From assembly GCF_027923555.1 (NCBI RefSeq), contig NZ_AP025523.1, forward strand, positions 1,740,484-1,804,483: 64,000 nucleotides of DNA, in the 5' to 3' direction. Origin of the DNA: Vulcanimicrobium alpinum. Its GTDB lineage: Bacteria > Vulcanimicrobiota > Vulcanimicrobiia > Vulcanimicrobiales > Vulcanimicrobiaceae. Shown in pieces: positions 1 to 64,000 of this stretch. Position 1 is the stretch's first letter, and each line of letters starts with the position of its first letter. Position numbers and translations under genes: made by a program. Below the pieces are notes generated by a model, which did not search any database, was not told the DNA's origin, and worked only from the letters and a program-made list of their open reading frames with translations.

Positions 1-25
1 GCGCGCGGCGAGATCGCGGCGTCGT

Positions 26-1084
26 TCAGCATATGCGCGGCAGCGGATCGCCGACGAGCATGTCGATCATGCGCGTCCCGCCGTAGCCGGTGATCCCGAC
101 GACCGCGCGTGCCGGCTCGCTCTGCACCGTACCGACGAGCGCCGCGTCCTCGCCGCCTGCGACCGCGCGCACCGCCTCGAGTGCGCGCTGCGCGTCGCGC
201 TCGGCGACAACTGCGAGGAATTGCCCTTCGTTCGCGATGTGCAGCGGATCGAGTCCGAGGATCTCGCACGCTCCGCGCACCTCGCTGCGCAGCGGGATCG
301 CGTCCTCGTGCAGAGCGATTGCACAGCCGGCGTCACGCGCGAGTTCGTTGAGCGCCGTGGCGACGCCGCCTCGGGTCGGATCGCGCATCCAGCGCACGCC
401 GTCGGGTACGGCGTCGAGCAGTGCCCGCACCATCGGCCAGACGCTGCGCGTGTCGGATCGCAAATCGGCCTCGAGTTCGAGCTCGCCGCGCGCGAGCAGA
501 ATGGTGATTCCGTGGTCGCCGATCGGCCCGCTCAGCAAGACGCGGTCGCCTTTGCGCACGTGCTGCGCGCCGAGCCTCAGGCGCTCGTCGACCACGCCGA
601 CGCCGAAGGTCGTCACGAACATCCGGTCGCAGGCGCCGTGCTCGACGACCTTCGTGTCGCCGCCGGCGATCGCGACACCGGCCCGCGCGGCGGCCGCCGC
701 CATCGCCTCGAGTTCGGCCCGCAGGGTCGCCGTTTCGAGTCCGGCTTCGAGGATCAGCGAGACCATGATCGTCCGCGGGCACGCACCCGAGACGGCGAGA
801 TCGTTGAGCGTGCCGTTGATGCACAGCTCGCCGATCGAGCCGCCCGCGAAGCGCAGCGGCTTCACGACGAAGGCGTCGGCGGTGGTCGCGATCCGGCAGG
901 CCGCGACGGGGAAGATCGCCGCGTCCGCCAGCGGCGCCAGCGTCTCGTTCGCGAAGAGCGGCGCGATCAGGCCTTCGACCAGGCGCCGCGAGGCTTTGCC
1001 GCCGGCGCCGTGCGCCATCTCGATGCGCTCGTCGGTGAAGCGAATCCGCGGCGGCGCGGGATCGGCGACGACGCCGCCGCTCAC
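26..1084 (-). CDS. hypE: [NiFe]-hydrogenase maturation protein HypE
   Basis: HypE works with HypF to make the cyanide ligands of the hydrogenase Fe(CN)2CO centre; it dehydrates a carbamoyl group carried on its C-terminal cysteine. The 352-aa product has the AIR-synthase-like N-terminal segment AHGAGGKAS, the ATP-site segment IAGGDTKVV, the RDPTRGG motif and the exact C-terminal PRIC tetrapeptide with the acceptor Cys. I chose the GTG start at 1084 because it overlaps the hypD stop as GTGA and places AHGAGG near residue 26, as usual for HypE. The open frame extends much further upstream, but that part is an out-of-phase shadow of hypD. Last gene of the hydrogenase operon inside the window; bases 1-25 hold no gene start. 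Confidence 0.95.
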   Translation of the reverse strand: MSGGVVADPAPPRIRFTDERIEMAHGAGGKASRRLVEGLIAPLFANETLAPLADAAIFPVAACRIATTADAFVVKPLRFAGGSIGELCINGTLNDLAVSGACPRTIMVSLILEAGLETATLRAELEAMAAAAARAGVAIAGGDTKVVEHGACDRMFVTTFGVGVVDERLRLGAQHVRKGDRVLLSGPIGDHGITILLARGELELEADLRSDTRSVWPMVRALLDAVPDGVRWMRDPTRGGVATALNELARDAGCAIALHEDAIPLRSEVRGACEILGLDPLHIANEGQFLAVVAERDAQRALEAVRAVAGGEDAALVGTVQSEPARAVVGITGYGGTRMIDMLVGDPLPRIC

Positions 1085-2193
1085 GCCGTCACCGGTTCGC
1101 CCCGATGGACGTACCGATAGTACGCCGCGCAGGCGCCTTCGCTCGAGACCATCAGCGCGCCGACGGGGTGTTCGGGGTTGCACTGGGTCCCGAACAGTTT
1201 GCAATGCGCCGGCTGGAGTACGCCTTTGAGCACTTCGCCGCACTGGGCGGCTTTCGGATCCGTGACGCGGACGCCCGGGACCCTGAAGCGCACCTCGGCG
1301 TCGAAGTCGGCGAACGCCGGCGCTAGCTTGAGCGCCGACTGCGAGATGAAGCCGAGCCCGCGCCACTCGAAAAACGGACGCAACTCGAATGCCGACGCCA
1401 TCGCGCGGAGCGCCGCGAGATTCCCCTCCCAGAGAACGATCCGGCGGTACTGGTTTTCCACCCGCGCCTCGCCCGCGTGGAGCTGACGCACGATCAACAG
1501 GATCGCTTCGAGGATGTCGAGCGGCTCGAAGCCGGCGACGACGACGGGCTTGCCGTAGTCGCGCGCGACGAACTCGAACGGGCGGCAGCCGATCACCGTC
1601 GCGACGTGTCCCGGTCCGACGAAGCCGTCGATGCGCATGTCGGGAGAATCGAGGATCGCGCGCATCCCCGGCACGATCGTGACGTGGTTGCAAAACACGG
1701 AGAAGTTGCGCACGCCGAGCGTCCGCGCGCGCAGAAGGGTGAGGGCCGTCGACGGCGCGGTCGTCTCGAAGCCGATCGCGAAGAAGCACACGTGCTTCGC
1801 CGGGTTGTCCTGCGCGATCCGAAGCGCGTCGAGAGGCGAGTAGACCATGCGGATGTCGGCGCCGCGCGCCTTGAGTTCGAGCGGCGTCCCGTGCGTTCCG
1901 GGGACCCGCAGCATGTCGCCGAAGCACGTCAGGATCGTGTCGTCGCGCTGCGCGATCGCAAGACCGTCGTCGACGCGCCCGGTCGGGAGGACGCAGACCG
2001 GGCACCCCGGACCGTGCACGAGTTCGATGTTCTCGGGCAGCACGTCGCGCAGCCCGTGCCGGTAGATCGCGCGGGTGTGCCCGCCGCAGACCTCCATGAT
2101 GCGATAGTGCCGGTGCGGATCGACGCTGCGCGCGATCTCGCGTGCGACCCCCCCGATCAGCTGCGGGTCGCGGAACTCGTCGACGTACTTCAT
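1081..2193 (-). CDS. hypD: [NiFe]-hydrogenase maturation protein HypD
   Basis: HypD is the iron-sulfur scaffold on which, with HypC, the Fe(CN)2CO unit is assembled. The 370-aa product shows the family signatures VCGGHT (residues about 34-39), HGPGCPVCVLP (about 64-74), GFETTAPSTA, and the C-terminal cysteines in CKLFGTQCNP and GACAAYYR that bind the [4Fe-4S] cluster. Full length for the family. ATG start at 2193 overlaps the hypC stop by 4 bases, and its own stop overlaps hypE as GTGA, so hypCDE are translationally coupled. Confidence 0.96.
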   Translation of the reverse strand: MKYVDEFRDPQLIGGVAREIARSVDPHRHYRIMEVCGGHTRAIYRHGLRDVLPENIELVHGPGCPVCVLPTGRVDDGLAIAQRDDTILTCFGDMLRVPGTHGTPLELKARGADIRMVYSPLDALRIAQDNPAKHVCFFAIGFETTAPSTALTLLRARTLGVRNFSVFCNHVTIVPGMRAILDSPDMRIDGFVGPGHVATVIGCRPFEFVARDYGKPVVVAGFEPLDILEAILLIVRQLHAGEARVENQYRRIVLWEGNLAALRAMASAFELRPFFEWRGLGFISQSALKLAPAFADFDAEVRFRVPGVRVTDPKAAQCGEVLKGVLQPAHCKLFGTQCNPEHPVGALMVSSEGACAAYYRYVHRGEPVTA

Positions 2194-2477
2194 CGTCGTT
2201 CGCCTCCGTCGGCGAAGGTGTACCCCCGGATCTCTTCGATGGCGAGCGCGTCTTCGCCCATCGCCTGCAGCATCCGCAACTGGTCGTGCGCCTGTTCCGC
2301 CGAGATCTTGCTCAGCGCAAACCCGACGTGGATCAAGATCCAATCGCCCGCGATCAGCGGATCGTCGGCCAGCAGCCCGACGTTGACGTTGCGCCGCACG
2401 CCGCCAACGTCGACCCTCGCCAGCAGCGGCTGGGCGTCGTCGAACGCGACGATCTGACCCGGGATCGCAAGGCACAT
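2190..2477 (-). CDS. hypC: hydrogenase maturation chaperone HypC
   Basis: HypC/HupF chaperone, 95 aa. It begins MCLAIPGQI; the conserved Cys2 left after Met removal binds the Fe(CN)2CO unit and the large-subunit precursor. The following beta-barrel segment (VDVGGVRRNVNVGLL) and the GDWILIHVGFAL motif are typical. It starts four bases after the preceding 87-aa gene ends and overlaps hypD by ATGA. It probably serves the group 1h large subunit in this operon, since no other hydrogenase is visible in the window. Confidence 0.95.
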   Translation of the reverse strand: MCLAIPGQIVAFDDAQPLLARVDVGGVRRNVNVGLLADDPLIAGDWILIHVGFALSKISAEQAHDQLRMLQAMGEDALAIEEIRGYTFADGGERR

Positions 2478-2481
2478 CGCG

Positions 2482-2745
2482 TTACGTCGCGCCCGCGCTG
2501 AAATTGATGCGCACAGAGACCTGCGGAACTTCGTACGTGCGCGCCCGCCCAGGCGAGAACTCGACGTGCATCGCCGGCGGCGGCGCGATGACGAGCGTGC
2601 CGTCGTCGTTCCACACGGCCGTGATGAATCCCGAGAAGTCCGTCGCGGCGCCGCGAACGGCGTGGAGGCTGCTCTTCGCCTCGAAAGTCAGCGACGACGC
2701 CGCCGGGAGGACGGCGTAGCGGCTACATACTTTTGATTCTTGCAT
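2482..2745 (-). CDS. small protein resembling the N-terminal half of YceI-like domains
   Basis: 87 aa, unrecognised. Residues about 16-60 (LTFEAKSSLHAVRGAA...FSGFITAVWNDDG) resemble the first strands of YceI-family lipocalin-like domains (LTF.AK......VRG...F.G.I), but the protein is less than half a normal YceI domain and has no signal peptide or membrane segment. Its start lies within the last 23 bases of the upstream gene and its stop is 4 bases before hypC, so it belongs to the hydrogenase operon. Possible role in hydrogenase assembly or quinone handling is pure inference from position. Confidence 0.6.
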   Translation of the reverse strand: MQESKVCSRYAVLPAASSLTFEAKSSLHAVRGAATDFSGFITAVWNDDGTLVIAPPPAMHVEFSPGRARTYEVPQVSVRINFSAGAT

Positions 2746-2986
2746 ACCGGACCACGTCGTCTTGCAGGCCCTGGAGCATACCGATCGCCTTTTCGCTGCG
2801 CGCAGCGCCGAAGCTCGTGATTATCCCGATCGCTTGATTGAGCCCTTCGCGCAGAAAGGGGGGATCGCCGGACATTGCGCGTAGCCGGTCGTAGCGCGCG
2901 ATATCGCTGGCGAACTTTTCGAATTGCCGCTCCAGAAAGTACACGACGCCGAACGCGACGCCGCCGAGCACCAGTCCCCGCATCAT
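2723..2986 (-). CDS. small membrane-anchored hydrogenase-cluster protein
   Basis: 87 aa. The N-terminus MMRGLVLGGVAFGVVYFL is one hydrophobic segment that could anchor the protein; the rest is mostly helical and charged and ends RYARIKSM. I recall very small proteins in actinobacterial group 1h clusters (annotated DUF6893) that combine one membrane helix with a similar R-R-Y-x-R-I/M-R-S-M end; this could be a longer version, from memory and unverified. Start: ATG at 2986, with GAAGGAGA about 5 bases upstream, overlapping the protease stop by 4 bases. Confidence 0.65.
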   Translation of the reverse strand: MMRGLVLGGVAFGVVYFLERQFEKFASDIARYDRLRAMSGDPPFLREGLNQAIGIITSFGAARSEKAIGMLQGLQDDVVRYARIKSM

Positions 2987-3474
2987 ACCGTCTCCTTCTC
3001 GCGCGCGCCGCAAGCGGCGCCACGGGTTTGCCAGTCGTGCAGAATCCGCCGCACCATCGTGCACGCCGGCGCGATCGCCGCGGCGACCGCGCGCGACAAG
3101 CCGATCCCTTCGTCGACGTTCTCCGGCACGATGCCGAGAATCGCGATCGGCGGAAGCTCGCCGCCCAGCGCACGGGCGTACGCAAACGTCGCATGCAGCT
3201 CCATCCCGTGCGGATCGGGCGAACCGGCTGCCGCTGCGTCCGGCGGCTCCAGGAGCACCAGCGTACCGGGCGGCTCGTCGCGGCGCACCGCATCGACGAT
3301 CAGCACGCGATCGCAGCCCGCCGTGAGGTCGTACGCGAGGTGAATCCCGGCGATCCCCGCATCGACGATCCGCACGTCGTCCGTCGCCTCCTGCGCGAGC
3401 GCCGCGGCGACGGCCGGGCCGACCCCGTCGTCGCCGAAAAAGATGTTGCCGACGCCCGCAACCAGGATGGTCAT
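2983..3474 (-). CDS. hydrogenase maturation protease (HycI/HupD family)
   Basis: Endopeptidase that removes the C-terminal tail of the large subunit after nickel insertion. 163 aa; starts MTILVAGVGNIFFGDDGVG with the nickel-binding acidic residue in the family position, then VDAGIAGIHL and a conserved His in DPHGMELH. The large subunit here extends about 20 residues beyond the last ligand Cys motif, so a substrate for cleavage exists in the same operon. Overlaps both neighbours by ATGA. Confidence 0.92.
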   Translation of the reverse strand: MTILVAGVGNIFFGDDGVGPAVAAALAQEATDDVRIVDAGIAGIHLAYDLTAGCDRVLIVDAVRRDEPPGTLVLLEPPDAAAAGSPDPHGMELHATFAYARALGGELPPIAILGIVPENVDEGIGLSRAVAAAIAPACTMVRRILHDWQTRGAACGAREKETV

Positions 3475-4796
3475 CGCGGCGGTTCCGCCGCCGGGAGCAC
3501 GTCGATCTCGTCGGGCGAGAAAAACAGCGAGCGGCCGTACCATTCGTGCAGATCGCTCGCCGGATCGTCGTCGACCGTGACCGCCGCGTACATGTTGCCT
3601 TCGAGGTCCTGGTGGATCTTGCGTACCGTCGCCGTCTTGCCGGCGAGGAACGTATCCCACACGTCGGCGCGGCGGTTGGGCCGCAGGCGCACGTGCATCC
3701 CTCTGGTCACCTTGACGCCGTCGACGAAGAAGCAGTCGATGGCCCGAACGTCGATCGCGGCGAACGGATCGTCGCCGCCGCGCACCAGCGCGCCCCCGTG
3801 CAGGCGCGCGACGTCCTGCGCTCCGAAGCGCTCGGCACGCTCGACGATCGCGCGGGCGCGCGGGTCGGTGGCGCGCGCTTCGTCGCGTTCATCGTCCGAA
3901 AGGCTCAGGACGCTGAGCGTGAGCAGTTCGTCGATCTCGGTGCCGTCGAAGGCGTCGTGGCTCGTCTGCGCGGCGACCTCTGGAAAATCGTAGAGAATGA
4001 TCGGCGATGCGAGCACGAGCGGCGCGCGCAGCGGATCGTCGCCGGGGTCGCCGACGAGCACGGGCCACGCGTGCTTCTGCTGCAGCGCCGCGGCCTCGGC
4101 AACCGCGTCCGCCGGCGGATCGAGGGTCGAGAGAAAGCGGCCGCCCTCGGCCGCGAGCAGCACGTGCGTCGACACCAACGCGGTGCGCAGCGCGGAGCTG
4201 CGCTCGCCGGCGACGACGGCGGAGCGGTTGCGCACCTGCACGCGCACGAGCGTGTACGGGCCGGCGGTGTCGCGGGTCAGGGTCAGTTCGCCGTGCAGCG
4301 CCCAGCGCTCGCGTACGATCCGTCCGCGCAGCGTGCCGTCGCCGTCGCGCAGGACTTCGACGTCGCTGCCGCCGCAGACGGCGAGCGGGATGCGCAGCGT
4401 CCCCGCGGCGGCCGGGATCGCGGCCGACAGCTCGCGCTCGACGCCTTCGTCGAAGCTGACGTACCGGCGGCCGGCGATCGCGGCTTCCGCAACGGGCGCG
4501 AACGATCCGTCGGCCTGGACGATCTCGACACGGCGCGCCTCAACCTGGAGAAAGCGCAACAGCACCGTGACGACGGCGTCGCTGCCGTCGAGCAGCACGT
4601 CGGTCTGCTGTTCGCACGGCTCGCCGTTGCCTGCCGCGGCGTACGCCTCCGGAACGACGACCCCAAACTGCCAGCGGATGCGGTTCTTCGCCGCGGAGGC
4701 CGTGTACGGATAGAGCAGATAGCCCTCGTACAGCACGGCGTTCGCGACCGCCAGCGCCGCCGCGAACGGGTTCTCGGTTCCCGCGCGCGGCGTCAT
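3471..4796 (-). CDS. conserved hydrogenase-cluster protein of unknown function (441 aa)
   Basis: 441-aa soluble protein without signal peptide or membrane helices. The N-terminus has the run VLYEGYLLYPYTASAAKNR; the last 80 residues hold GMHVRLRPNRRADVWD and AVTVDDDPASDLHEWYGR. From memory both blocks are conserved in uncharacterised proteins of group 1h hydrogenase clusters in actinobacteria; no catalytic motif is recognised. The C-terminal block looks like a small beta-rich domain. ATG start overlaps the DUF6084 stop, and its own stop overlaps the protease start, so it is embedded in the operon and probably acts in assembly or electron transfer. Function unknown. Confidence 0.8.
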   Translation of the reverse strand: MTPRAGTENPFAAALAVANAVLYEGYLLYPYTASAAKNRIRWQFGVVVPEAYAAAGNGEPCEQQTDVLLDGSDAVVTVLLRFLQVEARRVEIVQADGSFAPVAEAAIAGRRYVSFDEGVERELSAAIPAAAGTLRIPLAVCGGSDVEVLRDGDGTLRGRIVRERWALHGELTLTRDTAGPYTLVRVQVRNRSAVVAGERSSALRTALVSTHVLLAAEGGRFLSTLDPPADAVAEAAALQQKHAWPVLVGDPGDDPLRAPLVLASPIILYDFPEVAAQTSHDAFDGTEIDELLTLSVLSLSDDERDEARATDPRARAIVERAERFGAQDVARLHGGALVRGGDDPFAAIDVRAIDCFFVDGVKVTRGMHVRLRPNRRADVWDTFLAGKTATVRKIHQDLEGNMYAAVTVDDDPASDLHEWYGRSLFFSPDEIDVLPAAEPPR

Positions 4797-5431
4797 CGTT
4801 CGACCTTCGCTAGTGCGAGCAGACGCGCGAGCGTCGCATCCCAACTCGTGAGCCGCTGTGCGCTGCGGAACTCGCGCAGGTCGTCGAACAGCTCGCGCTG
4901 CACGCGCAGCCACGCGGCGTTCGGGAAGCACGCGTCGACCGCGTCGCGCCACACGCTCACCGGGAGCGCGTACGCCGCCTCGCACGCCCACGGGACCATT
5001 TCGGTGCTCACGCCGCCGGCGTGCTCGACGAAAACCATCCCGCTGAAATGCAGCGCCAGCGGGATCACCCCGCCGGCCAGGCCGCTCAGGTATTTGTTCG
5101 CGGCGACGTCGAAGTCGTAACTTGCCGTGAGCGGAAGCGTGAACGTCGTCGCTTCGCGGAATGCCGTGACGGTGCTCGCGACGTGCATCCACAGCATCGA
5201 GCGGAGCGTCTCACCGTAGCGCCGCGGCTCGCCGAAGAGCTCCTCCAGCCGCACCGATTCGCCGCCGTCGTATCGGCGCCGCTGCGGTTCGAGCCGAACC
5301 TGCGTGCGCAGGGCGATCGCGGCGATCGGGGTCCCCGTGGACTCGGTGACGCGCACGTCGAGCACGATCGTCGGCGCGGCCGCGTACGGTTCACCGCGCG
5401 CGCCCTCGACCGCGAACGCGAGCGCGCTCAT
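4793..5431 (-). CDS. DUF6084-like hydrogenase-cluster protein
   Basis: 212 aa, no signal peptide, cysteine-poor. Recognised from memory as the DUF6084 type by RLEPQRRRYDGGE, LFGEPRRYGETLRSMLW, a central SYDFDVAANKYL, and PWACEAAYALPVSVWRD followed by FPNAAWLRV. Proteins of this kind accompany group 1h [NiFe]-hydrogenases; no biochemical role is known to me. ATG at 5431 overlaps the upstream DUF5947-like stop by ATGA. Confidence 0.8.
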   Translation of the reverse strand: MSALAFAVEGARGEPYAAAPTIVLDVRVTESTGTPIAAIALRTQVRLEPQRRRYDGGESVRLEELFGEPRRYGETLRSMLWMHVASTVTAFREATTFTLPLTASYDFDVAANKYLSGLAGGVIPLALHFSGMVFVEHAGGVSTEMVPWACEAAYALPVSVWRDAVDACFPNAAWLRVQRELFDDLREFRSAQRLTSWDATLARLLALAKVER

Positions 5432-6072
5432 CGGGGTGCCGCGAGGCCGCGGCTGCGCTCGGCCAGCGCTGCGAACCAGCGTTCGATCTGCGCGCGCGCC
5501 TCGTCGCCGCCGTCGAAACCCCGCCACGCCAGGCGCAGCATCCCGACCAGTTGGTAGGCCGCGTCGATCGGCACCAGGTAGCAGCGCGCCGGCCCCGCGC
5601 GGCGGCGCTGCACGACGATCGCTTCGACGTCGGACTCGACTGTCGCGACGAGCGGATCGCTCCCCGCCAGCGCGTCCCAGGTCGCGAGCGGGAGCTGGGA
5701 CTCGGTCGCACCGGCCGGTCCGGGATAGCACGCGACGGTGCGGTCCTCGGCCGAGTTGCGGAAGAAAAACGCGAGTTCGATCGGGATCTGCAGCGCGTCC
5801 CACGCTGCGTCGTCGAGCGCGAGCCCGGTGACCTCGGCGTAGCGCGTAGGGATCGGCTTATAACGCCCCCGCGCGGCGCCCTGCGGCTCGAAGACGAGCG
5901 CGCACGGACGGCACGCACACATGATGCGGCGCGCGTGCAGATCGACCAGATGCGCGTGCTCCGGCTGCACCGGCTCGCCGCAAAAATCGCATCGCTCGCC
6001 CGGCGCAACGGCCGGCCGTTTCCGCAGCACGTTCGCAAGCGCCGCGAAGCCGGCGCCACTGTTGCCGTCCAC
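5428..6072 (-). CDS. DUF5947-like cysteine-rich hydrogenase-cluster protein
   Basis: 214 aa with GTG start. Residues about 27-55 carry CDFCGEPVQPEHAHLVDL followed by CACRPC, two CxxC/CxC-type pairs with histidines that suggest a zinc or Fe-S site. GRYKPIPTRY follows, and the protein ends in an arginine-rich helix. This arrangement matches my memory of DUF5947 proteins found next to group 1h hydrogenase structural genes. Starts 4 bases after the NifU-like stop. A metal-delivery or scaffold role in hydrogenase assembly is inference from context. Confidence 0.8.
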   Translation of the reverse strand: MDGNSGAGFAALANVLRKRPAVAPGERCDFCGEPVQPEHAHLVDLHARRIMCACRPCALVFEPQGAARGRYKPIPTRYAEVTGLALDDAAWDALQIPIELAFFFRNSAEDRTVACYPGPAGATESQLPLATWDALAGSDPLVATVESDVEAIVVQRRRAGPARCYLVPIDAAYQLVGMLRLAWRGFDGGDEARAQIERWFAALAERSRGLAAPR

Positions 6073-6076
6073 TCCG

Positions 6077-6637
6077 CTACCGCAGCGCCGCGGCGGGTGC
6101 GGCGATCAGGTCGATGTCGAAACACGCGCGCTCGGGCTGCTGCTCGCGCCGCGCCGGCACGGCGCGCACCTCGCGAATCTCCGGGACGCGCTCGAGGATC
6201 GCGCGCTCGACCGCCTGCTTGACGGTGAGCGTCGAGGACGGACAGCCGTCGCACGAGCCTTGCAGTTCGATGAGCACCACGCCGTCGTCGATCCCGGCGA
6301 TTTCAATCCCGCCCTCGTGCGATTTGAGATACGGACGAACGGCGTCGAGCGCATGCTGGACCCGTTCGTCGACCGGGATCGGGTGCAGTCCGTGCAGGCA
6401 CAGCAAGCCTTCGACGAGCGGGTCCGCCGTAAGCTTTGCGAAGAGCGCGTCGGCTTGGTCGCCGGTGCCGTCGTATACGATGTCGAGGATGCGCTCGAGA
6501 CCGCTGCCGTAGAAAGTGACCATGGTGCGCGCCAGCTCTTCGCCGCGTTCGCGCGCCTGCCAGGGCGTGGAGATCGAGGCGAAGCCTGCGAGCAGCGCCT
6601 CGATCTTCGTCGCGAGTTCCTGCGCCTCGTCAGCCAA
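6077..6637 (-). CDS. NifU-like Fe-S scaffold protein
   Basis: 186 aa. The last 75 residues form a NifU C-terminal domain (YLKSHEGGIEIAGIDDGVVLI followed by GSCDGCPSS) with the CxxC pair that holds a labile Fe-S cluster. The first 100 residues are a helical extension seen in NifU-like proteins of hydrogenase operons. Start is a TTG at 6637 overlapping the end of hhyL by 8 bases; no better ATG/GTG preserves the N-terminal extension. Likely supplies clusters to the hydrogenase small subunit or to a partner Fe-S protein. Confidence 0.85.
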   Translation of the reverse strand: MADEAQELATKIEALLAGFASISTPWQARERGEELARTMVTFYGSGLERILDIVYDGTGDQADALFAKLTADPLVEGLLCLHGLHPIPVDERVQHALDAVRPYLKSHEGGIEIAGIDDGVVLIELQGSCDGCPSSTLTVKQAVERAILERVPEIREVRAVPARREQQPERACFDIDLIAAPAAALR

Positions 6638-8417
6638 AGGGCGCCACCGGCGAGTGCACGGTTTCGAGCGTGCGGCCCTCGCCGAGATAGATGTGCACGC
6701 CGCACGGCAGGCACGGATCGAAGCTCCGCACCGCGCGCATGATGTCGATGCCTTTGAAGTTGTCGGGGCCGTTTTCTTCGAAGATCGGCGTCCCTTGCAC
6801 GGCGTCTTCGTACGGTCCCGGGGTGCCGTAGACGTCGCGCGGGTTGCCGTTCCAAGGCGTCGGCGGCCACGGATGATAGTTGGCGATCTTGCCGTCGCGG
6901 ATCACCATGTGGTGCGAAAGCACGCCGCGCACCGCCTCGGTGAAGCCGCAGCCGAAGCCTTCGTCGGGGACCGTGAACGGTTCCCAAGACCGCGTGCGGC
7001 CGGCGTGCAGTTCCTCCATCGCCTTGTCTAGGAAGTGCAGCGCCGCCGCGGCGGAGTAGGCCTGGAAGTAGGTGCGCGCGCGGTCGCGTTCGATCGCGTT
7101 CGACCACTTCGGCGTCTTCCACTCGAAGCTGACCGGACCGCTGAGCGCGCTCTTGGGCAGGTTGATCTGCACGCTGTTCCCGGTCGCCTTGACGTACCCG
7201 ATGTCGACGAGTCCGGCCAGCGCCGTCGCCCACAGCCGCGCGAGCGCGCCGCCGCCGGTGTCGAGCGCGAGATGATCCTTGCCGTCGAACCAGCGCGGCG
7301 ACATGACCCACGAGTATTGACTGTTGAAGTCGCGCTTCTTCGGCGTCGGCAGCGTGTGCATGTTCCACGGATGCCGGCGATCGACGTGATTGCCGAGCGG
7401 ATCTTTGGCGACGAACGTCTCTTCGTTCTGCCAGTCGTCGTAGTACGAACTTCCAAGCAGGATGCGGATCCCGAGGTTGATCTCCACCAAGTCGGTCGTG
7501 ACCAGCTTGCCGTCGACGACGACGCCCGGGGTGACGAACATCTTGCGGCCCCAGTTCGTCATGTTGCGATAGGTGAAATCGCAATAGTCGGGATCCTGGA
7601 ACGCACCCCAGCAGCCGAGCAGGATCCGCCGCTCGCCGACGTGCTCGTAGCCCGGCAGCGCCTGATACATGAAGTCGAAGAGGTCGTCGTGCAGCGGTAC
7701 GCAGACTTTCATGTACTCGACGTAACGCATCAGACGCGCGTAGTAATCCGTGAAGAGCTGCGACGTCGCGACGGTCCCGACGCCGCCGGCGTAAAGCGTC
7801 GAGGGATGAACGTGACGTCCTTCCATCAGGCAGAACATCTCGCGCGTGTATCGGCTGATCTGGAGTGCCTGGCGGTAGAAATCGCCGGCGAACGGGTTGA
7901 GCGCCGTCATGATGTCGGCGATCGTCTTGTAGCCGTGGATGTCGCCGTGCGGAGCCGGGGTCGACTTCGCCTTCTCCCAGACCGACGGGTTCGTCTCACG
8001 GACCATCTGCTCGCAGAAGTCCACGCCGACGAGGTTTTCCTGGAAGATGTTGTGGTCGAACATGTACTCGGCGGCTTCGCCGAGGTTCATGATCCACTCG
8101 CCCATCGCCGGCGGACGCACGCCGAACGCCATGTTCTGCGTGTACACCGAGCAGACGGCGTGGTTGTCGCCGCAGATCCCGCAGATGCGCGACGTGATGA
8201 AGTGCGCGTCCCGCGGATCTTTGCCTTTCATGAAGATGCTGTAGCCGCGGAAGATCGACGAGGTCGAATGACATTCCGCAACGCGGCGTTCGTTGAAATC
8301 GATCTTCGTGTAGATGCCGAGGCTCCCGACGATACGCGTGATCGGATCCCACGACATCTCGACGAGTCGTGACTGAGGCGCGCCCGTCGACGCGCCGGCC
8401 AGGTCTTTGATCGCCAT
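6630..8417 (-). CDS. hhyL: [NiFe]-hydrogenase large subunit, group 1h type
   Basis: Catalytic subunit that oxidises H2. 595 aa. L1 motif RICGICGDNH (about residues 77-86) and L2 motif DPCLPCGVH near the C-terminus give the four Ni-Fe cysteines. The tail after L2 (about 20 residues ending SPVAPFG) is the part removed by the maturation protease. RDAHFITSRICG, HVHPSTLYAGG and the long insertion rich in aromatic residues match group 1h/5 high-affinity enzymes rather than group 1d or 3. ATG at 8417 has AGGAGA just upstream, overlapping the small-subunit stop. Whether it is 1h or the related 1l class needs a phylogeny. Confidence 0.96.
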   Translation of the reverse strand: MAIKDLAGASTGAPQSRLVEMSWDPITRIVGSLGIYTKIDFNERRVAECHSTSSIFRGYSIFMKGKDPRDAHFITSRICGICGDNHAVCSVYTQNMAFGVRPPAMGEWIMNLGEAAEYMFDHNIFQENLVGVDFCEQMVRETNPSVWEKAKSTPAPHGDIHGYKTIADIMTALNPFAGDFYRQALQISRYTREMFCLMEGRHVHPSTLYAGGVGTVATSQLFTDYYARLMRYVEYMKVCVPLHDDLFDFMYQALPGYEHVGERRILLGCWGAFQDPDYCDFTYRNMTNWGRKMFVTPGVVVDGKLVTTDLVEINLGIRILLGSSYYDDWQNEETFVAKDPLGNHVDRRHPWNMHTLPTPKKRDFNSQYSWVMSPRWFDGKDHLALDTGGGALARLWATALAGLVDIGYVKATGNSVQINLPKSALSGPVSFEWKTPKWSNAIERDRARTYFQAYSAAAALHFLDKAMEELHAGRTRSWEPFTVPDEGFGCGFTEAVRGVLSHHMVIRDGKIANYHPWPPTPWNGNPRDVYGTPGPYEDAVQGTPIFEENGPDNFKGIDIMRAVRSFDPCLPCGVHIYLGEGRTLETVHSPVAPFG

Positions 8418-8426
8418 CGGCGTCTC

Positions 8427-9452
8427 CTAGTACGAGCGGGGCGTGCGGTACCCGGTGGTCAGTTCACGACCCTTGTGGCGCCACTTCGGTTCTTTGTCGA
8501 GCGTGCTTTGGGTGAAGCCGCGCAGCGTGCGAATCGCGTTGCCGTAGACGCCGATGAGGTTGGTGGAGAGCTTCGCACCGGGCGGCTCGTCCATGAACGG
8601 CATGAACTTGTCGGGGAAGCCCGGCATCGTGCAGCCGATGCAGATTCCGCCGACGTTCGGACAGCCGCCGACGCCGCCGGTCCAGCCGCGTTTGGGGACG
8701 TTGCACTTGACGGCCGGACCCCAGCAGCCGAGTTTCACCAGGCACTTCGGCGAGTCGTATTCGGTCGCGAAGTCGCCCTGTTCGTAGTAACCGCCGCGAT
8801 CGCACCCTTCGTGCACCGTGCTGCCGAACAGCCACTGCGGCCGGCCTGCTTCGTCGAGCGGGATCATCGGCGCTTTCCCGTTCGCCTGCCACAGCAGATA
8901 CAAGATCGTCTCGGAGAGATTGTCGGGATGGATCGGACAGCCGGGAACGCAGACGATCGGGACTCCCGCGCTCGACTTCCATTCCCAGCCCAGATAATCG
9001 AGGATCCCCATCGCTCCGGTCGGATTGCCGGCCATCGCGTGGATGCCGCCGTACGTCGCGCACGTGCCGACTGCGAGCACCGCCCACGCTTTGGGCGCGA
9101 GCAGATCGATCCAGTCGCTGAACGTCATCGGCTGATCGGTGCCGGGCTTGTTGCCGAAGCCGGTGAAGTAGCCTTCCTTTTTAATCGACTCATTCGCGAT
9201 CGAGCCTTCGACCACGAGAACGAACGGATCGAGTTCGCCGCGGCCCGCTTTGAAGAACGCGTCGAGAAACTCCGCGCCGCCGAGACTGTACTCGATCAGC
9301 GGCCAGTGGAACCGTACGTTCGGCAGCCCGGGGAGCGCACCCAGCGCGATCTCTTCGATCGAGGGCTGCATCGCCGACGTCAGGGCGACGGAATCACCGT
9401 CGCAGCTCAATCCGGCGGGAATCCACAGAACGTTGACTAGGGTGTCGCTCAT
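8427..9452 (-). CDS. hhyS: [NiFe]-hydrogenase small subunit, group 1h type
   Basis: Electron-transfer subunit, 341 aa from the ATG at 9452. The proximal-cluster motif reads GLSCDGDS, with Asp where standard enzymes have Cys; this 3Cys-1Asp ligation is described for group 1h. Other ligands: GTCATYGG, VCVPGCPIHPDN, HEGCDRGGYYEQ, KCLVKLGCWGPAVKC and ICIGCTMPGFPD. No Tat signal, as usual for the class. A longer frame to 9521 exists, but its codons run through the predicted -10 and -35 boxes, so 9452 is the better start. Confidence 0.95.
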   Translation of the reverse strand: MSDTLVNVLWIPAGLSCDGDSVALTSAMQPSIEEIALGALPGLPNVRFHWPLIEYSLGGAEFLDAFFKAGRGELDPFVLVVEGSIANESIKKEGYFTGFGNKPGTDQPMTFSDWIDLLAPKAWAVLAVGTCATYGGIHAMAGNPTGAMGILDYLGWEWKSSAGVPIVCVPGCPIHPDNLSETILYLLWQANGKAPMIPLDEAGRPQWLFGSTVHEGCDRGGYYEQGDFATEYDSPKCLVKLGCWGPAVKCNVPKRGWTGGVGGCPNVGGICIGCTMPGFPDKFMPFMDEPPGAKLSTNLIGVYGNAIRTLRGFTQSTLDKEPKWRHKGRELTTGYRTPRSY

Positions 9453-9498
9453 CGGCCGAACCAACTCTTCGGGCGCGCATCGCACGCGCCTGATACTG

Positions 9499-9528
9499 AC
9501 GATAGCCTCCGCATTCGACAAAAGTCAA
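9499..9528 (-). promoter_or_regulatory. predicted sigma70-type promoter of the hydrogenase operon
   Basis: On the minus strand TTGACT (9528-9523), an 18-base spacer, and TATCGT (9504-9499), giving a transcript start near 9492 and a leader of about 40 bases before hhyS. Fits consensus well for such GC-rich DNA. Confidence 0.5.
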
Positions 9529-9561
9529 GAACCGCTACCGAGAATTCTTTTCGGCCGCGGA

Positions 9562-9591
9562 TTGCGCTCGCCCGGTGGAATTTCGTATGCT
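9562..9591 (+). promoter_or_regulatory. predicted promoter of hypAB
   Basis: TTGCGC (9562-9567), 18-base spacer, TATGCT (9586-9591). Transcription would begin near 9598, with GAGG (9602-9605) as ribosome-binding site for hypA at 9615. Together with the opposite promoter this makes the 162-base gap a divergent control region. Confidence 0.4.
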
Positions 9592-9614
9592 CCACGGACG
9601 CGAGGCATTCTCCC

Positions 9615-9962
9615 ATGCACGAACTCTCCGTCGCACTCACGCTCCTCGACGGACTCACGGAAATCGCCATCCCGCAAGGGATTGCGCGCGTTTCTGCGGT
9701 GCACGTGCGCGTCGGCGCGCTCACAGGAATCGCTCCTGATGCGTTGTCGTTCTCGTGGGAACTCGCCGCCGACGGAACGCTTGCTGCGGGCAGCACGCTG
9801 CACGTCGAGCTCATGCCGCTTGTCGTTGCGTGCGAACGATGCCAAGCGGACGTGCGCCCGGCCCCGGGCCACGGACTCGTCTGTCCGCGCTGCGGCAGCG
9901 TCTCGCCGACGATACGTTCCGGACGCGAACTCGAACTCGTTGCGATGGAGGTTCCCGAATGA
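9615..9962 (+). CDS. hypA: hydrogenase nickel incorporation protein HypA
   Basis: 115 aa. Starts MHELSVA, where His2 is the nickel ligand, and carries a zinc ribbon CERC...CPRCG at about residues 74-97. HypA and HypB insert nickel into the large subunit. Divergent from hhyS and overlapping hypB by ATGA. Confidence 0.95.
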   Translation: MHELSVALTLLDGLTEIAIPQGIARVSAVHVRVGALTGIAPDALSFSWELAADGTLAAGSTLHVELMPLVVACERCQADVRPAPGHGLVCPRCGSVSPTIRSGRELELVAMEVPE

Positions 9963-10639
9963 CGCTGCGGCTCGTCGACATCGAACGCAAGATCCTCATC
10001 AAGAACGACGACATCGCGGCGCGACTGCGTGAACGCTTCGCAATCTCCGGTACGCTCGTCGTCAACCTGCTCTCGAGCCCGGGGTCGGGGAAGACGACGC
10101 TGTTGGAGGCGACGCTGCACCGGCTGGCGCAGCGGTATCGCGTCGCCGCGCTGGTCGGCGATCAGGCGACCGACAACGACGCCCGGCGCCTCGCGCGATC
10201 GGGCGCGCCCGTTCGGCAGATCACGACCGCCGCGGAATGCCGGCTCGACGCCGAGATGATCTCGCGCGCGCTGAGGGACTGGGAGCCCGGTCGGCTCGAT
10301 GCGTTCTTCATTGAGAACGTCGGCAACCTGATCTGTCCGGCGGAATACGATCTCGGCGAGGACCTGCGAGTCGTGCTGTTCTCGGTCACCGAGGGTGAAG
10401 ACAAGCCGCTGAAGTATCCGCTCGCGTTCAGCACCTCGCAGGTCGCCGCGGTCACCAAGATCGACGTCGCTGATGCGGTCGGGTTCGACGCCGCGGCGGC
10501 GCACGCGAGCATGCGGGCGGTCAACCCGCAGATCGAGATCGTCGAACTCTCTGCGCGCACAGGCGCCGGGTTCGACGCCTGGATCCGCACACTCGAAACG
10601 CGCATCGCGGCGAAATCCCGCGCGCCCGCACGCGTCTAG
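9959..10639 (+). CDS. hypB: hydrogenase nickel incorporation GTPase HypB
   Basis: 226 aa SIMIBI-class GTPase: P-loop LSSPGSGKTTLLEAT (about residues 37-51), GDQATDNDA switch, ENVGNLICPAEYDLG and TKIDVAD. The variable N-terminal His-rich stretch and the CxxCGC nickel site of some HypB proteins are absent, so any nickel storage would have to be elsewhere. Start ATG at 9959 overlaps the hypA stop. Converges on pstS with a 10-base gap. Confidence 0.95.
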   Translation: MTLRLVDIERKILIKNDDIAARLRERFAISGTLVVNLLSSPGSGKTTLLEATLHRLAQRYRVAALVGDQATDNDARRLARSGAPVRQITTAAECRLDAEMISRALRDWEPGRLDAFFIENVGNLICPAEYDLGEDLRVVLFSVTEGEDKPLKYPLAFSTSQVAAVTKIDVADAVGFDAAAAHASMRAVNPQIEIVELSARTGAGFDAWIRTLETRIAAKSRAPARV

Positions 10640-10649
10640 CGCCGGGACG

Positions 10650-11675
10650 TCAGCGCAGCGCGGCGATCTCCGCGCGGCTGAGCGCGCGCACCTCGTCGGG
10701 GAGCGCGACGAAGTGGACCGGATCGAGCAGGTCGTGCGCGTTGCCGCCGCTCGGATCGACGATCCAATCCAAGAACGCGCGCAGCGCCTGCGCGGTCGCG
10801 GCGTCGCTCTGCTTCTTCCGCACGACCGCGTACTCGACGTTGACGATCGGATACGTCTTGGGGCCGGGCTCGTCGATCAGCGTGATGCGCGCGTCCTTCT
10901 CGGCCTGCAGCGAGCGCGTCGCCGCCGCCAGGCCCTCGATCCCTGGTTCGACGAACGCACCGTCGCGGTTGCGCAAGGCCGCGACGCCGACGCCTTCGTT
11001 CTGCGCCTGCGCGAGGAGGCTGATCCCGATGTACGCGATCCCGTAGCGGGTGTTGCGCAGCAGGTCGAGGAGTTCGCGGTTCCCGCGCGCGGTCTGCGCG
11101 TTCGCAATCGGCGGCCACGCGATCGCAGTCGCGGGGACGAGCGTCCATTCGCGCGGCGCGGCCGCGCCGAGAAACGACGTGAACAGGAACGTATCACCGG
11201 AGCGATCGCTGCGGTGCAGCGGGACGATGCGGGCGTCGGGCAGTGGCGCACCTGGATTGAGCGCGGCGATCCGCGGATCGTTCCAGCGCGTGAGCTTGCC
11301 GGCGTAGATCTCCCCGAGCAGCGGCGCCGTCAGCCGTAGCGTGCCCACCCCGGGCAGCTGGTAGGCGATGAACTGGCCCGAGATCGCCAGCGGAATCTGC
11401 AGCAGATCGCCGCGCGCCTGCGCGTCGCCTTGAAGGTACGCGTCGGAGGCGCCGATGTGCGCCGAGCCGTTCTCCGCGGCACTGATCCCTGCACCCGAAC
11501 CGGTCGCCTCCGTCGACACGTCGACGTCGGGCGCGATGCGTCCGTACGTCGCGACCCAGGTGTTCATCACCGAGAAGAGCAGGGTCGAGCCGGTTTCCTG
11601 CAGCGCGACGCGGGCGCTCGCCGCAAACGGAACGGCGGCGGCAAAGACGACGGCGAGAACGATCCGCAGGCGCAA
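10650..11675 (-). CDS. pstS: phosphate ABC transporter substrate-binding protein PstS-like
   Basis: 341 aa periplasmic binding protein. TTG start followed by a signal peptide (RLRIVLAVVFAAAVPFAASA). Phosphate-loop motifs are TGSTLLFSVMNTW, ATGSGAGISA and HRSDRSGDT. No pstC/A/B genes lie next to it, so it is an orphan in this window and would pair with a transporter elsewhere. TTG was chosen because it places the signal peptide at the N-terminus. Confidence 0.88.
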   Translation of the reverse strand: MRLRIVLAVVFAAAVPFAASARVALQETGSTLLFSVMNTWVATYGRIAPDVDVSTEATGSGAGISAAENGSAHIGASDAYLQGDAQARGDLLQIPLAISGQFIAYQLPGVGTLRLTAPLLGEIYAGKLTRWNDPRIAALNPGAPLPDARIVPLHRSDRSGDTFLFTSFLGAAAPREWTLVPATAIAWPPIANAQTARGNRELLDLLRNTRYGIAYIGISLLAQAQNEGVGVAALRNRDGAFVEPGIEGLAAATRSLQAEKDARITLIDEPGPKTYPIVNVEYAVVRKKQSDAATAQALRAFLDWIVDPSGGNAHDLLDPVHFVALPDEVRALSRAEIAALR

Positions 11676-11725
11676 CGAGACGACTCCTGAACGGGACGCG
11701 GCGGCTCGATTCTGCGCACTCGGGC

Positions 11726-12166
11726 TTAAGGGATGCTTATCAGGATCGTGACCGGCCCGTCGTTAACGAGTTCGACCGCCATCTCGGCGCCGAAACGTCC
11801 GGTCGCGACCAGCAGCGGGACCGCGCGCAGCCCCGCGACGACGCGCTCGTACAGGCGTTCCGCCTGTTCGCCGCGCGCCGCCTCGACGAACGACGGACGG
11901 CGTCCGCGCCGCACGTCGCCGAGCAGGGTGAACTGGGAGACGACGAGCACCGACGCGCCGATCTCCGTGGCCCCCAGGTTCATCGCGCCGGCGGCGTCGT
12001 CGAAGACGCGGAGTCCGGCGATCTTGCGGGCGAGCGCGTCGGCTTCGGCCTCGCCGTCGCTCACCGCGACGCCGACGAAGACCAGCAGGCCGCGTCCGAT
12101 CGCCGCGATCCGCGCGCCGCCGACATCGACCGACGCGCGGGTGACGCGCTGCACGACCGCGCGCAC
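11726..12166 (-). CDS. dtd: D-aminoacyl-tRNA deacylase
   Basis: 146 aa. Hydrolyses D-amino acids mischarged on tRNA. Starts with GTG giving MRAVVQRVTRASV, the normal N-terminus; contains VSQFTL (residues about 78-83) and NDGPVT near the C-terminus, the cross-subunit Gly-cisPro active-site motif. Lies just after the alcohol dehydrogenase gene (one base gap) and is probably co-transcribed. Confidence 0.94.
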   Translation of the reverse strand: MRAVVQRVTRASVDVGGARIAAIGRGLLVFVGVAVSDGEAEADALARKIAGLRVFDDAAGAMNLGATEIGASVLVVSQFTLLGDVRRGRRPSFVEAARGEQAERLYERVVAGLRAVPLLVATGRFGAEMAVELVNDGPVTILISIP

Positions 12167-12167
12167 G

Positions 12168-13457
12168 CTACCAGTACGCGGCGGCAGCGGTGAAGAGGGC
12201 GGTGAGTTCCTCGCGGCCGACCGCGCGCGGTGCGTTGGCGAGCAGACGCTGCTGCGCGAACGCGCCGTCGACCAGCGCCGGGACGTCGTCGTCGCCGTAG
12301 CCGAGCGCGCGCAGGCCGCTCGGCATCCGGGTCGCGCGCATGAGGCCGGCGAGCGCATCGGCGAGCGCGTCGCCGGCGTCGTTCGCGTGGAGCGACGTCG
12401 ACGCGCCGAGCAGCACCGCGACGCGCCGGTGATGGTCGGGCGCCGTCGGCGCGGTGAAGCGCGCGACGGCGGGGGCGCTCACGATCACCGACATCCCGTG
12501 CGGCACCATCGCGTGGTCGGCGTCGTAGCCGGCGGGGACGAAGTCGTGGACGAGCCCGGCGACGGCGTACGCCATCCCGTGCGGGACGTGCACGCCGGCG
12601 TTGCCGAAGCCGATGCCCGCGAGCGTCGCCGCGTACATCACCGCTTCGCGCGCCTCGTCGTCGTGTGCGTCCTCGACCGCGCGCACCAAATGCACTCCCA
12701 GCAGTCGCAGCGCTTCGACGCACGCAAGATCGCTGTACGGGTTCGCGCCCTGCGAAAGCGGGCGTGCGAGCGGCGTCGCCGGCCGCGGCCGCCGCGTGTA
12801 GGGTTTCGCCGTGTAGGACTCGAGCGCGTGCGCGAGCACGTCGAAGCCGCTGCACGCAACCACCTCCGAGGGCAGCGTGCGCGTCGCGTCGGGGTCGACG
12901 ATCCCGAGCACCGGACGCAGACGTCGCGACGCGATCCCGGTCTTCACGTCGTGCGCCGTGAAATCGAAGATCGCGATCCCGGTGCACTCACTCCCGGTCC
13001 CCGACGTCGTCGGGCACGCGATATGCGGCCGCAGCGGGCCGGGGACCGGCGCACCCTCGCCGAGCGGCGCGTTGACATACCGTTCGAACGGCGCCGGATA
13101 GGTGGCGTAGAGGTTCGCCGCCTTCGCCGTATCGATCGCCGAACCGCCGCCGATCGAGACGTACCCGTCGACCTTCGCGTCGGCGGCGAAGGCGGCGGCG
13201 TCGCGGAACGATGCGTCGGTCGGTTCGATCCGAACGCCGTCGTACTCGGCGACGTCGACGCCGGCGTCGCGCAGCGAGCGGCGTGCGCGCTCGGTGAGCT
13301 CGAGCCGGGCGACGTGCGGATCGGTGAAGAGCGCGGCGCGCCGAACCCCCATCGCCGCCGCCTCGGCGCCGACCTCGGCGATCGCGCCGCGCCCGAACTT
13401 GACGCGGGGCGCTTCGACCTCGAGGATGGTTTCGTGATCGTGCGGGGCGGGCTGCAT
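12168..13457 (-). CDS. iron-containing alcohol dehydrogenase (ADHFE1/HOT-like)
   Basis: About 429 aa. NAD-binding [11 protein letters not shown], substrate-side [12 protein letters not shown], and the iron ligands in [19 protein letters not shown] and VPHGMSV. The insertion [11 protein letters not shown] and the overall length point to the hydroxyacid-oxoacid transhydrogenase branch, which transfers hydride between 4-hydroxybutyrate-like acids and 2-oxoglutarate; the true substrate is unknown. ATG 13457 is preferred. A GTG at 13475 would leave only 2 bases to the divergent livG start. Confidence 0.85.
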
Positions 13458-13477
13458 GTCATGCGGAAGTCCCACCC

Positions 13478-14230
13478 GTGGCCGAACCGATCCTTCAGGC
13501 GCGCGACGTCGCCAAAGTCTACGCCGGATTCCGCGCGCTCGACGGCGTCTCGATCGAGGTCGCGGAGAACGCGGTCCACGCGATCATCGGCCCCAACGGT
13601 GCGGGAAAGACGACGTTCTTCAACGTCCTCTCGGGGTTCGCGCCGGCGACTGCCGGGAGCGTCCGCTTCCGCGGCACCGAGATCGCCAATCTCGATCCGG
13701 CCGCGATCGCCCGGATGGGGATGGTGCGCAGCTTTCAGATCAACAGCGTCTTCCCGCATCTGACGGTCTTGGACAACGTGAAGATCGCCCTGCAGGCGCG
13801 CACCGAACTCTCGCGCCGGCTTCTCGCCTCTCCGCGCGTGACCGCGGTGCTCGACGATCCCGCGCGCGCCGCGCTCGACGCGGTCGGGCTCGACGCCGAA
13901 CGCGAATTGCTCGCCGTGAACCTGCCGTACGGGCATAAACGCTCGCTCGAACTCGCGATCGCGCTCTCGCAGGATCCCGCGGTGCTGCTGCTCGACGAGC
14001 CGACGGCGGGGATGGGCGTGGAGGACATCGAGCGCACCGTCGGCCTGGTGAAGCGGATCGCGCCCGGGCGCACGATCGTGCTGGTCGAGCACAACCTGCG
14101 CGTCGTCGCCGACCTCTGCGATCGCGTGACGGTGATGCAGCGCGGCCGCGTGCTGGTCGAAGGAACCTATGACGACGTCCGCAACGACGAGCGCGTCGTG
14201 ACTGCATACCTCGGCGGAGGACACCACTGA
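13478..14230 (+). CDS. livG: branched-chain amino acid-type ABC transporter ATPase LivG
   Basis: 250 aa ATPase: Walker [10 protein letters not shown], LivG-type [18 protein letters not shown], Walker [13 protein letters not shown]-loop VLVEHN. The signature segment is unusual ([12 protein letters not shown] instead of LSGGQ.R), common in LivG. GTG start. Followed directly by livF (TGATG junction). The matching permeases and binding protein are about 10 kb away on the other strand (25.0-28.1 kb). Confidence 0.9.
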
Positions 14231-14922
14231 TGCTCGCGCTGCGCGACGTTCACGCCTACTACGGCGAATCGCACATCCTCCACGGGATGACGCTCACCGT
14301 CGATTCCGGCGAGGTGGCGACGCTCGTCGGCCGCAACGGCGTCGGGAAGACGACGACGCTGCGCGCGATCACCGGGATTCTTCCGCCGCGCAGCGGCGAG
14401 ATCGTGCTCGACGGCGTCTCGCTGATCGGGCGGCCGTCGGATCGGATCGCGCGGCTGGGCCTGGGCTACGTCCCCGAAGAACGCGGGATCCTCTCGACGC
14501 TCAGCGTCTACGAGAATCTCACCCTGCTTCCGGTCGTCGGCCCGAGCGCGTGGCCGGTGGAACGCATCTTCGACGCGTTTCCGAACCTCAAAGAGCGCGC
14601 GAACGCCGGCGGGACGACGCTCTCCGGCGGCGAGCAGCAGATGCTCGCGATCGCGCGCATCCTGCGCACCGGCGCGCGGACGATTTTGCTCGACGAACCG
14701 ACCGAAGGTCTCGCGCCCGTGATCGTGGAGCGGATCGGCGAACTGATCCGCGAGATGAAATCCGACGGCATCACGATCCTGCTCGTCGAGCAGAACGTGC
14801 GCTTCGCGACCGGCGTCGCCGACCGCCACCACATCGTCGACCACGGCACCGTCGTCCAGACCCTAGAAAACGCCGAAGTCATCGCCCGCGAAAAAGAACT
14901 GCTGGACCTGCTCGGCGTCTGA
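14230..14922 (+). CDS. livF: branched-chain amino acid-type ABC transporter ATPase LivF
   Basis: 230 aa ATPase with Walker A VGRNGVGKTT, signature LSGGEQQMLAIAR, Walker B ILLDEPTEGLAP, and the LivF hallmark GLGYVPEERGIL. Pairs with livG as the two nucleotide-binding subunits of a Liv/Urt/Hpn-type importer. Start ATG shares its A with the livG stop. Confidence 0.92.
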   Translation: MLALRDVHAYYGESHILHGMTLTVDSGEVATLVGRNGVGKTTTLRAITGILPPRSGEIVLDGVSLIGRPSDRIARLGLGYVPEERGILSTLSVYENLTLLPVVGPSAWPVERIFDAFPNLKERANAGGTTLSGGEQQMLAIARILRTGARTILLDEPTEGLAPVIVERIGELIREMKSDGITILLVEQNVRFATGVADRHHIVDHGTVVQTLENAEVIAREKELLDLLGV

Positions 14923-14958
14923 GGCGGAGCGATCCGGGACGGGCTCGTCGCGAGCAGC

Positions 14959-15303
14959 TCAGGGTGCCGACAGCTGTTCGATCAGCCCGGCCATGTCCGC
15001 GACCGACCAATGCTCCACGATCCGCCCACCGCCGAGCCGGTCGAAGCGCATCGATGCGAGGGTAACGCGCCTGCTCGTTGCGGCGATGCCGGCGAATTCG
15101 CCGGCATGCGTCGCGGTCAGCACGATCTGCGTGGCGACGAGATCGCCCTCAGCGACCTGGCGTTCGATCGCGATGCGCACGTCGTCGAATGCACGCAGCG
15201 CTTCGAAGAAGCCGGCATGGTACGCGCGCAGCGCGTCCGCCGTGGCGGGCGTCCCGGGCGGCGCTGCGTGGTTGCGCGCGTCGGGTGTCCAGTACCGCTC
15301 TAG
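14959..15303 (-). pseudogene. SnoaL-like (ester cyclase/NTF2-fold) protein, 3' part, cut by IS
   Basis: Encodes the C-terminal 113 residues of a SnoaL-like fold: ERYWTPDARNHAAPPGTP, EGDLVATQIVLTATHAGEF, RIVEHWSVADM. The 5' part lies beyond the IS at 16621-16708. Removing the element and one CTAG copy joins them in frame (DLDAL + ERYW) to a 142-aa protein, the normal size. Probably formerly the last gene of the dctP-E1-BKACE-E2 operon. The frame continues into the IS end and gives a junk N-terminus, so this copy is inactive. Confidence 0.85.
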
Positions 15304-16620
15304 CAGGCCGATGAAAAATCGGCCGAGTTGATGTTGGCGTGACGGCGTTTTTCGCGTATTATAAGAGCAAGTCTCCTCATACCTTGGTGAGGTTGCGGCC
15401 GATGCGGACTCATGATGAGCAGCGTGCATCCGTTTGGACGACGTTGCAGCCGGAAGACACCGTGCCCGGCGATCATCCGTTGCGCCCGATGCGCGTGATG
15501 GTCAACGAAATTCTGCGCGAACTCTCGCCGGAGTTTTCCAAGCTCTACTCCCGACGGGGCCGGCCATCGATCGCGCCGGAGAAGCTGCTGCGAGCCTTGC
15601 TGTTGCAAATGTTCTACTCGATCCGCAGCGAGCCGATGCTGCTGGAGCAGTTGCGTTACAATTTGCTCTTTCGTTGGTTCGTGGGCTTGAGCATGGACGA
15701 CAAGATCTGGGACCCCTCGACGTTCAGCAAGAACCGCGATCGGTTCTTGAATGGCGAAATCTCCGAGCGGTTCTTCGCCGCCGTGGTCGAGCGGGCGCGT
15801 GCCGACGAACTGCTCTCGAACGAGCATTTCACCGTCGATGGGACGCTAATCGAGGCGTGGGCCAGCCACAAGAGCTTTCGGCCCAAGTCGGACGACGAAC
15901 CGCCGACCTCGAGCGGCGGTCGCAACGAGGGCGTGAACTTTCGTGGCCGGCCGCGCAGCAACGAGACGCACGTCTCGAGTACCGATCCGGACGCGCGGTT
16001 GTACCGCAAGAGCAGCGGCGCGCCGGCGATTCTCGGCTATCTCGGACATGCTCTGATGGAGAATCGCAACGGCTTGATCGTCGGCGTGAAGACCACTCGC
16101 GCGACCGGGATCGCCGAACGCGAAGCAGCGCTGGAATTGATTCGCGGGGTCAGCGGAAGCAACCGAATCACGCTCGGCGCCGACAAGGCGTACGATACCA
16201 AAGACTTTGTCGAGGCGTTGCGAGCGCTCAACGTGACGCCGCACGTTGCTCAAAATACGACCCGTCGCCGCAGCGCGATCGACCGCCGAACCGTCCGCCA
16301 TCCGGGCTACACGGTGAGTCAACGCAGGCGCAAGTTGATCGAGGAGAGCTTCGGGTGGGGCAAGACGATCGGCCGATTGCGCAAGGTGCATTTCCGCGGG
16401 CTTGATCTGGTCGGCGACATTGTGCGCTGGACGGCCGCGGCGTACAACTTGATCAGGATACGCAATCTGAGGGCCGCGACATGATGCGAAGTGATGCTGA
16501 CCCGAGGGGCGTTTTCGAGATGAACCGCTCGGCAACGGGCTTCGAGGGGTCCGCCGACCTCCCGAAAACCGTGCTGAACGGGCAGTTCGCGAACCACGCG
16601 CCGATTTTTTCACGGGGCTG
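15304..16620. mobile_element. IS5-family insertion sequence, 1317 bp
   Basis: Bounded by CTAG direct repeats at 15300-15303 and 16621-16624. The ends are imperfect inverted repeats of about 20 bases: left begins CAGGCCGATGAAAAATCGGC, right (reverse complement) CAGCCCCGTGAAAAAATCGG. One transposase gene on the plus strand. Insertion split a SnoaL-like gene; the interrupted gene is otherwise undamaged, so the event is probably recent. Confidence 0.92.
15402..16484 (+). CDS. IS5-family DDE transposase
   Basis: About 360 aa from ATG 15402 (the frame is open to 15339). Acidic catalytic residues in FTVDGTLIEAW, LGADKAYDTKDF and KLIEESFGWGKTIG; THVSSTDPDARLYRKSSG and GHALMENRNGL are typical of IS5-group enzymes with an internal spacer domain. 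Appears full length and intact. Codon use is less GC-extreme than flanking genes. Confidence 0.93.
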   Translation: MRTHDEQRASVWTTLQPEDTVPGDHPLRPMRVMVNEILRELSPEFSKLYSRRGRPSIAPEKLLRALLLQMFYSIRSEPMLLEQLRYNLLFRWFVGLSMDDKIWDPSTFSKNRDRFLNGEISERFFAAVVERARADELLSNEHFTVDGTLIEAWASHKSFRPKSDDEPPTSSGGRNEGVNFRGRPRSNETHVSSTDPDARLYRKSSGAPAILGYLGHALMENRNGLIVGVKTTRATGIAEREAALELIRGVSGSNRITLGADKAYDTKDFVEALRALNVTPHVAQNTTRRRSAIDRRTVRHPGYTVSQRRRKLIEESFGWGKTIGRLRKVHFRGLDLVGDIVRWTAAAYNLIRIRNLRAAT

Positions 16621-16708
16621 CTAGTGCGTCGAGATCTCGCGCGATCCACACGTCGTCAACGAGCCCGCGTATCAGCGCCCGATTGCGCGCACCTTGGTCC
16701 GCATCCAC
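16621..16708 (-). pseudogene. SnoaL-like protein, 5' part, cut by IS
   Basis: 29 codons from GTG 16708, including NRALIRGLVDDVWIARDLDAL, which is the standard opening helix of SnoaL-like proteins. It then runs into the IS and stops. Continues at 15300 once the IS is removed. Located 67 bases downstream of the E2 gene on the same strand. Confidence 0.8.
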
Positions 16709-16775
16709 GGCGCGCGTTTCCGAGGCGCGTCGAGCCGCTCCCTGCGGGTCACCGGCCGCTTTTGCAGCCCCTGCG

Positions 16776-17912
16776 TCAGGCAGCGCGTTCCGGTGCTTCG
16801 AGCGTCTCCTTGACCTGTCGCAGGAAGCGCATCGCCGTCGAACCGTCCATGGCACGGTGGTCCCAGCTCATCGAGAGGTTCGCGCGAAGCCGGACTTCGA
16901 TCGCATTGCCGCGAGCGACGACGCGGGGCTCGACCGCGTCGGTCGCCAGGATCGCGACGTTCGGCGGGTTGATGATCGGCGCGGTGAACAGCGAGCCGTA
17001 GATTCCGGGATTGGTGATCGTGAACGTCGAGCCGTCGAGCTCGCCTGTACGCAGCGCTCCCGCGCGGGCGCGCACTGCGACGTCGGCGATCGCGTGCGCT
17101 AGACCAGTCACGCCGAGGCGCTCGGCATGACGGATCACCGGCGCGAACAGCCCGCGGCCGGGGACGTCGACGGAAATTGCAAGATGGACCGCGTCGTGGA
17201 TCGTGCGCGTGCGCGCTTCGTCGTCGATCGATGCGTTCACGTCGGGGACGGCGCGCAGCGCCTCGACCACGGCCGCCGCGACGTACGCAAGCCACGTCGT
17301 CCGCTCGGGTGACGCCTTCTTCCTTACCGCGACGGCCTCGAAGTCGACGTCGATCGCCGAGAAGACGTGCGGCGCCGTCCGCCACGAGCGGGTCATGCGC
17401 TGTGCGGTGGCCGCGCGTGCGGGCGTCAAACGTTCGGTTCGGGCGTTGCGGCTCTCCGCCGCCGCGCGCAGCACGTCGTCGCGAGTGACGCGGCCGCGCG
17501 GGCCCGAACCGGGAATCGCCTCGAGCGGTATGCCGGTCTCGCGCACGAGCCGCCGCACGACCGGTGAGAGCAGTGCGCGCCCGTCCTGCGCACCGGCGGC
17601 CGCCGAAGCGTCACGCGCGCCGACGTCGCCTGCGCCGCCCCCGGTTGCGCCGTGCGGCTCGACGGCCTCGTCGGCTTCGCGCTCGATCGCGCAGATCGGC
17701 GAACCGCTGAGCACGACACTCCCTTCGGCGGCGAGAAGCTCGCGCACGACGCCCGCGACCGTCGCATGGACCTCAGCGGCGATCTTCTCCGTCTGCACTT
17801 CGCACAGCACGTCGTCGACGTCGACGCGGTCGCCGGGACGCACCAGCCAGCGGCCGATCGTCGTCTCCGCCGGCGCATCGCCGAATTGGGGGAGCGCGAC
17901 GCGTTCGGTCAC
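16776..17912 (-). CDS. 2-oxoacid dehydrogenase E2 component (dihydrolipoamide acyltransferase)
   Basis: 378 aa. Lipoyl domain with the lipoylated Lys in EVQTEKIAAEV (about residue 43), a short acidic/alanine linker, a peripheral subunit-binding domain (SPVVRRLVRETGIPLEAIPG...GRVTRDDVL), and a catalytic domain ending with SWDHRAMDGS, the His/Asp active site. Transfers an acyl group to CoA. GTG start overlaps the BKACE stop as GTGA. No E3 gene in the window; E3 is often shared. Acyl specificity (pyruvate, acetoin, branched-chain) cannot be read from sequence alone. Confidence 0.93.
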   Translation of the reverse strand: MTERVALPQFGDAPAETTIGRWLVRPGDRVDVDDVLCEVQTEKIAAEVHATVAGVVRELLAAEGSVVLSGSPICAIEREADEAVEPHGATGGGAGDVGARDASAAAGAQDGRALLSPVVRRLVRETGIPLEAIPGSGPRGRVTRDDVLRAAAESRNARTERLTPARAATAQRMTRSWRTAPHVFSAIDVDFEAVAVRKKASPERTTWLAYVAAAVVEALRAVPDVNASIDDEARTRTIHDAVHLAISVDVPGRGLFAPVIRHAERLGVTGLAHAIADVAVRARAGALRTGELDGSTFTITNPGIYGSLFTAPIINPPNVAILATDAVEPRVVARGNAIEVRLRANLSMSWDHRAMDGSTAMRFLRQVKETLEAPERAA

Positions 17913-18805
17913 GTTACGACCGGCGCCGGAAGCCGCAGAATGGCGCGCGCATCGTCCGGCGTCGCGATCGGCCGTCCGACCGCCCGCGCAATCGATGCGA
18001 CCCAGTCGACGACCTGCGCGTTGTCGGGCGATCCGCGCTCGACGTACTGCCAGTCGCCCAAGCCGCAGCGCACGTGGCCGCCGAGCGTGATCGCCCACGC
18101 GGCCGCCGGCAGCACGTCGCCGTTCCAGTTGCACACGAACCACGGTTCGTCAGGATCGAGTTCGGCGAGCATCGCGAGCAGGCCCGGCAGCGTCTGCGAT
18201 GCGCCGGTCGGCATGCGCGCACCGGTAAACACCAGCAGCCAGAACGGATCGCGCAGGAGCCCAATCTCCTGATACCGCTTGGCGGTGCGGATGTGGCCGA
18301 CTTCCCAGCAGACGGCATCGGTGCGCACGTCGTGGTCGCGCAGCGCTTCGAGGACCGCGGTGAGGTTCTTGCGCGGGTTGAGGTAGATCTTGTCGTCCGT
18401 CTCCCACCGCTTCGCCTCGACGTCCCAGTAGTCGACGTTGAGCGAGCCGAAGTCGACCGGCGCGAAATCGACTCGCGTCGCGGGGTTCGAATTGGCCGCA
18501 ACGATGTGCCGGATGCGATCGTCGACGGCGTGCTGAGTGATGTATCCGAGCGTCGGATGGATCAGGATATCGCAGCGCGCGCGCACGCCTTCGATGACCT
18601 CCAGGTACAACTCGACGTCGTTGCGCGGCTCGCCGCTGACCGGTTCGCGGCCGTGCCAGTGCAGGATCGCCGCTCCGGCCTCGCGCGCGCGGCACGCGTC
18701 CTCCACGATCTCGCGGGGTGAGTACGGGATACGGTCGTTGCCGTGCTTCGCGCGCAAGGCCGTTTCGTTGACCGCGACTTCGATGATCACCGGAAGATCC
18801 GTCAT
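17909..18805 (-). CDS. BKACE family beta-keto acid cleavage enzyme (DUF849)
   Basis: 298 aa TIM-barrel enzyme that condenses a beta-keto acid with acetyl-CoA to give acetoacetate and a new CoA ester. Shows the metal and substrate signatures IIEVAVNET, AAILHWHGR (paired His), GHVRCGLGD and the QVVDWV C-terminal segment. Sits between the E1 and E2 genes with ATGA/GTGA overlaps on both sides, an unusual place that suggests the dehydrogenase complex and the cleavage enzyme work on one pathway. Confidence 0.88.
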   Translation of the reverse strand: MTDLPVIIEVAVNETALRAKHGNDRIPYSPREIVEDACRAREAGAAILHWHGREPVSGEPRNDVELYLEVIEGVRARCDILIHPTLGYITQHAVDDRIRHIVAANSNPATRVDFAPVDFGSLNVDYWDVEAKRWETDDKIYLNPRKNLTAVLEALRDHDVRTDAVCWEVGHIRTAKRYQEIGLLRDPFWLLVFTGARMPTGASQTLPGLLAMLAELDPDEPWFVCNWNGDVLPAAAWAITLGGHVRCGLGDWQYVERGSPDNAQVVDWVASIARAVGRPIATPDDARAILRLPAPVVT

Positions 18806-20787
18806 GGGAGCCCTCGTATCGCCTCGACGATGCGCTCCCATGTCGGCAGCGTCGACCGTTCGAGGTGGTCGGCGTAAGGAACGGGGTGATGGGCTGCTCC
18901 GACCCGCGCGACGGGCGCGTCGAGGTCGAAGAACGCCTCTTCGTTCACCGCTGCGGCGATCTCTGCGCCGATCCCGGCGAAGACCGGTGCCTCGTGCGCG
19001 ACGACGACCCGTCCGGTCTTGCGCGCCGATGCGAGGATCGTCTTGATATCGAGCGGATACAGCGTGCGCGGATCGACGACTTCGACGGAGATGCCCTCAC
19101 GCGCGAGCTCTTGCGCCGCCCGCAGCGCATGGCGCACCATCGCTTGGGTGGCGACGACGCTGACGTCGCTTCCGGCACGTTTGATCTCCGCGACGCCCAG
19201 CGGGATCACCGTCTCGCCTTCGGGGACCGGTCCCTCATCGAACAGAATCGACTTCGCCTCCAAGAACACGACCGGGTTGTCGTCGCGGATCGCGGCCGCC
19301 AGCAAGCCTTTCGCATCGCGCGCGTTCGACGGCGCGACGACGACGAGTCCGGGCACATGCGCGAACCACGCTTCGAGCGACTGCGAATGCTGCGCGGCGA
19401 GCCGGACGCCGCCGCCCGACGGTCCCCGAAATACGATCGGGACGGTTGCGGTGCCGCCCATCATGAACCGCAGCTTCGCGGCTTGATTGACGATCGCGTC
19501 CATCGCCAGGGTCACGAAATCAAAGATTTGGATCTCGACGACCGGACGAAGTCCGGTCATCGCCGCACCGACGGCGAGATCGGCGAAGCCAAGTTCGGCG
19601 ATGGGCGTATTGCGCACGCGTGCGGCACCGAAGCGATCGCGCAGTCCCTGCGATGCCGTGAAGATCCCGCCCATCTCGACATCTTCGCCGATCAGCACGA
19701 CGGCCCGATCGCGTTCCATCTCCTGAGCGAGCGCTTCGCGCACCCCGCCGACCAGCGAGAGCCGGCGGCCGGCGTCGCTCGGCACGTCGGGATAGCTGCC
19801 GGCGTGCGGTGCATAGGCGGCGCGCATCAACCCGTCCGCCGACGCCTCCGGCTGCACGCGCGCCCACGCGATCGCGTCGTCGATCTCGGCGTCGATCGCG
19901 GCGCGCACGTTCGCGAGCTGCATGGCCTCGAAGCCGCGTTCGAGCAGGGCGCGCTCGTAGCGTGCGATGGGATCGGCCGCGACTTCGCGCTCGTGACGGT
20001 TGAGATCTCGCGTCTCCGGCAGGTTGGCGCGCATCGAATGTTCGAGGTGCCGGTAGGTCACGGCTTCGACGAGTCGCGGGCCGTCGCCGGCCCGCACCGC
20101 CGCGATCGCCGCGACGGCGTGGGCCAGCACGCCCTCCACGTCGTTGCCGTCGATCGTCTCGGCAGGGATCGCGTAGGCGGCGCCGCGTGCCGCGATGCGT
20201 TCCACCGGCCGGGACTGCCGCCACTCGGTCGTGAGCGCGTACTGATTGTTTTCGCAGACGAAGAGCACCGGCAACGACCATACCGCGGCAAGCGTCAGCG
20301 CTTCGTGCGTCACTCCCTCGCCCGCCGCACCGTCTCCGAAGAAGACGACCGTGACGCGATCCTCGCCGCGAAGCTGCGCGGCCAGCGCAGCGCCGCAGCC
20401 CAGGCCGAGTCCCGCCCCCACGACGCCGTTGCAACCGAGAATGCCGAGCGCGAGATCGGCAATATGCATCGAGCCGCCCAGTCCGCCGCACGATCCGGCC
20501 GCACGTCCGAGCAGCTCGGCGAACATACGCTTCGGTTCACCGCCCTTCGCGAGGACGTGACCGTGACTGCGGTGGTGGCCGACGACGTAATCACGCGCAT
20601 CGAGCGCCGCTCCGAAACCGACCGCGATCGCCTCTTGACCGATCGACGAATGCGCGGTCCCCTTCACCTCCCCCGCGCGGAACAAGTCCGCGGTGCGCTG
20701 TTCGAACCGGCGTATCCGGTAGAGCCCGGCGTACAGGTTCTCCGGCGCTACGCGAGTCGTCCGGTGACCTTCTGCAGCGAGTTCCAC
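18802..20787 (-). CDS. 2-oxoacid dehydrogenase E1, alpha and beta fused
   Basis: About 661 aa. The first half is an E1-alpha: YRIRRFEQR, GHHRSHGHVLAKGG, and the thiamine diphosphate motif GDGAAGEG...ENNQYALTT. The second half is an E1-beta: VLIGEDVEMGGIF, TPIAELGFADLAVGAAMTG, EIQIFDF, GPSGGG, HSQSLEAWF, VVDPRTLYPLD. Fused E1 proteins occur in several phyla. Start uncertain: GTG 20787, overlapping the end of dctP by 40 bases, gives the right N-terminus. Decarboxylates a 2-oxo acid and passes the acyl group to the E2 encoded two genes downstream. Confidence 0.9.
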   Translation of the reverse strand: MELAAEGHRTTRVAPENLYAGLYRIRRFEQRTADLFRAGEVKGTAHSSIGQEAIAVGFGAALDARDYVVGHHRSHGHVLAKGGEPKRMFAELLGRAAGSCGGLGGSMHIADLALGILGCNGVVGAGLGLGCGAALAAQLRGEDRVTVVFFGDGAAGEGVTHEALTLAAVWSLPVLFVCENNQYALTTEWRQSRPVERIAARGAAYAIPAETIDGNDVEGVLAHAVAAIAAVRAGDGPRLVEAVTYRHLEHSMRANLPETRDLNRHEREVAADPIARYERALLERGFEAMQLANVRAAIDAEIDDAIAWARVQPEASADGLMRAAYAPHAGSYPDVPSDAGRRLSLVGGVREALAQEMERDRAVVLIGEDVEMGGIFTASQGLRDRFGAARVRNTPIAELGFADLAVGAAMTGLRPVVEIQIFDFVTLAMDAIVNQAAKLRFMMGGTATVPIVFRGPSGGGVRLAAQHSQSLEAWFAHVPGLVVVAPSNARDAKGLLAAAIRDDNPVVFLEAKSILFDEGPVPEGETVIPLGVAEIKRAGSDVSVVATQAMVRHALRAAQELAREGISVEVVDPRTLYPLDIKTILASARKTGRVVVAHEAPVFAGIGAEIAAAVNEEAFFDLDAPVARVGAAHHPVPYADHLERSTLPTWERIVEAIRGLP

Positions 20788-21743
20788 GCGGTCGTTCCGA
20801 ACGCAGTTTTCCAGTCGGCGTAGAACGCCGTAAGCCGGGCTTTGAACGTCGCCGTGTCGGCCTTGTTGAAGATCATCCCGCGGCGGCTCAGTTTGTCGGC
20901 CAGTGCAGCGTTGGCGAGAGCCGTCTCGCGCCGTTCGATCGCCGAATACTTCACGCTGATTTCCCTGACGACGTCCTGCACGTCGCTTGGCAGGGAGCGC
21001 CACGCGTCGACGTTGGCCAAGAGCCACCAGCCGGCCCATGAATGGTTGGTAACGCTCAAGTACTTCTGCACTTCGTACAGCCGGGACGTCTCGATGACGC
21101 TGTACGGCGTCTCTTGACCGTCGACGACGTGCGTCTGCAGAGCAACATAGGTCTCGTTAAATGAAATCGACGTGGGGCTCGCGCCGAGCGCTTTGAAGGC
21201 GTCCACGAAAATTTTCGAAGGCGGCGTACGGATCTTGAAGTTGGCGAAATCGTCGGCTGTACGGATCGGATGGGTCGACGACGTCACCTGACGCAGGCCG
21301 AGGTCGTACATCCGCGGCATCGCGATGAGGTCTTTGGCTTCCATCTCGCGGCGCAGGTATTCACCGAGCTCGTTGTCCATTGCGTGGAAGACTTCATCGC
21401 CCGAGGAAAAGGCGAACGGCAGGTTTTCGATCTGCGTCACGGGGACGACGCTGGCGATGATGGCGCCCGAGAGGCAGGTGAACTGCAGCGCGCCGGAGCG
21501 GATTTGGCTGAGGGCGGCGCTGTCGGAACCGAGTTGATTCTGCGGGAAGACCGCGACGCGCAGCCGGCCTCCCGTCCGCTGCTCGACCTCTCGCCACATC
21601 CGCACCATCGTCGTGTGGAGCGGATGCTGCACGGGCATGTCGTGACCGAATTTGTATTCCCACTGCGCCGCGGCGGCAGGGGCGGCAACGGCTGCGGCCC
21701 CGGTTGCGGCCGCAGCCCCGCTCAGAAAGCGACTCCGTAACAC
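20748..21743 (-). CDS. dctP: TRAP transporter solute-binding protein DctP
   Basis: 331 aa. GTG at 21743 preceded by GGAAGGAG; N-terminus is a signal peptide (RSRFLSGAAAATGAAAVAAPAAAA). TRAP motifs: FPQNQLGSDSAALSQIRSGALQ, the conserved Arg of the carboxylate clamp in FKIRTPPSKIF, and QETPYSVI. Binds organic acids. The membrane subunits DctQ/DctM are not in the window. First gene of the operon with E1, BKACE and E2, suggesting that its ligand feeds those enzymes. Confidence 0.92.
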   Translation of the reverse strand: MLRSRFLSGAAAATGAAAVAAPAAAAQWEYKFGHDMPVQHPLHTTMVRMWREVEQRTGGRLRVAVFPQNQLGSDSAALSQIRSGALQFTCLSGAIIASVVPVTQIENLPFAFSSGDEVFHAMDNELGEYLRREMEAKDLIAMPRMYDLGLRQVTSSTHPIRTADDFANFKIRTPPSKIFVDAFKALGASPTSISFNETYVALQTHVVDGQETPYSVIETSRLYEVQKYLSVTNHSWAGWWLLANVDAWRSLPSDVQDVVREISVKYSAIERRETALANAALADKLSRRGMIFNKADTATFKARLTAFYADWKTAFGTTAWNSLQKVTGRLA

Positions 21744-21823
21744 CTTCGCTCCTTCCGGATGGACGTGTCCTCGCATCCGTAGTCTAGCGCAGCGCGGCCG
21801 TCTCCGGGGCGGACGCGAATTTC

Positions 21824-21836
21824 GGTCCTGCGGACC
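21824..21836. promoter_or_regulatory. inverted repeat in the dctP-AraC divergent gap
   Basis: GGTCC-TGC-GGACC, the only clear dyad in the 143-base intergenic region between dctP and the AraC-type regulator gene. A possible operator for the divergent regulator; no convincing promoter boxes were found beside it. Confidence 0.25.
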
Positions 21837-21886
21837 CATCGGCGGGAACGAAAAGAGAGTCGGGCGCGACGGAGAAGCGACCGGCA

Positions 21887-22831
21887 ATGGCCGTCCCGAC
21901 CGCCATCCTCGCCCCGGAGCTTCGCTCTCGGGTGAGCGCGGTGCACATCGACGACGCGACACCCTCGTGGGCCACGCTCGGCCCGCATCGCGTGCGTTAC
22001 GCCACGCTGGCCTTCTTTGAACGCGGAACGACCGCCGTCGTCTTGAACGGGATCGAGCGGCGATTCGCGCCGGGCGACGTGGTCTTCGTGCCGCCCGGCA
22101 GCGTCGCGGACAGCGATCGTGCGTTCACCCGCCGAGGAACCGCGTGGTGGAGCGTCGCCTTTGACGGCGCGTCCGGCGCGGCATCGCCGGTCGGCTCGGC
22201 GACGCAACGTCTGCTGGATCGGCTGGCCGGGGTGATCCCGGTCGAGCCGGAGTCCGGGATCGGCCGGATCTCCGTCCCGCGCCGCGATCGGAACGCGTGG
22301 ATCGATCGATTGTATCGCCTGCGTACGGAGCTGCGGCGCACGGACGGTGACTCCGCCGACGTCGTGTTCGCACTGCTCACGATGCTCGCCGTCGATGCGG
22401 GACGCCTCGCGGGGACGTCCACGGTCGAACGGACCGGTTCCCCGCTGCTCTCGCAGCTCGCTTCCTTCGTCACCGCGAACATCGACCGTTCGATCGGACT
22501 TCGCGACGTTGCGAACGCGCTGGCGTTTTCGCCGGCGTATCTCACCGAACTGCTCAGGCGCGACACCGGACGATCGGTGTGCGAGTGGATCCTGGAATTT
22601 CGCGTGCGCCGCTCGGAAGAATTGCTGCTGGACGGCGGAATCTCGATCGCAGACGTCGCCTGCGCGGTCGGCTACGATGACGCTCGCTCGTTCCGGCGCG
22701 CCTTCGTGCGGACGCGCGGCGTCTCGCCGCAGGCGTGGCGGACCGGGCGTGCCGCGATCGCATCGTCGTCCGGAAACTCGGCCTCCGTGTCGATCGTCCG
22801 CGATCTCGACGGATTCCGAACCTCAGCCTAG
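21887..22831 (+). CDS. AraC-family transcriptional regulator
   Basis: 314 aa. N-terminal cupin-like sensing region (residues 1-130, RRFAPGDVVFVPPGS) and a C-terminal double helix-turn-helix (about residues 195-295: RSIGLRDVANALAFSPAYLT and ISIADVACAVGYDDARSFRRAF). Divergent from the dctP operon and followed by the HpcH aldolase gene, so it likely controls the catabolic genes in response to a small organic ligand. Confidence 0.92.
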   Translation: MAVPTAILAPELRSRVSAVHIDDATPSWATLGPHRVRYATLAFFERGTTAVVLNGIERRFAPGDVVFVPPGSVADSDRAFTRRGTAWWSVAFDGASGAASPVGSATQRLLDRLAGVIPVEPESGIGRISVPRRDRNAWIDRLYRLRTELRRTDGDSADVVFALLTMLAVDAGRLAGTSTVERTGSPLLSQLASFVTANIDRSIGLRDVANALAFSPAYLTELLRRDTGRSVCEWILEFRVRRSEELLLDGGISIADVACAVGYDDARSFRRAFVRTRGVSPQAWRTGRAAIASSSGNSASVSIVRDLDGFRTSA

Positions 22832-22835
22832 CGGC

Positions 22836-23573
22836 GTGTCCGACTTCGCGCTCGGAACGTTCGCGCTGCTCGATTCCGCGACCGCCGTGGAGCTCGTCGG
22901 CTTCGCCGGGTTCGACTTCGTCGTCGTCGACACGGAACACAGCGCGGCCACGGCCCCGTTCGGCGCGTCGCTCCTGACGATGCTGCGCGCCGCGACGGCC
23001 GGCGGAATACCGGCGTACGTCCGCGTCCGTGCCAACGATCCGGCGATGATCGCGACGGCGCTCGATCTGGGTTGCGCCGGGGTCATCGTTCCTGGCATCT
23101 CGTCGGCCGCGGAGATGCGCGACGCCGTCGCGGCCGCGACCTGGCAGCCCCGCGGCAGCCGCGGCGCAGCGCCGTTCGGGCGTATGCACCGTTACGGTTT
23201 CACGCCGCTCGACCTGGAACGCGATACGCGCACGCCGTTGATCGGGCCGCTGATCGAAAACGAGGCCGCGTTCAGCGCGCTCGACGAGATCGCGGCCGTC
23301 GATGGGATCGGCTGGCTGTGGTTCGGTCACTTCGACCTCGCGGTGTCGCTCGGAAAGCGCGCGCCGCTCGAGCCGGATGACGAGATCGAAGCGATGCGCG
23401 ACCGTCTTCACGAGGTCGCGCGCGCCCGCGGAATTCCGGCAGCGGCGTTCACCTGGAACGGCGCGACGGCCGTGCAGCTCGCACGCCGCGGCGCACGGTA
23501 CGTCGCGGTGTCGGCGGACATCTCGCTGCTCGCAAACGCCCTGCGCACCGTACGAGCCGACGCCGGGAGATAA
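22836..23573 (+). CDS. HpcH/HpaI-type aldolase
   Basis: 245 aa TIM-barrel class II aldolase, GTG start 5 bases after the AraC stop. Motifs: VVVDTEHSA, YVRVRANDPAMIATALDLG, GVIVPGISSAAEM and a pyruvate-binding GAAPFGRMHRYG, matching the HpcH fold with metal ligands in LIENEAAFSAL and the later FGHFDL. Cleaves 4-hydroxy-2-oxo acids or malyl-type compounds to pyruvate or glyoxylate plus an aldehyde; substrate unknown. Confidence 0.88.
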   Translation: MSDFALGTFALLDSATAVELVGFAGFDFVVVDTEHSAATAPFGASLLTMLRAATAGGIPAYVRVRANDPAMIATALDLGCAGVIVPGISSAAEMRDAVAAATWQPRGSRGAAPFGRMHRYGFTPLDLERDTRTPLIGPLIENEAAFSALDEIAAVDGIGWLWFGHFDLAVSLGKRAPLEPDDEIEAMRDRLHEVARARGIPAAAFTWNGATAVQLARRGARYVAVSADISLLANALRTVRADAGR

Positions 23574-23598
23574 GCGCGGGCTCAGCGTGACGTGGGGG

Positions 23599-24135
23599 TC
23601 AGCGTGGTTTTGCGAGCGGGACGTCCCATTCGTCTTCGGTGACGAGGGTGGTGCCGTGCAGCGTCGCGCGCCGATAGTGCTGCGCCGATGGGCAGCAGTT
23701 CGGATCGCTCGCAGCGTAGACCGGCGTGCGCACGACGATGCGGCCGCCGTCGAGGTACGCGTCGAGATGGCCGCCGGCGCTCGGAAGCGTTCCGACGAAG
23801 CGCACACGGCCGTCGACCTGCGTGAAAAGCAGCGCGGTGAATACGCCGCCGCTGCCTCCCGATTCGATCGGCAGCATCATCACGCGCTGCGCGCCGTCGG
23901 CGAGATAGCCGTCCGTCACGTCGCCCGGATCGATCCAGCCGGTCGCTCCGAGCACGCCCCTCACGCTGACGTACGGCCTGTGCTGCATGGAGGCAACCGT
24001 CCCGGACGGCGGTGACAGATGCGCGATCGCCTTCGATGTCGCCAGCCAGCGATCGACTTGCGCGCGCGTCGCCGCCGACGCACCGTCCTGCGCGCAGAGC
24101 ACGAACGCGAGCGCAGCGGCGGCGGCGCGGATCAT
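23599..24135 (-). CDS. secreted protein of unknown function
   Basis: 178 aa with an N-terminal signal peptide (IRAAAAALAFVLCAQDGASA). The end carries DPNCCPSAQHYRRATL, reminiscent of LppP/LprE-like secreted proteins, which share a Pro-x-Cys-Cys-Pro segment. Overlaps the FAH-type hydrolase stop by ATGA, so it is the last gene of the livKHM operon. Function unknown. Confidence 0.7.
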   Translation of the reverse strand: MIRAAAAALAFVLCAQDGASAATRAQVDRWLATSKAIAHLSPPSGTVASMQHRPYVSVRGVLGATGWIDPGDVTDGYLADGAQRVMMLPIESGGSGGVFTALLFTQVDGRVRFVGTLPSAGGHLDAYLDGGRIVVRTPVYAASDPNCCPSAQHYRRATLHGTTLVTEDEWDVPLAKPR

Positions 24136-25016
24136 GCGCTTGGGACCGCCGCCGCTACCCGCATCGTGTTGCGGATCGTCCCGACGCCGGGGATCTCGAT
24201 TTCGACCACGTCGCCGTCCCCGAGCGCGACTGGCGGCGTGCGGGTAAATCCAACGCCCGCCGGCGTCCCTGTCGCGATGATGTCGCCGGGCTCGAGCGTC
24301 ATGAAGCTCGTGATGAACGCGATCGTCTGGGCGATCGAGAAGATCATCTCGCGCGTGTTGCCGTGCTGGAGTTCGCCTCCGTTCACGCGCGCGATCACCG
24401 GCAGATTCTGCGGATCGGCGACGAACCGCGCCGGGACGATCCCCGGGCCCATCGGCGCGAAGCCGTCGACGGCCTTCCCGGCCGCCCATTGCGAGGTGAG
24501 CATTTGCAGATCGCGCGCGCTCAGATCGTTGAACGCCGCGTAGCCACCGACGAACGCCGGCGCGTCGGCTTCGGCCACGCGCGACGCGCGCCGTCCGATC
24601 ACGACCGCGAGTTCCGCTTCGTAATCGAGCCGCCCGGCCGCCGCCGGCGGCACGAGTATCTCGTCGAACGGGCCCGCCAGCGAGTTGCGGTACTTCGGAA
24701 AAAGAATCGGCGCGCGCGGCGGCTTGAGCCCGGTCTCTTCGGCGTGATCGCGGTAGTTGAGGCCGAGGCAGATGATCTTGTCGGGGTCGGGGACCGGCGG
24801 CCCGAGATGCACCTCGGAAAGCGGGATCGCCTGCGGGTGCCGCGGCAGGTTCGCTGCGGCCGCGAAAATTTCGTCGAGATGCGCTTCCGGCAGCCCGATC
24901 AATTCGCGCACGCCGGCGCCGTACGCTCCGAACGCCCGCGCCGGGACGACGAACCCGCCGTCCTCGATACCCGCCGTGCGCTCGCCGCCGGGCCCCTCGA
25001 AAGTCACGAACTGCAT
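24132..25016 (-). CDS. fumarylacetoacetate hydrolase family protein
   Basis: 294 aa. FAH core: KIICLGLNYRDHAEE (about residue 80), metal ligands in the DYEAELAVVIG block, FNDLSARDLQ, KAVDGFAPMGP, and GDIIATGTPAGVG near the C-terminus. Family members hydrolyse or decarboxylate beta-diketo or oxo acids. In an operon with a Liv-type transporter, so likely acts on the imported compound or its breakdown product. Confidence 0.93.
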   Translation of the reverse strand: MQFVTFEGPGGERTAGIEDGGFVVPARAFGAYGAGVRELIGLPEAHLDEIFAAAANLPRHPQAIPLSEVHLGPPVPDPDKIICLGLNYRDHAEETGLKPPRAPILFPKYRNSLAGPFDEILVPPAAAGRLDYEAELAVVIGRRASRVAEADAPAFVGGYAAFNDLSARDLQMLTSQWAAGKAVDGFAPMGPGIVPARFVADPQNLPVIARVNGGELQHGNTREMIFSIAQTIAFITSFMTLEPGDIIATGTPAGVGFTRTPPVALGDGDVVEIEIPGVGTIRNTMRVAAAVPSA

Positions 25017-25027
25017 CGTCTCACTCC

Positions 25028-25963
25028 TCAGCGTCGAAGCGCTTGCAGGATCTCCCCGACGATTCCTCGCCGGAACAACAGGACGCACAGCGCGAACACG
25101 GAGCCCATCACCAGATTCGTCTCTTCGCCGATCGCCGTCTTGGAGACGAAGTAGTCGAGCGACTCGAAGAGCGCGGCGCCGACGATCGGTCCGAAGATCG
25201 TCCCGATCCCGCCGAGCACCGTCATCATCACGACCGCGCCCGAGGTGTGCCAGTCGACCATGTCGAGGCCGGCGAGGTGGTTGCCGATCGCGTAGAGCGC
25301 GCCGGCCAGACCGGCGATCCCGCCGGCGATCGTGAACATCGCGAGCTTGTAGCGGTTCACGCGATACCCGAGCGCGATCGCGCGCTGCTCGTTCTCCCGC
25401 ATCGCCCGCAGCACGCCCCCGAACGGCGACTGCACGAGCCGCAGCGCGAAGAGCACCGTCAGCACGACCAGAGCGAGCGCGAGATAGTAGTAGACGCGGT
25501 CGTCCTGGATCGGGAGGCCGAAGAGGGTGCCGCGCGGGCCGATGTTCAGTCCGTTCTCGCCGCCGGTGACGTCGGTGAGCTGGAAGACGGTGAAGTACTG
25601 GATCTGCGCGACGCCGAGCGTGATCATCGCGAAATAGATCCCGGCGCGGCGGACCGCGATCGCGCCGACGATCGCCGCGAGGATCAGCGCGTAGAGCACG
25701 CCTGCGAGGATCGCGAACGCCGCGTCGACGTGGGTTCGCGTCAGGACGATCGCGGCGATGTAGCCGCCGCCGCCCCAGAACATCGCCTGCCCGAACGAGA
25801 GCAGTCCGACGAAACCGAAGAGCAGATCGAGCGAGACGGCGAACAGCGCGAACGCCGCGAGATCGATCGCGACGACCGGGTAGATCGCTTGCGGGAGGAT
25901 CAGCGCGACCAGCACCAAGACGCCGGCGACGATCGCCGGCGTACGTCCGCTGAGCATCGTCAT
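25028..25963 (-). CDS. livM: branched-chain amino acid-type ABC permease LivM
   Basis: 311 aa integral membrane permease with about ten hydrophobic segments. LivM hallmarks: SLDLLFGFVGLLSFGQAMFWGGGGY near residue 45-70, GIYFAMITLGVAQ, and the loop AMRENEQRAIALGYRVNRYK with GTIFGPIVGAALFE near the end. Overlaps livH by ATGA. Confidence 0.93.
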   Translation of the reverse strand: MTMLSGRTPAIVAGVLVLVALILPQAIYPVVAIDLAAFALFAVSLDLLFGFVGLLSFGQAMFWGGGGYIAAIVLTRTHVDAAFAILAGVLYALILAAIVGAIAVRRAGIYFAMITLGVAQIQYFTVFQLTDVTGGENGLNIGPRGTLFGLPIQDDRVYYYLALALVVLTVLFALRLVQSPFGGVLRAMRENEQRAIALGYRVNRYKLAMFTIAGGIAGLAGALYAIGNHLAGLDMVDWHTSGAVVMMTVLGGIGTIFGPIVGAALFESLDYFVSKTAIGEETNLVMGSVFALCVLLFRRGIVGEILQALRR

Positions 25964-26916
25964 CGCGCCGACTCCGGTTTGCCGAAGAGTCCGGCGGGAC
26001 GGAACACGATGACGATCACCATCACGATGAAGATCAGCGTCGTCGAGATCGGCGGGAACACGACCGCGCCGATCGTCTGCAGCAGTCCGAGCGCGAACCC
26101 GGCGACGATCGAGCCCACGATCGATCCCAAACCGCCGATGACGACGATCGCGAAGGTATAGATGATGATCGTGTCGCCCATGTTCGGCTGCACGTTGGTC
26201 TGCGGCGCGTTCAGGACGCCGGCGAGCGCCGCGAGCGCGATCCCGACGCCGAACGTGATCGTCACCAGCCGGCGCACGTCGATGCCGAGCGCCCGCACGA
26301 GAACCGGGTTCTCGGTCGCGGCGCGGATCCGCGCGCCGATCGGCGTGCGTTCGACGATGAACCATGCCAGCGCGCACACGATCAGCGAGATCACGATGAC
26401 AAAGAGCTTGTAGGTCGGATAGAGGGTGAAACCGATGTTGGTGACGCCCGCGAGCACCGGCGGCGTCGCGAACGGCGAGCCGAGCGGACCGGCGGCGAGC
26501 CGCATCAGATCCTCGATGATCAGCACGAGCGCGAAGGTCAGCAGCAGGCTGTAGATCGGATCGAGACCGTAGAGGCGGCGCAGCAGCGTCACCTCGAGCA
26601 GGATGCCGAACAGCCCGACGACCGCCGGCGCGATCAGCAGCGAGGCGAAGAACCAGACTTGCGCGGCGTTCGGATCGGCGACGCGCGCGTTGACGAACTG
26701 CGCGCCGTAGTAGGTGGCAAACGCGCCCAGCATGTACATCGCGCCGTGCGCGAAGTTCACGACGCGCAGCATCCCGAAGATCACCGACAGACCCAAAGCG
26801 AGCAGCGCGTAGAACGCGCCGCTCGCCAGGCCGTTGAAGATCTGGGTGAGGAGGTAGTCCGGACTCAGACTACCAGTCCTTCTTGCACGTCGATTGCGAT
26901 TCGGGGCGGAACGCAC
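25960..26916 (-). CDS. livH: branched-chain amino acid-type ABC permease LivH
   Basis: About 300 aa permease: IFNGLASGAFYALLALGLS, GMLRVVNFAHGAMYMLGAF, RAATENPVLVRALGIDVRR and a GGLGSIVGSIVAGFALG tail. Start uncertain: GTG 26916 gives an extra 18 basic residues overlapping livK by 47 bases. A CTG at 26868 with AGAAGGA upstream would start at SPDYLL, closer to the usual N-terminus. Confidence 0.88.
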   Translation of the reverse strand: MRSAPNRNRRARRTGSLSPDYLLTQIFNGLASGAFYALLALGLSVIFGMLRVVNFAHGAMYMLGAFATYYGAQFVNARVADPNAAQVWFFASLLIAPAVVGLFGILLEVTLLRRLYGLDPIYSLLLTFALVLIIEDLMRLAAGPLGSPFATPPVLAGVTNIGFTLYPTYKLFVIVISLIVCALAWFIVERTPIGARIRAATENPVLVRALGIDVRRLVTITFGVGIALAALAGVLNAPQTNVQPNMGDTIIIYTFAIVVIGGLGSIVGSIVAGFALGLLQTIGAVVFPPISTTLIFIVMVIVIVFRPAGLFGKPESAR

Positions 26917-28084
26917 GGCTCGGCGGGATCGTCTGGACGATCTTGAACCACCCGTGCGGCTCCTTGATCTTGTCCTTCGAGAGCACGTCGACGACGTACA
27001 TCTCGTGGGTCACGCGATGGTCGCGCGCGCGCCATTCGCCGGCGTGCGCGTAGAAGTCGTTGAACTGCCGGCCGTCGAGGTACTTTACGATCGCGTCGGC
27101 GTCGGTCGTGCCGGCGGCCTTCACCGCGTTGAGCCACTGCGTCGTCGCCGAGTAGTCGGCGGCCTGAATGTCGGTGGGACGGAGCCCGTGCATCGCTTTC
27201 GCGTACCGGTCGGCCCATTTGCGCGCCGCCGCGTCTTCGTTCCAATACCACGACGTCGTGATGCGCGAACCGGCGAACACGTCGGGGAGGGCGTCGACGT
27301 CGGAGAGGAACAGCAGGCCGACGGCGATCTTCATCTGCTTGTCGAGCTGAAATTGCTTGGCAGCCTTCATGCTGTTGACCGTGTCGGCGCCGGCGTTGAG
27401 CAGGCCGAGCACGTCGGGGTGCGCGTTCTTCGCCGCAATCATGTACGACGAGAAGTCGGTCGTGCCCAGCGGCATCTTATCGGAGTGGACGAACTCGCCG
27501 CCCTTGCGCTGCACCGCATCGGTGAAGTCGGTGAGCATCTGCGCGCCGAATGCGTAGTCGGGGACGATCCCGTACCACTTCTTCCCGCCGCTCGCGGTGA
27601 TGTTCGCGCCGGTCGAGTTCGCCAGCGCGTAGGTGTCGTACGCGTAGTGATAGGTGTACTTGTTGCAGTTCGCGCCGGTCAGCGCCGACGACGCGCCGCC
27701 GGTGACGATGGCGAGCTTGTGCTTGTCCTTGGCGACGCCGGCGACCGCGATCGCGGTGGCGGAGTTCGTCATGTCGAGCGCGAGCTCGGCACCGCTGTCG
27801 TATTCTTCGCGCGCTTTCGCCTGCGCGACCGGGCCTTGATTGCGGTGGTCGACGACATCGACGATGATCTGACGTCCGAGGACCTTCCCGCCGAAGTCGT
27901 CCACCGCCATCTTCACGGCCTCGACGGCGCCGGGGCCGGCGAGCGCGGCATACACACCGCTCATGTCGGTGATCAGTGCGATCTTGATTGGGCCGCTGTC
28001 GGCGGCCCGTGCAGGCGGTACCGAGAACGATGACGACAGCAGCGCGACCGCGAGCGCTGCCGGGACGGATCGGGAAAAGCGCAT
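26870..28084 (-). CDS. livK: ABC transporter substrate-binding protein (LivK-like)
   Basis: 404 aa. Signal peptide (RFSRSVPAALAVALLSSSFS...ARA) then a type I periplasmic-binding fold: IKIALITDMSGVYAALAGPG, EYDSGAELALDMTNSATAIAV, WYGIVPDYAFGAQM, LLNAGADTVNSMKAAKQF. First gene of livK-livH-livM-FAH-secreted protein. The ATPases livG/livF are 10 kb away; no others are in the window. Ligand not predictable. Confidence 0.92.
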   Translation of the reverse strand: MRFSRSVPAALAVALLSSSFSVPPARAADSGPIKIALITDMSGVYAALAGPGAVEAVKMAVDDFGGKVLGRQIIVDVVDHRNQGPVAQAKAREEYDSGAELALDMTNSATAIAVAGVAKDKHKLAIVTGGASSALTGANCNKYTYHYAYDTYALANSTGANITASGGKKWYGIVPDYAFGAQMLTDFTDAVQRKGGEFVHSDKMPLGTTDFSSYMIAAKNAHPDVLGLLNAGADTVNSMKAAKQFQLDKQMKIAVGLLFLSDVDALPDVFAGSRITTSWYWNEDAAARKWADRYAKAMHGLRPTDIQAADYSATTQWLNAVKAAGTTDADAIVKYLDGRQFNDFYAHAGEWRARDHRVTHEMYVVDVLSKDKIKEPHGWFKIVQTIPPSRAFRPESQSTCKKDW

Positions 28085-28222
28085 CGGACCTACCTCGTAG
28101 GCGGGGGCGAAGTTGCGCCGTCGTTAGGTGTCGGAGCCCTCGTTCCTTCGCGCGGGGAAGGAAATATCGTTCATCGCTCCGCTTCGGGACGGCATTCGCG
28201 TGCCGGCGCAGAAGTCGGGTCG

Positions 28223-29128
28223 ATGCGGTATTTCGACGAGGAACGCGTGCGTGCGCTGCTGCGCTGGGACGAACTCGTCGCCGCGATGGAGGACGCGCTC
28301 GTCGCCTTCTCCGGGGGGCGCGTGCAGCAGCCGGTGCGGCAGGTGTTGACCGTCGAGGAGAACGCGCGCTACCTCGGGGTCATGCCCGCGATCGCGCCCG
28401 ACGCAATGGGCGTCAAACTGGTGACGTTCTACCCGGCGAACGCCGGGACGAGCGTCCCGACCCACATGGCGATGGTGCTGCTGTTCCGTCCCGACACCGG
28501 GGAACCGGTAGCGGTGATGGACGGCCGGCTCATCACCGAGATGCGCACGGCCGCCGTCTCCGCGGCGGTGACGAAGCGGCTCGCGTCGCCCGGCGCCCGC
28601 GTCCTCGCGATTCTCGGGAGCGGCGTGCAGGCGGTCTCGCATCTCGAAGTCCTGAGGACGATCCGGCCGTTCGACGAGGTGCGGGTGTGGAGCCGCACGC
28701 CGGAGCACGCGCGCCGATTCGCAGCCGAGCACGGCGCGGTCGCGACCGACGCGGAGAGCGCCGTGCGCGGTGCGGACGTCGTCGTGGTCGCGACCAGCGC
28801 GCGCGAGCCGGTGCTCGTCGGCGCGTGGCTGAAGCCCGGCGCGCACGTGAATGCCGTCGGCGCATGCCGTCCGACTTGGCGCGAACTCGACGACGACGCG
28901 ATGGCGAACGTGCTCGTCGTCGACTCACGCGAAGCCGTGCTCGTCGAAGCGGGAGACGTGATCCTCTCGCACGCGTCGATCTACGCAGAGGCCGGCGAGA
29001 TCATCGCCGGCACCAAAGCGGCACCGGCTTCCGAGACGACGATCTTCAAATCGGTCGGGATCGCGATCGAAGACGTCGCGTCGGCCGCACTGATCGCGGC
29101 GCGCGCGGCGCGGGCCGCCCCCGTCTGA
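28223..29128 (+). CDS. ornithine cyclodeaminase/mu-crystallin family protein
   Basis: 301 aa NAD(P)-dependent enzyme: MDGRLITEMRTAAVSAAVT, Rossmann motif ILGSGVQAVSHLEVL, WSRTPEHARRFA, HVNAVGACRPTWREL, and GIAIEDVASA. The family includes ornithine cyclodeaminase, alanine dehydrogenase and ketimine reductases; residues do not decide among them. Divergent from livK with a 138-base gap in which no clear promoter was found. Confidence 0.88.
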   Translation: MRYFDEERVRALLRWDELVAAMEDALVAFSGGRVQQPVRQVLTVEENARYLGVMPAIAPDAMGVKLVTFYPANAGTSVPTHMAMVLLFRPDTGEPVAVMDGRLITEMRTAAVSAAVTKRLASPGARVLAILGSGVQAVSHLEVLRTIRPFDEVRVWSRTPEHARRFAAEHGAVATDAESAVRGADVVVVATSAREPVLVGAWLKPGAHVNAVGACRPTWRELDDDAMANVLVVDSREAVLVEAGDVILSHASIYAEAGEIIAGTKAAPASETTIFKSVGIAIEDVASAALIAARAARAAPV

Positions 29129-29131
29129 GCG

Positions 29132-30493
29132 CTACGACGCCGGCATGATCCCCATGCCGCGCGGCCCCGGTTCTTCTTCTCCCGCGTCGACGCGGAACGG
29201 CGGGTACGCGTCGTGCATCAGCGTCACGTACGTGACGACGCGGATCACCCAGCGGTTGAGTCCGAGCACGAGGTCGAACAGCCCGCTCGGATAGCGCCCG
29301 GTGACCGCGATCGCGATGCCCGCAACGAGCACGAGCAATTGCAGGAGGCCGCCGCGCGACTGCATCGCTCCGGCGCCGGAGGCGTCGACGTACCACCACG
29401 TTCCGCTGAAGATCGCCAGGATGAGATAGTGCGGGATCGCCAGCAGCCACCACTTGATCAGCGCCGTGCCGCGCGAGAGATGCTGCGGATAGGCGACGGC
29501 GAGGTGCGCCGGATAATCGGCATCGAGCAGGCTGAACGGCGGATAGCGATCGGTGCCCAGCGCGCTGTACGCGTAGAAGCCGACGCGCCAATTCCATCGC
29601 AGGATCCCGACGTTCGTCGCGAAGAGCGGCGCGGGATAGCGCCCGGTGGCGAGAATCGCCGCGAACGCGAAGACCGTGAGGACGCCGAACGCGATCCAGA
29701 GCAAGAACAGGATCGCCGCGTGCGGGATCGCGAGGAACCACTTCACCACCCACAGCCATCGGCTCAGCGGCTCCGTGAGGTGGCCGTCGAGCGCGACCGG
29801 ATAGACGGACGGTCCGGGCGAGGCGACGGGCAGCGGGATCATCCCGCCGTAGAGGATCGTCAGCAGCGCGAGCGCCGTGCCGATCGCACCTATGACCATC
29901 AGCACCGCGGCAAGCGCGTTGAGCCAGTCCGCTTTGAACCCGGTTGTCAGCGAGACGTCGACCAGCGGAGCGGCGTCGGCGTTCATCACCACCAGCATCC
30001 AGCGGCCGGGACGCACCCGCCAGTCGAGGAGCTGCGGCCCTCGGCCGCTCGAGCGGACCTCCCACAGGCCGCGCTGGTCGGGCGGGCTGGGACGCACGAG
30101 GGGTCCCGCGTTGCGCACCACGGTCGCGGCGGAATCCTCGCGGCCGCTACGCACGACTTGGTAGGGGACGCCGGCCAAGTACTGCTGGACGTCGGCTTCG
30201 CGGCCGATCCCGACGAAGATCGCGCCGCCGCTCTCGCTGCGGACGCGCACGCGGATCGCGCCCATTCGCTGCCCGCCCAGCGCCCCGAGCACGCCCGGCG
30301 GCGGGGCGACGTCGAAGCGCGGCGACGCGAGCGCATACGCCGCCGTCGTGTAGCGCTGCTGCGGCGTGGCGCGGAACCCGCTCTCGTCGCGCGGTGCGGC
30401 GACGAGCGCGAGGCCCGGCACGAGCATCAGCAACGACGCGCAGCCCAAAACGCTTCCGGCCAACAGGACGGCGATTTTCCGGCGTTCGCTCAC
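29132..30493 (-). CDS. membrane protein with two DUF4389 domains
   Basis: 453 aa, GTG start. One N-terminal membrane helix, an extracytoplasmic domain (about residues 40-195), another helix, then two copies of a DUF4389-like unit, each with RYPxxLF, W.W.V and YPPF signatures (GRYPAPLFATNVGILRWNWR; GRYPSGLFDLVLGLNRWVIR). Similar proteins occur widely in actinobacteria; function unknown. Stands alone between convergent and same-strand neighbours. Confidence 0.8.
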   Translation of the reverse strand: MSERRKIAVLLAGSVLGCASLLMLVPGLALVAAPRDESGFRATPQQRYTTAAYALASPRFDVAPPPGVLGALGGQRMGAIRVRVRSESGGAIFVGIGREADVQQYLAGVPYQVVRSGREDSAATVVRNAGPLVRPSPPDQRGLWEVRSSGRGPQLLDWRVRPGRWMLVVMNADAAPLVDVSLTTGFKADWLNALAAVLMVIGAIGTALALLTILYGGMIPLPVASPGPSVYPVALDGHLTEPLSRWLWVVKWFLAIPHAAILFLLWIAFGVLTVFAFAAILATGRYPAPLFATNVGILRWNWRVGFYAYSALGTDRYPPFSLLDADYPAHLAVAYPQHLSRGTALIKWWLLAIPHYLILAIFSGTWWYVDASGAGAMQSRGGLLQLLVLVAGIAIAVTGRYPSGLFDLVLGLNRWVIRVVTYVTLMHDAYPPFRVDAGEEEPGPRGMGIMPAS

Positions 30494-30564
30494 GACTGGG
30501 TCCCTCCACGACGAACCCGCCGGCGTTACGGTATCGCGACGATGCGAAGGCGGCGTGAATCTTA

Positions 30565-33500
30565 TTACGGGGAGGTGAGGACGGCGCCGTGCGTCGCCTG
30601 ATACTCCTGGAGCGACTTGGGCGGCCCGGCTTCGGATTCGAGGGCGGTGACCAGCGCGCGTGCGGTGTCGAGCGAGGTCAGCGAGGCGATCGAGGCCTCG
30701 ACGGCGGCGCGGCGGATGCGGTAGTTGTCCGTCTGGCTGCGGCTGCTTTTAAAGTCGTTGATCACCAGGTCGACCGTGCGACGGCCGATGACGTCGAGGA
30801 CGCTCGGCGACGGATCGCCGATCTTGTTGACGCGCTCGGCAGCGATCCCGTGCGCGGTGAGCAGCTCGTGCGTCCCCGGCGTCGCGACCAGCGTGTGGCC
30901 GAGCGCCACGAGCCGGCGCATCAAGTCGACGGCGTCGGGCTTTTCTTCGTCGCTCACGGAGACGAGGACGCGTCCGCCTTCGCGCGGCAGCCGGATCCCC
31001 GCGCCGACGAAGCCTTTGCGCAGCGCGCCGGCGTACGTTTCGTCGATCCCGAGGACCTCGCCGGTCGATTTCATCTCGGGACCGAGGATCGTCTCGACGC
31101 CGCGCATCTTTGCAAACGAGAACACCGGGACTTTGACGACGACGTAGTCGGGCCGCGGCCGCAGGCCCGTCCCCCACGGCATGTCGCGCAGCCGCTCGCC
31201 CAGCGCGATTCGCGTCGCCGCCGCGACGAGGTTGATCCCGGTCGCCTTCGAGATGATCGGGACCGTGCGCGACGCGCGCGGGTTCGCCTCGAGGATGAGC
31301 AGCTCGTCGGTCCCCTCGGGGATCACGAACTGGATATTGATGAGGCCGCGAATCCCGAGCTCGCGCGCGATCGCTTCGGTGACCGCGACGATCCGTGCTT
31401 CCATCGTATCGCTGACGGTCTGCGTCGGATAGACGCTGATCGAGTCGCCGGAGTGAATCCCGGCGCGCTCGACGTGCTCGAAGATCCCGGGGATCAGGAT
31501 GTCGTCGCCGTCGAACGCAGCGTCGACCTCGACCTCGCGCCCCCGCATGTACTTGTCGACGAGCAGCGGCGCGCCGGCGGTGATCGGCGGCGCCGACTCG
31601 ACGTACGACGCCAACTGGCCTTCGTTGTAGACGATCTCCATGCCGCGCCCGCCGAGAACATACGACGGCCGGACCAAGACCGGAAACCCGATCTCGCGCG
31701 CGATCGCGCGCGCTTCGCGGAACGTCTTCGCGGCGTGGCCTTTGGGCCGCGCGACGCCGAGCTTCTCCAGCGCCGCGTCGAATTTCTCGCGGTCTTCCGC
31801 CATGTCGAGCGAGCGCTGGTCGCTGCCGACGATCGCGATCCCGCGCCGGCTCAGCTCGCCGGCGAGGTTGATCGCGGTCTGACCGCCGAACGCCAGCATC
31901 ACGCCGCGCGCGTTCGTCGCGCGCGCCGTGGCCTCGACTTCGTCGGGACCCGGCGGCTCGAAGACGAGGACGTCGGAGATATCGAAATCGGTCGAGACCG
32001 TCTCGGGATTGTTGTTGATGACGACGGCCGCGCGGCCGGCCGCGCGCAGCGCCCAGGCGGCGTGCACGCACGAGTAGTCGAACTCGATCCCTTGCCCGAT
32101 GCGGATCGGACCGCTGCCGACGACGACGACCGCTTCGCGCTGCGGCGGCCGCATCTCATCCTGCTCGTATCGCGAGAGGTAGTAGTACGGCGAACTCGCC
32201 GGAAATTCGGCGGCCGCGGTATCGACCATGCGGAATTGCCCGCGTTCTGTCGGATCGTGCGCGAGTTCGCCGCCGAAGAGCGCGTTGATCCCGCGCGCGC
32301 CGTAGCCGTTCTCGAACGCGCGCCGCACGAGCGCCGGTTCGGGCTGTTCGAAGAGCGGCCCGGCGGCGCGCAGCGCGCGGAACTCGTCCTCGAGCGCGAC
32401 CAGCCCGGCGAACTCGTACAGCCAGAAGCCGTCGATCGCCGAGAGCGCGCGCAGTTCGTTGACGCTGCGGCCGCGGCGCAGCAGCTCGCAGACGGCGAAG
32501 AGGCGCTCGTGCGTCGCGGTGACGAGGATCCGTTCCAGTTCGTCGTCGCTCCACTCGGCGAACGCGCCGCCGGTGAGCGTTTCGAATTTCAGATCGAGGC
32601 CGCGGACCGCTTTCATGAGCGCGGCAGTGAACGTACGCCCGATCCCCATCGCCTCACCGGTCGACTTCATCTGCGTCCCCAGGCGCGTGTCGGCGAGCGG
32701 GAACTTGTCGAACGGCCAGCGCGGAAACTTCACCACGCAGTAGTCGAGCGTCGGTTCGTAGGCGGCTTTCGTGCGGCCGCCGGTGACGGGGTTGGGGATC
32801 TCGTCGAGCGTTTGGCCGAGCGCGATCTTCGTCGAGATCTTCGCGATCGGGTATCCGGTCGCTTTCGACGCCAGCGCCGAACTGCGCGAGACGCGCGGGT
32901 TCACCTCGATGATCTGGTACTCGGGCCGGTCGGGGTGCAGCGCGAACTGGATGTTGCAGCCGCCCTGCACGTTGAGCGCGCGGATAACGTTGATGCTCGC
33001 CGTGCGCAGCATCTGGTAATCGAGATCGGAGAGCGTCTGCGAGGGCGCGACGACGATCGAGTCGCCGGTGTGCACCCCGACGGGATCGATGTTCTCCATG
33101 TTGCAGACGATGATGCAGTTGCCAACGCGGTCGCGCAGGACTTCGTACTCGATCTCTTTCCAGCCGAGCAGCGACGTTTCCACCAGCGCCTGATGGATCA
33201 GCGAGGCTTCCAGCCCCGTCTGCAGCGTCGCGCGGAGTTCGGCCTCGTCGCGAACGATGCCGCCGCCGGTCCCGCCGAGCGTGTACGCCGGACGAACGAC
33301 CAGCGGGTAGCCCATCTCGCTCGCGAAGCCGACCCCCGATTCGACGTCGGTGACGATCAGCGACTGCGGCACCGGCTCGCCGATCTCGAGCATCTTGGCC
33401 TTGAAGCGTTCGCGGTCTTCGGCGAGCTTGATCGTGTCGAGCGGCGTCCCCAGCAATTCCACGCCGTACTTCTCGATCACGCCCGCGTCGGCGAGTTCGA

Positions 33501-33786
33501 CCGCGAGGTTGAGGCCGGTTTGACCGCCGAGCGTCGGCAGGAGCGCGTCCGGCCGCTCGCGCGCGATGATCTTTTCGACCGACGCCACGGTGAGCGGCTC
33601 GAGGTACACGGCGTCCGCGATCTCGGGGTCGGTCATGATCGTCGCCGGGTTCGAATTGACGAGGACGACCCGGTGGCCTTCCTCGCGAATCGCGCGGCAC
33701 GCCTGGACTCCGGCGTAATCGAATTCGGCCGCCTGCCCGATGACGATCGGGCCGGAGCCGATCACCATGATCGTTCGCCGGGGCAT
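30565..33786 (-). CDS. carB: carbamoyl-phosphate synthase large subunit
   Basis: 1073 aa, exactly the family's length, from ATG 33786 (MPRRTIMVIGSGPIVIGQAAEFDY). Two ATP-grasp halves, the second opening at VVVGSGPIRIGQGIEFDYSC, then a C-terminal MGS-like domain (LVATPGTHELLTAHGIA). Combines bicarbonate, ammonia and ATP into carbamoyl phosphate for pyrimidine and arginine synthesis. Its partner carA lies 17 kb away in the pyr operon. A GTG at 33825 would add 13 unusual residues. Confidence 0.96.
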   Translation of the reverse strand: MPRRTIMVIGSGPIVIGQAAEFDYAGVQACRAIREEGHRVVLVNSNPATIMTDPEIADAVYLEPLTVASVEKIIARERPDALLPTLGGQTGLNLAVELADAGVIEKYGVELLGTPLDTIKLAEDRERFKAKMLEIGEPVPQSLIVTDVESGVGFASEMGYPLVVRPAYTLGGTGGGIVRDEAELRATLQTGLEASLIHQALVETSLLGWKEIEYEVLRDRVGNCIIVCNMENIDPVGVHTGDSIVVAPSQTLSDLDYQMLRTASINVIRALNVQGGCNIQFALHPDRPEYQIIEVNPRVSRSSALASKATGYPIAKISTKIALGQTLDEIPNPVTGGRTKAAYEPTLDYCVVKFPRWPFDKFPLADTRLGTQMKSTGEAMGIGRTFTAALMKAVRGLDLKFETLTGGAFAEWSDDELERILVTATHERLFAVCELLRRGRSVNELRALSAIDGFWLYEFAGLVALEDEFRALRAAGPLFEQPEPALVRRAFENGYGARGINALFGGELAHDPTERGQFRMVDTAAAEFPASSPYYYLSRYEQDEMRPPQREAVVVVGSGPIRIGQGIEFDYSCVHAAWALRAAGRAAVVINNNPETVSTDFDISDVLVFEPPGPDEVEATARATNARGVMLAFGGQTAINLAGELSRRGIAIVGSDQRSLDMAEDREKFDAALEKLGVARPKGHAAKTFREARAIAREIGFPVLVRPSYVLGGRGMEIVYNEGQLASYVESAPPITAGAPLLVDKYMRGREVEVDAAFDGDDILIPGIFEHVERAGIHSGDSISVYPTQTVSDTMEARIVAVTEAIARELGIRGLINIQFVIPEGTDELLILEANPRASRTVPIISKATGINLVAAATRIALGERLRDMPWGTGLRPRPDYVVVKVPVFSFAKMRGVETILGPEMKSTGEVLGIDETYAGALRKGFVGAGIRLPREGGRVLVSVSDEEKPDAVDLMRRLVALGHTLVATPGTHELLTAHGIAAERVNKIGDPSPSVLDVIGRRTVDLVINDFKSSRSQTDNYRIRRAAVEASIASLTSLDTARALVTALESEAGPPKSLQEYQATHGAVLTSP

Positions 33787-33839
33787 CCTGCCCAGGATAC
33801 GTCCGCCCGGACCGAGGTCCTTCACCCGGGCGGCTGCTT

Positions 33840-33882
33840 CTGCCGGAGCCGGCAGTTTAGCCTCGCACTAATTCGCCCTCAA
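33840..33882 (-). promoter_or_regulatory. predicted carB promoter with palindrome at the transcript start
   Basis: Minus strand TTGAGG (33882-33877), 17-base spacer, TAAACT (33859-33854). A perfect palindrome, CTGCCGG-CT-CCGGCAG (33855-33840), overlaps the edge of the -10 box and the expected start site, the position of a repressor operator or a 5'-end hairpin. Confidence 0.5.
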
Positions 33883-33916
33883 CGTCATCGTAAGACTGTT
33901 GTCGGGCATTGGGAGC

Positions 33917-35503
33917 ATGCGTCCTGCTCGAGCGTTCGCTGCCGCCGTTGCGGCAGCGTTCCTTTCCGCTTGCAACAACTCCAACGGCGGCGCGACCGCC
34001 GGGCTGCTGGGGCCTAACGTCCCGCCCACCCAGATCACGCCGCAGGCCGGCCTGCGGTCGAAGATCGGACACATCATCGTCATCTCGCAGGAGAACTGGG
34101 GCTTCGACGGCCTCTACTCGCGCTATCCCGGCGCGAACGGCTCGAGCGGCGCGCTGACGCTGCTGCAGGTCGACGCAAACGGCAACACGATCGCGACGCT
34201 GCCGCAGCCGCTGATCGGCGGGAAGCCCGATGCGCGCTTCCGGCAAACCTGCCGGCACAGGCCTTCGACATGTCGGGGTACGTTCCGCCGGCATCGACGA
34301 CGTTCACCGGCGATCCCAACCATAATTTCTACATCCAGCAGTATCAGATCGACGGCGCGCCGATCACCGCGGCGCAGCCGGGCGCGGGCGGCAAGATGGA
34401 CCGCTATCTCGCGCTCGCGAACGTCCCCGGCGACGGCACGCAGGGCGGTCTTCCCATGGGTCAATACGACGTGACGAACCTGCCCGAGGGGAAGATCGCG
34501 CAGCAGTTCGTGCTCGCGGACAACTCCCGTTAGAGCGCGTTCGGCGGCTCGTTCATCAACAACATGTGGCTGTTCTGCGCGTGCACGGGGGTGTATCCCG
34601 TCGCGCAAGCGCCGGCGTCGATCGTCGAGAAGCTCGACGTCACCGGGAATCCGATCGCGCTCGGCAGCCCCGAAGGGCGGTTGACGCCCGACGGCTACGC
34701 ACGTGAACACGATGTTCCCGTACAACTATCCGCAGACGCCGGGGAAGACGCCGGGCGATCCGACGAGCCTGCTTCCCGTGCAGACGTTCAAGACGATTGG
34801 CGACGAAATGACCGCCGCGAGCGTGAGCTGGAAATGGTACGCCGGCGGCCTCAACAACGCGCACGCCGGAACGCCGGATTCAACGTACCAGGCGCACCAT
34901 CAGGCGCCGTTGTTCTTCGCGAACTACGCGCCGGGGACGCCCGGCGCGCAGCACGTCGCCGACGAGTCCGCGTTCCTCACCGACCTCGCGTCGGGGAATC
35001 TCCCCGCGGTTTCCTTCGTCAAGAACCTCGGCGCGAACAACGAACATCCCGGCTACACCAACCTGCTGACCGGACAGATGTACACGGCGAATCTCGTCAA
35101 CCAGATCATGATGAGCCCGGTGTGGAAAGACGCGCTCGTCATGATCTTCTATGATGAAGCGGGCGGTCATTACGATCACGTGCCGCCGGTGCCGGTCGAC
35201 CGCTGGGGCCCGTCGACCCGCGTCCCCGCGCTGATCGTCTCGCCGTGGGCGCAGCACGGCGTCGTCGACCACACGAATTATGAGGTCGTCTCGATCCTCT
35301 CCACGATCGAGGCGCGCTTCGGGCTGGCGCCGCTCGGATCGCGCGATGCGGCCGCGGCACCGTTCTACGGTGCGCTCAACTTCAACCAACCGGTTGCGCA
35401 AGCGATGGCGCGCCGTCCGCTCAACATCGAGCAGGCACCTCCGCCGCCGCCGAAACCGTTCTCGCGCACCGGACACTATCCGGTCACCGAACTCGACGAC
35501 TGA
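33917..35503 (+). pseudogene. phosphoesterase-family (acid phosphatase/phospholipase C-like) lipoprotein, disrupted
   Basis: Reads as one protein of about 530 residues across three frames. It starts with a lipoprotein-like signal (AAAVAAAFLSACNN) and SKIGHIIVISQENWGFDGLY; ends with IFYDEAGGHYDHVPPV, PALIVSPWAQ and VSILSTIEARFGL, typical of the PF04185 phosphoesterase family. Lesions: loss of a C near 34240, an in-frame TAG at about 34531, and an extra base near 34701 that restores the frame. Not expressed as a full protein unless these are sequencing errors. Confidence 0.85.
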
Positions 35504-35559
35504 CGCGCGGCCGCGCCGCGCGAGAGGAGAACGCACCGCCCCGGCCGCAGGCCGGGGCG

Positions 35560-36306
35560 ATGTCGTTACGCGCGGTCATCACCGCAGGCGGACTGGTCGA
35601 CGACGCGTTTGCGGCGGCGATCGGGACGCCGGTCAAGGCGCTCGCGCCGTTCGGCGAGCGCCGTCTCATCGACATCGTGCTCGACGCCTGCGCCGATGCC
35701 GGGATCGACGGCATCGCCGTGATCGGCGGCGACGCGGTGCGTGCGCACCTAACGAAGCGCGCCACGAACGGCGTGCGCACGATCGACGCTGCCGCCGACG
35801 GCGGAACGAACGTCATGCGCGCGCTCGACGCATGGCCCGGCGAGCGGTTCGTCTACCTCACCTCCGATCTGCCGTTCGCGACCGGCCCCGGCGTACGCGA
35901 TCTCGTCACGCGCAGCGACGGCAGCGCGCTCACGATGGGGATCGCGTCGACGCAGCGTTACGACGAACGCTTCCCGAACGCCCCGCCCTACGGCGTCGCG
36001 CTCGGCGGCGAGCGGCTCGTCAACGCGTGCGGCTTCGTGATCGCGCCGGACGCGATCGCGCCGCTGCGCAGCTTCGCGACCAAGTTCTTCGCAGCACGCA
36101 AGTCGCTGCTGCAGATGGCGCTCCTCCTCGGCCCCGCGCTGTGCCTGCGGTTCGCGTTCAAGCGCTTGACGGTGTCGCAGATCGAAGCGCACGCGCAGCG
36201 GACGCTCGGGATTCCCGTCGCGGCGATCCGCGACTGCGACCCGGGGCTGTGCTACGACGTCGACACGCTCGAAGAGTACCGCGACGCGTGCACGCGGCTC
36301 GGCTAG
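35560..36306 (+). CDS. MobA-like nucleotidyltransferase domain protein
   Basis: 248 aa. N-terminus AVITAGGLVDDAFAAAIGTPVKALAPFG is a nucleotide-sugar transferase type loop (GG...K), followed by DIVLDACADAGI and a metal-site YLTSDLPFATG. The GxGxR glycine loop is degenerate, and the final GLCYDVDTLEEY helix is MobA/GlmU-like. The substrate is not identifiable; no molybdopterin genes adjoin. Overlaps the MFS gene by 19 bases. Confidence 0.75.
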   Translation: MSLRAVITAGGLVDDAFAAAIGTPVKALAPFGERRLIDIVLDACADAGIDGIAVIGGDAVRAHLTKRATNGVRTIDAAADGGTNVMRALDAWPGERFVYLTSDLPFATGPGVRDLVTRSDGSALTMGIASTQRYDERFPNAPPYGVALGGERLVNACGFVIAPDAIAPLRSFATKFFAARKSLLQMALLLGPALCLRFAFKRLTVSQIEAHAQRTLGIPVAAIRDCDPGLCYDVDTLEEYRDACTRLG

Positions 36307-37445
36307 GCGCGCTCTGGTTCGGCATCCAGGTCGTCTGGACGCCGATCCTCGGGGTCGTGCTGCAAGCCCAGGTCAGCGCGCTCGCGCCCGCCGACGCGGT
36401 CGGACGTTACGCGGTTCTCGCCGGGGCCGGCGCGGCGGTCGCGACGATCGTGCAGATCGCCGCCGGCGTGCTCTCCGACCGCTATCGCGCGCGCATAGGC
36501 CACCGGCGCCTCTTTTACGCCGCCGGCGTCGCCGTCTCGCTCCCGGCGATCGTCGCCGTCACCGCGGCGCCGTCGCTGACGGTGCTGTGGTGCGCGACGA
36601 TCGCGCTGCAGATCGGGATGAACGCCGCCGGCGGACCGTTCGCCGCGATCGTCGGCGACTACGTCGCGCCCGAGCGGGTCGGCCGCGCGTCGTCGTGGAT
36701 GAGCGTGAACCAGTTCTGCGGGAGCGTCGTCGGGCTGGTCCTGACGATCGTGCTGCACGCTATTGCGCTGGGCATTGCGCTCGCGCTGCTGCTCGCGGCG
36801 GGCTGGTGGATCACCGATCGCGCGGTCGCGCCGCTTGCGGGGACGCGCTCCGGTGCGCCGGTCCTGCGGCTCGATGCGAACGCGTGGACGGTGATCGTCT
36901 CGCGCGCGCTGATCAACGTGGGCTTCTACACGCTCTTTTTCTTCCTGTACTTCTTCGTGCGCGAATCGCTCGGCGTCGCCGACGCGCAGACGACGACGGG
37001 GATCCTGTTCCTCGCCTTCACGATCGCCGGCGTCGGCGGCGCGTTCGCGGCGGGCCGGCCGGCCGACCAGCTCGACAAGCGCGTCGTCGTGAGCATCGCG
37101 TGCGCCGCGATCGCGCTCGCGGTAGGCGCGTTCGCGGCGGCGCCGACGTTTCCGGTCGCGCTGGGGTGCGCGGTCGGCGCGGGATTCGCGTGGGGCGCCT
37201 TCTTCACCGTCGACTGGGCGATCGCGTACGCCGTCCTTCCCGCCGCGGCGCTGGCCTCGGCGATGGGCGTGTGGAACCTCGCAACGACGCTGCCGCAAGT
37301 TGCGGCGCCGGCGATCACCAAACCGCTGGTCGGCTATTACGATGCGTTTGCGTACGGCCTCGGACCGCGGATCGCGCTGATCTGCGTGATCGTCGAGTTC
37401 GCGCTGGGGACGGTCCTGCTGTGGCGGGTGCGGATCCCGCGCTGA
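36288..37445 (+). CDS. MFS transporter
   Basis: 385 aa, GTG start, about 10-12 hydrophobic segments. Loop 2-3 motif GVLSDRYRARIGHRRLFY and GRPADQLDKRVV in the second half mark two MFS repeats; SWMSVNQFCGSVVGLVL in between. Resembles the sugar/glycoside-cation subfamily in loop spacing. Substrate unknown. Translationally coupled to the upstream nucleotidyltransferase. Confidence 0.85.
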   Translation: MHAARLGALWFGIQVVWTPILGVVLQAQVSALAPADAVGRYAVLAGAGAAVATIVQIAAGVLSDRYRARIGHRRLFYAAGVAVSLPAIVAVTAAPSLTVLWCATIALQIGMNAAGGPFAAIVGDYVAPERVGRASSWMSVNQFCGSVVGLVLTIVLHAIALGIALALLLAAGWWITDRAVAPLAGTRSGAPVLRLDANAWTVIVSRALINVGFYTLFFFLYFFVRESLGVADAQTTTGILFLAFTIAGVGGAFAAGRPADQLDKRVVVSIACAAIALAVGAFAAAPTFPVALGCAVGAGFAWGAFFTVDWAIAYAVLPAAALASAMGVWNLATTLPQVAAPAITKPLVGYYDAFAYGLGPRIALICVIVEFALGTVLLWRVRIPR

Positions 37446-37463
37446 TCTGCGCGCAGGATCACG

Positions 37464-38264
37464 TTACGAGACGACGCGCAGTGCCGGTGCCGCTCCCGGA
37501 TCGGCGGTGCGCACGATCGTGGTCGGCAGCGCGCGGCCCGTCCATTGGTGCAGCGCGAACGAGGGCGGCTCGACGCGCATCGTCAGGCCGCCGCTCTCCC
37601 CGCGGTCGATGATGAGCTGGTGCGCGGTGCTCGGCGCGCTGGAGGCGATCGTCCCGCCGAACGGGACCTCGCAGGCGCGGTGGATGTGCCCGCTGATGAG
37701 CCGCACGACCTGCGGGTGCGCGGCGATCACCGCCGCGAGCTCGTCGCGGCCGCGAAAGGCGTGCGCGTCGACCGGACCGATCCCGATGTCGAACGGCGGA
37801 TGATGCATCGCGATCAGCGTCGGAACGGACGGCGCTTCGCGCAGCCGTGCATCGAGCCAGCTGAGCCGCGCCGCATCGAGTTCGCCGCCCGGTTTGCGTC
37901 CGCGCGTCGTGTCGAGCGCGATCATGCGCACGGGCCGCATCTCGACGACGTAACAGATCGGACCGCGCGGCGGCAGGTACGGGTGATCGAAAAACGCGGC
38001 GCGCAGGCCGTCGGCGTCGTCGTGGTTGCCGGGAACGAGATAGCACGGCGCATCCAGCTCGTCGAGCAACCGTCGAAGCCGGCGGTACTCCTTGTTCTTG
38101 CCGCGGTCGACGAGGTCGCCGGTCGCGACGACGAACGCCGGCGGCACCGGCAGCGCGTTGATCGCCTCGACGGCACGGCGCAGCTCCCGTCCGGTATGGA
38201 TCATGTGATGCAGGAGGTCGCCCTTGCGGCGGACGTGCGTGTCGGTGATCTGGGCGATCAGCAC
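37464..38264 (-). CDS. metallophosphoesterase (CpdA/Icc-like)
   Basis: 266 aa calcineurin-like phosphodiesterase: DTHV (residues 8-11), ATGDLVDRG, PGNHDD, MHHPPFDIG and ISGHIHR supply the two-metal site. GTG start. Class III cyclic-nucleotide phosphodiesterases have this arrangement, but other phosphoesters are possible. Confidence 0.9.
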   Translation of the reverse strand: MLIAQITDTHVRRKGDLLHHMIHTGRELRRAVEAINALPVPPAFVVATGDLVDRGKNKEYRRLRRLLDELDAPCYLVPGNHDDADGLRAAFFDHPYLPPRGPICYVVEMRPVRMIALDTTRGRKPGGELDAARLSWLDARLREAPSVPTLIAMHHPPFDIGIGPVDAHAFRGRDELAAVIAAHPQVVRLISGHIHRACEVPFGGTIASSAPSTAHQLIIDRGESGGLTMRVEPPSFALHQWTGRALPTTIVRTADPGAAPALRVVS

Positions 38265-38286
38265 GAGGCGACCGTATCACCCCTCA

Positions 38287-38304
38287 GTGCCAGGTGCCTG
38301 GCAC
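38287..38304. repeat. 18-bp palindrome GTGCCAGG-TG-CCTGGCAC
   Basis: Near-perfect dyad with 8-base arms and a 2-base centre between the end of the broken coxE and the metallophosphoesterase start. No T-tract on either side, so not a standard terminator. Similar GTGCCAGGCACCTGGCAC-type palindromes recur in other bacterial genomes, by recollection. Confidence 0.6.
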
Positions 38305-38306
38305 GA

Positions 38307-39421
38307 TCAGCCGTGCGGCGTCGAGATCCGTTCGGTCAAGCGCAGAAAATCGTCGGCGCTCGACGCCGGGACGAGTGCGCGTAGAAGCGGCAGGGCCGCG
38401 CGCATCCCCGCCGTCGCGGCCCTGAAGCCGGGCGTGCCCGCGTGCGGGTGCAGCCACACGATTGCGCCGGCCCGCGCGCGCACCGCGCGCAGCGCGGCGT
38501 CGAGCGCGGCGGCGTCGCCGACGTCGAGACCGTCGCTTGCGATCAGCACGACCGTGTCGCGCGTGAACAGTGAACCGTACGCGGCGACGATCGCCGCGAG
38601 CGCGCTCCCGATGCGCGTCCCGCCGCCCCACGCCGTCCCGAGCTTCCCCAGCGGGCGGGACGCGTCGCGCAGCTGTTCGGTAACGTCGCGGACCGAGGTG
38701 CTGAACGCGAACGCGCGCGCACGCCGGGTGCGGCGGACGAGCGCCCGCGCGAACTGCAGCATCGCGCCGGCGTGCGGCGCCATCGAGCGGCTCCCGTCGA
38801 CGATCGCGACGAAGCCCGGATTCCGGCGCGGCGGCGCCAAGCGGCGCACGAGCACCGGATCGCCGCCGGTCTGCAGACTCTCGCGCAGCGTGCGGCGGAT
38901 GTCGATCCGCGAACCGGTGCGCGCCGGCATTCGGCGCAGCGCGCGGCCGCGCCGCACGCGGCGCACCAGCCGGTCCGCCGCTACCGCGTACGCCTCGGCC
39001 GGTTCGACCGGCGGGGGTTCGCGGTCCCTTCCGCCGCACTGTATCGCGCTCGCAGCGCATCCCACCGCGCCGCCGATTCGCCGTCTCCCGAGTCGCGTGA
39101 CGCCGCGGGCTTCGGCAGCAATTCGGCGATCCCGCGGCCCGTCGCGTCCGCGCGGCGCATCGTCCGCCGCAGCGGGTGCGCGGGCTGCGCTACGCCTTCG
39201 AGTCCGGCGAAGAACGCGTCGAAGGCGGCGTCGAATCGCGCGGCGTCGGCGGCGCTCGCGCAGAGCGTCGCGCGCAGTGCGTCGCGCAGCCGGCCGCGCT
39301 CGGTGACCGCGACGACGTGCACGGCCCGCAGTGCGTCGTGCACCTTGACGCGTGCGAGCGTGAAACCGTGCTCGTCCTGCACGTACGCCGCGAACGCGAG
39401 CAGGGAGCGCGAGAGCCGCGC
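38307..39421 (-). pseudogene. coxE: CoxE-like VWA protein, frameshifted
   Basis: VWA-domain protein that works with the MoxR/CoxD ATPase in CO-dehydrogenase maturation. N-terminal part (RLSRSLLAFAAYVQDEHGF...LRAALRATL-like) is in one frame to about 39020, then the product continues in another frame with REPPPVEPAEAYAVAADRLVRR and the VWA core AIVDGSRSMAPHAG...WGGGTRIGSAL...IASDGLDVG. A one-base shift near 39020 joins them. The expected start near 39425 is also lost: the context has CTG where GTG would be, plus another phase error. GTG 39382 could still start a truncated piece. Confidence 0.82.
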
Positions 39422-39422
39422 G

Positions 39423-40147
39423 TCAGCCGCGGTTGGCGACGACCGAACCGAGTCCGTAATCGGGTTCGTCCTGCGCGCGCGCCGGCGCCTCGGCGGCCTG
39501 CAGCAGCGGCGTGTAGCGTGCGCGCTCGGCGCGCAGCAGCTCCCAGTCGGCGCGCACTTTGAGGATGCACCGGAGCGTCTGCTGGAGCGTCGCTTCGTCG
39601 AGCGCGTCGCGATGGAGACGCGTGAGCGCGAGCGGCCAATCGAGGCTCTCGGCGACTCCGGGAACCTCCTCGAACGGCTGCGCGCGCAGCCACTCCATGA
39701 AGCGCGCGATCTGCTCGCTCAGCCGGCGATCGATCTCCGGGAAACGCGTCTGCAGAATCGCGACCTCCTGCTCGCGCGTCGGATAGTCGATCCAGGCGTA
39801 CAGGCACCGGCGCCGCAGGGCGTCGGAGAGCTCGCGGCTGCTTCGAGGTGAGGATCACCGCCGGGCGTTCGCGCGCAGGGATCGTCCCGAGCTCCGGGAT
39901 CGTGATCTGGAACTCGCCAAGCATCTCGAGCAGGAACTCTTCGAACGCTTCGTCGGCGCGATCGATCCGTCGATCAGGAGCACCGGTGCGCGCTCCTGCG
40001 TGATCGCTTCGAGCAGCGGACGTTTGAGCAGATACGGTGCGCTGAAGATCTGCGCTTCACGCTCCTCGGGCGTCGCGCTCTCGCCTTCCCCGAGCCGGAT
40101 GCGCAGCAACTGCTTCGGGTAGTTCCCTTCGTAGAGGGCGCTGGCGG
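39423..40147 (-). pseudogene. coxD: CoxD-like MoxR ATPase, 3' part, frameshifted and cut by IS256
   Basis: Continues the MoxR-type AAA+ protein after the IS: ASALYEGNYPKQLLRIRLGE, EREAQIFSAPYLLKRPLLEAI, then VLLID. A lost base at about 39968 destroys Walker B (expected LLIDEIDRADEAFEEF). A further loss of two bases at 39841/39842 (expected LTSNSSRELSDALRRR) restores the original frame for the C-terminal lid (RCLYAWIDYP, MEWLRAQPFEEVPG). The ATPase therefore lacks Walker B and its sensor, besides being split. Confidence 0.85.
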
Positions 40148-41513
40148 AGTCAAGTCCCAAATCTGCTGTAATTCCGGTTCGTCGATCGCGTTAGTTAGGC
40201 TGCTCGTCTGTCTCGTTTTACGGCGGCCGGCTTGGCCACCGTCGTTGCTTTCCATTCGAAGTATTCGGTCATGTCGAAGTAGGCTCGGCTTAACCATTCG
40301 TCGTTTTGCTCGGAGAGTAGCGCGCCGACCATGCGAATCGCCGCGGCGTCGTTTGGGAAGATGCGAATGACTTTCTCCCGGCGACGAATCTCTTCATTGA
40401 GCCGCTCTTGCATGTTGCTCGTGCGCAGTCGCCGGCGATATTTCTCCGGCAGCGGCAAGATCGCAAACATGTCTTCGAACGCTCCTTCCAAGCACACGCA
40501 CGACTTCGGCGCTGTTTCTGCGAAGCGGGCCATGAATTCCGCATATCGACGCTCAGCCTCTTTGCGATCAGTTGCGAGAAAGATCAGCCGAGCTGCAGCG
40601 GTTACGTTTTCGCGTTCTTTCTTGGGCGCGTGATCGAGCAAGTTCTTCATCACGTGGAACTGGCAGCGCTGCCATGTCGCGCCGACGAATTGCTTGGCGA
40701 TCGCCTCGCGTAAGCCCGAGTGATTGTCGGAGACGGCAACGTCGACGCCGTGCAAGCCGCGTGCTTTGAGGCCGCGAAAGAACTCGTTCCACGTCGCAAA
40801 GCTCTCCGAATCGCCGATCGAAAGACCAAGGATCTCGCGGTATCCGTCAGCACGAATGCCGCTCGCGATGAGCAGCGCTTTGCTGACGACGCTCTTGTCG
40901 GTGCGCACCTTCGTGAAGAGCGCGTCAACGATGATGAATGGGTACGCTGCGTCGAGCCGGCGATTCAAGAATCCCGCGACCGGTTCGTTGAGTGCCTTCG
41001 TAAGGCGACTTACCGTCGATTTCGAAAACGACGTCCCGCAGAGGCCTTCGGTTATCCGCGTGACCTTCCGCGTCGAGACGCCGTTGACGACCATCTCCAT
41101 CAGGCCCACGACAAAGGCTTGTTCGCTGCGGCGATAACGCTCAAAGATGTCGGTTGAGAAGCTGCCGTCGCGCGTTTGCGGCACGCGCAGGACCAGCGAT
41201 CCGACGCGGGTCGAGAGCTGTCGATCGCGATACCCATTCCGATAGCCCTCCCGTTCTTGACAGCGTTCGTACCGCTCGGCGCCCAGATGATCGCGCATCT
41301 GTGCCTCGAGCACTTGGTTGAGAATCACTTCGACGAGTTTGCCGAGCGCTGCCGGCTGATCGAGCAAAGCTGGAATCGCGTCGCGGGATAGGGTAAGATC
41401 GTAATCGGCCACCGTTCCGGTCCTTTCGATTGAGGTGTTGAACAACGTCAATCTTCGAACCGGGGCGGTGGCTACCCGCCCGCTCAATTTACATCAATTA
41501 TAGGGACTCGGCC
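40148..41513. mobile_element. IS256-family insertion sequence, about 1366 bp
   Basis: Flanked by the 9-base direct repeat CGCTGGCGG (40139-40147 and 41514-41522). Ends are imperfect inverted repeats: left AGTCAAGTCCCAAATCTGCT, right (reverse complement) GGCCGAGTCCCTATAATTGA. Carries one transposase on the minus strand. Removing it rejoins YEGLDTAS with ALYEGNYPK of the moxR gene in frame. Confidence 0.92.
40195..41412 (-). CDS. IS256-family (mutator-like) transposase
   Basis: About 405 aa from GTG 41412 with AAAGGA upstream; the frame is open to 41487. Catalytic DDE residues in FIIVDALFTKVR, VAVSDNHSGLREAI and NMQERLNEEIRRREK; the family block CQFHVMKNLLDHAPKK follows the second Asp. Full length, no lesions. 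Confidence 0.94.
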   Translation of the reverse strand: MADYDLTLSRDAIPALLDQPAALGKLVEVILNQVLEAQMRDHLGAERYERCQEREGYRNGYRDRQLSTRVGSLVLRVPQTRDGSFSTDIFERYRRSEQAFVVGLMEMVVNGVSTRKVTRITEGLCGTSFSKSTVSRLTKALNEPVAGFLNRRLDAAYPFIIVDALFTKVRTDKSVVSKALLIASGIRADGYREILGLSIGDSESFATWNEFFRGLKARGLHGVDVAVSDNHSGLREAIAKQFVGATWQRCQFHVMKNLLDHAPKKERENVTAAARLIFLATDRKEAERRYAEFMARFAETAPKSCVCLEGAFEDMFAILPLPEKYRRRLRTSNMQERLNEEIRRREKVIRIFPNDAAAIRMVGALLSEQNDEWLSRAYFDMTEYFEWKATTVAKPAAVKRDRRAA

Positions 41514-42546
41514 CGCTGGCGGTGTCGAGCCCTTCGTAGCATTGCAGGCGGGTCAGCCCGGTCTCGAGCGCACCGGCGAGGACGAGCGCGGCCGGGCCTT
41601 CGATCAGCAGCGGTTTTTCGAGCGCCAGCATCAGCTCGAGCGCGGTCGCAAACTCGTCGTGTTCGCTGCGAAAGCGTGCCTCGGCGAGGGCGACTTCCAT
41701 CCCGCATAGGGGATCGATCCCGACCGCGACTGCGGCGTCGACGGGGGTCGACTCCGCGGTGACGCCGACGAGTTCGGCGAGGATCGCGATCGCGACCGTG
41801 CCCGGCGTGCGCGCCTGCAGATCCAGCCCGACCGGCGCTCGAACGCGCGCGAGATCCTCGTCGCTCGCACCGCGCGCCGCGAGCGCCGCGCGCAGCTCCG
41901 CGGCGCGGCGGCGGCTGGCGACGACGCCGACGAAGTGCGGCTCCGCCGCAAGCCGCGTCGCCAGCGCCTCCTCGTCGTAATGCCCCTGCGACGCGACGAC
42001 CGCGAGCAGGGGACCGCCGGCCGGCGTGTCGAGCGCGAGCAGATCCGGCAACGCGCCGAGCGCGATCGGACGGACGCGCTCGACCGCGTCGATGTCGTCG
42101 AGTTCCTCCGCGGCGACGACGCGCACGACGTCGTACGGGACCTGCGCCGCGATGCGCGCGAGCGCTTCCGCAACGGCCGTATCGCCGACGACGATCAGCC
42201 GCCGCAGCGGCAGATGGGGCTCGATGAACACGTCCACGGCACCTCCCGAGGCGCAGCCCATCGGCACGATCAAAGTGCCGTCGCGCTCGACGGCGTCCTC
42301 GCCGCTCCGCTCCGGCCGGATGCGGAGCAGCCGCGGCCGCCCGTCGGCGATCGACCGCATCGCTTCGCGCCGCACGATCTCGCGCGAACACGCGCCGCCG
42401 ACGAAACCTTCCATCGTCCCGTTGCACTGGACGATCGCGCTGTCGGCGACGTGCGAACTCACCGGCACGCTGCGCCACACCACCGTCTGGATCGCGAACG
42501 GCGTGCGGTCGCGTTCGAGTGCCGCTAAACACGCGAACGACGACAT
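41514..42546 (-). pseudogene. XdhC-family protein fused in frame to a MoxR N-terminal remnant
   Basis: Residues 1 to about 290 are a complete XdhC/CoxF-like maturation factor for molybdenum hydroxylases (VGGACSREIVRREAM, LIVVGDTAVAEALARIA, ASQGHYDEEAL, DPLCGMEV). Without a stop the frame continues as the start of a MoxR ATPase (FATALELMLALEKPLLIEGPA), but the P-loop GxxGxGKT is missing: GPA joins straight to LVLAGALETGLTRLQCYEGLD. The IS256 element follows. The XdhC half may still fold; the MoxR half cannot bind ATP. Confidence 0.82.
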
Positions 42547-42553
42547 CGTGCGG

Positions 42554-43006
42554 TCACGCCGTGGCGCTCAGCCGCGACTTGACGTTCGCGAACGTCGTCG
42601 TGATCACGCGCTTCGCCTGCGCGTCGAGGACGCGGCCGCCGACGGTCGCGACCGGTCCGCGCATCGTCGCGGTCCCCTGCCAATCGAGGATCGTTCCGCC
42701 CGCCGGATCGTCGCTGACCTCGGCGCTCGCCGGAAGATCGACCACGCTGCCGAAGCCGCCGCCGGAGATCGTCATCCCCATGTGCGACGCGTCGTCGCTG
42801 GGCGCCAGCGTCACCTTGAACGTGAACTTCCCCTTCACCGGTCCGACCGCGACCCGCACCACGACCTCGAAGGCGTGCGGGCCGCGGATCGTCGTCGAGA
42901 TCACGTCGGGCATGCACGACGCGATCGCCTCCGGATCGTTGATGAACGCCCATACGGTCGCGCGCGGTGCGGGGATCCGTTCGCGTCCCTGAAAGGTCAG
43001 GTTCAC
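42554..43006 (-). CDS. coxG: CoxG-like SRPBCC protein
   Basis: 150 aa CO dehydrogenase subunit G family (START-like fold). Typical pieces: FQGRERIPAPRATVWAFINDPEAI, SCMPDV, GPVKGKFTFKVTL and GTATMRGPVATVGGRVL. CoxG anchors aerobic CO dehydrogenase to the membrane and, in recent work on the family, may carry quinones. This is the only undamaged gene of the cox locus. GTG start overlaps the chimeric CoxM-CoxL stop as GTGA. Confidence 0.9.
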   Translation of the reverse strand: MNLTFQGRERIPAPRATVWAFINDPEAIASCMPDVISTTIRGPHAFEVVVRVAVGPVKGKFTFKVTLAPSDDASHMGMTISGGGFGSVVDLPASAEVSDDPAGGTILDWQGTATMRGPVATVGGRVLDAQAKRVITTTFANVKSRLSATA

Positions 43007-43728
43007 CGCGCCGCCCGCTGCATCGCAGTCCAGAGTTTCTCGCGGGTGAGCGGCATGTCGACGTGGGCGATCCCGAGCGGAGCGAGCGCGTCCATCACCG
43101 CGTTGACGAACGCCGCCGGCGAGCCGACGTTGGGGCTCTCCCCGACACCCTTCGCGCCGATCGGATGATGCGGGCTCGGCGTCACCGTGCTGCACGTCTC
43201 CCAGTGCGGCGTCTCGAGCGACGTCGGCACCAGATACTCGGTGAAGTTGGTGTTGAGATTGTTCCCGCTCTCGTCGTAGCGGATCTCCTGCATGAACGCG
43301 ATCGCGAACCCTTCGGTAAGGCCGCCGTGGATCTGGCCTTCGACGACGAGCGGGTTGATCACGGTGCCGCAGTCGTCAATCGCGAGGAACCGTTTGACCT
43401 CGACCGCGCCGGTCTGGGGGTCGACTTCGACGACGGCGACGTACGCACCGTAGGGGAACGTCAAGTTCGGTGGATCGTAGTAGTAGACGGCCTCGAGACC
43501 CGGCTCGTTCTCGCCCGGATTCGTGTACGCCGCGAACGCGACTCCCTGCATCGTCACGGCGATTTCCGGAACGCCCTTGATGCGGAACTTGTAGGCGCTC
43601 CGCTCGACGTCGTCTTCCGACGCTTCGAGCAGGTGCGCGGCGAGCTTGCCACCGGCGTGCTGCTGCAGTAGCGCGATCGCTTCGTCGAGCGAACTCGCGC
43701 GCCGGTAATCGAAAGCGACAGGGAACAC
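43003..43728 (-). pseudogene. CoxM-CoxL deletion chimera (aerobic CO dehydrogenase relic)
   Basis: 241-aa open frame from GTG 43728, preceded by GGAGA. Residues 1-28 (FPVAFDYRRASSLDEAIALL) are the N-terminus of the FAD subunit CoxM. From about residue 29 (KLAAHLLEASEDD) it is the C-terminal quarter of the molybdenum subunit CoxL (FAAYTNPGENEPGLEAVYYY, DDCGTVINPLVVEGQIHGGL, SPHHPIGAKGVGESP). The rest of CoxM, all of CoxS and the first two thirds of CoxL with the active-site loop are gone. Cannot be a functional CO dehydrogenase. Ribosome-binding site and start survive, so it may be translated. Confidence 0.85.
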
Positions 43729-43792
43729 CGCCGGCTCTCCCGTGGAATCGCGTCGGGGAGACGGACCTACCGGGAGCCGGAAGAACCTTCCT

Positions 43793-44518
43793 TCAACTCG
43801 CGCTGCGTCGTGCGTGCCCCTCGCGTTCGACCACGCCGAGCGCGGCGAGAATTGCGGCGCGTGTCGCATCCGCACCAACGGCACCGGTGAACGCGATCTC
43901 GGCAGGCGAGCCCGCCAGCACGATCACCCGGTCGGCGAGCGCCAGCGCGTCCTCGACGTCGTGGGTCACCAAGATCGCCGACGCACGCGTGAACTCGAGG
44001 ATCTCGCGCACTGCCGTTCGCAGTTCGATCCTCCGCAGCGCGTCGAGCGCGGCGAACGGTTCGTCGAGGAGCAGCAGGCTCGGATCGCGGACGAGGGCGC
44101 GCGCGAGCGCCGCGCGCTGCGCCATCCCGCCCGAGAGTTCTTTGGGCAGACGCTTCGCCGCGTTCGCGAGCCCGACCAGGCCCAGCACGTCGGCAACGCG
44201 CGCGCGCTCGTGCGCGTCGCGCGCGCCGAACCCGACGTTGCACGCGACGTCGAGCCACGGGAAGAGCCGCGGCTCCTGAAACACCACGCCGATCTCGCCC
44301 GAGGTGACGATCGTGCCGGCATCGGGACGTTCGAGACCGGCGATGCAGCGCAGCAGCGTGGACTTGCCGCAGCCGCTCGCGCCGAGGATCGCGAGACGTT
44401 CGCCGCACGCGACGTCGAGGTCGAGATCGTCGAGGACGAGGTGCGCGCCGAACGCTTTGCGCAGCCCGCGCACGCGCGCCGCGGCGTCCGCCGTGCCCCG
44501 CCGTGCCGCCGCCGTCAT
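43793..44518 (-). CDS. ssuB: nitrate/sulfonate/taurine-type ABC transporter ATPase
   Basis: 241 aa. Walker A LGASGCGKST, Q-loop VVFQEPRLFPWL, signature LSGGMAQRAALARAL, Walker B LLLLDEPFAALD and LVTHDVEDALALADRV. SsuB/TauB/NrtD class. Overlaps the permease by ATGA. The three genes form one operon under the leader described upstream. Confidence 0.9.
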   Translation of the reverse strand: MTAAARRGTADAAARVRGLRKAFGAHLVLDDLDLDVACGERLAILGASGCGKSTLLRCIAGLERPDAGTIVTSGEIGVVFQEPRLFPWLDVACNVGFGARDAHERARVADVLGLVGLANAAKRLPKELSGGMAQRAALARALVRDPSLLLLDEPFAALDALRRIELRTAVREILEFTRASAILVTHDVEDALALADRVIVLAGSPAEIAFTGAVGADATRAAILAALGVVEREGHARRSAS

Positions 44519-45258
44519 GCCGGCACCGTGTCGGTCCAGCCGACGAGACGCCGCTCGAGCAGGCGCATCGCGCCCTCCGAGAGTTTCCCGCAGACGGCGA
44601 ACAGGAGGATCGCGACGATGATCTCGTCGGTGCGCGACGTCTGCTGCCCGTCGGTGAGCAGAAAGCCGAGCCCGCTGGTCGCAGCGAGCAATTCGGCGGC
44701 GACCAGGAAGAGCCACGCCTGCGTGAGCCCGATGCGCGCGCCGACGAGCAATTGCGGCAGCGTCGCGGGGACAAGAACGCGCGCTATCAGCGCGCCGCGC
44801 GAGAGACCGAACGCCGCGCCGACCTCGACCAGCTTGCGATCGACGCCCCGAATCCCGCTGACGAGCGCGACGTAGATCGGAAAGAACGCGCCGATCGCGA
44901 CGAGCACGATCTTCGCGGTCTCGCCGATCCCCAGCCACAGCAGGATCAGCGGGACCCATGCCAGCGACGGCACCGCGCGGATGCCCTGCAGCGTGGGGTC
45001 GAGGATGCGCTCCGCCGACCGCGATCCGCCGACGAGCGCACCCGCGACGAGCGCGAGCGCCAGCGCGATCGCGAAACCGAGCGCGACGCGTTCGACGCTC
45101 GCGCCGAGGTCGCGCAGAAGCGCGCCGCTCTGCGCGAGATCGGCGAGCTCGCGCACGACGTCGGCGGGCGACGAGAGTTGATACGGCTTGATCGCACCGC
45201 TCGCGGTCACCGCGAACCACGCCGCGAGGAGCGCGAGCGGCAGCGCGAACCTAGCCAT
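44515..45258 (-). CDS. ssuC: nitrate/sulfonate/taurine-type ABC transporter permease
   Basis: 247 aa with about six membrane segments. The EAA-type coupling loop (EVGAAFGLSRGALIARVLVPATLPQLLVGARIGL) and PSLAWVPLILLWLGIGETAKI are typical of SsuC/TauC. Starts within the last 8 bases of the binding-protein gene. Confidence 0.9.
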   Translation of the reverse strand: MARFALPLALLAAWFAVTASGAIKPYQLSSPADVVRELADLAQSGALLRDLGASVERVALGFAIALALALVAGALVGGSRSAERILDPTLQGIRAVPSLAWVPLILLWLGIGETAKIVLVAIGAFFPIYVALVSGIRGVDRKLVEVGAAFGLSRGALIARVLVPATLPQLLVGARIGLTQAWLFLVAAELLAATSGLGFLLTDGQQTSRTDEIIVAILLFAVCGKLSEGAMRLLERRLVGWTDTVPA

Positions 45259-46246
45259 GCAGCGCCGTCGCCGCGAGACGGCCGTCCGCCAGCGACGCGA
45301 GCGCGCCGTCGAGGTCGGCGTCGGCGCGCGCGAGTTTGTCGGCGCGGATCAGCGGGACCACGGCGGCGATCGCCTCGTGATAGTCGTTCCCAGGCGTGCC
45401 GTTCCCGGGATACGTCGTGCGCTCGCGCAGCTGCAGGTCGGCGACGCGCCGTTCGAGATGCGACGCCTCGGCGAGCAGCGCCGCGGTTTCATCGACGTGC
45501 GCCGCGGCGTACTGACGCGCGCGTTCGTACTGCGCGAGTACGATCGCCGCGATATCGCCATGCTGGGCGAGGAAGTCTTCCCGCACGTTGAGCGCGCCCC
45601 ACGTGTTGAACGCGACGTTGCGGTAGAGCAGTCGCGAGCCCGCTTCGAGCTGTGACGCCGCCATGTGCGGGTCGAGACCGGCCCACGCATCGACCTGGCC
45701 GCGCTCGAGTGCGGTGCGGCCGTCGGGATGCTGCAGGTCGACGAGCTGGACGTCGGCGGGCTGCAAGCCGTTCGCGGCGAGCGAGCGCAGCAGGAAGAAC
45801 CACGGATCGGTGCCGCGCGTCGCCGCGACCTTCTTCCCCTTCAAGTCGCGGACCGATTTGAGCGGCGAGTCCTTGGCGACGACGAGCGCCGTCCATTCGG
45901 GCCGCGAGTAGAGAAAGACCGTCTTGATCGGCGTGCCGTTGGCGCGCGCGAGCAGCGCCGCGCTGCCGGCGGTCGACCCGAACTGCACGGCGCCGGCGGC
46001 GAGGTAGCCGTTGGCCTTGTTCGAGCCGAGCGAGAGCACCCAGTCGACCGCGATCTTGTTTTTTGCGAGCGCTTCGTCGAGCCAACCCTTCTGCTTGAGG
46101 ACGAGACTGGGTGGATTGTAGTACGCGTAGTCGACGCCGATGCGGTCGATGCCGGCGGCGCGCACGACGCGCGGGAAGGCTGCGGCGGCCGACGCGCCGG
46201 CCGCGGCGGTGAGGAAACGAGATCGAGAGAGCGAGAACGAGGACAT
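45251..46246 (-). CDS. ssuA: aliphatic sulfonate-type ABC substrate-binding protein
   Basis: 331 aa. ATG 46246 with AGGAGG upstream; twin-arginine-like export signal SRSRFLTAAAGASAAAAFPRV. SsuA-type fold: DYAYYNPPSLVLKQKGWL, GSTAGSAALLARANGTPIKTV, LKSVRDLKGKKVAATRGTDPW and LERGQVDAWAGLDP. A sulfur-source ligand is supported by the cysteine-codon leader upstream; nitrate or taurine are alternatives by fold alone. Confidence 0.9.
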   Translation of the reverse strand: MSSFSLSRSRFLTAAAGASAAAAFPRVVRAAGIDRIGVDYAYYNPPSLVLKQKGWLDEALAKNKIAVDWVLSLGSNKANGYLAAGAVQFGSTAGSAALLARANGTPIKTVFLYSRPEWTALVVAKDSPLKSVRDLKGKKVAATRGTDPWFFLLRSLAANGLQPADVQLVDLQHPDGRTALERGQVDAWAGLDPHMAASQLEAGSRLLYRNVAFNTWGALNVREDFLAQHGDIAAIVLAQYERARQYAAAHVDETAALLAEASHLERRVADLQLRERTTYPGNGTPGNDYHEAIAAVVPLIRADKLARADADLDGALASLADGRLAATALHG

Positions 46247-46280
46247 GGGTGACGCCTCCTGATGCGATGGGAAAGCGGTG

Positions 46281-46315
46281 AAAAACAAGAGCCCCCGCCG
46301 GTCGGCGAGGGCTCT
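46281..46315 (-). terminator. intrinsic terminator in the ssuA leader (attenuator)
   Basis: On the minus strand AGAGCCCTCGCC pairs with GGCGGGGGCTCT around a GACC loop (12-base stem, one G-T pair; 46315-46288), followed by TGTTTTT (46287-46281). It lies between the promoter/leader peptide and ssuA, so it should stop transcription unless an alternative fold forms. No T-tract follows it on the plus strand. Confidence 0.75.
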
Positions 46316-46354
46316 GCACGGTGTCGCGCGCTGCGCGATCAGCTCATGCCGATC

Positions 46355-46393
46355 CTAGCCGACTCCCGGGCGGGGGAGACAGCACATGCACAT
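46355..46393 (-). CDS. cysteine-rich leader peptide (12 aa)
   Basis: ATG at 46393 encodes MCMCCLPRPGVG then TAG: three Cys codons among the first five, about 30 bases after the predicted transcript start. No strong Shine-Dalgarno precedes it. The sequence CTCCC...GGGAG overlaps codons 6-11. GTCGGC (last two sense codons) can pair with GCCGAC in the upstream arm of the terminator, giving the exclusive folds expected of ribosome-mediated attenuation. Inference: ribosomes stalling for Cys-tRNA would favour the 2:3 pairing and read-through into ssuA. Too short for ordinary gene finding. Confidence 0.6.
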   Translation of the reverse strand: MCMCCLPRPGVG

Positions 46394-46431
46394 CGCGAGA
46401 AACGACGCGGCATTCGGCATAAAGTGGGCCG

Positions 46432-46461
46432 GTTATACCACGCGGCGCCGCACGCGGTCAA
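46432..46461 (-). promoter_or_regulatory. predicted strong sigma70-type promoter of the leader-ssuACB operon
   Basis: TTGACC (46461-46456), 18-base spacer, TATAAC (46437-46432) on the minus strand; start of transcription near 46425. The best promoter match in the window. It lies 22 bases after the pdxH stop, so the transporter is independent of the upstream operon. Confidence 0.65.
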
Positions 46462-46483
46462 CCGCACCCGTCGGCGCGCGGCT

Positions 46484-47125
46484 TCACGGTGCAAGGCGGG
46501 CGATCGTCCAGCCGTCGGCGACGCGCTCGTAGGCGACCCGGTCGTGGACGCGATTCGGCCGGCCCTGCCAGAACTCGAACCGGTCGGGGACGACGCGATA
46601 GCCGCCCCAGTGCGGCGGCCGCGGAACGTCGCCCGCGAAGCGCGCCTCCGCTTCTGCCATCGCAGCCTCGAGCGCGTCTTTTCCGCTGACGACGCGGCTC
46701 TGCGGCGAGGCCCAGGCGCTCAGCCGGTGGCCGCGGGGGCGGGTCGCGAAGTACGCGTCGCTCTCGGCGTTGTCGACGCGCTCGACGCGCCCCTCGATCC
46801 GGATCTGCCGCTCGAGTGCGCCCCACCAGAACAGCAGCGCCGCGGCGGGTCGGTGCGCGAGCTCGCCGCCCTTGCGGCTTTCGTAGTTGGTGTAGAACAC
46901 GAACCCGCGGCCGTCCCATTGCCGCAGCAGCACGATCCGCGACGACGGACGCCCCTCATCGCCGACGGTCGCGAGGCTCATCGCGTTGGGCTCGACGATC
47001 CCCGGCATCGCGAGCGCCTCGCTCAGCCACGCGTCGAACTGCGCGAACGGGTCCGCAGACACGGTCCCCTCGTCGAGCATGCCGCGTTCGTAGGACAAGC
47101 GGCGGGTCAGCAGATCGTCGTTCAC
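46484..47125 (-). CDS. pdxH: pyridoxamine 5'-phosphate oxidase
   Basis: 213 aa. FMN-dependent oxidase making pyridoxal phosphate. Opening [29 protein letters not shown] segments [50 protein letters not shown], and the C-terminal [19 protein letters not shown] (Arg-Leu-Pro-like end RLAP). GTG 47125 with GAAGGGAG upstream. Confidence 0.96.
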
Positions 47126-47139
47126 GATGCTCCCTTCGA

Positions 47140-48063
47140 CTACGGGAAGCGGCCCGCCAGCATCCCGGCACCGAGCCCCGCGATCGCGACGAGCCCGCCG
47201 GCGAGCGCCAGCGGCAGGGACGCGTCGATGCGCTTCTTCTCCGCCGTCGTGCTGTGCGCGAGCGCCGCGAGCCGGCCGCGCAGCGTCCCGGCGTCGTTCG
47301 CGCGCGCGTACGCGCCGTGCGCCGCCTCGGCGATCTGGCGGAGGGCGTCTTCGTCGATCGACGCGGTCTGATCGGTTCCCGGGACCAACTGCCCGCTGTC
47401 GTTGGTGCCGATCCCGATCGTGTCGATCTCGATCCCGCCCGCGCCGATCTGCGGCGCGGCCTGCGAGGGATCGCTGCCGAGATTGTTCACGCCGTCGGTG
47501 ATCAGCACGATCGCGCGGCGTCCCGCCGGCGGCAGCAGGCGCGCTGCCGCGCTCAGCGCGTCGCCGATCGCCGTACCGCCGTTCGGCGGCGGGATGCGGC
47601 CGATCGCGTCGCGCGCGACGTCTTTGTCGTCGGTGAGCGGCTGAACGACGCCGGCTGCGCTCGAGAACGCGACGATCCCGATGCGCGTCCCGTCGGGGAC
47701 TGCGTCGACGAACGCGCGCACCGCGGCCGCGGCGGCATCGGACCGTGACGGCGCGACGTCGGTCGAGCGCATCGAGCCCGAGGTGTCGACGCACAGCACG
47801 ACCGCGCCGGCGCCGGACGGCAGCGTCGCGACGATGCGAATCCCCGCCAGCGCGGCGCCGAGCAGGGCGATCCCGCACGCGGTCGCGACCGCGAGCGCGA
47901 GTGCCGGATCGATGCGCCGCGCGGTTGCCGCTTCAAAGAACGCGAGGTTGCTGTACGCCAGCGCCGCGGCATCGGCGCGGCGCGACGCGGCGTGCGCGAG
48001 GGCGAGAAACGCCGCCGCGAGCACGAGTCCGGCGAGGAGCCACCACGGGTGCGTGACGGTCAT
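47140..48063 (-). CDS. BatA/BatB-like von Willebrand A domain membrane protein
   Basis: 307 aa: two N-terminal membrane helices, a VWA domain with the MIDAS motif [10 protein letters not shown] (about residue 95), TAIGDAL and ITDGVNN, and a C-terminal helix. Part of the MoxR-DUF58-VWA module (aerotolerance/Bat type). The usual client is unknown. Overlaps DUF58 by ATGA. Confidence 0.9.
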
Positions 48064-48848
48064 CCCGGCAGCCCGAACGCGCGCAGCAGCGACGCGCGGC
48101 CGTCGGATTCGTCGAGGACGCCCGTGCGCCAGCCGGCCTGCGCGAAGCGCGCGTGCAGCGCGGCTTCTCGTTCGCGGGATGCGCTGCGGTAACGCGAGCG
48201 CGTGCGTGCGTCGACGTACGCGCGGTGCACGCGCCCGCTCTCGCCGTCGCGCAGGCGGACGAAGCCCGCGAGCGGCAAGTCGTCCCGCCACGGATCGCGC
48301 GCGAGCAGGACCGTGGCGTCGAAGCGCAGTCCGGCGCGTGCCAGCAGGTCATCGTCGGGCAGATCGAAGCCGTCACCGATTGCGAGCAATGACGCTCCGC
48401 GCGGCAGCGCACGCAGCGCGATCGTCAGCGCCGTCGCGAACGCGAAGGGTTCACGCGCTTCGGCGAGCGGCGCGGCGCGGCGATCGCGCACGACGCGGGC
48501 GTCGACGATGCGCGCGGCGGCATCCTCGTTCTCCATCGCGCCGAACCAGGTGCGCAGCGCGTCCTGCCCGGCCGCGAGCAGCGGACGCTTGCGCCCGACG
48601 CGCATCGAACCCGACTCGTCGAGGATCGCGGCGAGGACGAGCGCGTTCTCTTCCAGGAAGACGCGCGTCTGCAGGGTGCCGACGCGCGCGGTCGCGGCGT
48701 GATCGATGCGGCGCGGATCGTCTCCTTCGACGTACGTGCGCAGCTGCGAGAACACCAGGCCGTCGCCCGGGCGCGCACCGCGCGTCGCGGCGCCCGGCCG
48801 CGCGCGCGACCGCGCGCCGCGCAGGATCGCGGTGCGCAGCGCGTTCAC
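48060..48848 (-). CDS. DUF58 domain protein
   Basis: 262 aa. DUF58 core: DGLVFSQLRTYVEGDDPRRIDHAATARV then FLEENALVLAAILDESGSMRVG, a VWA-like fold. Always found beside MoxR ATPases. GTG start overlaps moxR as GTGA. Confidence 0.88.
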   Translation of the reverse strand: MNALRTAILRGARSRARPGAATRGARPGDGLVFSQLRTYVEGDDPRRIDHAATARVGTLQTRVFLEENALVLAAILDESGSMRVGRKRPLLAAGQDALRTWFGAMENEDAAARIVDARVVRDRRAAPLAEAREPFAFATALTIALRALPRGASLLAIGDGFDLPDDDLLARAGLRFDATVLLARDPWRDDLPLAGFVRLRDGESGRVHRAYVDARTRSRYRSASREREAALHARFAQAGWRTGVLDESDGRASLLRAFGLPG

Positions 48849-49762
48849 GGCGCGCGCACCGCCGCGACGATCTCGCGCACCACCGTCTCGGGATCGTCGC
48901 CGGCGATCGCGATCCGGTCGTCGTAGGAAAGCCGGTGGCGCAGCACCGACGGCGCCAGATCGCGCACGTCATCCGGGGTCGCGAACGTCCGCCCCTCGAG
49001 ATATGCCCGCGCCCGCGAGAGGGCGACGAGCGCCAGCGCCGCGCGCGGGCTCGCGCCGTGCGAGACCATCGCTGCGCCGCGCGACGCGCGCACGACGTCG
49101 ACCGCGTAATCGCGGACCTTCGCGTCAACGAAGACGCCGTGCGCTTCGTGCTGCCACCGCAGCACGTCGTCGAGCGACGCGACGCCCGTGCGCAGCGGGA
49201 GTTCGCCGGCACCGAAGCGGTCGACGATCGTCCGCTCCTCGTCGAGCGACGGGTACGCCACGACGACCTTCGCCAGAAAGCGGTCGAGCTGCGCGAGCGG
49301 GAGAGGGTACGTCCCGTCCGCGTCGTAGGGGTTCATCGTCGCGAGGACGACGAACGGCGCCGGCAGATCGTACGTCTGCAGCCCGATCGTCGCGCGCCGT
49401 TCCTGCATCCCTTCGAGCAGCGCCGATTGCACCTTCGCCGGCGCGCGGTTGATCTCGTCGGCGAGCACGACGTTGGCGAAGAGCGGGCCGAAGACGGTCG
49501 CGAACTCGCCCGACTTCTGATCGAAGATGCGCGTCCCGACGACGTCCGAAGGAAGCAGATCGGGGGTGAACTGCACGCGCCGGAAGACGCCGCCGACCGC
49601 GGCGGCGAGGACGCGGCACGCCAGCGTCTTGGCGACGCCGGGCGCACCTTCGAGCAGGACGTGCCCGCCGGCGATCAGGGCGAGCACGAGCACTTCGACG
49701 ACTTCGTCCTGACCGACGATCGTGGCGCGCAGCGCGTCGACGACGTCCGCGGGTTTGCTCAT
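48845..49762 (-). CDS. MoxR-family AAA+ ATPase
   Basis: 305 aa, intact: Walker A LEGAPGVAKT, Walker B NVVLADEINRAPAKVQSALLE, sensor ATMNPYD, arginine-rich lid. Distinct from the broken CoxD-type MoxR at 39-41 kb. ATG 49762 overlaps the upstream stop; a second ATG at 49771 is possible. Confidence 0.93.
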   Translation of the reverse strand: MSKPADVVDALRATIVGQDEVVEVLVLALIAGGHVLLEGAPGVAKTLACRVLAAAVGGVFRRVQFTPDLLPSDVVGTRIFDQKSGEFATVFGPLFANVVLADEINRAPAKVQSALLEGMQERRATIGLQTYDLPAPFVVLATMNPYDADGTYPLPLAQLDRFLAKVVVAYPSLDEERTIVDRFGAGELPLRTGVASLDDVLRWQHEAHGVFVDAKVRDYAVDVVRASRGAAMVSHGASPRAALALVALSRARAYLEGRTFATPDDVRDLAPSVLRHRLSYDDRIAIAGDDPETVVREIVAAVRAP

Positions 49763-50655
49763 CCCAGCCATTTCTGCGTTGCGTCGATCAACTCGCGCGA
49801 CGCGCCGTCGCGGCCCGCCGCGGGGCCGAACGCGGCGTCTTCAGCGGCCAGCAGCGCGGCGCGCAGCCGGGCGTCGCGCGCCGATGCGAGCGCGTCGCGC
49901 AGGGTCGCGCCCGGCGCGACGCCGGAAGCCGCGAACAGCGACGTGCGCAGCGCGGTCAGCGCACCATCGGCGGGTGCGCTGCGATACGCGCGCAGGGCGC
50001 CCGCGACCTCGTCACGCGGCGACAGCGGCGCCGCGTCCGGTGCAGCCGGCGCGGCGATCGGCAGCGCTGCGTCCGCGACCGTCTGCGCGCGGCGGCGGCG
50101 CACGCGCACGAACCCGATCGCAACCAGGACCGCAGCGAGCACGGCCAGCGCCGCGACCAGCAGGCCGCCGATCCGTGCCGCGGTAATCGCGGAACCGCCG
50201 GCTGCCGTGCCGGCCGCCAGCACGACGACGCGCACCGGCGCGGCCGAGAAGCGCGACGGGCGCTTCGAGCGCGCGTCGATCGCGTCGAGGTACGCGGGCG
50301 GGAACGTGTACGCGCCGGCGTCGCGCGGTTCGAGCGTCAGCGTTTCTATCACCTCGGTTCCGTTCGAACTCTGGCTGACGTGCCGTTCGTCGCCGAGCAG
50401 CAGCATCGAGCCGACGTCGGGGACGACGAGCTCGTCGAGCGCCGGGACGCGTTCGCGGACGTGCACGTGGATCGCGAGATGAAAGGTCTCACCGAGGTGC
50501 ACCTGCTGTTTGTCGACGCGCATCGCGAGCGCGTCGACATGCAGCGTGCGCAGACCCTGCGCGCCGGCCGGCCGCACGAACGCCGAAGATCCCGCGGCGA
50601 GCGCGAGCGCGGCGCACGCGCCGAGCGCCGCTACCGCTCGACGCGCTCGAGCCAT
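49759..50655 (-). CDS. BatD-like membrane protein
   Basis: 298 aa. Signal peptide, a beta-rich extracytoplasmic domain (VDKQQVHLGETFHLAIHVHV...EPRDAGAYTFPPAYL; BatD-like), one membrane helix (IGGLLVAALAVLAAVLVAIGF), and a cytoplasmic helical region. Start ATG 50655 lies inside the last 25 bases of carA, linking the Bat-type module to the pyrimidine operon. Confidence 0.78.
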   Translation of the reverse strand: MARARRAVAALGACAALALAAGSSAFVRPAGAQGLRTLHVDALAMRVDKQQVHLGETFHLAIHVHVRERVPALDELVVPDVGSMLLLGDERHVSQSSNGTEVIETLTLEPRDAGAYTFPPAYLDAIDARSKRPSRFSAAPVRVVVLAAGTAAGGSAITAARIGGLLVAALAVLAAVLVAIGFVRVRRRRAQTVADAALPIAAPAAPDAAPLSPRDEVAGALRAYRSAPADGALTALRTSLFAASGVAPGATLRDALASARDARLRAALLAAEDAAFGPAAGRDGASRELIDATQKWLG

Positions 50656-51731
50656 CGCGCGAACAGACTCCGCGCGTCGAACGGCCCCGGCGACGCCTCG
50701 GGGTGAAATTGCACCGCCTCGATCGGAAGCGTCCGGTGCCGGAAGCCTTCGTTGGTCCCGTCGTTGAGGTTGATCATCGTCGCTTCGAGCTCGGCGGGAA
50801 GCGTCGCGCCGTCGACCGCGTACCCGTGGTTGTGGGCCGTGACCAGCACTTCACGATGGACGAGATCTTTCACCGGCTGGTTTCCGCCGCGATGGCCGTA
50901 GGGGAGCTTGTAGGTCTGCGCGCCGAGCGCGAGCGCGAGCAACTGGTGCCCCAGACACACGCCGAAGACCGGCGTCTTCCCGATCAGTGCGCGCAGCGTC
51001 TTAACCGTGCCGCCGAGATCGCGCGGATCGCCGGGACCCGGCGAGACCAGGACCGCGTCGGGCTTGCACGCGAGGATCTCGTCGCTCGTCGCACCGTAGG
51101 GAAGAACCGTCACGCGCGTATCGAGTGCGGTGAGGTCGCGCAGGATCGCCCGCTTCACGCCGCAGTCGATCAGCACGACGTGCATCGCACCGTCGCCGAC
51201 CGTCTGGCCGGGGGTATACGCGTCGGCGACGCCGGCGACCAGACCCTGCGTCGTCGCCTCGCGCGCGTAACGCGCCAGCGTTTCGTCGACCTGCGCGATC
51301 GCCTCGTCGCCGACGGCGAGGGCCGCCGCGATCGTGCCGTGCTCGCGCAGCGCGATCGTCAGGGCGCGGGTGTCGATCCCGACGATCGTGCGGACGTGCT
51401 GCGCGTCGAGCCACGAACCGAGATCCTGGACCGACGCGTAATGCGAGGGATGCTGTGCGAGATGTTTGATCGCCGCGCCGGCGACGCACGCGTGCGGATG
51501 TTGCGAGACCGTCCCGCTCACGCCGTAGTTTCCGATCAGGGGATAGGTGAAGCCGAGGATCTGCCCCGCGTAGGACGGATCGGTCAGCGCTTCCTCGTAG
51601 CCGGTCATCCCGGTATAAAACACCGCTTCCCCGAGCGCGATTCCGGTCGCGGAGAGCCCCTCGCCGTCGAAGCGCGTCCCGTCGGCGAGCAGCAGGACGG
51701 CGTTGTGGCGAGTAGTCGCGGCGGGGATCAT
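50631..51731 (-). CDS. carA: carbamoyl-phosphate synthase small subunit
   Basis: 366 aa glutaminase. N-terminal CarA domain (VLLLADGTRFDGEGLS, GMTGYEEALTDPSYAGQI) and a class I amidotransferase with catalytic Cys in VFGVCLGHQLLALA and His/Glu in QFHPEASPGP. Delivers ammonia to CarB, encoded 17 kb away. Confidence 0.96.
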   Translation of the reverse strand: MIPAATTRHNAVLLLADGTRFDGEGLSATGIALGEAVFYTGMTGYEEALTDPSYAGQILGFTYPLIGNYGVSGTVSQHPHACVAGAAIKHLAQHPSHYASVQDLGSWLDAQHVRTIVGIDTRALTIALREHGTIAAALAVGDEAIAQVDETLARYAREATTQGLVAGVADAYTPGQTVGDGAMHVVLIDCGVKRAILRDLTALDTRVTVLPYGATSDEILACKPDAVLVSPGPGDPRDLGGTVKTLRALIGKTPVFGVCLGHQLLALALGAQTYKLPYGHRGGNQPVKDLVHREVLVTAHNHGYAVDGATLPAELEATMINLNDGTNEGFRHRTLPIEAVQFHPEASPGPFDARSLFARWLERVER

Positions 51732-53023
51732 GCAGGGACCTCTTCACGCGGTAGCACGCGGCCGTGTTCGAAGACAACCGCGCCGTCGATCACCGTCGCG
51801 AGCGCGCGCCGCGGCAGCGTCAACCCGTCGAACGGCGTGTTCTTCCCCTTCGAGCGGAACAGCCGCGCGTCGACGGTCCACGGGCGATCGGCGAACACCG
51901 TGACGTCGCCGGCGGAGCCGACCGCGAGCGAGCCGCCCGGTACGCCGAGGATCCGCGCCGGGTTGACGGAGAGGAGCGTCACGTAGCGCTCGAGCCCCAG
52001 TTCCGGCAGCGCCAACGCGTACGCGCCGACCGCGATCTCGAGGCCGGTGAAGCCGACGGGCGCGGCGGAGAGCAGCTGCGCCTTCTCGTCGAGCCCGTGC
52101 GGCGCGTGATCGGTCGCGAACGCGTCGATCGTTCCGTCGAGAACGCCCGCGCGCAATGCGTCGCGGTCGCGCGCGTCGCGCAGCGGCGGGTTGACCTTCG
52201 AGTCGGCACGATAGTCGTCGAAGCGGTCGTCGACGAACGCCAGATGGTGCGGCGTCACCTCGCAGGTGACGCGCACGCCGCGTCCGCGCGCCCAGCGGAT
52301 CAGCTCGAGCGAGTTCGCCGTCGAGACGTGCGCGATGTGCCACGCCTTTCCGGTGTCCTGCGCGATCAGCAGATCGCGGGCGACGATGACGTCCTCCGCC
52401 AGCCCCGGCGAACCGTCGAGGCCCAGCCGCATCGAGGCTTCGCCCTCGTTCATCACCGCGTCGCCTTTGAGGTCGGCGTCTTCGCAGTGCGAGATGAAGC
52501 AGTGCGCGAGGTCGGCGGCGTAGCGCGCAGCATTGCGCAGGACGCGCGCGTCGCGCGGCGTCGAACCGTCGTCGCTGAACGCGACGCAGGCCGCGTCGGC
52601 GAGCAGGTGATACGGCGCGAGTTCCGCACCGGCGCGGCCTCTGGTGATCGCGCCGACGGGATACACCCGCGCGAGGCCGGCGGCGTCGGCGCGCCGGACC
52701 ACCTCCGAGACGATCGCCGCCGAGTCGAGCGCGGGCTCGGTGTTGGGCATGCACGCGACCGCGGTAAAGCCGCCCGCGACGGCGGCCGCGGTTCCGGTCG
52801 CGATCGTCTCCTTGTGCGTCTGACCCGGCTCGCGCAGGTGGACGTGCATGTCGATGAACCCGGGCGCAACGAACGCGTTGCTCGCGTCGACGACGCGCAC
52901 GCCGGCGGCATCGAGATGCTCGCCGATCTGCGTCACGAACCCGTTCTCGATCAGGACGTCGCGGTTCGCGTCGATCCCCTGCAGCGGATCGATCACGCGG
53001 CCGCCGCGAATCAGCGTCTTCAT
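51728..53023 (-). CDS. pyrC: dihydroorotase (class I)
   Basis: 431 aa. Zinc motif DMHVHLREPGQTHKE, CMPNTEPALDS, HCEDADL, HHLAFVD and ATDHAPH. Third step of pyrimidine synthesis. Overlaps carA by ATGA and pyrB by ATGA. Confidence 0.96.
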   Translation of the reverse strand: MKTLIRGGRVIDPLQGIDANRDVLIENGFVTQIGEHLDAAGVRVVDASNAFVAPGFIDMHVHLREPGQTHKETIATGTAAAVAGGFTAVACMPNTEPALDSAAIVSEVVRRADAAGLARVYPVGAITRGRAGAELAPYHLLADAACVAFSDDGSTPRDARVLRNAARYAADLAHCFISHCEDADLKGDAVMNEGEASMRLGLDGSPGLAEDVIVARDLLIAQDTGKAWHIAHVSTANSLELIRWARGRGVRVTCEVTPHHLAFVDDRFDDYRADSKVNPPLRDARDRDALRAGVLDGTIDAFATDHAPHGLDEKAQLLSAAPVGFTGLEIAVGAYALALPELGLERYVTLLSVNPARILGVPGGSLAVGSAGDVTVFADRPWTVDARLFRSKGKNTPFDGLTLPRRALATVIDGAVVFEHGRVLPREEVPA

Positions 53024-53934
53024 GCCGCCACCGCGGCGCCGTTGACCAGCAGATCCAGCACGGCCATGCGGACGAAGACGCCGTTGTGCACCTGCGCGAC
53101 GTAGCGCGAGCGCGGATCGTCGAGGACGTCGTCGGTCAATTCGACGCCGCGGTTGTACGGGCCCGGATGCAGGATCACCGCGTCGTTGCGCAGCGATCGC
53201 AGCCGCGCGCGGTTGAGCTGGTAGCGCTGCGTGTAGTCGTCGAGCGACGGGAGCAGCCCGCCGCTGATCCGTTCGCGCTGGATGCGCAGCATCATCACCG
53301 CGTCGAGGGACGGCAGCAGCGCGTCGAGATCGCGCTCGATGCGCACGCCGTGCGAGGCGAACGCGTCGGGAAGCAGCGTCGCCGGGCCGACGAGCGTCAC
53401 GTCGATCCCGAGCATCGTCATCCCGACGATGTTCGAACGCGCGACCCTCGAGTGGAGGATGTCGCCGACGATCGCGACCCGCAGACCGGCGAAGCGCCCG
53501 AACTCCTGGCGCAGCGTCATCAGGTCGAGCAGCGCCTGCGTCGGATGCGCGTGCGTGCCGTCGCCGGCGTTCACGACGTGGCCGTCGAACGCGTCGGCGA
53601 GCCGGCGCGCGAAGCCGGACTCGTGATGGCGCACGACGATGACGCGCACGCCGATCCCGTGCAGGGTGAGCGCGGTGTCGGCGATCGTCTCGCCTTTGCC
53701 CAGACTCGACGCGCCCGGCGCGAACGAGATCACGTCGGCGCCGACGCGCTGTTCGGCGAGCGTGAACGACGTCGCGGTGCGCGTCGACGCTTCGAAGAAC
53801 AGGTTGAGCACCGGAACGCCGGCGAGCAGGCTGCGCGAGGGGAGCGCGTCGCGAAACGCAACCGCGCGGTCGAGCACGCCGACGAGTTCTGCGGGGGCGA
53901 GATCGTCGACGTCGAGGAGGCTACGCGGGGCCAC
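53020..53934 (-). CDS. pyrB: aspartate carbamoyltransferase catalytic subunit
   Basis: 304 aa. Carbamoyl-phosphate motif FFEASTRTATSF, GDGTHAHPTQALLDLMT, HSRVARSNI and HPGPYNRGVEL. GTG start overlaps the end of pyrR by 14 bases. No pyrI regulatory chain nearby. Confidence 0.96.
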   Translation of the reverse strand: MAPRSLLDVDDLAPAELVGVLDRAVAFRDALPSRSLLAGVPVLNLFFEASTRTATSFTLAEQRVGADVISFAPGASSLGKGETIADTALTLHGIGVRVIVVRHHESGFARRLADAFDGHVVNAGDGTHAHPTQALLDLMTLRQEFGRFAGLRVAIVGDILHSRVARSNIVGMTMLGIDVTLVGPATLLPDAFASHGVRIERDLDALLPSLDAVMMLRIQRERISGGLLPSLDDYTQRYQLNRARLRSLRNDAVILHPGPYNRGVELTDDVLDDPRSRYVAQVHNGVFVRMAVLDLLVNGAAVAA

Positions 53935-54475
53935 GATCCTCGTCGGTCACCGTGACGGCGTCGGCGTCGGATCGTTGCGCGGAGAGAATGACGTCGATGT
54001 GCTCGCGGCGGCTGGTCGGGATCACCTTGCCGACGTAATCGCCCTGCACGGGAAGTTCGCGCAGGCCGCGGTCGACGAGCACGGCGAGCCGGATCGCCCG
54101 CGGGCGGCCGAGGTCGGTCACCGCGTCGAGCGCGGCGCGCACGGTGCGCCCGGTGTAGAGCACGTCGTCGACGAGGACGACGGTCTGGCCGGTGATCGTG
54201 CTGCGAATCTCCGACTCGGGGAGTTCGCGGGCGACGTCGTCGTCGCGATACAGATTCACATTGAGAAAGCCGAGGTCGGGCAGGGTTCCGCGGATCTCGC
54301 CGACCTTCGAGGCCAACCGACGCGCGAGCGCTTCGCCGCCGCGTCGTATCCCGATGAGCAGGAGTCCTTCCTGGACGTCTTCCGGTTCGACGATCTGATG
54401 GGCCATCCGCGCGATCGCCCGTTCGATCTCGTCGGACGACATGAGCACGCGCCGGCGGGTGACCGCGGTTTGCAT
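53921..54475 (-). CDS. pyrR: bifunctional pyr operon regulator/uracil phosphoribosyltransferase PyrR
   Basis: 184 aa. PRPP-binding loop VVLVDDVLYTGRTVRAALDA, LLLIGIRRGGEALARRL, and LVDRGLRELPVQGDYVGK. In many bacteria PyrR binds pyr mRNA leaders; position as the first gene of pyrRBC-carA suggests autoregulation. Confidence 0.95.
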   Translation of the reverse strand: MQTAVTRRRVLMSSDEIERAIARMAHQIVEPEDVQEGLLLIGIRRGGEALARRLASKVGEIRGTLPDLGFLNVNLYRDDDVARELPESEIRSTITGQTVVLVDDVLYTGRTVRAALDAVTDLGRPRAIRLAVLVDRGLRELPVQGDYVGKVIPTSRREHIDVILSAQRSDADAVTVTDEDRGPA

Positions 54476-54495
54476 CAGGCGCAGATTCGTCGCCG

Positions 54496-54510
54496 GGCAA
54501 CCCGTTTGCC
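54496..54510 (-). promoter_or_regulatory. small hairpin in the pyrR leader
   Basis: GGCAA-ACGGG-TTGCC on the minus strand, 21 bases before the pyrR ATG in the 65-base gap to the divergent gene. Does not match the conserved PyrR-binding loop as I know it. Could affect translation; weak case. Confidence 0.25.
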
Positions 54511-54540
54511 TTTGGACGCACGGAAGGGTACAAGCGGGGC

Positions 54541-55032
54541 ATGACGACCATCGCCCGTCTGGCCGGCTCCGTCGTCGCCGGGCTCGGTGCGACGTGGATG
54601 ATGGATCGCGCCGACAAACTGGTCTACAACGCGCAATCCGAGGCCGTCCACCGGCCGGAATCCGAACTCGAAGACCTCACCGGTCCCGGACAATTCGCGC
54701 GCGCGGTCATGCGCGCGGCGGGGCACGAACCCTCGCACGACGAGGCGGTGCGCTGGGGACGCGTCGCGCACGTTTCGTTCGGAGTGCTGCTCGCGCTGGC
54801 GTACGTCCCGCTCTCGCGGCGAGCGCGGTGGCTGCGCGGCGGCGGCGGCGCGCTGTACGGCGCGCTCGCGTTTCCCGCCAACGCCGTCGTCGTCCCCGCG
54901 CTCGGGCTCACGCCGCCGACGACCGCGTTCCCGCCCCAGACGGCCCTGCGCGGGCTCCTCTACCACCTCGTCTACGGCATCGCGCTGGAGACGCAGGTGC
55001 GCGCGCTGCGCCTGCGCGCGGACGACGCTTAG
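54541..55032 (+). CDS. small membrane protein of unknown function (YagU-like)
   Basis: 163 aa. Starts TTIARLAGSVVAGLGATWMMDRADK, followed by three further hydrophobic segments (FGVLLALAYVPL, ALYGALAFPANAVVVPALG, LLYHLVYGIALETQVRA). Layout resembles DUF1440/YagU inner-membrane proteins. Divergent from pyrR, tail-to-tail with the hydrolase gene (4-base overlap). Confidence 0.7.
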   Translation: MTTIARLAGSVVAGLGATWMMDRADKLVYNAQSEAVHRPESELEDLTGPGQFARAVMRAAGHEPSHDEAVRWGRVAHVSFGVLLALAYVPLSRRARWLRGGGGALYGALAFPANAVVVPALGLTPPTTAFPPQTALRGLLYHLVYGIALETQVRALRLRADDA

Positions 55033-55871
55033 CCGGCCGCGCGCACGACGTCGTCGACGAAGTCGACGACCGCCTGCGTGAACGGGTCGTTCGCGTCGCC
55101 GGCGACCATGTGGCGCGCGCCGCCGACGTCGACGTAGCGCGCCGCGGGGACGATCTCGAGAAATTCGCGCGCGATCTCCTCGCTCACGACGTCGCTCTGC
55201 TCGCCGCGCACCAGCAGCACGGGGACGTCGAGCCGCTTTGCCGCGTCAACGAAGGCGCCGCTCGCGCGCAGGTCGCCGATCTTGAGGCTCTGCAGCATCG
55301 CCGGATCCCAGTGCCAGTACCAGCGGCCGTCGCGCAAGCGCAGGTTCTTCTTCAGCCCGTCGACGCGCAGCGGCCGGCGGCGGTGCGGCAGGTACGCCGC
55401 GATCGCGTCGGCCGCATCTTCGAGCGAGGCGAATCCGCCGCTCCCGCTTTCCATGAAGCGCACGATCCGCTCCACGCCCTCCATCTCGGCGCGCAGCGCG
55501 ATGTCGACGAGGACGAGCGCGCGCACGCGCACGTTCTTCGCGGCCGCGACGAACAAGCCGATCGCGCCGCCGAGCGATGCGCCGACGATCACGGGCGGGA
55601 TCGCGAATGTCGCGACCACCGCTTCGACGTCGGCGAAGAAATGCGCCGCGCGGTAGGAACCGTCCGGCGACCAGTCGCTCTCGCCGTGCCCACGCAGATC
55701 GAGCGTGACGGCGTAGAAGCCGCGATCGGCGAGGGCGCGCGCGGTCCCGCTCCAGGCGTGTCGCGTTTGTCCGCCGCCGTGCAGCAGCAGCACCGGCGGT
55801 GCGGCGGGATCGCCGAGCGCGTGCGCCGCCAGCGTGACGCCCTCGTGCCCGCGCAGACGCAGTTCCGTCAT
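55029..55871 (-). CDS. alpha/beta hydrolase
   Basis: 280 aa. Oxyanion motif LLLHGGGQTRHAW, DLRGHGESDW, nucleophile Ser in IVGASLGGAIG, an acid in LLVRGEQSD and His in GGARHMVAGD. Overlaps the thioesterase gene by ATGA. Substrate unknown. Confidence 0.9.
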   Translation of the reverse strand: MTELRLRGHEGVTLAAHALGDPAAPPVLLLHGGGQTRHAWSGTARALADRGFYAVTLDLRGHGESDWSPDGSYRAAHFFADVEAVVATFAIPPVIVGASLGGAIGLFVAAAKNVRVRALVLVDIALRAEMEGVERIVRFMESGSGGFASLEDAADAIAAYLPHRRRPLRVDGLKKNLRLRDGRWYWHWDPAMLQSLKIGDLRASGAFVDAAKRLDVPVLLVRGEQSDVVSEEIAREFLEIVPAARYVDVGGARHMVAGDANDPFTQAVVDFVDDVVRAAG

Positions 55872-56359
55872 CGCCGCAGAATCGCGCAGGCGGTCGTCCC
55901 GATGCCCAGCAGCTTGCGGCTGCCGTCGTAGAGTTTGCCTTCGGCGACGGCCGTGCTGCGGCCGACGTGCAGCGCCGTTCCCTCGCAGCGGATCGGCCCC
56001 GAATCCTTCGAGATGCCGCGGATGAACCGCACCTGCACGTCGGTCGTGGTGTAGCCGACGCCGACGTCGAGCAAGGTATGGATCGCGCAGCTCATCGCCG
56101 AGTCGAACAGCGCCAGCGCGAACGCGCCGTGCACCGAGCCGATCGGATTGTAGTGGTGCTCGCCGGGGAGGCCTTCAAACACCGCGCGCCCCTGATCGAC
56201 TTCGACGATGGTGAAATCCATCAAATTGGCGATCGGCGGCGGCGGGACGCGCCCCTCGACGATCGCCTGGAGCGCCTGAAGGCCCGTCATCCCTTCGAAG
56301 CCTGCGAGATGCGAGAGCGGATCTTCCCAGCGGACGAGCCGTTCGCGAGTGGCTTGCAT
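55868..56359 (-). CDS. PaaI-type hotdog thioesterase
   Basis: 163 aa single hotdog domain: NPIGSVHGAFALALFDSAMS (active-site region HGG/HGA), TTTDVQVRFIRGI, and VGRSTAVAEGKLYD. Hydrolyses acyl-CoA esters. ATG 56359 lacks a good ribosome-binding site. Divergent from the HxlR regulator gene with a 59-base gap. Confidence 0.88.
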   Translation of the reverse strand: MQATRERLVRWEDPLSHLAGFEGMTGLQALQAIVEGRVPPPPIANLMDFTIVEVDQGRAVFEGLPGEHHYNPIGSVHGAFALALFDSAMSCAIHTLLDVGVGYTTTDVQVRFIRGISKDSGPIRCEGTALHVGRSTAVAEGKLYDGSRKLLGIGTTACAILRR

Positions 56360-56418
56360 GATGCAAGGAACTACCGGCGCCGCGTCGCACTCTCCTTCCG
56401 CAAAGGAGGCGACCGCGG

Positions 56419-56910
56419 ATGGCCAAGCGCCGAAGTTTCGAGGGGATGAATTGCTCGATCGCGCGCGCGCTCGACGTCGTCGGCGAGTGGTGGACCCTGC
56501 TCGTGATCCGCGAGGCGTTTCGCGGCGTGCGCCGCTTCGACGGGTTCGTCGAGCGGCTCGAGATCGCACCGAACATCCTGAGCGCGCGCCTGCGACGGCT
56601 GATCGAGCACGAGATTCTCGAAGAACGGCCCTACTCCGAGCGCCCGCGACGCGTCGAATACCGGCTGACCGCGAAGGGACGCGATCTCTTTCCCGTCATC
56701 GTCGCACTGCTGGGCTGGGGCGATCGCTGGTACGCCGACGACGGGCCGCCGGTGGTGCTCGAACACGTGACGTGCGGCCGCCGCGCCGAGCCGCGCTTCG
56801 TCTGCACGCACTGCGGCGAGCGCCTGCATCCTCGCGACACGCGCGCGGTCCCCGGCCGCGGCGCCGAAGAGGCGGAGCCGAGTCTGGCGGTTACTTCATC
56901 GTCGGCATGA
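56419..56910 (+). CDS. HxlR-family transcriptional regulator
   Basis: 163 aa winged helix: [64 protein letters not shown]. Adds a C-terminal extension with [12 protein letters not shown], a possible half zinc ribbon (with an earlier Cys in HVTCGRR). Divergent from thioesterase/hydrolase genes, the likely targets. Its 3' end overlaps mmsA tail-to-tail by 20 bases. Confidence 0.9.
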
Positions 56911-58393
56911 CGAACTCGGCGCCGGCGCGGATCCCCGTCGGCCAGCGCGTCGTCGTCGTCTTGAGATGCGTGTAGAAGCGCACGCCCTCGTTGCCGTGCA
57001 CGTAGGTGTCGCCGAAGAGCGAACGCTTCCACCCGCCGAAACTGTGATAGGCGACCGGGACGGGGATCGGCACGTTGATCCCGACCATCCCCGCCTTCAC
57101 GTTCGCGTCGAAATGCCGCGCGGTGTCACCGTCGCGGGTGAAGATCGCGACGCCGTTGCCGAACTCGTGCGCGTTCACGAGCGCCAGCGCCTCGTCGTAC
57201 GACGACGCGCGCACAACGGAGAGCACCGGCCCGAAGATCTCTTCGCGATAGACGCGCATCGACGCGGTGACGCGATCGAGCAGCGTCGCGCCGAGGAAGA
57301 ATCCGCGCCCCGGCAGATCGGCGTCGCGGCCGTCGACGACGATCTGCGCGCCTTCTTTGGCGGCGAGTTCGACGTAGCCGCGCACGCGCTCGAGGTGCTC
57401 GCCGGTCACCAGCGGCCCCATCTCCGCGCCGGGTTCCATGCCGGGCGAAACCTTGAGCGACGCGATGCGGCCGCGCAGCTGCGCGATCACCGCGTCGGCG
57501 GTGGCGTCGCCGACGGCAACGGCGACGGAGATCGCCATGCAGCGCTCGCCGGCCGATCCGTACGCCGCACCCATGAGCGCGTCGGTCACCTGAGCGAGAT
57601 CCGCATCGGGCATCACGACGAGGTGATTCTTCGCGCCGCCTAGCGCCTGAACGCGCTTCCCGGTCGCGGCGGCGCGGGTGTACACGTGCTGCGCGATCGG
57701 CGTCGAGCCGACGAAGCTGACCGCGTCGATCCCCGGATGCTCGAGGATCGCGTTCACCGCGTCCTTGTCGCCGTTGACGACGTTGAACACGCCGGCCGGC
57801 AGGCCGCACTCGGCGAGCAGTGCGGCCATCTCGAGCGCGAGCGACGGATCTTTTTCACTCGGCTTGAGGATGAACGTGTTGCCGCACGCGATCGCGACCG
57901 GAAACATCCACATCGGCACCATCGCCGGAAAGTTGAATGGCGTGATCCCCGCGCAGACCCCGAGCGGTTGACGCACCGCCTTGACGTCGATCCCGGTCCC
58001 GACGTTTTCGCTGAACTCGCCCTTGAGCAGCTGCGGGATGCCGCAGGCGAACTCGACGACTTCGAGACCGCGCTGCACTTCGCCGCGCGCGTCGTCGAAC
58101 GTCTTCCCGTGTTCGGCGGTGACGATCCGCGCCAGCCGGTCCATGTTGCTGCGCAGCGCTTCGCGGAACGCGAACATCACCGCGGAGCGGCGCGCCGGCG
58201 CGGTGCGCGCCCAGCCGTCGAAGGCGACGCGGGCGGCCTGCACCGCCGCGTCGACGTCGGCGACGGCGGCCAAGGAAACGCGCGCCTGCACCTCGCCCGA
58301 CGCGGGATCGTACACGTCGCCCCAGCGTCCGCTCGCACTTGCGTGCGCGGTGCCGTTGATGAAATGACCGAGCTCGCGAGTCGCCGTTTGCAT
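56891..58393 (-). CDS. mmsA: CoA-acylating methylmalonate-semialdehyde dehydrogenase
   Basis: 500 aa aldehyde dehydrogenase. [49 protein letters not shown], catalytic Cys in [11 protein letters not shown], and the C-terminal [12 protein letters not shown]...GVRFYT. The GERCMAIS context is typical of MmsA/IolA, which acts in valine, thymine and inositol breakdown and makes propionyl- or acetyl-CoA. ATG 58393. Confidence 0.95.
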
Positions 58394-58761
58394 CTTCTTC
58401 TGTTCGCGCCGTCCGGGAATCGGACCCACCGCGCCTTCCCGGACCCGGACGACGCCGCGCCGCGCGCGGTTCCCTCAGCGGACAGGCTGACCACGTCGAT
58501 CGCCGTCTCTTGCGGCGGACCGGCAAACCCGCCCGGGATCCCCTTCTGCGTCGCCGGCAACAGCACGCTGTCGCGAAAGCGCTCCCGGCTCTCGTGCGAG
58601 TCGTGCATCGCCAGAATCGTCCACCCGCCCAGCGACGGACCGGCGGCGTGCGCGAGCAGGCCCTCCGGCAGACGACCAGGGGCCGGATGTAACACGGCGA
58701 TCGTCGCGTCATACTGCGACTGCGTCCCGCCGGCGCAGAAATGTACGATTGCGAAGGCCAC
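58177..58761 (-). CDS. small ABM-like dimeric alpha-beta barrel protein with run-on C-terminus
   Basis: GTG start. Residues 1-95 form a recognisable small protein ([61 protein letters not shown]), normally about 100 aa. The frame then runs on for about 100 codons, the last 72 overlapping mmsA in another phase, which looks like non-coding translation. A TGA one phase away at 58475 is probably the original stop, lost by a one-base change near 58477. Confidence 0.65.
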
Positions 58762-58768
58762 GAGGCTC

Positions 58769-59198
58769 CTATGCCCTCGTCAGGTCGCGCAGCGCGTCGA
58801 CCATCGCGGGCGAGACGTCGGTGTGGTGATGGACGATTTTCCATGCGCCGCCTTCGCGGCGGTAGACGTTCGTGACGCGGCATTCGGCGGCGATCGCGCG
58901 TCCGGCGAGCCTGAACGTCCCGTACTCGATCCCGACTTCGTACGCCATCTCACCCGCCGATTGGAGATGCCGATCGCTCAGGTGGACGCTACCGCCCGTC
59001 GAGAGCTGCGCGACCGGTTCCAAGGAACTCCGCACGCGCTCCCACCTCTGATCGCGGCCCCCCGATCGGATGCATCGTGATGACGGAGTTGCTGTGCGAC
59101 CAGATGTCGCCGAGCGAGCTCGCATCGCCGTTGAGCATGCGGTTGAGCGCCGCGTAGAACGTCTGGGACGCCCCGACGACGTCATCTTCAGTAGACAT
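58769..59198 (-). pseudogene. SnoaL-like protein with a frameshift in a C6 tract
   Basis: N-terminal half from ATG 59198 (DDVVGASQTFYAALNRMLNG, DIWSHSNSVITMHPIGG), C-terminal half in another frame (RDQRWERVRSS...YRREGGAWKIVHHHTDVSP). They meet at six C on the plus strand (58058+1000: 59058-59063); one base fewer would restore a single 142-aa protein. Slippage, a genuine mutation or a sequencing error are all possible. Confidence 0.8.
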
Positions 59199-59340
59199 CG
59201 ATCACTCGCGCTCCGTGAACGACGAGTGGTGTGCGAACGTGGTTCGCCCGTGACATCGTACCGATGCAGAACGAAGACGAGCAGGGCCGTCGGACTGCGC
59301 AGCGCGCCGCTGCTCCCGCACGCGGCACGGCGCTCCCGCG

Positions 59341-62007
<2,667 letters not shown>

Positions 62008-62025
62008 AACCGCCCGGTCTACGGC

Positions 62026-62560
62026 TTACGCCTCGGCAAGTCCCTCGATTTGATCGCGCTCGCGCGCTACGCGAACCCCGAAGTGCTAGCTCAGCATCTC
62101 GCCGAGCCAGCCCGACGCGCCGAGCAGCGCGAGGGCTAGGAGCGAGAGCGCGAGTTCGCCGGGTGCGACCGGCTCGTTGCGCGTCTCCTCCCGGCGCAGC
62201 CGCCGCTCGCGCCCGCCGAGATGCGGTGAGAGCCCGAGCGTGGTCGCGTTGAGCGCGAGGTGCGCCGTCGCCGTGCCGTGTTGCCGGCCGGCGTGCCGGC
62301 GGGGATCTTCGTGGAATCAAGGTAGCCGAAGAACGCGGCCGCCGCGCCGCCGACCAGTCCCGTCTTCGCCACCGCCGCCGAGCCGCGCGCAAAGACGCGC
62401 GGTTTCTGGCTGCGGCGAGGCGAATCGAATAGCAGGTTCGCGACGAACGCGCCGATCGGCAGCTTCACCGCGATCGGATGCGTCGGATGGCCGTAGATCC
62501 CGGCGAGCGGCGTGCTCGGCTCCTTGATCTCCCGCAACCTTGGTCGGTCTCGCCGTTCAT
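62026..62560 (-). pseudogene. DUF2231 membrane protein, disrupted
   Basis: Reads as a DUF2231 protein: EPSTPLAGIYGHPTHPIAVKLPIGAFVANLLF, LVGGAAAAFFGYLDSTKIPAGTPA, then in the next phase HGTATAHLALNATTLGL...PGELALSLLALALLGASGWLGE and HFGVRVARE. Lesions: phase change near the start (between ATG 62560 and EIKEP, about 62535), a lost base at about 62283, and an in-frame TAG at 62089-62091. ATG 62560 overlaps the upstream small gene by ATGA. Confidence 0.78.
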
Positions 62561-62775
62561 TCTTCCGCGTTGTCGCCGACGCCGACGGACGCGCCGTAGG
62601 ACGACGGGATCGCGCCGGATTTTGTGCGCGTGCTCGTTCCGTCGACCGTCTCGATCTGGTCCGTTTCGGGATCGGTCTGCGCGAGAACGTCATCGCCGCC
62701 AACCGTGCGCGCGTTGGTTTGCGTGAGTTCCGGTTCGGGCTGCTCGTTGGCGGGGTTCGTGCTGCCGGTATCCAT
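62557..62775 (-). CDS. small acidic, disordered protein of unknown function
   Basis: 72 aa, rich in T, E, D, N and Q (MDTGSTNPANEQPEPELTQT...), with no hydrophobic segment. Low-complexity composition unlike its neighbours, and coupled by ATGA to the DUF2231 pseudogene. Function unknown; could be a spurious ORF. Confidence 0.5.
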   Translation of the reverse strand: MDTGSTNPANEQPEPELTQTNARTVGGDDVLAQTDPETDQIETVDGTSTRTKSGAIPSSYGASVGVGDNAEE

Positions 62776-62794
62776 GCCGGCGCCCGTACCCGCT

Positions 62795-63469
62795 TTACGG
62801 CGCCGTGACGAACGCTTCCAAGTCGTGCAGCCCGGCGAGCGCGATCTCCGGCGCCGGCGTGAGCCGTTCCGGCGTAGCGCGGCTGCGGTTGCACCACGCG
62901 ACGCGAAAGCCGAAGTGCGACGCGCCCCACGCGTCCCACGCGTTCGACGAGACGAAGACGATCTCACGCGGCGTGCAAGCGAAGCGCGCCGTCGCGAGCG
63001 CGTAGACACGCGGATCGGGCTTGTACGCGCGCACCGCGTCGACGCAGAGCACGTCGTCGAGCAGCGGGAGCAGCCCGGCGTGCCGCAGCGCGTCGCGGGC
63101 GCTGGCGGGGACGCCGTTCGTCAGTACCGCGAGCGGCATGGTCCGTCCGCGCAGGCGCGTCAGTGCGGGAACGGCGTCGGGATGCGGCGGCATCAAACGG
63201 ACCGTCTGCAGCAATGTCGCGCGTGTCGCAACGTCGAGCGCGACGCCGCGCTGCTCGGAGACGAACTCCAGCGCGAGCGCGCTGACGTCGTCGAAATCAC
63301 GGTACGCCTGCGCGAGCGAGGAGAGAAACGCATATTCCAACTGCTTGCGGCGCCAGTCGCCGACGAACGCCGGCGCATCGGGAACGCCGGCCGCCGCGAA
63401 CGACGAGGCCATCCCCCCGATGTCGAGCAGCGTACCGTACAGATCGAAGCAGACGGCGGCGATGTGCAA
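62795..63469 (-). CDS. HAD-family hydrolase, L-2-haloacid dehalogenase type II-like
   Basis: 224 aa. Nucleophile Asp in CFDLYGTLLD, LTNGV, the Lys in AYKPDPRVYALA, and FVSSNAWDAWGASHFGFRVAWCNR, the signature stretch of L-2-haloacid dehalogenases. TTG start at 63469. True haloacid activity is not proved; many relatives act on phosphates. Starts 3 bases after the YqeG gene. Confidence 0.85.
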   Translation of the reverse strand: MHIAAVCFDLYGTLLDIGGMASSFAAAGVPDAPAFVGDWRRKQLEYAFLSSLAQAYRDFDDVSALALEFVSEQRGVALDVATRATLLQTVRLMPPHPDAVPALTRLRGRTMPLAVLTNGVPASARDALRHAGLLPLLDDVLCVDAVRAYKPDPRVYALATARFACTPREIVFVSSNAWDAWGASHFGFRVAWCNRSRATPERLTPAPEIALAGLHDLEAFVTAP

Positions 63470-63472
63470 CGG

Positions 63473-63976
63473 TCAGGTTCTCCCGGCGATGGTGCGTTCG
63501 AGGAATCGCAGAACGCGCGTGAGCGGAAAGTCGCGCGCATCCAGCGGCTGCGTGAGCAGCGTGCGCAGTCCGACCAACTTCGCCCCGAGCACGTCGGTGA
63601 AGAGCTGGTCGCCGATCACGATCGTCGCGCCGCGCGGCGTGCCGAGCAGACGGAGCGCGCGCACGAACGCGAACGGCAGCGGTTTGAGCGCGTTCGGCAC
63701 CACCGGGATGCCGAGCTGCGCGCCGACCGACCCGACGCGTTCGGTGAAATTATTCGACACGAGAACGAGCGCGAAGCCGCGCTGCTGCGCCGTTCGCACC
63801 CAGTCCGCGACCCCGGGTGCAAGTTCCGGCCGGCGGTACTCGCAGACGGTGTTGTCGAGGTCGACGACGATGCCGCGGATCCCGAGCGCCGCGAGTTCGT
63901 CGAGGGAGACGTCGGGCAGCGTCTGGGCGTGATGGTCGGCGCGGAACCTCTCCACGCTATCCCCGGTTCCGTCCAC
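63473..63976 (-). CDS. YqeG-family HAD IIIA-type phosphatase
   Basis: 167 aa. GIVVDLDNTVCEYRRPEL, VLVSNNFTERV, LKPLPFAF and IVIGDQLFTDVLGAKLVGLRTLL. YqeG homologues include phosphatidylglycerophosphate phosphatases (Gep4 relatives). GTG 63976 taken as start; GTG at 63955 is an alternative. Nothing can be called in the last 24 bases. Confidence 0.88.
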   Translation of the reverse strand: MDGTGDSVERFRADHHAQTLPDVSLDELAALGIRGIVVDLDNTVCEYRRPELAPGVADWVRTAQQRGFALVLVSNNFTERVGSVGAQLGIPVVPNALKPLPFAFVRALRLLGTPRGATIVIGDQLFTDVLGAKLVGLRTLLTQPLDARDFPLTRVLRFLERTIAGRT

Positions 63977-64000
63977 AGCCCGCTCACCCCGCTCGCCGGG

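Follow-up and report, generated by a model that had tools for sequence, protein, structure and literature searches.

A conserved cysteine-codon leader and putative transcription attenuator ahead of a sulfonate-type transporter operon in Candidatus Eremiobacterota

The ssuACB operon of the window, the 64,000-nt stretch of DNA analyzed here, is very probably controlled by a ribosome-mediated transcription attenuator of the classical trp type, which would sense the charging of Cys-tRNA. Comparison with related genomes shows a conserved predicted leader, a conserved intrinsic terminator, two mutually exclusive pairings that covary, and specificity for sulfur genes. An earlier note on this DNA had proposed an attenuator from the letters of the window, and the comparative evidence described below supports that interpretation.

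Layout of the ssu leader

The features of the locus are collected in Table 1. Three genes in the order ssuA-ssuC-ssuB, of which ssuA begins with an ATG at 46246, follow a short Met/Cys-containing ORF and a terminator hairpin, with a gap of 39 nt between the leader stop and the terminator. Segment 3 of the proposed antiterminator is the loop-side portion of the terminator 5' arm, and hairpin 1:2 takes in the last Cys codons and is able to mask the antiterminator strand.

Table 1. Features of the ssu locus and the basis on which each was assigned.
Feature	Position	Strand	Basis
-35 element TTGACC	46456..46461	(-)	sequence; TTGAC kept in nearly all orthologs
-10 element TATAAC, 18-nt spacer from -35	46432..46437	(-)	sequence; -10-like hexamer in orthologs
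Leader ORF MPNAASFLAMCMCCLPRPGVG*, predicted to be nearly leaderless, own Shine-Dalgarno site absent	46355..46420	(-)	start position and Cys/Met cluster conserved, 15/17 ssuA orthologs
Met/Cys cluster ATG TGC ATG TGC TGT, candidate control codons	46379..46393	(-)	sequence, orthologs, codon counts
Cys codons of leader	46390-46388, 46384-46382, 46381-46379	(-)	sequence
Leader stop TAG	46357-46355	(-)	sequence
Hairpin 1:2 (GCUG U CUCCC ... GGGAG U CGGC)	46358..46384	(-)	MFE fold; inner-helix covariation
CTCCC / GGGAG pairing	46378-46374 / 46367-46363	(-)	sequence
Antiterminator 5' strand GTCGGC (segment 2)	46358..46363	(-)	pairs with segment 3; covariation, duplex test
Antiterminator 3' strand GCCGAC (segment 3)	46301..46306	(-)	duplex test, covariation
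Intrinsic terminator, 12-bp stem, 4-nt loop	46288..46315	(-)	sequence; conserved in orthologs
T-tract TGTTTTTC	46280..46287	(-)	sequence
ssuA Shine-Dalgarno AGGAGG	46255..46260	(-)	sequence; conserved
ssuA, aliphatic-sulfonate-type substrate-binding protein	45251..46246	(-)	NCBIfam TIGR01728 E 7.5e-64, above curated cut-off; Pfam NMT1
ssuC-like permease, overlapping ssuA end	44515..45258	(-)	best NCBIfam model SsuC, below cut-off; BPD_transp_1
ssuB-like ATPase, overlapping ssuC end	43793..44518	(-)	ABC_tran; several sulfonate/phosphonate models, all below cut-off

The near-consensus promoter claimed in the earlier note is present; judged by eye, its two hexamers agree with the consensus at 10 of 12 bases. 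An automatic promoter scan missed it because its -10 element ends in C. The Cys-codon ORF proposed there is likewise real and lies in the same frame, but its length of 12 codons did not hold, since the start had been placed 27 nt too far downstream, at 46393. The frame is open up to an in-frame ATG at 46420, which is most likely the start of a predicted leader of 21 codons with Cys at positions 11, 13, and 14. This ATG lies 11 nt past the -10 box, and in the relatives' leaders inspected the start falls 6-11 nt past a -10-like box (spacing counted by eye), too close for a Shine-Dalgarno site to fit between them. Further downstream, the 12-bp terminator hairpin with its T-tract and the AGGAGG site of ssuA are all found where they had been described. 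When the region was simulated with an order-1 Markov model, a Cys-cluster uORF arose in 0.07% of the copies and a comparable terminator in 0 of 20,000.

A separate observation concerns an ORF at 43003-43884 (-), the start of which resembles the medium subunit of CO dehydrogenase (FPVAFDYRRASSLDEAIALLQQ) and which then passes straight into sequence from the large subunit's C-terminal portion (TIGR02416 positions 562-769). It looks as if an internal deletion had joined remnants of a cox cluster.

Conservation and competing helices

Searches with SsuA place the genome among Candidatus Eremiobacterota/WPS-2, and yielded a set of 17 clear ssuA orthologs with 60-100% protein identity. The earlier note had named conservation of the Cys codons and the terminator in such loci as a point on which its reading could fail; when this was tested, 15 of the 17 orthologs retained both, together with a promoter-like start and the Shine-Dalgarno site, in identical order (leader examples are MPNQYCLMAMCICCLPSRDRRASA, MLLIATICRMCMCRSISSRRGAA, MTCRPMAMCMAMCCTPRCR, and MSNLHIMCHMCPVPAPDRRRLASRISK). 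The genes upstream of the leader vary between orthologs, so the element is to be assigned to ssuA, not to pdxH. Across 10 representatives, Cys occurs 28 times in the leaders against 1.4 expected, a count that includes cys-operon leaders that had been found by their Cys clusters. The two exceptions are G073, which belongs to another family and has neither leader nor terminator, and G025 (L013), in which a promoter and a terminator lie upstream of ssuA, the Cys ORF is absent, and the leader is possibly a decayed attenuator. G038 has kept the leader and terminator but lacks a good 2:3 pairing, and a CC leader with a terminator is also found at a more remote substrate-binding gene (G054, L025). 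NCBIfam holds no model for these leader peptides. A look-alike of the terminator elsewhere in the genome (L002) stands behind a small ORF, without a Cys leader, and was set aside as an ordinary terminator.

Three helices compete in a trp-like manner: helix 1:2, which joins the Cys-codon region and CTCCC with GGGAG and CGGC; helix 2:3, which joins GTCGGC and its neighbors with the terminator 5' arm; and helix 3:4, the terminator itself. Both pairings pointed out in the earlier note, CTCCC/GGGAG and GTCGGC/GCCGAC, are present in the window, and both competing helices covary among relatives. The pair counts are based on a manual alignment of the helix segments, as MAFFT did not align the two most divergent leaders correctly. 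Such an alignment is biased in favor of the proposed register, and slid and shuffled controls are therefore quoted. For helix 2:3, 80.8% of cells were paired, compared with 18-44% after sliding by 1-3 columns, and both sides had changed in 5 of 10 pairs, with a covariation score reached by none of 500 shuffles. The inner helix of 1:2 was 92.5% paired, with both sides changed in all five of its pairs (0/500 shuffles). In addition, leader and terminator segments from the same lineage form better duplexes than lineage-swapped ones (p 0.02). The window's 2:3 duplex has only 6 strong pairs, plus 3 past a mismatch, and its GTCGGC/GCCGAC duplex alone is no better than shuffled sequences (p about 0.26); support for it comes from the relatives.

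Plain MFE folding is uninformative here, since for an unmasked leader at equilibrium the complete terminator is almost always the favored structure; truncated and ribosome-masked ensembles were used instead. In all 12 leaders tested, segment 3 pairs upstream if a ribosome masks the cluster's first Cys codon and downstream, within the terminator, if the ribosome is placed on the stop codon (second terminator arm only partly exposed in both cases). In the window, with the terminator exposed in full, a ribosome at Cys 11 lets the antiterminator persist, whereas one at Cys 14 does not; with a ribosome on the last Cys codon and a complete terminator, equilibrium folding prefers the terminator in most species, the window included. 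The switch would thus depend on co-transcriptional timing.

We infer where transcription starts, that the leader is translated, that ribosomes stall when Cys-tRNA is uncharged, and in which direction the operon responds. RNA polymerase would initiate just ahead of the leader ORF, and a ribosome would load on the nearly leaderless start codon and trail the polymerase closely. Where charged Cys-tRNA is ample, the ribosome would reach the stop codon beside GTCGGC and cover that strand, the terminator would form, and ssuA would go untranscribed. Where charged Cys-tRNA is scarce, the ribosome would stall at the Cys cluster and open hairpin 1:2, and GTCGGC and its neighbors could then capture the terminator 5' arm, allowing transcription to run into ssuA.

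Other explanations fare less well. Mycobacterial Cys-rich leaderless uORFs before sulfur genes have been described as translation attenuation (PMC13236596), and the leader here is likewise predicted to be nearly leaderless, yet control in this style, with the Cys uORF governing access to the ssuA ribosome-binding site and not termination, seems improbable: between leader and ssuA stands a strong intrinsic terminator with a T-tract, itself the partner of a covarying antiterminator strand, and in 9 of 11 leaders no pairing forms between the leader ORF and the ssuA Shine-Dalgarno site. We give still less weight to the idea that the hairpin is a plain pdxH terminator followed by a constitutive ssu promoter, with the Cys ORF incidental. 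The pdxH gene does end at 46484 on the same strand, merely 63 nt ahead of the leader start, but the promoter lies upstream of the terminator, leader and terminator accompany ssuA also in loci without pdxH, conservation extends to both helices and to the Cys and Met codons, and a like leader stands ahead of two other sulfur operons. Equally hard to credit is a riboswitch or other RNA family, as a structured 5' leader with a terminator might suggest; searches with Rfam 15 gave no match at gathering score in the window, nor for the leaders in the related loci searched (weak matches only, with E above 0.1), and conservation is centered on codons and attenuator helices.

Methionine codons, sister leaders, and a sulfur regulon

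Two features of the system went unseen in the earlier note, namely the Met codons of the leader and two sister leaders in the same genome. The former raise the possibility, a tentative one, that Met codons among the Cys codons also stall ribosomes and that ssuA answers to both Met-tRNA and Cys-tRNA, which would extend the attenuator reading. Met accounts for 8.9% of leader residues other than the start and occurs 17 times in the 10 lineage representatives against 1.8 expected (p 5e-12), having played no part in finding the leaders; in 6 leaders, 10 Met codons are in frame, compared with 1 and 0 in the other frames. A similar stretch, CMCRRMC, is found in the Streptomyces metNIQ leader (PMC8079986). 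Against dual sensing, internal Met is absent from two ssuA-type leaders (G038 and G054) and from the genome's own cysH leader, one recurrent Met codon lies inside the pairing segment CTCATGG/GGCATGAG and may serve RNA structure, and it is the Cys codons that form the constant part of the leaders.

The two further leaders have the same layout and precede cysH-cysDNC and a NIR_SIR gene. The cysH leader (MISLAVRACASCLRIDPDTA; C1, about 51.1 kb) is followed by cysH, a transporter-like gene, cysD, and cysNC; the other (MLLCCCLLMACPASVARRSASS; C1, about 3331.2 kb) stands before a gene with NIR_SIR domains, of the sulfite/nitrite-reductase family, which may encode a sulfite reductase. A pattern drawn from the three leaders finds exactly these three in the genome, a single contig of 3.5 Mb, and none in a reversed control, a result that indicates rarity and not independent discovery, given that the pattern was built from its own matches. 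A looser pattern (TGYTGY ... CGCCG ... CGGCGG) was discarded, having as many matches as its reversed control; the genome may hold further leaders. Cys leaders ahead of NIR_SIR or cysH operons also occur in the relatives G005, G010, G015, G023, and G028. No convincing leader was seen before cysK, cysS, or the other NMT1 genes scanned, and such a leader is absent from the cysS loci of 11 genomes of the genus.

The putatively regulated genes all fit the cognate sulfur pathway, and ssuACB, cysH-cysDNC, and the NIR_SIR gene would together constitute a small sulfur-assimilation regulon. It is tempting to speculate, though we regard this as rather less than probable, that the regulon extends across the phylum, with nearly leaderless Met/Cys leaders reading both tRNA chargings and jointly setting sulfonate uptake and the reduction of sulfate and sulfite through intrinsic termination, without a dedicated protein regulator.

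A different element was noticed in relatives (L122-L125 and L129), where a conserved stretch, TTGCCGGGACA..CAGCCCACTGTCC...GCCCCGG...CCGGGGC, lies upstream of cysD-like, PAPS-reductase-family genes. It was rejected as a Cys leader, and no Rfam match at gathering score was found in the five loci searched.

Relation to known systems

Attenuation by Cys codons is a known mechanism; it is the member described here and its combination of features that appear to be new. The nearest parallel is the uORFC-8-2 motif, a cysS leader of Rhodobacterales with Cys codons and a terminator, for which ribosome-mediated transcription attenuation has been proposed (PMC8632094). Both systems have tandem Cys codons near positions 14-15, Cys codons inside the first stem, and an intrinsic terminator. 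The motif is, however, confined to cysS in Alphaproteobacteria, whereas the present leaders belong to Eremiobacterota and to sulfonate uptake and sulfate assimilation, with no cysS leader found, and have a start that is probably nearly leaderless and Met codons in the cluster. The trp, his, and leu attenuators share the control codons, the hairpins 1:2, 2:3, and 3:4, and a stop codon beside segment 2, but here the amino acid would be cysteine, possibly with methionine, and there would be almost no 5' UTR ahead of the leader ORF.

Among Actinobacteria, Seliverstov et al. (2005; PMC1262725) described short ORFs with runs of Cys codons ahead of cys operons and cbs, and that comparison saw no conserved terminator or alternative hairpins in Actinobacteria/mycobacteria; the leader here shares the Cys-codon ORF but differs in having both. 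The leaderless polycysteine sORFs known from mycobacteria (Canestrari et al., 2020), as far as the papers citing them as translation attenuation describe them (PMC9094748, PMC13236596), are Cys-rich uORFs before several sulfur-assimilation operons per genome, and the leaders here resemble them in these respects and in a start that is probably nearly leaderless. Translation attenuation is what those accounts describe, in contrast to the strong intrinsic terminator and covarying antiterminator found here. The Streptomyces lividans metNIQ leader, leaderless and with mixed Met and Cys codons, is annotated as methionine-dependent (PMC8079986); like the present leader it is a Met/Cys peptide before a sulfur-compound transporter, but a typical terminator is absent there. 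A genome survey of 2010 reported an uncharacterized attenuator ahead of a sulfonate transporter operon (PMC2965389), and our literature search, which took in few subscription papers, found no description of a Cys attenuator for sulfonate transporters or in Eremiobacterota.

Other leader-like elements were observed ahead of SsuA-family genes. In Thermomicrobium and the hot-spring bins HR26 and HR27 (L038, L040, L045), a conserved Cys leader-like ORF (...VGVFAFWPRICECPRSA; ...IGVFSFWPRICDCTLCCPTPR) apparently lacks an intrinsic terminator, and is possibly a Chloroflexota version of Cys sensing. In Roseilinea (L054) and a Bacillota bin (L096), there are look-alikes of SAM-I (S-box) riboswitches, which we regard as putative.

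The leader provides a testable account of how sulfur acquisition may be controlled in a barely studied phylum of soil bacteria, and it would extend Cys-codon attenuation to organosulfonate uptake, beyond cysS and the mycobacterial cys operons. With its intrinsic terminator, its mixed Met/Cys codons, and a uORF that is probably nearly leaderless, it connects the versions known from mycobacteria and proteobacteria, and suggests that sensing of cysteine by the ribosome is widespread or has arisen repeatedly.
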